Virus record (IMG/VR): IMGVR_UViG_3300047469_000375
Coordinates: 1 to 35,523 of that record
Source: a virus
DNA length: 35,523 bases
Direction: 5' to 3' (one strand)
Shown: positions 1-35,523 of the stretch, one piece after another
Layout: each line of letters starts with the position of its first letter
Numbering within the stretch: the stretch's first letter is position 1
Notes under the pieces: generated by a model
What the model was told of the DNA's origin: nothing
Databases searched by the model: none
Seen by the model: only the letters and a program-made list of their open reading frames with translations
Position numbers and translations under genes: made by a program

Positions 1-276
1 TCAAACGACGTGTTTTAACCCGTTGAGTTGGTTGTGCTCTTTAACCGCGGCAAAGCGCTGCAGGTCGAGATAAGCCGCCAGGTCCGTCAGGTGTATGCCT
101 TTGGCAGATTTCTGGCTTCGTTCCAGGCGGGTGATCGGCAGCTTGATCTGACCACTCATCACCTTGCGCTGGAACATATCCGGCGTCAGGTGTGTGAAGT
201 AATCCCTGCAGACCAGCTCCAGCGAGATGATCGCCTGGCCGTCGTATTGGGCCATCAGGATAAAGGCCGTGTTCAT
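1..276 (-). CDS. PrtN-family (pyocin activator-like) transcriptional regulator
   Basis: The 91-aa product begins MNTAFILMAQYDGQ and contains CRDYFTHLTPD and RSQKSAKGIHLTDLAAYLD, which I recognise as the PrtN family. PrtN of P. aeruginosa activates pyocin genes during the SOS response; phage copies are small DNA-binding activators whose targets are usually unknown. The longer reading frame to 399 is rejected because ATG 276 has a good Shine-Dalgarno (GAGGGAG) and the family starts at MNTAF. It is the last early-operon gene visible, 10 bp after the preceding stop. In many Pseudomonas prophages this gene lies next to the integrase, which would fall left of this window; that is inference. Confidence 0.85.
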   Translation of the reverse strand: MNTAFILMAQYDGQAIISLELVCRDYFTHLTPDMFQRKVMSGQIKLPITRLERSQKSAKGIHLTDLAAYLDLQRFAAVKEHNQLNGLKHVV

Positions 277-286
277 GATGACTCCC

Positions 287-538
287 TCACATCTGAAACG
301 ATTGATTAACGAATGCCGGCAGAGCCTTATGGTCGGCTGGTTTCGCCCCATCACCCTGGAGCTCGCAAACGAACCGATGCCGCGTTCGGTTGGGCGCATT
401 CAGCGATTCGGTCAAGCCTGGCACGATAGCGGCGCATTGCTCGTAGGCATGAGGGCCGTTCCAGCTATCAGCCCTCACCACCTGGCAATCTGTACGGGTT
501 GCATCCGCGCATAGGTAAAGCAAAAGAAAGACAGTCAT
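287..538 (-). CDS. small possibly exported phage protein, unknown function
   Basis: This 83-aa protein starts with a short hydrophobic stretch (MTVFLLLYLCADA) and has several cysteines (including C11, C18, C35), which suggests a secreted or membrane-anchored product, although the N-terminus lacks a clear basic n-region. ATG 538 overlaps the stop of the preceding gene as ATGA and has a GAGGAA Shine-Dalgarno, so translation is probably coupled. I do not recognise the family. The longer frame to 754 is not used because its N-terminal part lies wholly inside the neighbouring gene. Confidence 0.65.
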   Translation of the reverse strand: MTVFLLLYLCADATRTDCQVVRADSWNGPHAYEQCAAIVPGLTESLNAPNRTRHRFVCELQGDGAKPADHKALPAFVNQSFQM

Positions 539-1161
539 GGTGCATTCCTCGCGCCGCAGTACGAACAGTCGTCGAAGCGCTGACGCTCGCTGAGAAAACG
601 GCCGCAGCCTTCGCAGTTGGTTAGGTTGCTGTATGTCCTTGTGCGCTGGATCTTGATCTTGGGCAACCGCAGGCCGGCAGCCCGGAGCGCCTGTTTGTGA
701 TCGAGCAACGAGGCCCGCACAACGGGGCGTGAACGGGCAGCAATGTAGCCGCAAGGCCAGAGGTCAAAGCCCTGCGACCAGTAGCTCAATGCATCCTCGC
801 TGCCGGGGTGAATTGCGCCTTCCAGATTGGCCGTCGGACCAGACCCTCCGAGCCAGACCAGATCGTTTCCATCCCAGTCACGTGCGTAGGCAACATAGAA
901 ACGGCCGTCCGTGTTGCGGTAGGCCTCAGCCTCGGAGCGGGTGAGATATTGGCAATCAACTCCGGTTTCTGATCGAGCCCGCGTGTAGCTCACGGGCAAT
1001 GGCAAATCGGTTTGTCTGCTCTCATACTGCTTCAATGCGTGTTCCCGCGTGAACTGCTCTGCCTCGTCGAGATTCGAGGTGTAGCCGCCACCGTTGCGCC
1101 AGAACATTGCCCGGCTGCCGACGTTACTGCGGCTGTCCTGCAAGAAGAAGAGGTCAGACAT
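535..1161 (-). CDS. phage protein with C-terminal zinc ribbon
   Basis: The 208-aa protein ends in a CEGCG...CSYCG pattern (two CxxC knuckles about 19 residues apart) within the last 35 residues, a likely zinc ribbon. The rest has no domain I recognise; it contains AYARDWDGNDLVWLGGSG, rich in aromatic and acidic residues. ATG 1161 is chosen over the TTG at 1167 because a perfect AGGAGG lies at 1168-1173, six bases upstream. The start overlaps the end of the methyltransferase gene by 8 bp, and the end overlaps the next small gene, so the three are translationally linked. Function unknown. Confidence 0.7.
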   Translation of the reverse strand: MSDLFFLQDSRSNVGSRAMFWRNGGGYTSNLDEAEQFTREHALKQYESRQTDLPLPVSYTRARSETGVDCQYLTRSEAEAYRNTDGRFYVAYARDWDGNDLVWLGGSGPTANLEGAIHPGSEDALSYWSQGFDLWPCGYIAARSRPVVRASLLDHKQALRAAGLRLPKIKIQRTRTYSNLTNCEGCGRFLSERQRFDDCSYCGARNAP

Positions 1162-3154
1162 GACCAACCTCCTGCTGAGCCACGCTCAGCGCAATCGCTA
1201 CCGGCTGCACCCAAATCGACACATTGCTGAGCATGAAAGTCTCTCCAGCCTCGGAGAGCAGCAGCGTCATGCCGAACACATCGGCCATCGCCGTTGCCGC
1301 CGCGCGCGGTACCGCGTTACCGATCCGCTCCCGGTGGTTGCCGTCGTTGACACCGTCCAGCAGGAAGAACGGCGCCTGTTCGATCTTTCGCACACGCTGC
1401 ATCACTTGGATTTCATGGGCGGTCTGCGGATCGGTTGACCAGTGATCCTCTGGATTAAACAGCGATTGCAGCGCGGCCAGCTCCAGCGTGGTGAAAGGGC
1501 GGTGCCAGGTGCCGTCGAGGCTGGTAATCATGCAGGTCAGCCGGTCGTTGGGCGCCGGCATGCGCTGGTCTGCAACCGACCACCGCCCGTTGTCGTGGCA
1601 GGCACTAGCTGAAACGGCGCCGGCTGGGTCTTTCCAGTCGACCACCCCGTAGTGCCCGCCAGTTAAGTAGGCGTCGCCCTTGGTGCGCGACATGCCCGGG
1701 CGCGGATCTGCGATCGATAAAGCGCCGCTGGCAACCTGTTGCGAGCCGGTCACGGTTTTTGCGCTGTCGCACCAGGACGTGATCCGCAGCTTTTGCGTGC
1801 TAGCGTTCGGGTGCCAGTTTTTGTAGGCGGGATCTGCCACGGCAAAAGCACCTTGCCCGGTGGTGCTGCCGGCGATGACGGTTCCGGCCGGTTTGCTGTA
1901 GTCGGTGACCAGGTACTTGCCGAACCCTTTGGACGGTTGTCGAGGGTCCGCTACGGCCTGCCCCCCGGAGGTTGGCTCGTGCCCAGCAGTGACAGTGCCG
2001 GCGGCTTGGTCGTTGTGCACAACGCGGAACACGTTGCTGTGGCGCTCGCCGCTCATGCGCGGATCTGCAACGCTGAACGTCCCCTGCCCAGGGCTTCGCT
2101 GACCGGTGACAACCCCGCAGTGGCGGTCATAGGGCAGAACGCCGTATTGGGTGTATTCGAATTTGCTGGTGGGCCGAGGGTCGGCTACCGAGAACTTGCC
2201 ATTAGTTGGGCTCGACCGACCGGCCACAGTGCCGGCGGTGTTATGCCATTCGTGCACACCGAGATAACCGGCGCGGTATTCCGGCACGATTACAAAGTCA
2301 CGCAGGTGTCCGTCCTCGATCGCGAACCGGCTCAGGCTGCGCCAATCCTTCCCAGCCTCGACCAAGGCCAGTCGTACCCACGTTTTCCACTGCAACGCCG
2401 GCACACGGTGCATTGGCCCTGCCTGATCGATATCGCCGGCTAATGGCATGCGACTCAGAACCTCGCCCACGGCGCGCAGGCTGCGCTTTTCCGGTTCGTA
2501 GAGGAACGCTGGCACTTTCTCGACGTGCCTGGCCACCAGCAAGAAACGCTTGCGGCTCTGTGCCAGACCACCGATTTCACCGCAGTCGTGGGTGGTCTCG
2601 GCCACGGCGTAGCCGTAGAAGCTGAGCAGTTTGTTGATCTGGTCCAGCAGGTGCCGGCCACGGGTAGCCAAACGCGGCACGTTTTCGAACACGATCAACG
2701 ATACCGGGTTGTGTTTCCAGGCTTCGCACATCAGCCATACACAACGCAACGTCAGCTCGTTGAGCGCTTGGTATTTCGGCGTCTGGCTCATCGTTTCGGA
2801 CAACAGGCCCGAGGCGCCCTTGCAGGGGCTGCTGATGAACACCGCGTCAGGATCTTCGTTGCCGGCGGCGCGGCGCAGATCCTCGGCGGTGGCCTCCGTC
2901 CAACCGGCAGGCGGGTGCTGGCCGTGGAAGGCGATGTACTGATTGAGGGTGAACAAGTCCATCAGCGTGCCAGGTACACCGGTCATCATTTGGAAGTCGC
3001 GCAAGCCGGCAGGATCGACATCGACCCCACCCAAGCAACGCCACTCGGCCTGAATAATGCCCAAGGCCGGCTTGGAGTCGCTGAAGCCGGCGGCGCCGCT
3101 GCCGAGGCCACAGCACATATGAAAGTGTTTAAGGGTACGTTTTTGTATTTGCAT
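1154..3154 (-). CDS. phage cytosine-5 DNA methyltransferase with repeated recognition region
   Basis: The 666-aa protein has the cytosine-5 methyltransferase motifs in order: SAM-binding CCGLGSGAAGF (about 14-24), VDVDP (44-48), catalytic SSPCKG (cysteine 111), FENVP (156-160), QSRKRF (199-204) and the C-terminal IGNAVP (611-616). It should transfer a methyl group from S-adenosylmethionine to C5 of cytosine in phage DNA, probably protecting it from host restriction. Between motif VIII and the C-terminal motif, where target recognition normally resides, six copies of a roughly 30-residue unit ending in S/A-VADPR occupy residues 297-531. ATG 3154 carries the shared AAAGGAGAAGCACC leader, and a longer frame upstream is rejected. 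Specificity cannot be read from sequence. Confidence 0.92.
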   Translation of the reverse strand: MQIQKRTLKHFHMCCGLGSGAAGFSDSKPALGIIQAEWRCLGGVDVDPAGLRDFQMMTGVPGTLMDLFTLNQYIAFHGQHPPAGWTEATAEDLRRAAGNEDPDAVFISSPCKGASGLLSETMSQTPKYQALNELTLRCVWLMCEAWKHNPVSLIVFENVPRLATRGRHLLDQINKLLSFYGYAVAETTHDCGEIGGLAQSRKRFLLVARHVEKVPAFLYEPEKRSLRAVGEVLSRMPLAGDIDQAGPMHRVPALQWKTWVRLALVEAGKDWRSLSRFAIEDGHLRDFVIVPEYRAGYLGVHEWHNTAGTVAGRSSPTNGKFSVADPRPTSKFEYTQYGVLPYDRHCGVVTGQRSPGQGTFSVADPRMSGERHSNVFRVVHNDQAAGTVTAGHEPTSGGQAVADPRQPSKGFGKYLVTDYSKPAGTVIAGSTTGQGAFAVADPAYKNWHPNASTQKLRITSWCDSAKTVTGSQQVASGALSIADPRPGMSRTKGDAYLTGGHYGVVDWKDPAGAVSASACHDNGRWSVADQRMPAPNDRLTCMITSLDGTWHRPFTTLELAALQSLFNPEDHWSTDPQTAHEIQVMQRVRKIEQAPFFLLDGVNDGNHRERIGNAVPRAAATAMADVFGMTLLLSEAGETFMLSNVSIWVQPVAIALSVAQQEVGHV
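1562..2266 (-). repeat. six-copy degenerate repeat inside the methyltransferase
   Basis: Residues 297-531 of the methyltransferase contain six related units with a period of about 40 residues. Their starts are YLGVHEW, YGVLPYD, FRVVHND, YLVTDYS, LRITSWC and YGVVDWK. Each has an A/G-x-V-x-G segment and ends in SVADPR or a close variant (AVADPR, AVADPA, SIADPR, SVADQR). The copies are diverged in DNA, so this is an old protein-level repeat rather than a recent expansion. Confidence 0.85.
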
Positions 3155-3195
3155 GGTGCTTCTCCTTTGAGGCGATAGGGGAGTTGCAGCTCCCC
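3155..3195 (-). promoter_or_regulatory. leader hairpin A plus shared ribosome binding site (methyltransferase)
   Basis: In mRNA sense a hairpin GGGGAG-CTGCAA-CTCCCC (3178-3195) is followed after 9 bases by AAAGGAGAAGCACC and the ATG of the methyltransferase. The loop and the 14-base ribosome-binding segment recur identically before the genes starting at 4658 and 5095, while the stems differ in sequence. Confidence 0.75.
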
Positions 3196-3216
3196 GTGGT
3201 TCGCCCGTTTTCCTAT

Positions 3217-3432
3217 TCAGCGTGCGTATCGACGCGGTTTGTTCTTTCTGGCCTCGGCCAGCGCCGCCATCAGCTCGGCCCACTCGATCGATTTGCGTTG
3301 CTGCCGGACGCGGCTGCACGCTTGGTGTTTTCGGGTGGAACGTGCTTTGCCGCAGATGTCGCAGCAGCTTGGCAAGTCGAGACGCTTGGTCGCAATGGCC
3401 GGGCGGATGCGGCAGGTGTTGGAGTTAGTCAC
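3217..3432 (-). CDS. small cysteine-containing phage protein, possible zinc finger
   Basis: A basic 71-aa protein. It has CCDICG near the middle with further cysteines on both sides (C7 and a later KHQAC), so a zinc-binding knuckle is possible, followed by a charged helix (IEWAELMAALAEARKNK). I place the start at GTG 3432, because it has GGAAGG upstream and gives an 8-bp overlap with the preceding gene; the frame can extend to 3480 only by running deeper into that gene. Family not recognised. Its place among early replication-operon genes suggests a nucleic-acid role, but this is inference. Confidence 0.6.
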   Translation of the reverse strand: MTNSNTCRIRPAIATKRLDLPSCCDICGKARSTRKHQACSRVRQQRKSIEWAELMAALAEARKNKPRRYAR

Positions 3433-3793
3433 TGACCACCTTCCGTGTTGCAGGGGTGATGGATGTGATTTCGGCTCCAATGAGCATGTCTTTCAACCAG
3501 CCTTCGCCCCGAAGTCGGTCACCACCGTCATCCTCGCCACACTCCAGTGTCGAATCAGGTGCGGAGGGGTCGGCCATTTGAATTACGGCATAGGTGTCAT
3601 CGCTTAACCTGATAGAACGCTGCTCCAGCTGACCGTAGGCAATGCCAACGGCGCAATCAATCACGATCAAGCCAGTGCAGTTACCGCCTACCTCAACCTG
3701 CATTTCTGCCCTATATCTCCAAAGCCCGAAGGTGAGACGCACTGCCTGCTTCGCCATTCGTCCTGAGCAGGTCAGGTTTGGGTCGTAGTTCAT
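3425..3793 (-). CDS. conserved phage early protein (DUF5406-like)
   Basis: The 122-aa protein begins MNYDPNLTCSG and carries VRLTFGLWRYRAEMQVEVGG followed by NCTGLIVIDCAVG. From memory this resembles the DUF5406 family of phage and bacterial proteins of unknown function; I hold that loosely. The C-terminal half is acidic (LECGEDDGGDRLRGEG). ATG 3793 overlaps the upstream stop as ATGA and has GGGAG eight bases away. No catalytic motif is visible. Confidence 0.65.
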   Translation of the reverse strand: MNYDPNLTCSGRMAKQAVRLTFGLWRYRAEMQVEVGGNCTGLIVIDCAVGIAYGQLEQRSIRLSDDTYAVIQMADPSAPDSTLECGEDDGGDRLRGEGWLKDMLIGAEITSITPATRKVVSD

Positions 3794-4392
3794 GCTTTAA
3801 CTCCCGAAGTCGACGAGAGCTTCTGTTGGCGGGCAGTTTCGTACTCGCTGGACAGGATCTCGACCGCGCCGTCGATCCAGCCGCTGGTCGGCTCCCCTGC
3901 TGCGATGTTGGCCTGGTGCTCGACTTTGTTGATTTGAAAGCCCAGGTAGAAGTAAGCGGTGCCGTTCAACTCGAACTTGATCCCGCCCGACAGCATCAGG
4001 TTGCCGGTGTTCACCCCGAGCCGGTCCCAGTAGTCATGGGAGTCCAGACGCGGAGGGCAGTTATCTCGCCAAAGTGTCAGAAGACGTTCATGTTCGGCAT
4101 GAATAGCCGCGCGTTCCTTCTTTGGTGTGCCTTTGGCCGGTGTTGCTGCATTGCGCAGCGTTCGATAGCCATATTCGTCAGGGCGGCGCCAGTGCATGTC
4201 GAGTTCACGGCTGGTGCTGAGCTTTACACCGCCAGCGAAATAGTCGGTGATGCTGTGCATGGGCGCGATATCACCGCCGAAGAGTCGGCCAAGGGTAACC
4301 ATGCCTGCTTTCAAGGCATCTTTTTGTGAGTAAAACTCGCGAACGATGGCCACGGTTGCCGGTGCCGTGGATTTGTAGAAGTAGTCGGCCAT
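3790..4392 (-). CDS. hypothetical phage early protein
   Basis: A 200-aa soluble protein starting MADYFYKSTAPATVAIVREF. It includes a basic segment (AKGTPKKERAAIHAEHERL) and a C-terminal region with FELNGTAYFYLGFQINK. No known domain is recognised. Two ATGs are possible: 4398 lies only two bases after GGGGAG, so 4392, about eight bases away, is preferred. The start region overlaps or abuts the stop of the 87-aa gene upstream, and the end overlaps the next gene by ATGA, so it is part of the leftward operon. Confidence 0.6.
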   Translation of the reverse strand: MADYFYKSTAPATVAIVREFYSQKDALKAGMVTLGRLFGGDIAPMHSITDYFAGGVKLSTSRELDMHWRRPDEYGYRTLRNAATPAKGTPKKERAAIHAEHERLLTLWRDNCPPRLDSHDYWDRLGVNTGNLMLSGGIKFELNGTAYFYLGFQINKVEHQANIAAGEPTSGWIDGAVEILSSEYETARQQKLSSTSGVKA

Positions 4393-4394
4393 GA

Positions 4395-4658
4395 TCATTT
4401 CTCCCCTGCCAGCATGCGGGTCAGCGCGTTGGGTTGGCCTTCCGGCGTCAGTTTGTTGAGCGGTTGAGTGATGTGGCGACCGTTGCCAACACGCACGGTT
4501 GCAACCTGGCCATCAATCGCAGTGATTGTTTCTTTCCGAGCGCTAAAGCCGTAGCCACGGCCCTCGGCCTTGATTTGCAGGTAGCTGACCCGATCTCCGA
4601 TAGCGAGTGGGTTCGTGGTAGCCTCTTCGGTACCGCCTTTGGGTTGATTCACTTGCAT
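4395..4658 (-). CDS. small hypothetical phage early protein
   Basis: An 87-aa protein with an apparent beta-rich core (GDRVSYLQIKAEGRGYGFSA then VATVRVGNGRHITQPLNKL), resembling a small SH3-like or KOW-like barrel by pattern only. The N-terminal 20 residues are polar and probably disordered. It is preceded by hairpin B and the shared AAAGGAGAAGCACC ribosome binding site, so the start at 4658 is secure. Function unknown. Confidence 0.65.
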   Translation of the reverse strand: MQVNQPKGGTEEATTNPLAIGDRVSYLQIKAEGRGYGFSARKETITAIDGQVATVRVGNGRHITQPLNKLTPEGQPNALTRMLAGEK

Positions 4659-4711
4659 GGTGCTTCTCCTTTGGGGTGGTCGGTGTCGAGGGGTTGCAGC
4701 CCCTCGGCACC
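4659..4711 (-). promoter_or_regulatory. leader hairpin B plus shared ribosome binding site
   Basis: A long hairpin at 4682-4711 has a 12-bp stem (one G-T pair) and the loop CTGCAA in mRNA sense, the same loop as hairpins A and C. Nine bases separate it from AAAGGAGAAGCACC and the ATG at 4658. No T-run follows, so it is not a standard intrinsic terminator. Confidence 0.78.
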
Positions 4712-4735
4712 ACTTCTTTTCCGACCTGGTCGGTG

Positions 4736-5095
4736 TCAGCTGAGGCGGTATTGCTTGCCGCTCTCGATCACATAAAAATTCACATCGCTCAGTCGATACA
4801 CACCACCTGGGCCACCATGTACGACGAAGTTTTCGTAGGGCGCCTCGCCGACTCGCACCGGAAACAACTTGTCTGTCTGGTGGGCGTAATCGCTGGATTT
4901 CTTAATGTGCGCAAAGAGCTGCTGCCCTGATAGTTGACAGCCGTGAGGGCCATGAGCGGCTTCGAATCCCAGCCATGCATTGCGGGATTCCATATTCAGA
5001 AAGCCGTCATGATTGGAGCTGAGGTCATATCCGCGTGGCGTAGCCCACTCCTGAAATGCCAACTGCAGATTGAGGTTGTCGATTGTGTCTTGCAT
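4736..5095 (-). CDS. hypothetical phage early protein
   Basis: A 119-aa protein beginning MQDTIDNLNLQLAFQEWATP, with LNMESRNAWLGFEAAHG and a C-terminal VVHGGPGGVYRLSDVNFYVI. Short W/F-rich modules of this kind are common in Pseudomonas phage early regions, but I know no assigned function. The start at 5095 carries the shared leader (hairpin C plus AAAGGAGAAGCACC). Its stop is followed by hairpin B. Confidence 0.65.
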   Translation of the reverse strand: MQDTIDNLNLQLAFQEWATPRGYDLSSNHDGFLNMESRNAWLGFEAAHGPHGCQLSGQQLFAHIKKSSDYAHQTDKLFPVRVGEAPYENFVVHGGPGGVYRLSDVNFYVIESGKQYRLS

Positions 5096-5137
5096 GGTGC
5101 TTCTCCTTTGGGGCTCCGACGTTGCAGCGTCTGGAGC
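5096..5137 (-). promoter_or_regulatory. leader hairpin C plus shared ribosome binding site
   Basis: A hairpin at 5113-5137 has a nine-pair stem with one bulged base and again the CTGCAA loop in mRNA sense. It is followed after three bases by AAAGGAGAAGCACC and the ATG at 5095. Stem sequence differs from A and B while pairing is kept. Confidence 0.75.
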
Positions 5138-5153
5138 AACTTCCGAGCGAGGA

Positions 5154-5978
5154 TCAGTAGGGAATGAACTCCGGGCACACGCAGTACTCGACCTCGCTCA
5201 AGGCTTGCTCGCGTTGTTCATGACTGAGGTTGAGTAACAAGCTGAGCGCATCGATCAGTGCTTTCAGTTGCCCACCGTTTCTCGCTGCTCGCGGGCTGAG
5301 CTGATCGGCGTGCTGTTCGAGAAGGGAGGCGGTATAGACAGGTGCGAGTTTGTTGACAGTGCTGAGCAGTTGTTCAGCTTGTTCATCTACAGCGATGCCG
5401 AAAGCACTGGCTTGCTCGGCGGCAAGTTCTTCCAGAGCCAATGCATGCGGATGTTTTTCTGCTGACGGCGCAGCCAAGCGAACCAGCGCGATTCGGGTCC
5501 TCACTGCGTCGTTGCATTCGATGGGTTGGTTGCTAGTGATAATCACCGCGCCATGGAATTGAATGGGTTCCACTTCATTGGCTTGGCGGTAAATAGTTGC
5601 GCCGTTGTTGTACAACCCCTTCAACTCGTCCCAGTCGAACGCACTTTCTTCTCCGGTAGGCATCGACTCGAAAATCACGACGCTTTTACGTTCGCCGGCA
5701 TTGGCGATTGTTCGCAGAAGCCCAGCCCGAGTTGCGTTTTCAGGGGCACACGCCGTAAACGTTGCTTTGCCAAGCAATTTTCCCAGATAGCTCTGCAAGG
5801 AAGACTTGCCGTAACCAGCACCACCGGTGATGTGTAGAAATGGGAAGCCCCACTGTTCAGTGCGAATTCCTTCAGCGAGTTTTGCACCGAGCGACCAAGC
5901 CATTATCACGACGCCTTCGGCGCCAAACGCGGCATGGAAGTCATCAAAGCGAATCGCGGTTTTCAGTTCGTTTTGCAT
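5154..5978 (-). CDS. stand-alone P-loop ATPase paralogous to the adjacent primase-helicase
   Basis: The 274-aa protein has a Walker A motif GGAGYGKSS (52-60), a VVIFES strand, FDWDELKGLYN and VIITSNQP. Segment by segment it parallels residues 540-700 of the neighbouring 909-aa protein (GEAGSGKTT, VVLIES, FDWDELKTAYN, LLIAQNNP), so the two are paralogues. It is probably an ATP-driven helicase or helicase-associated ATPase in phage replication and lacks the zinc finger and Toprim domain. ATG 5978 has AAGGAG nine bases upstream; a longer frame to 6647 merely antiparallels and overlaps the primase gene and is rejected. It may form mixed rings with the larger protein, which is inference. Confidence 0.8.
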   Translation of the reverse strand: MQNELKTAIRFDDFHAAFGAEGVVIMAWSLGAKLAEGIRTEQWGFPFLHITGGAGYGKSSLQSYLGKLLGKATFTACAPENATRAGLLRTIANAGERKSVVIFESMPTGEESAFDWDELKGLYNNGATIYRQANEVEPIQFHGAVIITSNQPIECNDAVRTRIALVRLAAPSAEKHPHALALEELAAEQASAFGIAVDEQAEQLLSTVNKLAPVYTASLLEQHADQLSPRAARNGGQLKALIDALSLLLNLSHEQREQALSEVEYCVCPEFIPY

Positions 5979-6004
5979 GGTATTGCTCCTTGTAGTTACT
6001 GCGG

Positions 6005-8734
6005 TTAAGCGCCCTGGAATACCCAGCAGCGAATGGTTTTCGGTTTGTCGAACGCGTCCAGCGTCCGGGCCGAATTGACGGGCTTGTTTGACTCCAGAAA
6101 CTTGGGTGACTTGCTGGTCTTGAGCAGGCGTTTCAGGTCGCTGAGCGCGGGTACCTGCTGGCGTTTGTTGGCTGCCATTTCCACGAACTCGTTGAGGTTC
6201 ACGGCAATCAGCCCGTCCTTGCGTGCATGGTTGAGCGCGCCTTTTTCGTCCATGCCATTGAGGAATTCGTACAGGTCCCAAAATTCGCGCACGGTTGGGT
6301 GGTCGGCGTTGATTGCCTGCTGCCGTTCCAGCGCCATGCGGCTGATCTCTGCGTGTGCAAGGGCCTTGCGGTGTTCGCCGAGGGGCACGACACCGGCCAG
6401 CGCATCCACCAGGCTGCGAAGTTGGGCGTGGTTTTTGGCGATACGCACGGTGCGCACGCCAGGCTGGGCCAGCAGTTCCTGTTCGTAGCCGGAGGTGTTT
6501 TCCTCCATCAGGCGCATGGTTTCGGTTTCGCGTTGCAGCGCCTTGACCAGGAAGCCGCTGATGCTGTCCATCGGCATGCGTTCCAACTGCTCGGCGTACT
6601 GCTTGGTTTCCGGTGTGTGGTGCTCGCGCGTCAGGTGGACATGGCAAATGCGCTGCAGAATGGGTTCTGAAGCGTTCACAGGGTTGTTCTGCGCGATCAG
6701 CAGCGCGGCACGGAACGGAGGTTCGTGAGTGTCGTTGCCGTTGTTTTTCACACCGGTAGAGCGAACGCTGCGGCCGTTATAGGCGGTTTTCAGTTCGTCC
6801 CAGTCGAAGTGTTTAACCGGCTGGCCTTCCTTTTGTTCGCGCTCCGACTCGATCAGCACAACGGGCAAGTTACTGACCTGCGAGAAGTTGCGCGCACGGC
6901 TTGCGGCGGTCGCTTTGGACGGGTCGAAGCCTTCGTAATCAGTGCGTCCGACCGACTTCCACAGCAGCTCTACCAGTGTGGTCTTGCCCGATCCGGCTTC
7001 ACCCACCAGCTCCAGGAACATCAGTGACTTGTGGATCTGACGGATTTGCTCGGCGTGCAAAGCACCCAGCCACCAGGCCAGCACCACCAGGCCCTGTACG
7101 CCAAAGCAGCGCCAGTAGATGTCGAACCAACCTTCGTTGTAGGCGTTGAGGTCGGTGTTGATATGCAGAACCGGCGAATGGCTCTGCGACTTGATGCTCA
7201 GCTTGCCGAGGTCAAAAAAGTCTTCCTTGTTGCGCACCTGCGCTTTGCCGCCGTGGAACGCCAGGTCGTTGAAGACATAGGCACCGTGGTCGCGGCTGTA
7301 GCCGATCCATTCGATGGTGTTCACGGTTTTGAGGCAGTCGAGTTGCGGCGCCAGAATACGTTTGAGCTGCTGGGCGCTGCCCTCGAACATCGCGCCGTTG
7401 CTGACGTTGAGCAGGCGGTTGGCGAACTCAGGTGCCGACGTGAGTTGCTTGGCCGTGAATGTGCTTTTGATGGCCGGCCCCTGTGGGCGCTCGATACGGA
7501 AGTAGTACCAAGCCTCGTCCGTGAGGTCGTTGCGCATGTAATACAGCGCCTGGAAGTTGCAGTTGGCGATGCTGGTGACTGAACCGGATTGGCGCAGTGC
7601 CTTGTAGCGCCGCTGTTCCTCGGTTAGCAGCTGGTCCTCGTGGCGTTCCGAGCTTTCCAGATCGCCCATGGCGCGGTCGTACTTATCAATATCCAGGCGA
7701 AACCAATACAGGCGCTTGCGGAACGTGAAGTTGAATTCCTTGCGCTCATCGCGCAGGTAAATGAGAAACCCTTTTTCCTCAGCAGAGTCAGCCAGCAGCA
7801 GGTCGCCGTGGTGGCGTGCTTCATCAAGGTCCTGCTCGACCTGCTCGGCGCGCTTGTCATCGCCTTCGATTGACTTCCACCGCAGGTGCAGGTCGTTCCA
7901 ATCAACTTTCCTGCCATTGGGCTGTGGGATCACCGCCGCCTTGCAAGTGAAGCCCAAGTCGCGAGCTTCCTTCGCCCAGCGGCGCATGTTGGCCTTGGCA
8001 ACGGGCTCGTTGTCGAGTGCCCACACCAGCACCGGCAAACGCTTGTCGGCGTCGTGGCGAAGCTTGACCAGGGCCTTGAGCGAATCAATTGGGCAGGGGG
8101 CGCTGGACATCATCGACACGGCCGATACGTCGTTATGCACCAACGCGATAGAGTCGAAGATTCCTTCGACTATAAACAGCTCGTCCACCTCGAGCAGGTC
8201 CACGCTCGGCGGGCACCACCAGACGCCTTTGTAACCGGGCTGACCTTCACCCGTCGGCCGGAAGCGCGCTTTCATCTTGCCGAACCGGTCTGGCCGATCT
8301 ATCAGGCGCTCCCAGTAGCCACCTTTCTCAAGGGGGAAACGTACCGTGGCGCTGCCAATGTTCAGCCGACCATCCCAGTAGTTGTCCTGGCTGAACCAAC
8401 CAGCAATCAGCTCAAACTTGAAGCCCCGCGCAAACTCAAGGTAGGCGCGTGCCGTGGCAAGCGGGTTATCAGGCGTCGAAGGGGCGGTCTTGCTCCAGTC
8501 GTTGAACAAGTCATCGTAAACGTCCTTGACGTGGACACGGTGGTCGCACTTTTCCGGCCGTCCGCAGATCAACGTCCAGGGCGAATCGTAGAAGGTGTAC
8601 AGGGTTTTCTGGCCGCAACTTGGCGCCGGGCATACACCCTTGCGCATGTAGTTCGTGCCGGGCATGTGCTTGAGCTGGTAGTCGCGCTCAATGCGTTGGA
8701 TGACGTCGGCGCGCAGCCTTTGTTCCATTTCCAT
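6005..8734 (-). CDS. Toprim-type primase-helicase, replication protein
   Basis: The 909-aa protein has a zinc finger (cysteines 35, 40, 57 and 63), a Toprim domain with EGIFDS (190-195) and WALDNEP (D241), and a C-terminal superfamily-3-like helicase with Walker A GEAGSGKTT (578-586), VVLIES and LIAQNNP. It should synthesise primers and unwind DNA at the phage origin, like P4 alpha or T7 gp4 in logic. P2 itself uses a rolling-circle gpA nickase here, so this phage has a different replication module. ATG 8734 is used; its Shine-Dalgarno is weak, and ATG 8728 is an alternative. It lies 6 bp from the preceding gene. Confidence 0.9.
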   Translation of the reverse strand: MEMEQRLRADVIQRIERDYQLKHMPGTNYMRKGVCPAPSCGQKTLYTFYDSPWTLICGRPEKCDHRVHVKDVYDDLFNDWSKTAPSTPDNPLATARAYLEFARGFKFELIAGWFSQDNYWDGRLNIGSATVRFPLEKGGYWERLIDRPDRFGKMKARFRPTGEGQPGYKGVWWCPPSVDLLEVDELFIVEGIFDSIALVHNDVSAVSMMSSAPCPIDSLKALVKLRHDADKRLPVLVWALDNEPVAKANMRRWAKEARDLGFTCKAAVIPQPNGRKVDWNDLHLRWKSIEGDDKRAEQVEQDLDEARHHGDLLLADSAEEKGFLIYLRDERKEFNFTFRKRLYWFRLDIDKYDRAMGDLESSERHEDQLLTEEQRRYKALRQSGSVTSIANCNFQALYYMRNDLTDEAWYYFRIERPQGPAIKSTFTAKQLTSAPEFANRLLNVSNGAMFEGSAQQLKRILAPQLDCLKTVNTIEWIGYSRDHGAYVFNDLAFHGGKAQVRNKEDFFDLGKLSIKSQSHSPVLHINTDLNAYNEGWFDIYWRCFGVQGLVVLAWWLGALHAEQIRQIHKSLMFLELVGEAGSGKTTLVELLWKSVGRTDYEGFDPSKATAASRARNFSQVSNLPVVLIESEREQKEGQPVKHFDWDELKTAYNGRSVRSTGVKNNGNDTHEPPFRAALLIAQNNPVNASEPILQRICHVHLTREHHTPETKQYAEQLERMPMDSISGFLVKALQRETETMRLMEENTSGYEQELLAQPGVRTVRIAKNHAQLRSLVDALAGVVPLGEHRKALAHAEISRMALERQQAINADHPTVREFWDLYEFLNGMDEKGALNHARKDGLIAVNLNEFVEMAANKRQQVPALSDLKRLLKTSKSPKFLESNKPVNSARTLDAFDKPKTIRCWVFQGA

Positions 8735-8740
8735 CGTGGC

Positions 8741-8974
8741 TTACTTCGCTTCGTCGAGACTGTGTTTAAGAGCGCCAATCAGGCGTTTTTGTGCGGCCAT
8801 TACCGGGAAGGCCGCCAATAACGAGCCGTGCCGCAAACCCACGGGGATCCGGCGAAACCGATCGTCGTGCCAGTGCTCGTTGAACTGGATCGAGTATTGC
8901 GCGCGCAGCTCCTGGAGCAGGGCTTCGGCCTGTTCGCGGGGAAGTTTTGCGGTGATGGCAACGTCGATTTCCAT
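8741..8974 (-). CDS. small hypothetical phage protein
   Basis: A 77-aa protein with a probable long helix (LPREQAEALLQELRAQYSI) and a basic histidine-rich middle (NEHWHDDRFRRI). ATG 8974 has GAGGTGG six to seven bases upstream. It directly precedes the primase-helicase and is probably co-translated. Small proteins of this type are common just upstream of replication genes in Pseudomonas P2-like phages; no function is known to me. Confidence 0.65.
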   Translation of the reverse strand: MEIDVAITAKLPREQAEALLQELRAQYSIQFNEHWHDDRFRRIPVGLRHGSLLAAFPVMAAQKRLIGALKHSLDEAK

Positions 8975-9001
8975 GGTCCACCTCAGATTTCAGGCAAAGC
9001 T

Positions 9002-9032
9002 CACCCAAACCCATTGGAAATGGGAACGGGTG
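9002..9032. other. nested inverted repeat between early genes
   Basis: A perfect two-tier inverted repeat lies in the 72-bp gap before the gene at 8974: CACCC (9002-9006) pairs with GGGTG (9028-9032) and CCCATT (9010-9015) with AATGGG (9019-9024), separated by symmetrical 3-base internal loops. In the leftward mRNA it would form a hairpin about 27 bases before the ATG. No T-run follows, so termination is unlikely; it may set mRNA stability or be a protein site. Confidence 0.6.
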
Positions 9033-9046
9033 GGGTTAGTCGGGGG

Positions 9047-9418
9047 TTATGGCCTTACCAGACGCAGTCGGCAGTTGTCCGGTGCATTGAGGATGCGTTG
9101 GTAGATCATGCTGATCGGTACGGCCCAAGTTTGGCCGCTGGCAGGATCGGTGATGACCGCGACGTTGCTGGAGCTAGCCTTGATGTCGAGTTGGTGACGG
9201 TCGTTGTTGGATTTCAGTTCGCCGTAAGCACGGTTGACCAGTTTTTCAGCTATTTGCCATGGCACCTCTAGGCAACCTGCCAGGTGCTGCACCGCGCGGG
9301 AAAACAGCAATTGGTCGCTGCCCAGGTGTTCGCACTGATGGCGCTCTAAAAAGGCGAGTGCAGCGGTCTGCATAGTTTCTTGGTATTCCCGATAATCAAG
9401 GTCGATAGCATTTTTCAT
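9047..9418 (-). CDS. hypothetical phage early protein
   Basis: A 123-aa protein, N-terminally helical (ALAFLERHQCEHLGSDQLLF) and ending in ISMIYQRILNAPDNCRLRLV. No domain is recognised. ATG 9418 shares a base with the stop of the ogr-like gene (TGATG) and has GGAG eight bases upstream; the TTG at 9421 is less likely. It is therefore translated together with the late activator. Confidence 0.6.
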   Translation of the reverse strand: MKNAIDLDYREYQETMQTAALAFLERHQCEHLGSDQLLFSRAVQHLAGCLEVPWQIAEKLVNRAYGELKSNNDRHQLDIKASSSNVAVITDPASGQTWAVPISMIYQRILNAPDNCRLRLVRP

Positions 9419-9714
9419 CAAGCTTGCTCCATTTCCATTTGGTCCAGCAGATCGGGTTGGGTAGTTGCCGGCGTCAGGTTACGGCGCGCTAGCAAGCGCA
9501 CCTTTGTAGGTGCCGTGGGAAGGACTTGCAGAGGGTGTTCGAGCCCCGTCGGGCTGAGCTGATACTCCCAGACCAAGGAGCCAGAGAATGTGGCACCGCA
9601 GAGCAAGCTGGTGCATTCCGAGTACACAGAGCGGAAGCAGGGGGTTTGGCCTTCAGACGTGCGAATGCGCATCGGGCTGCGGCAACAGGGGCAAACCAGC
9701 TTGTAAGTGCTCAC
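9418..9714 (-). CDS. ogr: Ogr/Delta-family zinc-finger late transcription activator
   Basis: The 98-aa protein has the Ogr cysteine spacing C8-x2-C11-x22-C34-x4-C39, with CGATF right after the last cysteine as in P2 Ogr. Family members bind a dyad near -55 of late promoters and contact the RNA polymerase alpha subunit to switch on head, tail and lysis genes. Matching sites (TTGTAG-N9-TTACA) occur upstream of the O, V and FI operons here. The start is GTG 9714, with AAGGGGA 9-10 bases upstream. In P2 the gene follows D at the end of the late region; here it is in the early operon behind the Cro-like gene, so it should be expressed early. Confidence 0.9.
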   Translation of the reverse strand: MSTYKLVCPCCRSPMRIRTSEGQTPCFRSVYSECTSLLCGATFSGSLVWEYQLSPTGLEHPLQVLPTAPTKVRLLARRNLTPATTQPDLLDQMEMEQA

Positions 9715-9726
9715 TATTTCGTCCCC

Positions 9727-9930
9727 TTACTGTTTTTTCTTGATGCCGAGCAAGACCGCTGCGCGATGAGCTTCACCGCGCAGACATTTCTGCTGTCCGT
9801 TCAAAACCGCATAGACCGTCGATAGGTTGAATCCGTTTTTCTCAGCCCAGTCTTTGGCCGTGATGCCGAGATCCGCTAAGCGATGACGGGCCTCTTGGCA
9901 TGCTTGCTCGTGTGCATATGTGGGGTGCAT
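9727..9930 (-). CDS. Cro-like / BcepMu gp16-type HTH DNA-binding protein
   Basis: A 67-aa protein made of one helix-turn-helix unit: ITAKDWAEKNGFNLSTVYAVL, then a basic LNGQQKCLRGEAHRAAVLLGI. The pattern fits the BcepMu gp16 family of small phage DNA-binding proteins. As the first gene of the early operon and divergent from the repressor, it is positioned like Cro or Cox and would be expected to repress the repressor gene after induction. It has no clear Shine-Dalgarno before ATG 9930; no other ATG is available in frame. Confidence 0.75.
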   Translation of the reverse strand: MHPTYAHEQACQEARHRLADLGITAKDWAEKNGFNLSTVYAVLNGQQKCLRGEAHRAAVLLGIKKKQ

Positions 9931-9942
9931 AGTTCAGGATCG

Positions 9943-9969
9943 TGTGATTTCATGTGATAGTGCAGTGAT
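9943..9969. promoter_or_regulatory. direct-repeat operator candidate in the genetic switch
   Basis: Three direct repeats, TGTGAT (9943-9948), TGTGAT (9953-9958) and AGTGAT (9964-9969), are spaced 10 and 11 bp apart, one helical turn each. They lie between the -10 box and the start codon of the leftward early operon, a natural position for the repressor or the Cro-like protein to bind on one face of the DNA. Binding itself is inference. Confidence 0.6.
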
Positions 9970-9996
9970 TATTTCCCAGAAAAATGTGCATGTAAA
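9968..9996 (-). promoter_or_regulatory. leftward early promoter
   Basis: On the minus strand TTTACA (9996-9991) and AATAAT (9973-9968) are separated by exactly 17 bp; each differs from the sigma-70 consensus at one position. The predicted start is near 9961, giving a leader of about 30 bases before the Cro-like gene. Operator-like repeats overlap its downstream side. Confidence 0.7.
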
Positions 9997-10002
9997 GAAA
10001 TT

Positions 10003-10344
10003 ATGGAGAGAAATGTGGGTATTGGTGGTCGACTTAAGGGTGAACGTGAGCGTTTGGGGTTCAATCAAACTGAATTCGCGGCAGAAGCAGGAGCTTCGAA
10101 AAACAGCCAATACAACTATGAGAAAGGCGTGAGCAGTCCTGACGCGTCGTATCTCGCCGCCGTGGCCGAAAAAGGTGTGGACGTTCTATACGTTGTGACC
10201 GGCGAACGTAAACCGACTTCGCTTGAAAGCATCACCGCTGAAGAAGCTCAGTTAAACGTTTATTACCGCACAATGGCTGATGCTGATAGGCAGTCTCTAA
10301 TGAGGATGGCCTATGCACTAGCGAGCGCAGCGGTGCCAAAATAG
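10003..10344 (+). CDS. phage repressor, HTH-XRE family
   Basis: A 113-aa protein with an N-terminal XRE helix-turn-helix (GGRLKGERERLGFNQTEFAA, then SKNSQYNYEKGVSSPDASYLAAV) and a short C-terminal helical part (ADADRQSLMRMAYALASA) that may dimerise. It has no LexA-like protease domain, so induction would not be by simple RecA self-cleavage. It is divergent from the Cro-like early gene and is taken as the lysogeny repressor. ATG 10003 has a weak ribosome site; GTG 10015, four to six bases after GGAGAG, would give MGIGGRLKGE and is a serious alternative start. Confidence 0.85.
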   Translation: MERNVGIGGRLKGERERLGFNQTEFAAEAGASKNSQYNYEKGVSSPDASYLAAVAEKGVDVLYVVTGERKPTSLESITAEEAQLNVYYRTMADADRQSLMRMAYALASAAVPK

Positions 10345-10467
10345 CTCAGATAAATTCTCGCAGTCATCGGCAAGTTACAGCATTTGCGATTTCTCTCACG
10401 CAAAGTGTTGAGAGTGCCTAGCTGAATAGCACCTTCACAGCAGGCGCCTGAGTCACGGATTATTTAA

Positions 10468-11235
10468 TTATCTATTAAAGTAACGGGCAAATATCTCTGC
10501 TAAAGAATTTACTTTCAGTCTTGCGTTGATATCGTGTCGATGCGTTTTGACTGTTTTTATTGAAATGGACAGTTTGCTAGCGACTTGCTCGCTAGAGTAG
10601 CCGCTAAATAGAAGTTTAATGACTTCCATTTGGCGGCTTGTGAGTTCTTTGTTCAGTTGTGCCATTACTTTTTGCCATTTTGGGCGCTTGCCAGGTGTTT
10701 TTTCTATTATCTGTTCGAAGTTCATGCGTAGTCGCATCGTCGCGATCACCCAAGGGCTGATAACCTCTAACAGTGACACCTGTTTTTGCGAGAAGCGAGT
10801 TTTGCTGCCGAGGGAGAGACATAAGGTTTTATTGTTTTCCAGTTGGACGTTGAAGCTTACTTCATCTGAGGAGATGTAATGTTTAAAGTATGTGTTGTAA
10901 TACTCTGTCTTAAGGAAATGTGTCGGTGCGATATCTAAGAGGTGAAGCAGTCCACTTTTTGGATTTTCGCGGTTGGTGATGTAAAAGGGGTCAAGCATAT
11001 AAAGCCCGTTAACATAATTGTTAAGAAGGCCATCTCTTTCCGTTTCGTCTGTCCATTCGATAAAGCTTACTACTTCGATGCCTGTATCGCTGAAGATCAA
11101 TGCTACCCAGTTATCAACCTTTACGTACTCATTCAGCAGACGTACTAAGGCACCCCAAAAATTGGGCGTTACGATCTGGTCTACCAGTACTCCGAACGAG
11201 CGATGCCAAGCAAAGTTTTCGATTTTGATCGACAT
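10468..11235 (-). CDS. LuxR-type transcriptional regulator (cargo)
   Basis: The 255-aa protein ends in a LuxR/GerE helix-turn-helix: LTSRQMEVIKLLFSGYSSEQ, followed by VASKLSISIKTVKTHRHDI. The N-terminal 180 residues look like a sensing domain but I cannot confirm the conserved residues of acyl-homoserine-lactone receptors. ATG 11235 has GGGAG eight bases upstream; the longer frame to 11367 crosses the divergent promoter region. It is divergent from a polyamine-binding protein gene and probably regulates it. The block is visibly AT-richer than the surrounding phage genes, which fits lysogenic cargo acquired separately. It lies between repressor and late genes, a usual moron site. Confidence 0.85.
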   Translation of the reverse strand: MSIKIENFAWHRSFGVLVDQIVTPNFWGALVRLLNEYVKVDNWVALIFSDTGIEVVSFIEWTDETERDGLLNNYVNGLYMLDPFYITNRENPKSGLLHLLDIAPTHFLKTEYYNTYFKHYISSDEVSFNVQLENNKTLCLSLGSKTRFSQKQVSLLEVISPWVIATMRLRMNFEQIIEKTPGKRPKWQKVMAQLNKELTSRQMEVIKLLFSGYSSEQVASKLSISIKTVKTHRHDINARLKVNSLAEIFARYFNR

Positions 11236-11245
11236 CTCGTCTACT

Positions 11246-11279
11246 CCCAAAGACCTAGGTATTGGGGTGTATTCCCAAT
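11246..11279. promoter_or_regulatory. 22-bp dyad and extra half-site between luxR-like and potF-like genes
   Basis: A near-perfect inverted repeat at 11246-11267 is centred on the palindrome ACCTAGGT (11253-11260), with CCC and GGG ends; 9 of 11 pairs match. Next to it ATTGGG (11261-11266) and CCCAAT (11274-11279) form a second inverted repeat. The site lies in the 117-bp divergent gap, and such dyads are typical for dimeric LuxR-family regulators. Binding is inference. Confidence 0.6.
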
Positions 11280-11352
11280 GCTCTCTGCACCGGTTACAGT
11301 AATTTCTGGATGCAGATACCACTCGGTATAGCCGGTCGCATAAGGACTTGTT

Positions 11353-12453
11353 ATGAAAAACGCACAATGGTTTCCTCTTGTCACAGCTTTTGTACTCGGT
11401 GCAGGGTTTTGCGCCTCAGTGATGGCTAGTGGTGACAGAGTTCGGCTCTATAACTGGTCTGAGCTGATCGCGCCTGATACCCCCAAGGACTTCAAAAAAG
11501 AGACTGGAATTACAGTCGTGAACGGTAGTTTTGACACCGCTGACGTGATGCTTGGCACAATTATGGCTGGGCGGTCAGGGTATGACGTGGGGGTAGCAAC
11601 TTCGAACGTGTTGCCCACTCTTATCCAAGCGGGGGCACTCCAAGAGTTAGATCGTTCAAAACTGAGTAACTGGAAGCATCTCGATCCCGAGGTGTTGAAA
11701 CTGTTAGAGGCAAACGACCCCCAGAATCGCTACGCAATTCCATACCTCTTGGGAACCACTGGCATAGGCTATGACGTCGATAAAGTTAGGAGCGCTTTAG
11801 GGGATAACGCGCCTATTGACAGCTGGGATATAGTTTTCAAAGAAGAAAATATCAGCAAACTCAAGCAGTGCGGAGTCGCAATGCTCGACGCTCCGAGCGA
11901 GATGGTTTCCATTGCGTTGCACTATCTCGGCCTGCCGCACAACAGTACAAATGCCGATGACTATCAAAAGGCGCAAGAGCTATTGCTGAAGATTCGTCCC
12001 TATATTCGCTATTTTAATTCTGGAAAACTCCCTCAAGAGCTGGCGAATGGGGATGTTTGCTTGATTGTTAGCTGGGCTGGGGATGCAAGCGTAGCTATGG
12101 ATGCAAGCGCAAGTGCAAAAAACGGCCGCAGGATCGCATATAGCATTCCGAAAGAGGGTGCCTTGGTCTGGTCTGAAAATCTGGTCTTACTGAAAGATGC
12201 TCCACATCCGGAGCAAGGTGTGGCGCTTTTAAACTATTTGATGCGGCCAGAAGTCATTGCCAAAGTTGGAGCCCACACCGGATATGCCACCGGTAACAAA
12301 GATGCTGAAATTCCGCTTACTAAAAATGTGATCGAAAACCCGGGACTCAAGCCAAGTCATGAAGTTATGAAAACGCTATTTCCACTCGAGTCACTACCAT
12401 CAAGCATGGAGCGAATCCGAACGCGCATCTGGACAAAAGTTAAAACCGGATGA
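11353..12453 (+). CDS. periplasmic polyamine-binding protein (PotF/SpuD-like)
   Basis: The 366-aa protein has a signal peptide (MKNAQWFPLVTAFVLGAGFC, likely cleaved after SVMA) and the PotF/SpuD features RLYNWSELIAPD at the mature N-terminus, SGYDVGVAT, YAIPYLLGTTGIGYD and VCLIVSWAGDA. These substrate-binding proteins capture putrescine or spermidine for an ABC importer. No permease or ATPase gene is here, so it would have to use host components or act as a sensor. ATG 11353 has AAGGA six bases upstream. Codon use is more AT-rich than the phage genes. It is cargo regulated, probably, by the divergent LuxR-type protein. Confidence 0.9.
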   Translation: MKNAQWFPLVTAFVLGAGFCASVMASGDRVRLYNWSELIAPDTPKDFKKETGITVVNGSFDTADVMLGTIMAGRSGYDVGVATSNVLPTLIQAGALQELDRSKLSNWKHLDPEVLKLLEANDPQNRYAIPYLLGTTGIGYDVDKVRSALGDNAPIDSWDIVFKEENISKLKQCGVAMLDAPSEMVSIALHYLGLPHNSTNADDYQKAQELLLKIRPYIRYFNSGKLPQELANGDVCLIVSWAGDASVAMDASASAKNGRRIAYSIPKEGALVWSENLVLLKDAPHPEQGVALLNYLMRPEVIAKVGAHTGYATGNKDAEIPLTKNVIENPGLKPSHEVMKTLFPLESLPSSMERIRTRIWTKVKTG

Positions 12454-12481
12454 GGAACTTGAGGGGGAATAGATTTGCTTG

Positions 12482-12526
12482 CTCATTTCTTGAGATAGCC
12501 TGAATTCCTCCCCGTTCAGAAATGAG
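12482..12526. repeat. 9-bp inverted repeat after the polyamine-binding gene
   Basis: CTCATTTCT (12482-12490) is matched by AGAAATGAG (12518-12526) with 27 bases between. A small hairpin, AGGGTG-CTGAAC-CACCCT, follows at 12525-12542. Neither has a T-run, so a terminator for the upstream gene is possible but unproven; it may mark the edge of the cargo block. Confidence 0.4.
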
Positions 12527-12566
12527 GGTGCTGAACCACCCTAGCTACTAGGCAGTAAGCGTGAAG

Positions 12567-12578
12567 CGACATATGTCG
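12567..12578. promoter_or_regulatory. perfect 12-bp palindrome in the 251-bp gap
   Basis: CGACATATGTCG is a perfect palindrome about 130 bp upstream of the 54-aa gene. Downstream, ATGTC recurs at 12590 and GTGGCG/CGCCAC arms enclose a CCCG-GAAG-CGGG hairpin, so the leader of that gene may be structured. No promoter box was recognised with confidence. Confidence 0.4.
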
Positions 12579-12704
12579 GAAAGCCTCAAATGTCTGGCGC
12601 TTGATCTTGGACGCTTAGACGTATTTTTGGGCGGCTGTGGCGTGGTTCCCGGAAGCGGGATGCGTCGGCACCTGAAGCCCGCCACGTGTGAAAAGGAGTA
12701 TTCC

Positions 12705-12869
12705 ATGTCGGATGACAACAGTGATTCAGGAGCAGGTGTGTACCCTGTTGAAGCACAGGCGATGGGCAATCAAGAAGAAAGGTTATTGCAGATGTTCAGC
12801 CTGATTAACGTTGAGCATCAAAATGATATTCTGCGTTTGTTGGAGGCCTTGACTCTCCTTTCAGAATAG
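12705..12869 (+). CDS. 54-aa phage-associated protein, unknown
   Basis: The small acidic protein starts MSDDNSDSGAGVYPVEAQAM and ends in an amphipathic helix (EERLLQMFSLINVEHQNDIL, then RLLEALTLLSE), so it may be a protein-binding peptide or a dimer. AAGGAG lies six bases before ATG 12705, which is decisive over the GTG frame from 12561. It is transcribed toward the late operon and ends at a shared bidirectional terminator. Small size and expression position suggest a gene active in the lysogen, which is inference. Confidence 0.7.
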   Translation: MSDDNSDSGAGVYPVEAQAMGNQEERLLQMFSLINVEHQNDILRLLEALTLLSE

Positions 12870-12878
12870 GAAGGGAAG

Positions 12879-12901
12879 AACCCCGGCCAACCGCCGGGGT
12901 T
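12879..12901. terminator. bidirectional terminator between the 54-aa gene and gene D
   Basis: AACCCCGGC (12879-12887) pairs with GCCGGGGTT (12893-12901) around a CAACC loop. Short T-rich flanks exist on either side (AGGTTT rightward, TTCTTCC leftward). It lies between two convergent stops, so it probably ends both the rightward transcript and the long late transcript. Confidence 0.75.
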
Positions 12902-12905
12902 AGGT

Positions 12906-14171
12906 TTACGTGTTGCGCTGCATTTTCCCCCATTCCCGTTCAACCGCCCGCTTGGCCGTCTTCTCGCTCGCATACAACCAACGTAGCCGCTTCGGCTTCG
13001 TCTGACCCCCGGCGGTTACCATCTTTTCTTTCCCGCTTTTCTTGTCCCGATAATTCGCACTGACCCCCGTGTTATCCCCCGCAGTCTCTTCTGCCAGGCC
13101 TTCAACCGTGTCTTCCGGCAGCTTGCTTTCCAGCTCCAAACTCATCGTATAGCCGCTGTCAGCACTGAGGCTGTGTTGCACATTGCCGCCGTACCAGATG
13201 ATCTCGTCGATTTCTTCCTTCACTCCCTGGAGCGTGTAGGTCAGTTCGGGGATCAGGTCTGGCCGGCCCATGGCGAGGGTGTAGCTGAGGGTGGCGCTGC
13301 CGCGCTGCAGCCGGTTGAACTCGGCACGCGCGGCACGCAGGGCGGATGGTTTATCGCTGTAGGTGTGGCGCAGATCCTTGAGGTTATCGCCACCGCCGGC
13401 AATGGCTTCCTGTTTCTTGGCGCTGTTCACGTCGTAGTAATACGCTCGCACACCGTCGTAGCTGTCGCGATCGGCCTGCAGGTAGCGGTGCTGATCACCG
13501 TCGGCACGGGTCAGGGTGATGTGGGGCAGATCCAGGCCACTGGCGGTCTTGCCACCACCGGCCGGAAGGCACAGCAGACACCCCGCCTTGACGGTGGCCA
13601 CCGCGTCGAACTCCTCCCCAAGACGGCAAATCAGATTGGCATCGGATTCGTTCGCCTGGTCGAGCTGCAGTATGGCTTGTGCGCCCAGGGCGTCGGACAC
13701 CACGGCCTTCAGGCTATTGCCGGTGGCGATATCGCGCAACACCTCGCCCAGGGTGGTGGTGTTCCAGCTGCGCTCGCGTTTGGTTTTCAGCCCCTTACGC
13801 AGATCGGCCGATCGGGCGCGAATGCTCAGCACGTCGGGCGCACCGCTGTGCTCGGTTTCGTCGACGGTGTAGGTGCCCTTGTCGACCAGGCCTGTGTCGC
13901 TCCAGCCGAGCCACAACTGCAGCACGGCGCCCCTGGGCGGGATGGACAGCAGTCCGTCATGATCACTCAGGGTGACACTGAGCTGGTCCGCCTCCAGACC
14001 GCGATTGTCGGTCAGCTCCAGCCCCATCAGCCGTGGACTGATCAAATGCGCAATGTCGTTGCCGTCGACCGTCAGGCGAAACGCCGGAACGGGATAGGCG
14101 GTGAGGTTGCGGTATTTTTCGAGCGCGTCGGCCAGGTAGCCGGTGACGCCGGCAATGGCGGCTTCGATCAC
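12906..14171 (-). CDS. D: baseplate hub / late control protein gpD
   Basis: The 421-aa protein matches the P2 gpD family: PAFRLTVDGNDIAHLISPRL near the N-terminus, then LELTDNRGLEADQLSVTLSD, a beta-rich core and a C-terminal basic tail. gpD is the baseplate hub, equivalent to T4 gp27, and links the tail tube to the spike. Length is a little above P2 gpD because of the extra C-terminal segment with KKSGKEKMV and LRWLYASEKTAKRAVEREWG, which looks like an additional small module. It starts at GTG 14171, overlapping U by GTGA, with GAGG upstream. It is the last gene of the F operon. Confidence 0.93.
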   Translation of the reverse strand: MIEAAIAGVTGYLADALEKYRNLTAYPVPAFRLTVDGNDIAHLISPRLMGLELTDNRGLEADQLSVTLSDHDGLLSIPPRGAVLQLWLGWSDTGLVDKGTYTVDETEHSGAPDVLSIRARSADLRKGLKTKRERSWNTTTLGEVLRDIATGNSLKAVVSDALGAQAILQLDQANESDANLICRLGEEFDAVATVKAGCLLCLPAGGGKTASGLDLPHITLTRADGDQHRYLQADRDSYDGVRAYYYDVNSAKKQEAIAGGGDNLKDLRHTYSDKPSALRAARAEFNRLQRGSATLSYTLAMGRPDLIPELTYTLQGVKEEIDEIIWYGGNVQHSLSADSGYTMSLELESKLPEDTVEGLAEETAGDNTGVSANYRDKKSGKEKMVTAGGQTKPKRLRWLYASEKTAKRAVEREWGKMQRNT

Positions 14172-14608
14172 AACAGACCTCGCAGGACGTTGAGTCCGCT
14201 GCTGATGGCGGAGCCGAGCAGGTCGATGCGTCCGTCATCGATGCGCTTGAGCGACAGGTTGAACTCGATCCGCCGAGCGGCGCCGTCCGGAAAGAACAAG
14301 CTGCGGGTCTCGCTCACGCTTTCAATGATCCACAGTCCGCACAGGCGCCCGGTGCCCTCGATCATCGGCCAGGCCTTGCCGGTGTCGGCCATGAAGCGCA
14401 GGGCGTCCAGACTCAGGGCGGTACCGGCAAGCTCCGGCAGGATGATGCCGGGGAGGGTGATGGCGTCTTCACCGCGTCCCAGGAACTGGCGCGCGGGCTG
14501 GGCGCCGATGCGGTTACTGCTGGGATGGCGCCAATCCGTCTGGCGTTGCATCTCCTGATACGCAGCTGTGTGCAGGCTGAACACGAACATGCCGAGGGCA
14601 AGCATCAT
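14168..14608 (-). CDS. U: tail protein gpU
   Basis: The 146-aa protein has MLALGMFVFSLHTAAYQEMQ at the N-terminus and later LPGIILPELAGTALSLDALR, typical of P2 gpU, which acts at the tail-tube end during tail completion and baseplate assembly. Two ATGs lie in tandem at 14608 and 14605; GGAG is eight bases before the first. It sits between T and D as in P2 and overlaps D. Confidence 0.93.
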   Translation of the reverse strand: MMLALGMFVFSLHTAAYQEMQRQTDWRHPSSNRIGAQPARQFLGRGEDAITLPGIILPELAGTALSLDALRFMADTGKAWPMIEGTGRLCGLWIIESVSETRSLFFPDGAARRIEFNLSLKRIDDGRIDLLGSAISSGLNVLRGLL

Positions 14609-14613
14609 AAAAA

Positions 14614-17166
14614 CTACTCCAGGTCAGTCAGGCGGCTGCGTTGGCGGGCGGCTTTCTGGCTGGCATGACTCGCCAGTTCGGCGCGCACCGCACGCGCGAT
14701 CGCTTGGGCATCCATGCCCGGTGCGGGGTGGATATTGATTTCGTAGTGATCATGGCTGTCATAGGACGGTGCGGCGGCGCTGCTCAGTGGCGGGCGCTCA
14801 TCCACCGCCAGTGCCGGCATCGACGCCGTCCCCACGGCCAGCATGCCGGCGGCCGTGAGTTGCTGAGTCATCCGGCCCATCGAGCTGAGCGGGCCTTTGG
14901 CCCCGTCATCCAGTCCTTGGGTGAGCCCTTCCATGGTGAATCCGCCCAGTTCGGCGAACACCCGCGAGGGGCTGTGAATCCCCAGCTTTTCCTTAAACCA
15001 GCCGGTGGCGGAGTCGCCCAGCTCCGACATGGTTTCTTTGAGTGCGCCGAATTTGTTGGAGATGCCATTCACCAAACCGTCGATGATCATGCCGCCAAAG
15101 CTGGTAAAGCGGTTCGGCAGATCCACGCCCAGGTACGACATCACCCCAGCGAAAGCCTGGTACAACAGGCCCAGCGGGCTGAAGTTCATCAGGGTCTGGA
15201 CGATGCCCCCCACGCCGCCGCTGAAACCGGCTTTGATCTCCGCCCAGGCGTTGGTGAAGTAGCTTTTGACCGCGTCCCAGTTGGCGTAGATCAGGTAAGC
15301 GGCGGCAGCGATCGCCGTGATGGCCAGGCCGATCGGGTTGAGCATCAAGGCCCGGCCGATCATCAGCAGCCCCTTGGCGACAAAGGGCAGCACGGTTTTA
15401 CCCAGGTTCCAGAACAGGCCAATCAAACCGGGCAGGCGGATGCCCAGTTGCGCGAGCATCAGGCGCAGCGCGATGAAGGGCAGTAAGGCGCTGCCGACCG
15501 TGACCAGTAATCCGCCCAACCCCACGGCCAGCGCCGCCACAATGGCCACCGTCTTGACCAGGCCGGAGGCCAGTTTGGGATTCTCTGCTGCCCAGGATTT
15601 CACGTCACGAATGATCTCCGTGACGGACTGCGCCAGTCCGCGCAGCGGGCCATCCTGCTGCTCCTGCAGTTCAATGCCCAGATCCTGCCAGGCACTGCCC
15701 AGGGTGGTCAGGTCACCTTTGAGGTTATCGGCCATGACCTTGGCGGTTTTGCTGGCTTCGCCTTCGGTTTTTTTCAGTGTGGCGATGAGCTTTTGCAGTT
15801 CGCCAGAACCAGCCTGGTCCACCAGTTGCGCCATGCCCTTGACCGCCTCGGCGCCGGCGATGGCCTTGAGCAGCCCGCCCTTGGTGGCGGTGCCCATGCC
15901 TTTGGTCTTGTCGTGAATCTCTTTGAGAATGTCGGGCATCTGCCGCAGGTTGCCATTGGCATCGACCGTGTTGATCTTCAATTGATCCAGAGCCGCCGCA
16001 GCGGCTTTGGGCGGCGTGGCCAATCGGTTCATGACGGTGCTCAGCGCAGTACCGCCCATGCTGCCTTGCAGACCGGCGTCGCCGAGTTTACCCGCCATCG
16101 CGGCGGCGACTTCCAGCTCGACGCCATAGGTCTTGGCCATCGGCGCCGCATATTTCATGGTTTCGCCGAGCATGGCCAAGTCGGTGTTGGAGCGGGTGAA
16201 GGTGCCCACCAGGACGTCACCGAGCCGCCCCATCTGGTCGGCCGACATCCCCAGCCCCGACATGATATTCGAGGCGATATCGGCGGTTTGTGCCAATTCA
16301 GCGCCGCCGGCCGCTGCCAGATCGAGCATGCCGGGCATGGCGTCCTTGATGGCTTTGGGATCGAAACCCGCCATGCCTAGAAAACCTTGGGCATCGGCGG
16401 CCTGGCCAGCGGTGAACATGGTTGAACCACCCAGCTCCCGAGACTGATTGCGCAGCCCTTTCATTTCGTCGGAATTGCCGTCCAAGCGGGTTATGGCCTG
16501 CACCCGGCTCATGCTGGCATCGAACTCCATACCCGGAGCAAGCACACGGGCACCGCCATACAGGGCCGCGCCGCCTGCGGCCATGCCGGCCGCGCCTTTG
16601 CCCGCCAGTTGCCCGGCGAACTGCTGCTGTTTGTCATGGATGCCGCGGGCTTTGGCCAAGGCATTTTGCTGCTTGGTCACCGCGCTCAGCCGTTCCTTTT
16701 GCGTGGTCAACGCACGATTGGCCGCATCGATAGACGTCTTCAGACGGCTTTCCGTGGTGCCCAGTTGAGTAGTGGCGATGCCGGCCTCTTTCAGTTTGGC
16801 GATGTGGGGGGCCAGCCCCCGGCGCTGCTCCTGGAGTTTGCCGGTCAAGTCGCGCACCGCTTCATGCGCCTTGCGAAAATCGTTTTTAAACTTGGTCGAC
16901 GCTTCGCCACTGCTGCCCAGGGCTGTTTTCATGTCGCGCAGGTGGGCCTGCGCTTTGACCAGATGCGTGGAGGTGCCCGCGATGGCGTCCTGTTGTTTTT
17001 TGAAGGACGACACGTTGGCCTGTTGCGTCTTCAACGCCTTGAGTTGCTCGTTGGCCGCTTTCAAGGCTCGGGCGGTCTCGGTGCTGCCGCCATAGATCTT
17101 TTTCAACGGGCCAGTCACGCGATCAATGGCGTTGAGCAGTACCTGGATTTTTAAATCATTGGCCAT
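14614..17166 (-). CDS. T: tape measure protein gpT
   Basis: The 850-aa protein has an N-terminal coiled-coil region (about 1-190, with repeated K/Q/A-rich heptads), the TP901-type tape-measure core (GMEFDASMSRVQAITRLDGN, then MKGLRNQSRELGGSTMFT), a central hydrophobic stretch (LASGLVKTVAIVAALAVGLG and following) and a C-terminal segment with WFKEKLGIHSPSRVFAELGG. It sets tail length and fills the tube. ATG 17166 overlaps the end of the E' frame by 11 bp, as expected for the E+E'-T arrangement. Length is similar to P2 gpT (about 815). Confidence 0.95.
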   Translation of the reverse strand: MANDLKIQVLLNAIDRVTGPLKKIYGGSTETARALKAANEQLKALKTQQANVSSFKKQQDAIAGTSTHLVKAQAHLRDMKTALGSSGEASTKFKNDFRKAHEAVRDLTGKLQEQRRGLAPHIAKLKEAGIATTQLGTTESRLKTSIDAANRALTTQKERLSAVTKQQNALAKARGIHDKQQQFAGQLAGKGAAGMAAGGAALYGGARVLAPGMEFDASMSRVQAITRLDGNSDEMKGLRNQSRELGGSTMFTAGQAADAQGFLGMAGFDPKAIKDAMPGMLDLAAAGGAELAQTADIASNIMSGLGMSADQMGRLGDVLVGTFTRSNTDLAMLGETMKYAAPMAKTYGVELEVAAAMAGKLGDAGLQGSMGGTALSTVMNRLATPPKAAAAALDQLKINTVDANGNLRQMPDILKEIHDKTKGMGTATKGGLLKAIAGAEAVKGMAQLVDQAGSGELQKLIATLKKTEGEASKTAKVMADNLKGDLTTLGSAWQDLGIELQEQQDGPLRGLAQSVTEIIRDVKSWAAENPKLASGLVKTVAIVAALAVGLGGLLVTVGSALLPFIALRLMLAQLGIRLPGLIGLFWNLGKTVLPFVAKGLLMIGRALMLNPIGLAITAIAAAAYLIYANWDAVKSYFTNAWAEIKAGFSGGVGGIVQTLMNFSPLGLLYQAFAGVMSYLGVDLPNRFTSFGGMIIDGLVNGISNKFGALKETMSELGDSATGWFKEKLGIHSPSRVFAELGGFTMEGLTQGLDDGAKGPLSSMGRMTQQLTAAGMLAVGTASMPALAVDERPPLSSAAAPSYDSHDHYEINIHPAPGMDAQAIARAVRAELASHASQKAARQRSRLTDLE

Positions 17167-17326
17167 CGGCGCTATGCCTCACCCGTGCGCGTTCGCGCCA
17201 CTGCATCAATTCCTTCAGGCCCAGCCCATCCATGTCGGCCGGTGCCCAGTGAAAAACCACGGCCAGATCCGCCATGGCGTCTTCTACGCAACGAGGGATG
17301 CGTCCGTCTTCATTGACTTCGGCAAC
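17156..17326 (-). CDS. gpE' extension, made by -1 frameshift from E
   Basis: This frame encodes VAEVNEDGRIPRCVEDAMAD, then LAVVFHWAPADMDGLGLKEL and MQWRERARV, the conserved P2 GpE' sequence. It is reached from gene E by a -1 shift at T TTT TTG, giving a fusion of about 158 residues (102 from E and 56 from E'). The fusion and E alone act as tail assembly chaperones that recruit the tube protein to the tape measure. An internal ATG at 17275 is often annotated as a separate 39-aa GpE protein, but the frameshift explains it better. Confidence 0.85.
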   Translation of the reverse strand, partial: VAEVNEDGRIPRCVEDAMADLAVVFHWAPADMDGLGLKELMQWRERARVRHSADGQ

Positions 17327-17631
17327 AAAAAATTCATGATCTTGCTCCCGCAAGCCACCAGATCAGCCGGGTCCATGTTGGCCACTTCCGGAGCACTGAT
17401 GCTCGGGGTGCAGAGACGCGGCAGGACCTTGATCAGGCTGGCCACGTCCAGGCCCAAGAGTTCAGACAATTGCACGCCGCGCAGTTCGCCGGCACTGGGC
17501 TTGCGCAAGGTCAGGCTGGTGATTTCCTGCAGACCACGTTTGATCGGGGTTTCGAGGACGATGACGTTCTCGTTGACGGCGATTTCTTCGGCGGAGGCGT
17601 CAGTGTTGGCGTTTTCCGGGGTGGTTTTCAT
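17284..17631 (-). CDS. E: tail assembly chaperone gpE
   Basis: The 115-aa protein contains VIVLETPIKRGLQEITSLTL, then LRKPSAGELRGVQLSELLGL and LPRLCTPSISAPEVANMDPA, the P2 gpE (TAC) pattern. It is the zero-frame product; a fraction of ribosomes slip near codon 102 to make E+E'. ATG 17631 has AAGGAA seven bases upstream. The gene sits between FII and T, as in P2. Confidence 0.92.
   Translation of the reverse strand: MKTTPENANTDASAEEIAVNENVIVLETPIKRGLQEITSLTLRKPSAGELRGVQLSELLGLDVASLIKVLPRLCTPSISAPEVANMDPADLVACGSKIMNFLLPKSMKTDASLVA
17326..17332 (-). promoter_or_regulatory. T6G slippery site for -1 frameshifting
   Basis: The minus strand reads T TTT TTG in the E frame (AAT TTT TTG TTG); after slippage the next codon is GTT in the E' frame. 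This is the same heptamer that P2 uses between E and E'. Confidence 0.88.
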
Positions 17632-17672
17632 GCGGTATTCCTTGGGTAGTTGAGCTTAAAGGGTGGGTTTGA

Positions 17673-18188
17673 TCAGATGCCCAGCGCGTTGCGCTGCTTG
17701 GCGAGCAGGTCGACGCCGTCGACCTTCTCGATGAAGTTGAGCAGGTCGATTTCGATGATGTCTTCGCCGTCGACCGTCAGCTTGTAATAGCTGCAGGTGG
17801 TGGTGATGCTGTGTTCGGTGTCTTCGCCGGGTTGGGCATCGCCCATCTCGATGGTTTCGTGACGACCGCGCACCACGATTTCGACGTTGCTCGTCTCCTC
17901 GGTGTCGTCCTGCTGAAAGGCGCCGGTGAAGCGCAGCAGCACACCGGAGGCCTTGATCATGCCGAACTGGCGCAACGAGATCAGATCGAGGCCACCGGTT
18001 TTCCATTCCAGTTGAATGCCGTCGTCGGAAAAGCCCAGGTCCGCCTTGACCGGGCCGTTCATGCCGCCGCCGCGATAGCTTTCCATCTTGCGACCGAGCG
18101 AAGGCAGGGTGACGGACTTGGAAACGCCCAGGTAGCTATGGCCGTCGTTAAAAAGGTTCAGGTTCTTGAGTTTGCGGGGCATGGCCAT
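17673..18188 (-). CDS. FII: major tail tube protein gpFII
   Basis: The 171-aa protein begins MAMPRKLKNLNLFNDGHSYL and contains VTLPSLGRKMESYRGGGMNG, TGGLDLISLRQFG and SYYKLTVDGEDIIEIDLLNF, all standard for P2-type tail tubes. It forms the inner tube of the contractile tail. GGAG lies about nine bases before ATG 18188. It directly follows the sheath gene and precedes E. Confidence 0.95.
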   Translation of the reverse strand: MAMPRKLKNLNLFNDGHSYLGVSKSVTLPSLGRKMESYRGGGMNGPVKADLGFSDDGIQLEWKTGGLDLISLRQFGMIKASGVLLRFTGAFQQDDTEETSNVEIVVRGRHETIEMGDAQPGEDTEHSITTTCSYYKLTVDGEDIIEIDLLNFIEKVDGVDLLAKQRNALGI

Positions 18189-18246
18189 GAAGGGGTTCTC
18201 CGATCGGCGGGTGGGTGGTTGCCTCCCTCACAAAGGGAGGCCCGGG

Positions 18247-19419
18247 TTAGCTCTTGATGCGGCTCGAGAAATCGACCAGGTAACGGTCGGTGATGCGCTG
18301 ACGCAGGGTCAGGTTCTCCAGCGGCGGCACCGGGGTGTAGTCGTAATCGATGTAGAGCTGGCCGGCCTTGAGCGTGGTTTCGTCGTTGATGTCGTCAGGG
18401 AACCAGGCACTGCCACCGATCAAGTAACCACCGGCCACCATTTCGCGGAACTTGTCGTTGATGCTTTCGAGCATGTCGCGCACCAGCGAAGGGTGCATGG
18501 GGATGTCCATGGCCCACATTTGCGCGTTGGCCATGGTGTCGGCCAGCACGTGGGCGGTACGGGTGTAGTTCTCGAAAGCGAACAGCGGGTCAGTGCTGCA
18601 GGTGCGACTGCCCCAGAAGCGATAACCGCCCTCGTTGATCAGGGTGGTGACTTCATTGCCGTTGAGGTAGTTGGCATCGGTGGCCGTGTTCTGCAGGTCC
18701 CAGAACACGTCGGCACTGATCCCGGTGACGCCGTTGACGGCGACGTTGGACAGGGTTTTATGCCAGCCAATTTCCTGGTCGATCTTGGCGCGCAGGCCCA
18801 AGGCACGGGCCACGGCAGGCGCGGCGACGGTGGCACTGGTGGCGGTGTTCCAGTTCTGGAAGTCCGGCCAGATGACCATGACCTCGCGTGCACCGAAGTT
18901 CTCGCGGTAGGCGGTGGCTTCTTCCTTGGTCTGGCAGTCCCACGCGCTGACGTAGGCGAAGGCGCGCAGTTGCTGGGCAATGGCGACCAGCGCGGTGGCC
19001 ACTGGCAACGAATCCAGACCTGGCACACCCAAAATACGCGGGGTGACCTTCAGGCGGCCTTTGGACGCGAGCAAGGCTTTCATGCCGGTGTATTTGCCGC
19101 TGGCATTGGTGGTGCCGATCAGGTTGCTGGTGGTCTCGGCGTCAGTCTTGCCCTTGGTCACCCGCACCACCACGGTGAGCGGTTTGGTCTGGTCGGCGAT
19201 CGCCTGCAGGCTGGCGGATAGGGTGCCTTCGGTACCGGCCTTGCCGATCGCGGTTTGCACGTTGGTGATCAGGACCGGGGTGTCCAGGGGGAAAACGGTG
19301 GGGTCCGCGTCTTCGGCGGTACAGACCAGACCGATGACAGCGGTGGAAACGGTGCGAATGGGGCGAGTGCCCTCGTTGATTTCGAGGACACGGACGCCGT
19401 GGTGGTATTCGTCGGCCAT
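18247..19419 (-). CDS. FI: tail sheath protein gpFI
   Basis: The 390-aa protein starts MADEYHHGVRVLEINEGTRP and has STAVIGLVCTAEDADP, FAYVSAWDCQTKEEATAYRE, INEGGYRFWGSRTCSTDPLF and a C-terminal YTPVPPLENLTLRQRITDRY. Length matches P2 FI (396). It forms the contractile sheath. The upstream frame to 19536 is not used because MADEYHHG is the family start. It is the first gene behind the late box at 19493-19512, with about 75 bases between. Confidence 0.95.
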   Translation of the reverse strand: MADEYHHGVRVLEINEGTRPIRTVSTAVIGLVCTAEDADPTVFPLDTPVLITNVQTAIGKAGTEGTLSASLQAIADQTKPLTVVVRVTKGKTDAETTSNLIGTTNASGKYTGMKALLASKGRLKVTPRILGVPGLDSLPVATALVAIAQQLRAFAYVSAWDCQTKEEATAYRENFGAREVMVIWPDFQNWNTATSATVAAPAVARALGLRAKIDQEIGWHKTLSNVAVNGVTGISADVFWDLQNTATDANYLNGNEVTTLINEGGYRFWGSRTCSTDPLFAFENYTRTAHVLADTMANAQMWAMDIPMHPSLVRDMLESINDKFREMVAGGYLIGGSAWFPDDINDETTLKAGQLYIDYDYTPVPPLENLTLRQRITDRYLVDFSSRIKS

Positions 19420-19492
19420 GAGGTTGCCTGCGCAGTGATGAAAGACTCTGCACAGGCTGCCGCGCGCGCGCCGTTGGGGCGAGCGCGCAGGG

Positions 19493-19512
19493 TTGTAGGC
19501 AGGGGCGTTACA
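19493..19512 (-). promoter_or_regulatory. predicted Ogr-binding box of the FI-D operon (PF)
   Basis: TTGTAG (19493-19498) and TTACA (19508-19512) are nine bases apart, identical to the boxes upstream of V and O. Centre about 84 bp before the FI start. If activation is centred near -55 as in P2, transcription would start about 30 bases before FI. Confidence 0.75.
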
Positions 19513-19547
19513 GGCAACAGAAAAAAAGGCGGGCAATTGTGCCGGCG

Positions 19548-19976
19548 TTAGTGGCGCTGCTCCATGAGCCAGCCGGGTTGGATTGGGCGTTGGTCTTGCC
19601 GGGGAAAGCCTGACGCCTGCGGCCAGTCACGCAATTGCCGGCGGTACTGCTGCAGTTCGCTGTATTGCTCCACGCTCAGGGTGCAGCGCGATTGGCTTTC
19701 CAGCTCGTCGCGATGACGCGAGACGCGGGCATCGGTGACCAGGAGCTCGCTGTCACGCCAGGCACGCTCGATGATGGCCAGGGTCTCCTGTGACGCCGGC
19801 AGCGGGTCAGCGAGCATGGGCAGGCCATCGTTGCCCATCACCACACGCTTGCCCTGCGCCGGCCCCGCGATCAACTGCGCGTACAGCTCGTCGGTAAGTT
19901 CGACGGCGTCTTCAGGAATGTTGTCGCCGTTGATTTCGACGCTGAAGAAACCGGCGGCGGACGCTGAATAGAACAT
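19548..19976 (-). CDS. tail fibre assembly chaperone
   Basis: The 142-aa protein begins MFYSASAAGFFSVEINGDNI and continues PEDAVELTDELYAQLIAGPA, the Caudo_TAP pattern of tail-fibre assembly proteins. It helps fold or trimerise the fibre encoded immediately upstream (gpH). The C-terminal part (SRHRDELESQSRCTLSVEQY, then RRQLRDWPQ) is typical. It occupies the place of P2 gene G and ends just before the FI promoter box. Confidence 0.88.
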   Translation of the reverse strand: MFYSASAAGFFSVEINGDNIPEDAVELTDELYAQLIAGPAQGKRVVMGNDGLPMLADPLPASQETLAIIERAWRDSELLVTDARVSRHRDELESQSRCTLSVEQYSELQQYRRQLRDWPQASGFPRQDQRPIQPGWLMEQRH

Positions 19977-19988
19977 GTTTTTCTCCCC

Positions 19989-21497
19989 TTAAAAACCAAT
20001 GGCGAACCAGTCAAAGCCCGCTCCAGAAGGCGCATTGTTGAGGTTCAACAGCACCGTGGCGCCGTACGCATTTCTTGAGTGGTTACCGACATGGATGGCC
20101 ACATTGGGCGCGAACCACCGCGCGGTCGCGGTAAAGCCACGGACGGCGTTGGGGAAGGCGACCGGAAAGCTGAACGAGGCGTAGCCATTGCCATCCGAAA
20201 TGCCGGCCCCCCATTGCAGAATCGTGCCGCCTTCCAGTTTTTGGTATCCGCTTTCTCCCATGTAGCGCTGGAAGCTGGACAGGTGGGCATAGTTGGCCGC
20301 TACCCAGCTTTCGAACGCCAGGTTGCCAAAGTCAGAGCTGTCCACCTCCAACTTGACCTTGCCGGCCGCGTCATAACCGATTTTCACCTGGTTTGAATAC
20401 TGCCCGGCCCCTGTGCCCTGTTGCACCGGGGTAAAGCCCAGTTTCGGCTCCTTGCCGGCCAAGGCTTTGGCCATGCTCGCGGCAAACTCCGGATCGTTCG
20501 CCAGTGCCTGGGCCAGTCCGCCCAAGGTTTTCAGTCCCTCGGGCGCGGAGCCGATCAACCTGGTGAGCGCTGCCTGCACAAACGCGGTATTGGCCAACTG
20601 CTCGGTATCGGTACCCGCTGCCGCCGTCGGGGCGGTCGGTGTGTCGATGAAAGCGGGCGAGACCAGCGGCGCCAGGCCCTCGGTGATGTTCTGAAAGGCC
20701 AGTTCCGTCTCGCCTAGCTCGATCGGCGCGTTGGTGGTCAGCAGCCACAAGGTATCGGCGTGGATGCTGCCTTCCTGCACGACCACGGTCAGGCCGGCAG
20801 TCACCTGCACGCTGGAACGGGCGTCGGCCGTGCGTCGCCACACGCCGAGGCCGGCGATGTAGAGGCCGTTGTCCGCCGCGCGCGCCTGCTGTTTGACCAG
20901 GACGCGATCGCCGGCGGCCAGGGCCACGTCATCAATGGTCTGCAGGTCGGTCAGGGCGATGTTGGTCGTGGTCGCCACCCGCACGGCCTGCTTGGCGCCG
21001 CGCTTGTCCAGTTCCTCGCGCACTTTGCTGTTCACGTAGGTGTGGGAGGCGAGCACCACGCCGGGATTGAACTGCAGCTCAATGTTGCTGGTGTTGCTCA
21101 CGGCAATGAGCATGCGCACCACCTGCGTGCGGCCGGTGCCTTGGGTCAGTAGCGGTTTGAACGACGGCGCGCAGTTGGCCACCGCGACCAGGTCGCCGTC
21201 CGCGTCATACAGACCCAGCTCACGCACCCACCAGCCACCGACGTTTTCCGGCAGGATCTGCTCGGCCAGGATCAGAGCCGGGTGCTCCGGATCGACGCTC
21301 AACTGATTGAGCGGTGCGCGCCGGCGTTCGTTGATCAACTGGGTCTGCGAGGCCGCCGGAACGGGGTCGGTGCCGTTGGCATCCCCGACACCCATGTCGG
21401 TGATTTTCCAGCGCTGGCCCAAGGCGTCAGCAGCGGCCTGTTTGGCCAGGCCCACGGTGGTGAGGATGGCGGAGAACTGCGAAGTCTGGTCGATCAT
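19989..21497 (-). CDS. H: tail fibre protein gpH
   Basis: The 502-aa protein has the phage tail-collar fibre N-terminus (FSAILTTVGLAKQAAADALG, then KITDMGVGDANGTDPVPA) that joins the baseplate, a repetitive middle (TNIALTDLQTIDDVALAAGD) and a C-terminal gp53-like receptor-binding knob that starts near QKLEGGTILQWGAGISDGNG and ends FDWFAIGF. It determines host range. ATG 21497 overlaps gene I as ATGA. Shorter than P2 gpH (669), as is usual for Pseudomonas relatives. The tip is expected to be the most variable part. Confidence 0.92.
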   Translation of the reverse strand: MIDQTSQFSAILTTVGLAKQAAADALGQRWKITDMGVGDANGTDPVPAASQTQLINERRRAPLNQLSVDPEHPALILAEQILPENVGGWWVRELGLYDADGDLVAVANCAPSFKPLLTQGTGRTQVVRMLIAVSNTSNIELQFNPGVVLASHTYVNSKVREELDKRGAKQAVRVATTTNIALTDLQTIDDVALAAGDRVLVKQQARAADNGLYIAGLGVWRRTADARSSVQVTAGLTVVVQEGSIHADTLWLLTTNAPIELGETELAFQNITEGLAPLVSPAFIDTPTAPTAAAGTDTEQLANTAFVQAALTRLIGSAPEGLKTLGGLAQALANDPEFAASMAKALAGKEPKLGFTPVQQGTGAGQYSNQVKIGYDAAGKVKLEVDSSDFGNLAFESWVAANYAHLSSFQRYMGESGYQKLEGGTILQWGAGISDGNGYASFSFPVAFPNAVRGFTATARWFAPNVAIHVGNHSRNAYGATVLLNLNNAPSGAGFDWFAIGF

Positions 21498-22063
21498 GGG
21501 GTGACATCCGAAGGGGTAGAGGTGTAACCGGGCGGGTACACGGTGATTTCGTCGCCTTCCTGGACACAGGCGCCGAGGTAGAAACGCCCGGCGGTTTCCA
21601 GGTTGATGGCCAGCCCGATCAAGTGCCGGCTGCGCGGCTTGGCGTCATCGATGAGAAAGGTCAGCTCCTGGTACACCTCATCGGTGATGCCGGTATCGAG
21701 CACGCCGACCTTGATGGAAAACGTGCCCGGCACGCCTTCGGGTCGCAGCTGCCACCACTCGACGACCTCAATCAGGTAGCCCAACGGTTCCACCACCCGG
21801 CGCAGCGCGCCGATGGTGCCCTTGTGCGAATGGATGTAATAGGCCGAGCGAATGGCGGCGCGCTTGGTGGTTTCGCTCCACTGGCTGTCCCAGCGATCCA
21901 CGGAAAACGCCCAGGCCAGGTACGGCAGCAGCTCGAGCGGACACAGCGACGGGTTCCACAACTGACGCAACGGCACCGGCGTGCGCTGAATCTGCGCCAG
22001 GGCCTCGGCGGCCAAGCGCTCCAGGTGCGTGGCATTCCCGGGCAGCAGCGAACGGTTCTTCAT
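21494..22063 (-). CDS. I: baseplate protein gpI
   Basis: The 189-aa protein contains RTPVPLRQLWNPSLCPLELL, then PYLAWAFSVDRWDSQWSETT and SAYYIHSHKGTIGALRRVVE, characteristic of P2 gpI (Tail_P2_I), a baseplate wedge component. ATG 22063 shares a base with the J stop (TGATG); the TTG at 22066 is less likely. GGGGGTGG lies upstream. Confidence 0.93.
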   Translation of the reverse strand: MKNRSLLPGNATHLERLAAEALAQIQRTPVPLRQLWNPSLCPLELLPYLAWAFSVDRWDSQWSETTKRAAIRSAYYIHSHKGTIGALRRVVEPLGYLIEVVEWWQLRPEGVPGTFSIKVGVLDTGITDEVYQELTFLIDDAKPRSRHLIGLAINLETAGRFYLGACVQEGDEITVYPPGYTSTPSDVTP

Positions 22064-22974
22064 CAATCCACCCCCGGTATAAGCTTGATGTCGGTGCAGT
22101 GCGGCGCTTGATAAGGGGTCGCGCGGATGTCCACCCAGTTCTCCAGCTCGACCTTGCGCACACCCTCCACGTGCAGCGCCGCGTGCAGGGCCGATCGGGA
22201 GACTTCCATGCCCAGACGTCGGCGTTGATGGACGAAGGCCAGCAGTCGTTTTTCGGCCGCCGCGAGGATGGGCTCGGACTCCGGACCGCTGGTTTTCAGA
22301 AACAGCCGAGCTTTGACGGTGTATGGGATGACCTCAGCGCTTTGGGTCGTCAGGCGATCGGCCACGGGGCGGCGGTCGTCATCGCTGAGGTAAGTGTCGA
22401 CGGTCTTGATCAATGACGGATCGGCGCTGCCATCGCCCAGCAGCGACTGCACCGTGACCACCACCACCGCCGGGGAGGGGCTTTCGGCCGTGGCATCGGC
22501 CACCTGCCCATGGGCGGCGCGTGCATGAAAGATGTAGCTATTACGCGGGCCGGCCGTGCTCAAGCCTTCCCACGCCATCTGCGCACGCTCGCGCAGGCTG
22601 TCATAACTTTCCAGCACCTGCGGGATGGGCGGCACGGCTGTCGGATCCGCCTTCTGCACGACCATCCGGCGCACGTTGTAATTGGCGGCCAGGTTCTCCA
22701 GGTCAGAGCCTTGGGCCAAGGCCAGCATGTTGGCCACAACCCCCTCGTTGACCCGCTGTCGCCAGAGCATTTCACGATAGGCGTTTTCTTGCAGCAGCTT
22801 GGTCAGGGGTTCGGATTCCAGAGCGAGGCGCGCGGCAATGTGCGCTTGTTCTTCCACTGGCCAGAGGCTGATGGCGTACGCCTTGCGCTCGGCCAGGATC
22901 ACCTCATAGTCGATCTGTTCGACGATTTGCGGTGCCGGTAACTGGCTGAGGTCGATCGGAACAAAGGTGTTCAT
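22063..22974 (-). CDS. J: baseplate wedge protein gpJ
   Basis: The 303-aa protein starts MNTFVPIDLSQLPAPQIVEQ and contains GSDLENLAANYNVRRMVVQK and DTYLSDDDRRPVADRLTTQS, the standard gpJ (T4 gp6-like) sequences. It builds the baseplate wedge with W and I. Length equals P2 J (302). ATG 22974 overlaps W by ATGA. Confidence 0.95.
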   Translation of the reverse strand: MNTFVPIDLSQLPAPQIVEQIDYEVILAERKAYAISLWPVEEQAHIAARLALESEPLTKLLQENAYREMLWRQRVNEGVVANMLALAQGSDLENLAANYNVRRMVVQKADPTAVPPIPQVLESYDSLRERAQMAWEGLSTAGPRNSYIFHARAAHGQVADATAESPSPAVVVVTVQSLLGDGSADPSLIKTVDTYLSDDDRRPVADRLTTQSAEVIPYTVKARLFLKTSGPESEPILAAAEKRLLAFVHQRRRLGMEVSRSALHAALHVEGVRKVELENWVDIRATPYQAPHCTDIKLIPGVD

Positions 22975-23315
22975 GCGCTGGCCCCCAGTTGCAGCGGAAT
23001 ACGCAGGTTCTGTACCCCGTTGGCATCGACCAGGGCCGCTTCCAGGTCCAGCTCGACCTTGCCTTGCAGATTGGCGCCGCTGAACTGCACACGGCTCAAG
23101 GTCATGCGCGGCTCCCAGCGCATCAACGCCATCGCGGTGGCGGCGTACAGGCGCAGGCGCGTGGCGTCATTGAACGGCTGGTCGACCAGCTCCGGAATCA
23201 GCGAGCCGTATTCGCGGCGCATGACCCGAGTGCCCAGACGGGTGCTCAGGATGTCCGCACAGGACTGGATGATGTGGTCGACTTCCTCGATGGCCGCGCC
23301 GGTTTCACTGTTCAT
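22971..23315 (-). CDS. W: baseplate wedge protein gpW
   Basis: The 114-aa protein has HIIQSCADILSTRLGTRVMR, then REYGSLIPELVDQPFNDATR, diagnostic of gpW / T4 gp25-like lysozyme-fold baseplate proteins. It joins wedge to sheath. Overlaps V and J at both ends. Confidence 0.95.
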   Translation of the reverse strand: MNSETGAAIEEVDHIIQSCADILSTRLGTRVMRREYGSLIPELVDQPFNDATRLRLYAATAMALMRWEPRMTLSRVQFSGANLQGKVELDLEAALVDANGVQNLRIPLQLGASA

Positions 23316-23890
23316 GTGGGTAATGGGGCTCCTGATTGGTCATTGCCGGCTTTCACACCGCCATGCGGATGCTGGACCAGGCTGACACCGGCCGCGACGA
23401 CATCGTCCGACACGGTGACGGCGCCGGTGATGGTCTGATTGCCGGTCTGGGTGTAGTCACCCTCGTGGGTGATCGGGCCGACGATGTGCAAGCCGCCTTG
23501 GCTGATGATTTGCGTGGTGCCGGCACCGGGCAGAACCGCGCGCAGGTGATGGGCCACACAGTCGTACTCGATGACCGCGCCGTCTGCGTAAGTGCGCCGA
23601 TGCAGGCCGGCACGCTCACCGTTGGCCGGGTTGTCGCTGCTGTACACGCCTGTCAGGACGACACCGTTGGCCAATTGGCCGGACGGACTTAACAGCACCA
23701 CCTGTTCGTTCTCGCTGGGTGGGTCCCACGCTTTGTCGTCGCCGGCACGCACGGCGATCCACGGCAACCAACCGGTCAGCAGCTTTCCGGTTTGCACGCG
23801 CACACGCGGCGGCGTCATCTGCACCTGGGCGATGACGCCGAAGCGGATGAGGTTTTCAATCAGGCGGGAAAGGTCAGCGATGTTTGTCAT
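23312..23890 (-). CDS. V: baseplate spike protein gpV
   Basis: The 192-aa protein has the gpV OB-fold N-terminus (LSRLIENLIRFGVIAQVQMT, then PPRVRVQTGKLLTGWLPWIA), PDGxV-like YADGAVIEYD and a C-terminal HPHGG, whose His-x-His likely holds the iron at the spike tip. It punctures the outer membrane. First gene behind the late box at 23937-23956. Its ATG at 23890 has only a weak Shine-Dalgarno. Confidence 0.93.
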   Translation of the reverse strand: MTNIADLSRLIENLIRFGVIAQVQMTPPRVRVQTGKLLTGWLPWIAVRAGDDKAWDPPSENEQVVLLSPSGQLANGVVLTGVYSSDNPANGERAGLHRRTYADGAVIEYDCVAHHLRAVLPGAGTTQIISQGGLHIVGPITHEGDYTQTGNQTITGAVTVSDDVVAAGVSLVQHPHGGVKAGNDQSGAPLPT

Positions 23891-23936
23891 GGTGCCGATG
23901 TTCGGGCCACGCGTACGCGAATGCAGCTCTGATGAG

Positions 23937-23956
23937 TTGTAGCGACGTTCTTTACA
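23937..23956 (-). promoter_or_regulatory. predicted Ogr-binding box of the V-H operon (PV)
   Basis: TTGTAG (23937-23942) and TTACA (23952-23956) are nine bases apart. The box overlaps the last codons of gene S and its centre is 57 bp from the V start, so a P2-like -55 geometry would leave almost no leader. Confidence 0.7.
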
Positions 23957-24410
23957 GCGAGAGGTGCGCGAGCAGGGCGTCGCGGATCAGGTCATGGTCA
24001 GCGTTGCTGAGGCCCAGCACTTCGCGCTTGGCGTAAGGCGTGTCCGGCGCGCCGGGCTGCGGTCGGTCCTTCAAACCGTGCTGGTGAACCCGCGCAATGC
24101 GCGCGATGCGGCCGGTGAAGCCGACGCTCACGGCATTGGCGTCACCCTTGGCTTTGAGATACGCCACTTTGCGGATCTTCTGGAACATGCCGACCTTGCG
24201 CCGGATGCGGCCCTGCTTGCCGCGCAGCTTCCGGGGTTTTCTCGGGGCGTATTTACTGCCGTCCGGATTTCTCTGGCTTTGCACTCGCTGCTGCTGATTG
24301 CGCCGCAGTTGCTGGGCCAGGCTGCGGGCCAGCTTGCTGCGCTCGGTGGGTTCGAGCTTCTGCAGCAGCGGCGCCGCCCAGTCCTCGAGGGCCTCCAGGT
24401 TACTGGCCAT
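23952..24410 (-). CDS. S: tail completion protein gpS
   Basis: The 152-aa protein begins MASNLEALEDWAAPLLQKLE and continues TERSKLARSLAQQLRRNQQQ, with a basic middle (APRKPRKLRGKQGRIRRKVG) and HQHGLKDRP, as in P2 gpS (phage virion morphogenesis), which completes the tail for joining to heads. The longer frame to 24494 adds an unrelated N-terminus within R and is rejected. Overlaps R by 11 bp. Confidence 0.92.
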   Translation of the reverse strand: MASNLEALEDWAAPLLQKLEPTERSKLARSLAQQLRRNQQQRVQSQRNPDGSKYAPRKPRKLRGKQGRIRRKVGMFQKIRKVAYLKAKGDANAVSVGFTGRIARIARVHQHGLKDRPQPGAPDTPYAKREVLGLSNADHDLIRDALLAHLSL

Positions 24411-24849
24411 CGGCGGGTATCCAGTTCGGATCGAGGTTGGCCGCCACCTGCATCGGCTCGCCGGCATGCTTGATGGTGGTCTTGCCTTGGGCATCGGTGC
24501 CGACGATGACCCGCTCTGTCAGTGCCAGGGTCAGACTCAGGTCGACCTTGTTCTTGTCCAGAATATCCGCCTCGAACTGGATGCCGTTCTTGACCTTATC
24601 GAGGTTCTCCAGCAGCTCGGGTTGGTGGACGCTGACCCAGCCGAGCAGGGGCAGCACCACACTGTCCGGATGCCCGGCAAAGTCGGTGAGGATGATTTGC
24701 AGGTCAAAGCTGTATTCGAACGACAGGCTGGGCGCGGCGGTGCAGCGAATCTTGCCGTTGTCGATGAAGATCAGCAGGCGGTCAGGGTTGAGCTGGAGGT
24801 CTGGCATGGTCGCGAGCAGGTGCTTGCGCAGGCTTTCGTGTTTGTTCAT
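24400..24849 (-). CDS. R: tail completion protein gpR
   Basis: The 149-aa protein starts MNKHESLRKHLLATMPDLQL and has LIFIDNGKIRCTAAPSLSFE, then YSFDLQIILTDFAGHPDSVV, the gpR pattern. It works with S in tail completion. The longer frame to 25038 is rejected because MNKHESLR is the family start. Its 5' end overlaps the 95-aa gene by 68 bp. Confidence 0.92.
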   Translation of the reverse strand: MNKHESLRKHLLATMPDLQLNPDRLLIFIDNGKIRCTAAPSLSFEYSFDLQIILTDFAGHPDSVVLPLLGWVSVHQPELLENLDKVKNGIQFEADILDKNKVDLSLTLALTERVIVGTDAQGKTTIKHAGEPMQVAANLDPNWIPADGQ

Positions 24850-25069
24850 AGGGGACCTGTTGGAGGCTGACCATGTCCATGATGGTTGCATCGCGCCAGT
24901 AACCCACGTACTCGATGGGACTGTAGGGCGGAGGCGGTTGATCTGGGAATAGGCGTTTCGGTTCGAAGTACTCGACCTGCATGATAATTTTGCCGAACCA
25001 GCCTCGGCGCCATGACGTTCTCCCGGAGAGTTGGCCAAGGGCGGTCGGGACTTGGTGCAGGGTGTTCAT
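24782..25069 (-). CDS. 95-aa hypothetical protein of the lysis-tail junction
   Basis: The protein starts MNTLHQVPTALGQLSGRTSW and has RRGWFGKIIMQVEYFEP and YVGYWRDATIMDM, with a proline-rich C-terminus (KPAQAPARDHARPPAQP). Its ATG overlaps the NTPase stop as ATGA, and without it the 216 bp at 24850-25065 would be empty, so I believe it is real. The long overlap with R is unusual, and the last 23 codons might be an evolutionary read-through. I do not recognise a function. Confidence 0.6.
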   Translation of the reverse strand: MNTLHQVPTALGQLSGRTSWRRGWFGKIIMQVEYFEPKRLFPDQPPPPYSPIEYVGYWRDATIMDMVSLQQVPYEQTRKPAQAPARDHARPPAQP

Positions 25070-25545
25070 GCCAGGAACTCTCCGAGGATCCACAGGCGGA
25101 ATTCCTCGGGGGAGTACTCTTTCCGTGTATTGGTAAACCAGTTGTCTGGCCGCAGACCGAAAAACCATAAATGCCGTTCGAAGTGCTGACCGTTAGCCTC
25201 CAGCAGTTTCATCAGCACATCATCTTCAGCGAACTCCGCACCCAGCATCCTGACCGTCTTGGGCGACGTCGAGTAATAACCTCCGATGCGGATCACGGTG
25301 GATTTGAGCCATTCGAACTCGTCGTAAAACCAGACGGCGTCCTCCAGATCGACGTCAGGGGCAGGCTCTTCACCGTCGGCCAGCACAATGACGCCCGGCA
25401 TCTGCCGACGCACATCCTGCGCCATGGAACTGACAAAAATCACGGTTCTGCCCTGAGCTTTGAGCGTGTTGGCCAACCGGACCAGGCGCGTGGTCTTGCC
25501 GGTCTGACGAGGCGAGATTTCGAGGTAGGCAATTTGTGGGGTCAT
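25066..25545 (-). CDS. small P-loop NTPase, unknown role
   Basis: The 159-aa protein has a Walker A motif SPRQTGKTT (about 11-19), then TVIFVSSMAQDVRRQM and a Walker B-like strand AVWFYDEFEW, so it keeps a terminase- or RecA-like ATPase core in minimal form. It ends with FERHLWFFGLRPDNWFTNTR. It sits between endolysin and gene R, where P2 has lysA/lysB/lysC, and is linked by ATGA overlaps to both neighbours. It could aid DNA packaging, block superinfection or control lysis; none is shown by the sequence. It is far too short for a full large terminase, and a normal P terminase is present elsewhere. Confidence 0.75.
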   Translation of the reverse strand: MTPQIAYLEISPRQTGKTTRLVRLANTLKAQGRTVIFVSSMAQDVRRQMPGVIVLADGEEPAPDVDLEDAVWFYDEFEWLKSTVIRIGGYYSTSPKTVRMLGAEFAEDDVLMKLLEANGQHFERHLWFFGLRPDNWFTNTRKEYSPEEFRLWILGEFLA

Positions 25546-25745
25546 GTGCGGTACCAGCCAAGTTTGTTCATGGCCGCCGTGTCGAGTTGCTGGAGGGGGC
25601 CACGCACGATCACGGCGCGGCAGCCGTTCATCATCTGCAGGGCTTCGCCCAGCAGCTGCATGTCTTCGTGTTCAGTGGATGCAGGCACCACTAGCAGGTC
25701 TCCGTCTTCAACCTTGAGTTTGCGCACGGCTTCGTAATCGATCAT
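25542..25745 (-). CDS. 67-aa hypothetical protein upstream of the NTPase
   Basis: A small soluble protein (MIDYEAVRKLKVEDGDLLVV, then PASTEHEDMQLLGEALQMMN) with no signal peptide or membrane segment, so it is not an obvious spanin or antiholin. It ends in LDTAAMNKLGWYRT. ATGA overlaps connect it with the endolysin and NTPase genes. Family not recognised. Confidence 0.65.
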   Translation of the reverse strand: MIDYEAVRKLKVEDGDLLVVPASTEHEDMQLLGEALQMMNGCRAVIVRGPLQQLDTAAMNKLGWYRT

Positions 25746-26584
25746 GCCGCCACCGCCTGACCGCAGCCGCAGTCAGCGTGGCGCTCATAGGCGCGCTGGA
25801 GCTTGATGTCGTAGAGGTTTCGCTGGTACGCCGGGCCGTTGTAGATCTTGGCGAACTCGGCCCATTTACGGCCCTTCAGCGCCTTGTACAGGGCCGGATC
25901 GGTCTCGATGAAACGCACGAAGGCATCAAACTGCTGCGATTCGCCGGCGCTCATGGCCGCGACGAAGTCCTGCACACTGCTGTAGCCCAGGCGCTGCCAG
26001 TGGTAACCCATGATCTGGAACGCGCCCCAGGACGCAGACTCCAGCGCGGCGATCTCATCGATCAGGCGAGCGTTGCTCAGACGCTGATGCTCGGCGGTAC
26101 CGCCGGCATAACCGCCGTATTTCGGGTTGACCAAGGCCGGGTGAAGTAAGGCGAGCTGGTCGGCATGACGCTTGCGTTCGGCCGGGTCGTCACCTTCGTT
26201 TCGAACCGTTGACAGTCGACGGTGCATGACATGGCGTTCGAAGAGGATCACCGGTTTGCCGTTGTCCAGGAAGCCTCGGCCGCTGGATTCCACTTCGTTG
26301 ACCGCCGAAACGCTGGCCAGCGGTACATCCAGACGCTGCGCAGCGCTAACCAGGTCTGTATTTTTCAGCATCCGCCGGCAATCGCCACCGGCGAGGCTGG
26401 TTTGCGTCTTGTTGCCGGCAACGCCGTCGACCACCAGGCCGACTTTCAGTTGGTAAGCCCGCACGGCCGCTTCGGTGGCGTCGCCAAAGGCACCGTCTGC
26501 TTCGAGCTTGGCACCGTGGCGATTGAGGTTCTTTTGCAGGGTGCGTACCGCTTGGGAGCGGTCGCCGTGGCGAAGAGTGGTCAT
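25742..26584 (-). CDS. endolysin: peptidoglycan-binding plus N-acetylmuramidase (DUF3380)
   Basis: The 280-aa protein has an N-terminal PG_binding_1 domain (about 1-65: GDRSQAVRTLQKNLNRHGAK, then VVDGVAGNKTQ) and a C-terminal DUF3380 muramidase (about 78-270) with SVSAVNEVESSGRGF, whose glutamates 97/99 are the likely catalytic region, and ESASWGAFQIMGYHWQRLG. It cleaves the glycan backbone after holin opens the membrane. ATG 26584 overlaps the holin stop. The longer frame to 26842 is an antisense-like extension through holin and is rejected. Confidence 0.92.
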   Translation of the reverse strand: MTTLRHGDRSQAVRTLQKNLNRHGAKLEADGAFGDATEAAVRAYQLKVGLVVDGVAGNKTQTSLAGGDCRRMLKNTDLVSAAQRLDVPLASVSAVNEVESSGRGFLDNGKPVILFERHVMHRRLSTVRNEGDDPAERKRHADQLALLHPALVNPKYGGYAGGTAEHQRLSNARLIDEIAALESASWGAFQIMGYHWQRLGYSSVQDFVAAMSAGESQQFDAFVRFIETDPALYKALKGRKWAEFAKIYNGPAYQRNLYDIKLQRAYERHADCGCGQAVAA

Positions 26585-26895
26585 AGTTGCTCTACCTTGA
26601 GATTGAAAACTTTCTTGGCCGCCGCGCGCGTGCCCTCGACGCCCAGCAGGCCGATGACGCCGCCGAAGAAGGGCGCGGCGGATTCCGGAATGCCCAGCAA
26701 CGCCAGGCCGTGACTCGCCGACAGCGCCAAGGCACCGCAGAGCGGAGCTTCGATGGCCATGCGACGCCACGAGCCACCGCCGTAGATGACGCGCAGGGCG
26801 GCGATGACCAGGGCCAGAAGGCCGGTGTAGAACATGAACCAATGCTGTTCGAGCCAGGCGGCAAGCCAGGCCCAGGTCTCTGGGCGTTCAGGCAT
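26581..26895 (-). CDS. holin
   Basis: The 104-aa protein starts MPERPETWAWLAAWLEQHWF, with a first membrane segment MFYTGLLALVIAALRVI, a second around LCGALALSASHGLALLGI and a third weak one around AAPFFGGVIGLLGV, then a charged C-terminus AAAKKVFNLKVEQL. This fits the lambda/HP1-type phage holin family. It sits directly before endolysin, which confirms the lysis role. Confidence 0.88.
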   Translation of the reverse strand: MPERPETWAWLAAWLEQHWFMFYTGLLALVIAALRVIYGGGSWRRMAIEAPLCGALALSASHGLALLGIPESAAPFFGGVIGLLGVEGTRAAAKKVFNLKVEQL

Positions 26896-26940
26896 GTGGG
26901 TTACTCCATGGGCCGGTGTGGGGGGACGCAGTGCAAAAAC

Positions 26941-27153
26941 TCAATCCCATAACTTCACCATCTGTCGTTGCGGCGCGCTGGCTTGGGCCTCGGGCATCTG
27001 CACCGCCAATCCCTGGGGCAGGTTCGGGCCGTGATCAGCCAGACCCGGGTTAGCCTCGAGCACCGCCTCGGTTACGCCGGCGGTGCGTCCGTAATGCCTC
27101 CAGCAAAGGGCATCGACGGTGTCGCCCTGTTGGGCGCGAATGGCGATGGCCAT
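26941..27153 (-). CDS. X: tail protein gpX (LysM-like)
   Basis: The 70-aa protein begins MAIAIRAQQGDTVDALCWRH and continues YGRTAGVTEAVLEANPGLAD, the P2 gpX pattern, a LysM-like module in the tail. It is placed between head-completion and lysis genes as in P2. TGATG links it to the preceding gene. Confidence 0.93.
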   Translation of the reverse strand: MAIAIRAQQGDTVDALCWRHYGRTAGVTEAVLEANPGLADHGPNLPQGLAVQMPEAQASAPQRQMVKLWD

Positions 27154-27356
27154 CAGGTTTTTCCTGACGGGGATAGCCTGACATCGTCGGCAAAAACGAA
27201 AGGCCCGTCCGGGGAAACTAACGCGCCTGGGGATTCTCCAGTCTCCGGAATACGGCAGATGGCCAAGCCCAGCGGGTGCATGATTTCTTGGTTGATGCGT
27301 TTGAGCAGGCCTCGGCGGGACAGCTCGTTCCAGTCGATGCAGTCGTAATCGCTCAT
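27153..27356 (-). CDS. 67-aa hypothetical protein between L and X
   Basis: The protein MSDYDCIDWNELSRRGLLKR continues INQEIMHPLGLAICRIPETG and ends in VFADDVRLSPSGKT. It is a compact soluble protein commonly found between L and X in Pseudomonas P2-like phages, with no assigned function that I know. ATG 27356 shares a base with the L stop; the longer frame to 27410 is not used. Confidence 0.7.
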   Translation of the reverse strand: MSDYDCIDWNELSRRGLLKRINQEIMHPLGLAICRIPETGESPGALVSPDGPFVFADDVRLSPSGKT

Positions 27357-27817
27357 CAGATCAACTCCACCGTGGAGCGTGATTTGCCGAGAAAATCGCG
27401 CACAGCCCACCGCAGGTCACGGCGGTAGTCGTCGATGGTGGGCATCAGGTCTTCGGCTTTTTTGTTGCCGGCATTGGTGCTGTCGTAAGAGCGATAGCGC
27501 TCGCAGACTTCGGCACCGGTGCCCGCCTCGATCGCCCGGCGGTAGAGGTGCGCTTTTACCGACACCTCCTGAATACGATCGCCAGGCACATCATCCAGCG
27601 TGGCGAAGCCGGCGGCCTGCTGCGCGGCTTTCCATTCGCGCAACTCTTGATTGAGGTTGATCGCGGCGGCGATCACCGCAGTCTCCAGCCGGGCCGGGGT
27701 GACGCTGTCGTCAATGCGCAGGCTCGCACGCAGCGCCTGCAGATCGATCGATGGCCAGAAAGGATCGGTGTTGATGTGGCCGCCACTGACTGGGCCACCC
27801 GCTACAAATGCGCTCAT
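27356..27817 (-). CDS. L: head completion protein gpL
   Basis: The 153-aa protein has DPFWPSIDLQALRASLRIDD, then LNQELREWKAAQQAAGF and AHLYRRAIEAGTGAEVCERY, typical of P2 gpL, which closes the filled head. It lies between M and X as in P2, after a 104-bp gap from M in which I see no clear signal beyond GC-rich inverted segments. Confidence 0.94.
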   Translation of the reverse strand: MSAFVAGGPVSGGHINTDPFWPSIDLQALRASLRIDDSVTPARLETAVIAAAINLNQELREWKAAQQAAGFATLDDVPGDRIQEVSVKAHLYRRAIEAGTGAEVCERYRSYDSTNAGNKKAEDLMPTIDDYRRDLRWAVRDFLGKSRSTVELI

Positions 27818-27921
27818 AGGACGACACTCGGAAATAAGTCGCCGGTGGTCGGGGCTTCACGTTCAGGTGTAATGACCTGGCCGATCCGCCCCGAGCCGGC
27901 GGGGGTGCGTGGGACGCTCGG

Positions 27922-28629
27922 TTAACTGCCCGGGGCAGTGTGTTTCTTGAGGAGGCGCTCGACGCGCTCCAGATCTTTCTTGCCGCCGCAATTGGTGTGC
28001 AGCTCAATGGCGCGGCCCAGGTGGGTCTTGGCCAGCTCCAGGGGTTGCATGGCGCTGCTCGCCGGCATGTCATCCTTCACCTGCGCCGAAACCGCCTTGC
28101 CAATGGCCAGGTGCAGTTTGGCTTTGGCCTGATCCGGCATGTCTTCCTTGCCGGCGATTTGCTCGGTGCGCAGCAACAGTTCCAGGTCAAAGGTGCCACC
28201 GGCCTTCTGCGTCTTCAGGGCCACTTCGGCAATTTCCTCCGCGACGATGGTGCCGGTGGTGCGTTCGAATCGATCCGGCATCAGCAGCGCGTGAGTGATC
28301 ACGTAATCGGCAATGTCCAGGGCTCCGGCAAAATCGCCGGCATCCATCCGCCAGACCATCAGGGTGGTCAGTACCTGGTCTTGTGCGCCTTTGCCTTCGG
28401 CCAGCGCACCTTCCACATAGGGCACATATTCGGGCAGCAGCTGTCGCTTGAGTTCCGCTTTGCCCTCGGTCGACTGCACCTGTTTCAGGCGCAAGTAATC
28501 CTGCTGCAGTTTGGCCAGGTGCAGCTCATAAACGGTGCAGCCTTCCATGGTCATGGCAGGGCCGGCCACGGCAGCCGCCGCTTCGGCTGACGTGACGCGT
28601 TGAAAGTGACGTCGGCAAGGATTGGTCAT
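27922..28629 (-). CDS. M: terminase small subunit gpM
   Basis: The 235-aa protein starts MTNPCRRHFQRVTSAEAAAA and contains LLPEYVPYVEGALAEGKGAQ, then DQVLTTLMVWRMDAGDFAGA, standard for gpM, the cos-recognition subunit. It acts with gpP to cut and package DNA. It lies 11 bp after N. Confidence 0.94.
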   Translation of the reverse strand: MTNPCRRHFQRVTSAEAAAAVAGPAMTMEGCTVYELHLAKLQQDYLRLKQVQSTEGKAELKRQLLPEYVPYVEGALAEGKGAQDQVLTTLMVWRMDAGDFAGALDIADYVITHALLMPDRFERTTGTIVAEEIAEVALKTQKAGGTFDLELLLRTEQIAGKEDMPDQAKAKLHLAIGKAVSAQVKDDMPASSAMQPLELAKTHLGRAIELHTNCGGKKDLERVERLLKKHTAPGS

Positions 28630-28640
28630 GATCGCCGGCC

Positions 28641-29648
28641 TCAGCTCAGGGTGATGTTTTCGGCCATGGCGGCGCAGCCCAGGTCTTCGATCACATAGCT
28701 TTCATTGACCGACTCGAAGTTTTCGATGCGGTCGCGTTTGGCGTTGTCGACGACGGTGCGCCGGCGGGTGTTTTCCTGCCAATACAGCGACAGGTTGTCC
28801 AGACGGGTCACCAGCAGGCCGTTGGCCGGGAAGTGTGGAACACGCACCGCCGGCAGGTTGCCAATGCGCTTCTGGCTGGTGACGATGTCCGCCGCAAGCA
28901 TCTCGGTCGGTGCCTGGGTTTGGTTGATGATCGGGAAGTACTTGTCGGCCAGCAGCTGGCGACCGCAGATCACCACCAGCTCAGTGTCCTCCTGGTACCA
29001 GGGCTCGATGAACTCGTTGACCATGCTGACCACCAAGGCGTCGATGTTCTCAAAGTCCTTGCCGCTGCCGATCTCGATCTTGCCGCTGCCGTCTTTGACC
29101 TCCTGCAGCACGCGCGCCGCGTTTTCCAGACGCATTTTTTGCAGCCAGCCAATGTTGACGTCCTGCAGCAGCTTGTGGAGATCCGGGTTGGAGGTAGCCG
29201 CACGATGGGTGCCGTTCCAGCCAATCATGATGCGGTTGAGCGCCTGGGCCTTGATGATTGCGTCGCGCAGACGGGCCTGAAAATCCTTGAACTTGGCCCA
29301 CTGGTCGAGCTTCTGGTAACGAATACCGGTGTCGAAGTTGGTCTGGGTGCAGGTGTACCCGCGATCGTCGAGGCTGCTCGGGTCGCGCGGTTCGCGATCC
29401 TTGACCTTGGTGTCGGTGGTACTGGCAATGGTGCCGTCGATGCCCATGCCGATCTTTTCACCCGACTGTTCCGGAACGCTGTAGACGTTGATCGAGCTGA
29501 GAAAAGCGCTCGATTCCTGAATACGGGTTTCCAGCGTCTGGGCGACGCTCGGCGCGGCGGTGAATTTGGTGGTGACGTCGCTCACACCGTGCAGTTGCGC
29601 GAGTTGTTGCAGGTAAGCGTTGTACAGGACGCGGGTATCGTTACGCAT
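28641..29648 (-). CDS. N: major capsid protein gpN
   Basis: The 335-aa protein starts MRNDTRVLYNAYLQQLAQLH and contains TETRIQESSAFLSSINVYSV-like sequence (LETRIQESSAFLSSINV), RDPSSLDDRGYTCTQTNFDT and MIGWNGTHRAATSNPDL, clear P2 gpN. In P2 the N-terminus (about 31 residues) is removed by gpO during maturation; the same is likely here. Upstream GGAGAACCCC serves as ribosome binding site. Confidence 0.96.
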   Translation of the reverse strand: MRNDTRVLYNAYLQQLAQLHGVSDVTTKFTAAPSVAQTLETRIQESSAFLSSINVYSVPEQSGEKIGMGIDGTIASTTDTKVKDREPRDPSSLDDRGYTCTQTNFDTGIRYQKLDQWAKFKDFQARLRDAIIKAQALNRIMIGWNGTHRAATSNPDLHKLLQDVNIGWLQKMRLENAARVLQEVKDGSGKIEIGSGKDFENIDALVVSMVNEFIEPWYQEDTELVVICGRQLLADKYFPIINQTQAPTEMLAADIVTSQKRIGNLPAVRVPHFPANGLLVTRLDNLSLYWQENTRRRTVVDNAKRDRIENFESVNESYVIEDLGCAAMAENITLS

Positions 29649-29693
29649 GGGGTTCTCCGATGTTCCTTGGCGGGGTCTGGCCCGAGATATAAA

Positions 29694-30572
29694 TCAGCAG
29701 TCGGTGACGAGTTTGCCGTCGCCACCGGTCGCCGCAGGGCGAGCGCTGAACTGCGAAGTCGAACCGGTGGTGTCCGGGGTGTGGGCCAGCGTTTTGAGCA
29801 GATCGGCAAAGTCGCTGGACAGTTTGTCGAGTCCGCCCTGCAGCCTTTCGCGCGCAGACTTTTCAGCGCTGAAAGCCTCGTTTTGATTGGCGACGTGCTC
29901 GGCCACCGCTTCGATGGCTTCGCCGAGTTCGCTGAACAGCGCCGCGTCTTTGCCTTCCTTGTCTTTGGTCTTACCGAGCATTTCCAGAACGCGGGTGAAC
30001 AGGCCTTTGACCTGGCCGCTTTCGTCCTCGACTTCTTCGAATTCCAGCTCGATTTCAACGGCCTCGGAAAACAGGTTGTCGGGGTCGCGTTTGCGGCTGG
30101 CCAAGGGGTTGTTGCCAGGATGTTGAGCGCTGAAGGTCAGCATCTCGGTACCCAGGCTGGCCGGGGTGTCGGTGACCGCGATGCCGTCCAGGTAAGCGCG
30201 CCCGGTGTCGGCGAACTTCGGACGCAGCTCGATGCTGGTGAACATTTTCTGCCGCGCCTTGTTCATGGCGACCAGATCAGCGGTGGGCTCGATTTGCGCA
30301 AACAGGGCCAGCTTTTTCGCGCCGGCGATCTCGACCTCCTCGGTCTTCAATGCGACCACGTCGCCGTACGCACGAAACGGGCTGTCGGGCAGCAAGCTGC
30401 GCATGTGCTCGATCCACACCCGAGCACCGTAGGTGTTCTGGCTGTAAGTCTCAGCGGCATCAACCAGCCATTGGCGTTCGATCTGGCGGCCGTCGGTAGT
30501 GGCGCCTTCAACGGCGACGCGGAAAAACTTGGAGCGGTGTTTCTTGGCAGGGGTATCGGTTTTGCCGGCCAT
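29694..30572 (-). CDS. O: capsid scaffold and maturation protease gpO
   Basis: The 292-aa protein has a protease half with a spacing fitting the P2 O triad: D27, H56 (RVWIEHMRS) and S113 (FTSIELRP). Its C-terminal half is a coiled-coil scaffold (ELGEAIEAVAEHVANQNEAF, then SARERLQGGLDKLSSDF). It shapes the procapsid and trims capsid proteins. First gene behind the late box at 30657-30676. Confidence 0.95.
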   Translation of the reverse strand: MAGKTDTPAKKHRSKFFRVAVEGATTDGRQIERQWLVDAAETYSQNTYGARVWIEHMRSLLPDSPFRAYGDVVALKTEEVEIAGAKKLALFAQIEPTADLVAMNKARQKMFTSIELRPKFADTGRAYLDGIAVTDTPASLGTEMLTFSAQHPGNNPLASRKRDPDNLFSEAVEIELEFEEVEDESGQVKGLFTRVLEMLGKTKDKEGKDAALFSELGEAIEAVAEHVANQNEAFSAEKSARERLQGGLDKLSSDFADLLKTLAHTPDTTGSTSQFSARPAATGGDGKLVTDC

Positions 30573-30656
30573 GCGTGAATCCTCAGAGCGGTGGCTGTTT
30601 ACCTTGGCGAGGAACGCATGGTGTTGAACGCGAGCCGGACGGGCAACGAGCCGCCG

Positions 30657-30676
30657 TTGTAGACGCGGGGATTACA
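30657..30676 (-). promoter_or_regulatory. predicted Ogr-binding box between O and P (PO, possibly PP)
   Basis: TTGTAG (30657-30662) and TTACA (30672-30676), nine bases apart, lie in the 151-bp gap between divergent O and P. Its orientation matches the other two, toward O. No second box in the opposite orientation was found, so the same dyad may serve P or P may use another signal. Confidence 0.75.
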
Positions 30677-30723
30677 AGCGCCGGCGCGGGCACTGTTCGC
30701 GCGCGGGCGGCAGCATTCGCACC

Positions 30724-32481
30724 ATGAATGCCACCGTCGAAATACCTACCGACCACCGCCGCCATGCCAAGCACTTGTATTGGCAGGGCTATCGCGTGTC
30801 CGAGATTGCCGAGCTGATCGGCGAGAAGGAAAAGACCCTGCACAGCTGGAAGGCCCGCGACGAGTGGGATCGGGCCACCCCGCTGGAACGTATCCAGGCG
30901 GCAACCGAAGCCCGCCTGGTGCAACTGATCCTCAAGGATCCCAAGTCCGGATCGGACTATAAGGAAATCGACCTGCTGCACCGTCAGCTGGAACGCCAGG
31001 CGCGTATTCAGCGCTTCAACGACGGCGGTACCGAAACCGAGCTGAATCCGAAGCTGGCCAAACGCAATGAGGGGTCGAAGACGGCGCCCAAACGCAATGT
31101 GTTCGATGAAGAGCACATCGAAAAGCTGACGGAAGCGTTCCTCGACGGTTGTTTCGGTTACCAACTGGACTGGTACAAGGCGGGCAATCAGCGCACCCGT
31201 ACCATCCTCAAATCCCGGCAGGTCGGGGCGACGTACTATTTCGCCCGGGAAGCGCTGCTCGATGCGTTGACCACCGGGCGCAACCAGATCTTCCTGTCTG
31301 CCTCGAAAAATCAGGCGCACATCTTCAAGGCCTACATTCAGGCGTTTGCCCGCGAGGTGGTCGGTGTCGAACTCACCGGCGATCCGATCATTCTGGGCAA
31401 CGGCGCCGAGCTGCATTTTCTCGGTACCAACGCCCGAACCGCCCAGGGCTACCACGGCAACTTTTACTTCGACGAATTCTTCTGGACGTTCAAGTTCAAG
31501 GAATTGAACAAGGTCGCCAGTGGCATGGCGATGCAGAAGCAATACCGGCGCACCTACTTTTCCACGCCCTCGAGCATGGCGCACGAAGCCTATACGTTCT
31601 GGACCGGTGAGCGCTTCAACAAGGGCAAACCGGTCGCGCAGCGGATCAAGATCGATGTGTCGCACAACGCGCTGCAACAGGGTCGATTGTGTGAGGACAA
31701 GGTGTGGCGGCAGATCGTCACGATTCTGGACGCAGAAGACCGTGGCTGCGACCTGTTCGACCTGGACGAACTGCGCCAGGAATACGATGCCGAGGCCTTC
31801 CAGAACCTGCTGATGTGCCAGTTCGTCGACGACGGGGCGAGCATTTTTCCGCTGGCCATGTTGCAGCCGTGCATGGTCGACAGTTGGGATCTCTGGGCCC
31901 TGGACTACAAACCCTTTGCCGCAAAGCCGTTTGGCGATCGACAGGTCTGGTTGGGCTACGACCCTGCGGAAAATGGTGACAGTGCCGGTCTGGTGGTGGT
32001 GGCCCCGCCGCTGGTGCCCGGGGGCAAGTTCCGGGTCCTTGAGCGCTTTCAGTTTCGCGGCCTGGACTTTGCCGCGCAGGCTGAGGCCATTCGCCAGATC
32101 ACCAAACGCTATTGGGTGACCTACATCGGCATCGACATCACCGGCATGGGCTCGGGCGTGGCCCAGCTGGTGAAGCAGTTCTTCCCGAACATCACCACCT
32201 TCAGCTATTCGCCGCAAATCAAAACCGACCTGGTGCTCAAAGCCTACGACGTCATCAAAAACGGCCGATTGGAGTTCGACGCCGGCTGGATCGACATGGC
32301 TCAGTCGCTGATGGCGATTCGCAAAACCGTTACCGCCTCCGGGCGCCAGTTCACCTACACCGCCGGTCGCACCGACGAGACTGGCCACGCTGACCTGGCT
32401 TGGGCGCTGTTTCACGCCTTGCAACACGAACCCCTCGAAGGGCAAACAACCGCAAATACCGGATTTATGGAGTCGTATTGA
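30724..32481 (+). CDS. P: terminase large subunit gpP
   Basis: The 585-aa protein has an N-terminal helix-turn-helix (LYWQGYRVSEIAELIGEKEK), an ATPase domain with Walker A-like KSRQVGAT (163-170) and Walker B NFYFDEFFW (D250, E251), and a C-terminal RNase H-like nuclease with acidic residues D413 (GYDPA), D471 (IGIDITG) and D557 (GHADLAW). It cuts at cos and drives DNA into the procapsid with gpM. Its stop shares a base with the next ATG (TGATG). The region from codon 380 on is duplicated in the following gene. Confidence 0.96.
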   Translation: MNATVEIPTDHRRHAKHLYWQGYRVSEIAELIGEKEKTLHSWKARDEWDRATPLERIQAATEARLVQLILKDPKSGSDYKEIDLLHRQLERQARIQRFNDGGTETELNPKLAKRNEGSKTAPKRNVFDEEHIEKLTEAFLDGCFGYQLDWYKAGNQRTRTILKSRQVGATYYFAREALLDALTTGRNQIFLSASKNQAHIFKAYIQAFAREVVGVELTGDPIILGNGAELHFLGTNARTAQGYHGNFYFDEFFWTFKFKELNKVASGMAMQKQYRRTYFSTPSSMAHEAYTFWTGERFNKGKPVAQRIKIDVSHNALQQGRLCEDKVWRQIVTILDAEDRGCDLFDLDELRQEYDAEAFQNLLMCQFVDDGASIFPLAMLQPCMVDSWDLWALDYKPFAAKPFGDRQVWLGYDPAENGDSAGLVVVAPPLVPGGKFRVLERFQFRGLDFAAQAEAIRQITKRYWVTYIGIDITGMGSGVAQLVKQFFPNITTFSYSPQIKTDLVLKAYDVIKNGRLEFDAGWIDMAQSLMAIRKTVTASGRQFTYTAGRTDETGHADLAWALFHALQHEPLEGQTTANTGFMESY

Positions 32482-33376
32482 TGAGCATAAACAAACGCGA
32501 AGACAACTTGGCCATCCCCGAGTCTCTAACCGAGAGCGAACTATTGCCCGCTCAACGGGGCCCTGTTGAGGCGTTAACTGTCACTGATCCTGAGCCGATG
32601 CTCGATAACCGAACGATCTCCGACTACGTGCAGACCTGCATGGTCGACAGCTGGAACCTGTGGGCTCAAGACTACCGCCCGTTTGCCGCGCGCCCGTTCG
32701 GTGATCAGCAGGTCTCGGTTGGCTACCATTCCGAAAGTCTGGTGGTGATTGCCCCGCCAAAGGTAACCTGCCGTAAGTTCAGGGTCCTCGAGCGGCACGT
32801 GTTCCGTGGCATGAGTTTCGCCGCCCAGGCAGAGGCCCTTCGCCAGATCACCCTGCGTTACCGGGTTACCTATATCAGCATCGACATTACGGGCATAGGC
32901 GCCAGCGTGGCCCACCTGGTGAAGCAATTTTTCCCTGATGTCACCACTTTCCGCTATTTGCCAGAAGTCAGAACCAAATTGGTGTTGAAGGCCTGCGACG
33001 TCATTAAAAACAGGCGTCTTGAGTTCGACACGGACTGGATCGAGATGGCGCAATCCCTGGTGACCGTCTTCGAGGCTGTTACGGCCTCCGGGCGCCAGTC
33101 CACTCAGACCGCGGGTCTCACCGACGCAACCGGCCATGCCGATTTTGCCTGGGCACTGTTTCACGCCTTGCAGCACGACCCCCTCGAAGGGCAGGCCTCG
33201 ACGAACACCAGGTCTGGGAGTCCTACTGATGAGCAAGCGTAAGCAAGGCACCCAGCTGGCCACTACCCCAGCCCCCATTGAGGGCGAGCTGCTGCCGCCG
33301 GCGTCGGGACCTGTTGAGGCGTTCACCTTCGGTGACCCCACGCCCGTGCTCGATGGCCGGGAGATCCTCGACTACC
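31862..33376 (+). repeat. tandem duplication of the P 3'-end / Q 5'-end segment
   Basis: Unit 1 (31862-32628) and unit 2 (32629-33376) each hold the 3' third of P followed by the first 150 bases of Q. Each unit starts at TGCAG (31862, 32629) and the same TGCAG ends unit 2 in Q at 33377, so the join sits on a 5-base microhomology. The copies differ by many substitutions (about two thirds amino-acid identity by eye in the P part) and small gaps. Confidence 0.88.
32481..33242 (+). CDS. chimeric Q'-P' protein: portal N-terminus joined to a degenerate terminase nuclease copy
   Basis: The 253-aa protein has residues 1-51 like the start of portal Q (ESELLPAQRGPVEALTVTDP versus EGELLPPASGPVEAFTFGDP), then residues 53-239 like P from residue 383 on. 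In the nuclease copy the first catalytic aspartate is lost (GYDPAENGDSAG became GYHSES), while the later ones (D135, D221) remain, so it should not cut DNA. A one-base deletion near the end shifts the frame past the old P stop and into the first codons of Q. The frame is open throughout. It may be a non-functional relic, or an inhibitor or adaptor of packaging. Confidence 0.88.
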   Translation: MSINKREDNLAIPESLTESELLPAQRGPVEALTVTDPEPMLDNRTISDYVQTCMVDSWNLWAQDYRPFAARPFGDQQVSVGYHSESLVVIAPPKVTCRKFRVLERHVFRGMSFAAQAEALRQITLRYRVTYISIDITGIGASVAHLVKQFFPDVTTFRYLPEVRTKLVLKACDVIKNRRLEFDTDWIEMAQSLVTVFEAVTASGRQSTQTAGLTDATGHADFAWALFHALQHDPLEGQASTNTRSGSPTDEQA

Positions 33377-34281
33377 TGCAGTGCTGGGCCAATGGGCGCT
33401 GGTTTGAAACACCGATGTCCATGGAGGGCCTGGCCAAAACCACACGGGCCAGCGTGTACCTGCAGTCGGGACTGAACTTCAAGCGCAACATGCTCGCGCG
33501 CACCTTCATCCCCCACCGGCTGTTGAGCCGTCAGGCCTTTGAGCAGTTCGCCCTGGACTGGCTGTGGAGCGGCAACTGCTACCTGGAAAAGCGCACCAAC
33601 ATGCTGCGCAGCACCATGGGCCTGCTGCCACCGCTGGCCAAGTACATGCGCCGAGGCGTGGACCTTGAGACCTATTACCAGGTACGCGGCTGGAAGGACG
33701 AACACGCCTTTGCGCCTGGCTCGATCTGCCACCTGCGCGAAGCCGATATCAACCAGGAGATCTACGGCCTGCCGGAATGGCTGGCCGCGCTGCAGAGCGC
33801 GCTGCTCAACGAGAGCGCCACGCTGTTTCGGCGCAAGTACTACAACAACGGCAGTCACGCCGGTTTCATCCTGTACATGACCGACGCGGCGCAGAAAGAG
33901 GAGGACATCGAGGCGCTGCGCACCCAGCTGAAGAACTCCAAAGGGCCGGGCAACTTTCGCAACCTGTTCGTTTACGCGCCCGCCGGTAAGAAAGACGGCA
34001 TCCAGCTTATTCCGGTCAGCGAGGTGGCGGCCAAGGATGAATTCAGCTCGATCAAGAACATCAGCCGCGACGACATGCTCGCGGCGCTGCGCATTCCTCC
34101 GCAGCTGATGGGCATCGTGCCGCAGAACGCCGGCGGCTTTGGTTCGCTAAGAGAGGCGGCCGAGGTCTGGGCGGTCAACGAGCTGGAACCGCTGCAGGCA
34201 CGCTTGGCCCAGGTGAATGACTGGCTGGGCGAGGAGGTGGTGCGCTTCAAGCCCTTTGAGCTTCCAACAGGAACCAAGTAA
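33229..34281 (+). CDS. Q: portal protein gpQ
   Basis: The 350-aa protein starts MSKRKQGTQLATTPAPIEGE and contains SVYLQSGLNFKRNMLARTFI, then NESATLFRRKYYNNGSHAGF and LRIPPQLMGIVPQNAGGFGS, standard for P2 Q (344 aa). Twelve copies form the vertex through which DNA passes. ATG 33229 is chosen over the frame from 33136, since it aligns with the family start. It overlaps the end of the chimeric gene by 14 bp instead of following P directly. Confidence 0.95.
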   Translation: MSKRKQGTQLATTPAPIEGELLPPASGPVEAFTFGDPTPVLDGREILDYLQCWANGRWFETPMSMEGLAKTTRASVYLQSGLNFKRNMLARTFIPHRLLSRQAFEQFALDWLWSGNCYLEKRTNMLRSTMGLLPPLAKYMRRGVDLETYYQVRGWKDEHAFAPGSICHLREADINQEIYGLPEWLAALQSALLNESATLFRRKYYNNGSHAGFILYMTDAAQKEEDIEALRTQLKNSKGPGNFRNLFVYAPAGKKDGIQLIPVSEVAAKDEFSSIKNISRDDMLAALRIPPQLMGIVPQNAGGFGSLREAAEVWAVNELEPLQARLAQVNDWLGEEVVRFKPFELPTGTK

Positions 34282-34283
34282 TC

Positions 34284-34300
34284 GCCCCGCGCAGCGGGGC
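34284..34300 (+). other. GC-rich hairpin after Q
   Basis: GCCCCGC (34284-34290) pairs with GCGGGGC (34294-34300) around a GCA loop, right after the Q stop. There is no T-run, so it is either a weak terminator or an mRNA stabiliser. A cos site is expected near here in P2, but I could not identify one. Confidence 0.5.
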
Positions 34301-34340
34301 AACACGTAAATCAACATCATCGTCGAAATAAGGGCAATTT

Positions 34341-35135
34341 TTGAGCACACCCATTATCCCGTGGATGGGCGGCAAGCGCCGTCTGGCAGACCGTCTGATT
34401 CCACTGTTTCCACCCCATGAATGTTATGTCGAAGTCTTTGCCGGCGGCGCCGCGCTCTACTTCATGCGGCCCCAGGCGGCGCCGGTAGAAGTCCTCAACG
34501 ACATCAACGGCGACCTGGTGACGTTGTACCGCGTGGTGCAGAACCACCTGGAGGAGTTTGTGCGCCAGTTCAAGTGGGCACTCAGCTCCCGCCAGGTGTT
34601 TGAGTGGCAGAAGATGACCCGGCCGGAAACCCTCACCGATATCCAGCGCGCTGCGCGCTTTTTCTACCTGCAGCACCATGCGTTCGCCGGCAAGGTCAGT
34701 GGGCAGACTTTTGGTACTGCCACCACGGCCCCGGCGATCAACCTGCTGCGGATCGAGGAAAACCTGTCTGCAGCCTGGCAGCGGCTGTCGGGCACCTATG
34801 TCGAGAACCTGGGCTGGCTTGAATGCGCCGAACGCTACGACCGGCCGCACACCTTCCATTACATGGACCCGCCTTACTGGCAGACCGCAGGCTATGGGGT
34901 GGACTTTCCGTTTGAGAACTACGAGCGGATGGCCGACTTCATGCGCCGCTGCAAGGGCAAGGTGATGGTCAGCATCAACGACCACCCGGACATCCGGCGC
35001 GTGTTTGAGGGGTTTCATTTCGAGACGTTGGACATCCGCTACAGCAGCACCAACCAACGCCAAGGCAAAGCTGAGGTCAGCGGCGAACTGGTGATCATGA
35101 ACTGGGAGCCGGCAGCGCTGGGCCAGTTGTTTTGA
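34341..35135 (+). CDS. phage DNA adenine methylase (Dam-like)
   Basis: The 264-aa protein has the D12-class adenine methylase signatures: N-terminal IPWMGGKRRLADRLI, SAM-binding EVFAGGAALY (31-40), LNDINGDL and catalytic DPPYW (176-180). It methylates N6 of adenine in an unknown short site, likely against host restriction or for replication control. The start is TTG 34341 with AAGGG upstream, which gives MSTPIIPWMGG as in the family; a first ATG at 34365 would cut into the SAM motif. With the cytosine methyltransferase this phage has two modifying activities. Confidence 0.92.
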   Translation: MSTPIIPWMGGKRRLADRLIPLFPPHECYVEVFAGGAALYFMRPQAAPVEVLNDINGDLVTLYRVVQNHLEEFVRQFKWALSSRQVFEWQKMTRPETLTDIQRAARFFYLQHHAFAGKVSGQTFGTATTAPAINLLRIEENLSAAWQRLSGTYVENLGWLECAERYDRPHTFHYMDPPYWQTAGYGVDFPFENYERMADFMRRCKGKVMVSINDHPDIRRVFEGFHFETLDIRYSSTNQRQGKAEVSGELVIMNWEPAALGQLF

Positions 35136-35158
35136 ACTAATGGCGTGCCGCATCCTGA

Positions 35159-35181
35159 GCCGCCCATGAGGCGGCTTTTTA
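35159..35181 (+). terminator. intrinsic terminator after the adenine methylase
   Basis: AGCCGCC (35159-35165), loop CATGA, GGCGGCT (35171-35177) followed by a run of T (35177-35181) and ATT. This is a standard rho-independent terminator for the rightward P-Q-methylase transcript. Confidence 0.9.
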
Positions 35182-35223
35182 TTGTCCTGCTCGTCTCAGG
35201 GTTCAAAGCCTAAGACTCCAGCG

Positions 35224-35523
35224 TCAATGCGCAGCAATAGGCTGGATGGCCAGCCTCAAACCCATGGCGCGCAAGATCGCGCTTAGGCTGCTGACGGCGG
35301 GATTTCCCTCGGCTGACAGCGTTCGGTAAAGCTGGTTTGGGTTCAGGTCAGCTGATTTAGCCACACCTCGGACGCCACCAAAGGCGTCTGTCATTTGGCG
35401 TAAAGCAATCAGCAGTTCGCCCTGCTCGCCGTCCTCGAGGATGCTGTTCAGCAGCTCCACGGCATAGGTCGGATCTTTGCGGAACACATCGGCCATTGCC
35501 GCGTCATGTGATCTGTCTTTCAT
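35224..35523 (-). CDS. HTH antitoxin-like protein (COG3636 / HigA-type), at window edge
   Basis: The 99-aa protein has ALRQMTDAFGGVRGVAKSAD, then LNPNQLYRTLSAEGNPAVSS and LSAILRAMGLRLAIQPI, the pattern of COG3636 addiction-module antidotes and related HTH proteins. These usually pair with a RelE/HigB-family toxin encoded immediately upstream, which would lie beyond the right edge. The start codon uses the last three bases of the window, so an earlier start cannot be excluded. It is convergent with the methylase across the terminator. Confidence 0.75.
   Translation of the reverse strand: MKDRSHDAAMADVFRKDPTYAVELLNSILEDGEQGELLIALRQMTDAFGGVRGVAKSADLNPNQLYRTLSAEGNPAVSSLSAILRAMGLRLAIQPIAAH

Follow-up and report, generated by a model that had tools for sequence, protein, structure and literature searches.

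A chimeric portal-terminase gene at the P-Q junction of a P2-like Pseudomonas phage, and a young, independent junction duplication in Pseudomonas citronellolis

The slot between the terminase large-subunit gene (P) and the portal gene (Q) often holds a partial terminase paralogue, as in phage 186 (gene W), PSP3 (gp2), the Yersinia phages vB_YenM_201.16 and 56.17, Aeromonas phage phiO18P (a truncated terminase) and Wadgaonvirus prophages of E. coli, and it does so in 17 of 5,426 complete E. coli genomes. These W-like genes are fitted into the slot by start/stop overlaps in Escherichia, Salmonella, Yersinia and Aeromonas phages, and their products represent the ATPase half of the terminase, matching PHROG 3746 and Terminase_6N. 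Walker motifs have changed in the proteins from E. coli and Yersinia (e.g. KSRQIGAT to KMHQAGAD, LDEY to VSEY) and in part in phiO18P; 186 and PSP3 retain the Walker A sequence. Because their dN/dS lies between 0.14 and 0.28 and they are present across genera, the W-like genes look maintained, and if the single-letter genes of 186 were, as we presume, defined by amber mutants, W would be needed by that phage. A frameshifted W-like gene is carried by Escherichia phage 500465-1 (locus L004, 3744-4462), and intact versions occur in E. coli genomes. Literature searches turned up no account of terminase genes, duplicated or truncated, in the P-Q slot. W-like paralogues lie between P and Q in the following loci, with coordinates given for each locus:

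L263 to L267, 2501-3226 or 2501-3208: W-like paralogues
L268, 2399-3172: W-like paralogue
L269 and L270, 2435-3199: W-like paralogues
L271 and L272, 2935-3681: W-like paralogues

The window considered here, meaning the whole stretch of DNA that was analysed, is the 35,523-base record IMGVR_UViG_3300047469_000375; it includes a P2-like head module and comes from a P2-like Pseudomonas phage. Its P and Q genes are both intact, with 94-95% (P) and 92-93% (Q) amino acid identity to their closest relatives, and they are separated by a chimeric gene composed of a portal start (Q') and a terminase nuclease-domain copy (P'). The features of the locus, all on the plus strand, are:

30724-32481, plus strand: P, intact terminase large subunit of 585 aa (Pfam Terminase_5, Terminase_6N, Terminase_6C)
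31862-32628, plus strand: unit 1, the P nuclease-domain part followed by the Q' start (self-alignment, repeats)
32479-32483, plus strand: TGATG stop/start overlap of P and the chimera, with GGAG upstream (sequence)
32481-33242, plus strand: Q'-P' chimeric gene, an open frame of 253 aa (ATG at 32481, TAA at 33240-33242)
32481-32628, plus strand: Q' segment, about 49 codons homologous to the Q N-terminus (ungapped protein alignment)
32629-33228, plus strand: P' segment, the nuclease-domain copy (alignment, branch dN/dS)
32629-33377, plus strand: unit 2, the P' nuclease-domain copy followed by the real Q start (self-alignment, repeats)
32721-32741, plus strand: net 6-codon deletion in P' that takes out the first, conserved Asp of the RNaseH-like nuclease (aligned with P and relatives)
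33211-33217, plus strand: 1-nt deletion relative to the P end, by which the ancestral P stop is lost from the frame (alignment, relatives' junctions)
33229-33242, plus strand: 14-nt overlap of the chimera end and the Q start (sequence)
33229-34281, plus strand: Q, intact portal protein of 350 aa (Pfam Phage_portal, PHROG 68)
31862-31959 and 32629-32726: direct repeat pair, 76%
31988-32287 and 32737-33036: direct repeat pair, 75%
32558-32638 and 33306-33386: direct repeat pair, 73%

The sequence-only reading of this DNA had described the middle gene as an open frame of 253 codons with a Q-like start and a remainder resembling the P nuclease domain, and alignments, Pfam and PHROG all confirm this composition. 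Residues 1-58 of the chimera align without gaps to the N-terminus of Q, and residues 50-243 align to the P nuclease domain with approximately 70% protein identity; the Pfam profile Terminase_6C (PF17289) matches the chimera above its curated cut-off (E=1.6e-27), and PHROG portal family 8392 matches residues 7-58 (E=6e-4). The portal match is limited to the first 50-58 residues or so, and the portal core domain is absent. Self-alignment gives about 75% nucleotide identity between the two units, and the GGGAG ribosome-binding site preceding Q is retained within P', at about 33216-33220. Like the members of the W family, the chimera is a partial paralogue of the terminase large subunit, located in the P-Q slot and overlapping both neighbours. 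The W-like proteins, however, correspond to the ATPase half (Terminase_6N), have neither nuclease domain nor portal sequence and are widespread, whereas the chimera joins a portal start to the nuclease half and is known from one phage. No homology to the ATPase half (PHROG 3746, Terminase_6N) was detected in the chimera, whose matches are confined to nuclease-half and portal families; by homology it falls outside the W family.

The P' part of the chimera matches the Terminase_6C profile and retains the later acidic positions in IDITG and HAD, but the first-strand acidic residue (GYDPA), which is kept in P and in every relative aligned, is gone: the segment GYDPAENGDSAGLVV of P is replaced by GYHSESLVV, and no ATPase domain is attached. 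The first Asp is catalytic in RNaseH-like terminase nucleases; the residue lost from P' is thus probably the catalytic Asp, and as judged from sequence the chimera has probably lost its nuclease activity. The single-nucleotide deletion near the end of P' leaves the last nine codons or so shifted or new, the frame continuing 14 nt into Q. Both the deletion of the Asp segment and the frameshifted end are consistent with decay. Structure models, built from 11-sequence alignments, were poor for the chimera (pLDDT 40) and for the P nuclease used as a control (pLDDT 44).

The chimera was absent from all 160 relative loci compared from viral and bacterial collections. P overlaps Q directly in 156 of these (TGATG in 135, ATGA in 21), and the TGATG shared by P and the chimera is the very overlap that joins P to Q in those 135; slot content other than a plain P-Q junction occurred at two loci, L124 (described below) and that of phage 500465-1. 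Exact-peptide scans of genome and viral collections revealed no relative of the chimera, an alignment-based scan yielded none among the matches listed, and a second copy was not found in 399 Pseudomonas genomes, phages and plasmids (Pseudomonas being the genus of L087, a relative discussed below). The 24-mer spanning the junction was not found elsewhere in the viral collection. Matches with odd layouts in Erwinia ENT90 and Klebsiella, as well as one in a P. luteola plasmid, proved to be ordinary P-Q junctions. The chimera is known, then, from one phage, a rarity only as good as the sampling.

A young counterpart is present in a prophage of Pseudomonas citronellolis GW210018_S65 (L124), where a tandem direct duplication across P-Q (6761-7075) has an offset of 314 bp and copies that are 98% identical over 301 bp; it was detected again in a separate search, as two adjacent matches. 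Its product is an open, in-frame Q'-P' chimera of approximately 104 codons, consisting of eight portal codons followed by the end of P. As in the window, the end of P and the start of Q have been duplicated into an in-frame Q'-P' chimera, but at other breakpoints, over a shorter distance and with just 96 or so codons of P'. The identity between copies argues that this duplication is young, and the differing breakpoints that it is a separate event; as a young and independent version, it indicates that the proposed duplication mechanism does occur. Junction duplication of this kind is real and independently repeated. The originally proposed explanation, one unequal exchange across P-Q, fits both the anatomy of the window and the L124 case. 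The microhomology invoked for that exchange, TGCAG, does occur at all three boundaries (31862, 32629 and about 33377), but it is no proof of a breakpoint, since the match extends over just 5 nt and most clade members encode E rather than Q at this position of Q (DYLECW). In both duplications the repeat offsets (749/767 in the window, 314 in L124) equal 2 mod 3, as an in-frame Q'-P' requires; from a sample of two this is only suggestive.

The source of P' can be placed within a single clade. In a tree of nuclease domains it joins L018, L087 and the window P in one group (99/96 support), though the length of its branch weakens this placement, and at the nucleotide level it is closer to L087 (78% identity) than to the resident P (74%). 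Synonymous divergence between P and P' (dS 0.99) is greater than that between the resident P and L087 (0.54), and the corresponding values for Q' and Q are dN 0.435 and dS 1.15. A recent copy of the resident P is rejected on the basis of the P-P' dS and the closer affinity of P' to L087, unless P was later replaced; an origin from a distant phage is likewise rejected, as P' nests within the home clade. Among the two options that had been offered to explain the divergence of the copies, maintenance of the frame or arrival of the second unit from a related phage, origin from a related phage fits better, given these distances and the constrained phase before drift that is described below. No donor was found whose intact P is close to P', the best candidate having 78% nucleotide identity. 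The AU test does not reject a sister relationship of window P and P' (p=0.285), and the two share three clustered derived bases near the 3' end (LQH, codons 183-188), a hint of some shared history in one genome. The resident P itself (30724-32478) is mostly 85-98% identical to L018, dropping to about 85% after roughly 31964, a sign of mosaic exchange within the clade; the notion that this breakpoint coincides with the start of the unit was dropped, as the L018-like stretch ends at about 31889-32033 rather than at 31862.

Substitution patterns in P' depart from those of a working terminase and from those of a simple pseudogene. Branch dN/dS is 0.265 for P' (bootstrap 0.17-0.40), compared with 0.083 for the resident P and 0.01-0.07 for relatives, and is thus at least three times that of P branches while significantly below 1. 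Relative to an ancestral sequence reconstructed under a simple model, with 34 sites uncertain, 23 of the 53 amino acid changes fall at sites that are at least 99% conserved, where neutrality predicts 23.2 +/- 3.8 for a comparable total of changes; neither core nor Gly/Pro sites are spared to a significant degree. The comparison of synonymous and nonsynonymous rates, advocated at the outset as a check, accordingly yields constraint by the ratio, but a neutral rate of change at family-invariant sites, which argues against maintenance. On the other hand, codons with silent changes only number 40, versus 16 +/- 4 under pure neutrality, an excess that requires a constrained phase. Simulations in two phases, of approximately 60 constrained and then 65-80 neutral changes, roughly reproduced all counts. 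Rejected were a single-phase neutral pseudogene, for which silent changes are too many, and a single-phase functional P, for which too many nonsynonymous changes strike invariant sites. The frame was still open in 24-30% of two-phase simulations, and in about 13% when the spectrum of the P' branch itself was used. With a probability of 0.13-0.30, an open frame after drift is unsurprising, and its persistence, originally viewed as a possible sign of maintenance, does not serve as one. The natural reading of this record is that P' was constrained within the working terminase of another clade member and was freed when unequal joining placed it behind Q', although comparable substitution counts could also result from a new function under other constraints.

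The account we favor, with a probability of roughly 0.58, is that the chimera arose by illegitimate joining across P-Q, in which two related members of one clade were most likely the partners, and is now drifting, possibly with some coupling to Q. One unequal joining between two members of this small clade of Pseudomonas P2-like phages would have produced a full P, the first 49 or so portal codons (Q'), the nuclease-domain copy (P') and a full Q. The chimera would subsequently have drifted with little constraint at the protein level, its nuclease activity probably lost; chance would account in part for the frame having stayed open, and a second possible factor is that ribosomes terminating close to the Q start aid translation of Q. 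The two-parent origin, the loss of nuclease activity and the coupling role are the parts of this account that we infer. An assembly artefact joining two phages might be suspected from the single virus record and the unique junction 24-mer, but is very improbable: 25% of sites distinguish the two copies, the roughly 5 nt in common at the joins would not be enough to mislead an assembler, P' without its conserved Asp is not simply the intact P of another phage, and L124, an unrelated isolate genome, has a comparable arrangement.

Selective explanations must be weighed against the same data. An old tandem duplication in one lineage, in which partial selection has kept Q'-P' as an accessory packaging factor, probably nuclease-dead and comparable to W, would accommodate the P' dN/dS, which is significantly below 1 and within the W-like range, the occupation of the same slot by W-like genes (several with eroded Walker motifs), and the unrejected in-situ sisterhood of P and P'. 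We nevertheless regard it as unlikely, in that nonsynonymous changes in P' ignore the conservation pattern of P without significantly sparing the core, the C-terminus is frameshifted, no other chimera-bearing phage was found among the matches listed, and W-like genes come from the ATPase half, not the nuclease half. The apparent maintenance of W-like genes in this slot does make a function for the chimera possible, though not favored; as a maintained, nuclease-dead fusion of portal and terminase it might assist or regulate the packaging motor as one of its parts, or serve as a decoy against rivals, representing an independent nuclease-half counterpart of W, and we consider this rather unlikely. 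Alternatively, the chimera might be a translated spacer only, through which ribosomes must reach the Q start, so that stops and frameshifts are selected against while the amino acid sequence is free. The nearly universal P-Q overlap (156/160), the fact that every intact slot insert observed either overlaps Q or re-establishes the overlap, the 2 mod 3 offsets of both duplications and the GGGAG kept before Q are all in keeping with such a role; yet it does not alone account for the surplus of silent changes, both duplications would be in frame by chance 1 time in 9, the insert that precedes Q in phage 500465-1 is frameshifted, and an open frame after drift is not rare. We judge the spacer role by itself to be quite unlikely. 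The favored joining of two clade members followed by drift leaves room for coupling to Q as a contributing factor.

Viewed together, the old case in the window and the young one in P. citronellolis are independent instances of chimeric phage genes created by partial duplication where two genes overlap, in a slot that repeatedly harbors partial terminase paralogues. The W-like proteins of 186 and its relatives, several with eroded catalytic motifs, are an under-studied packaging component whose role is made testable by this slot. Directly 3' of Q, the window contains a likely DNA adenine methylase gene with a TTG start (34341-35135); the position 3' of Q in relatives is occupied by methylase, SEFIR, TIR or AAA genes. 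The record closes, on the minus strand (35224-35523), with a small helix-turn-helix, antitoxin-like frame.
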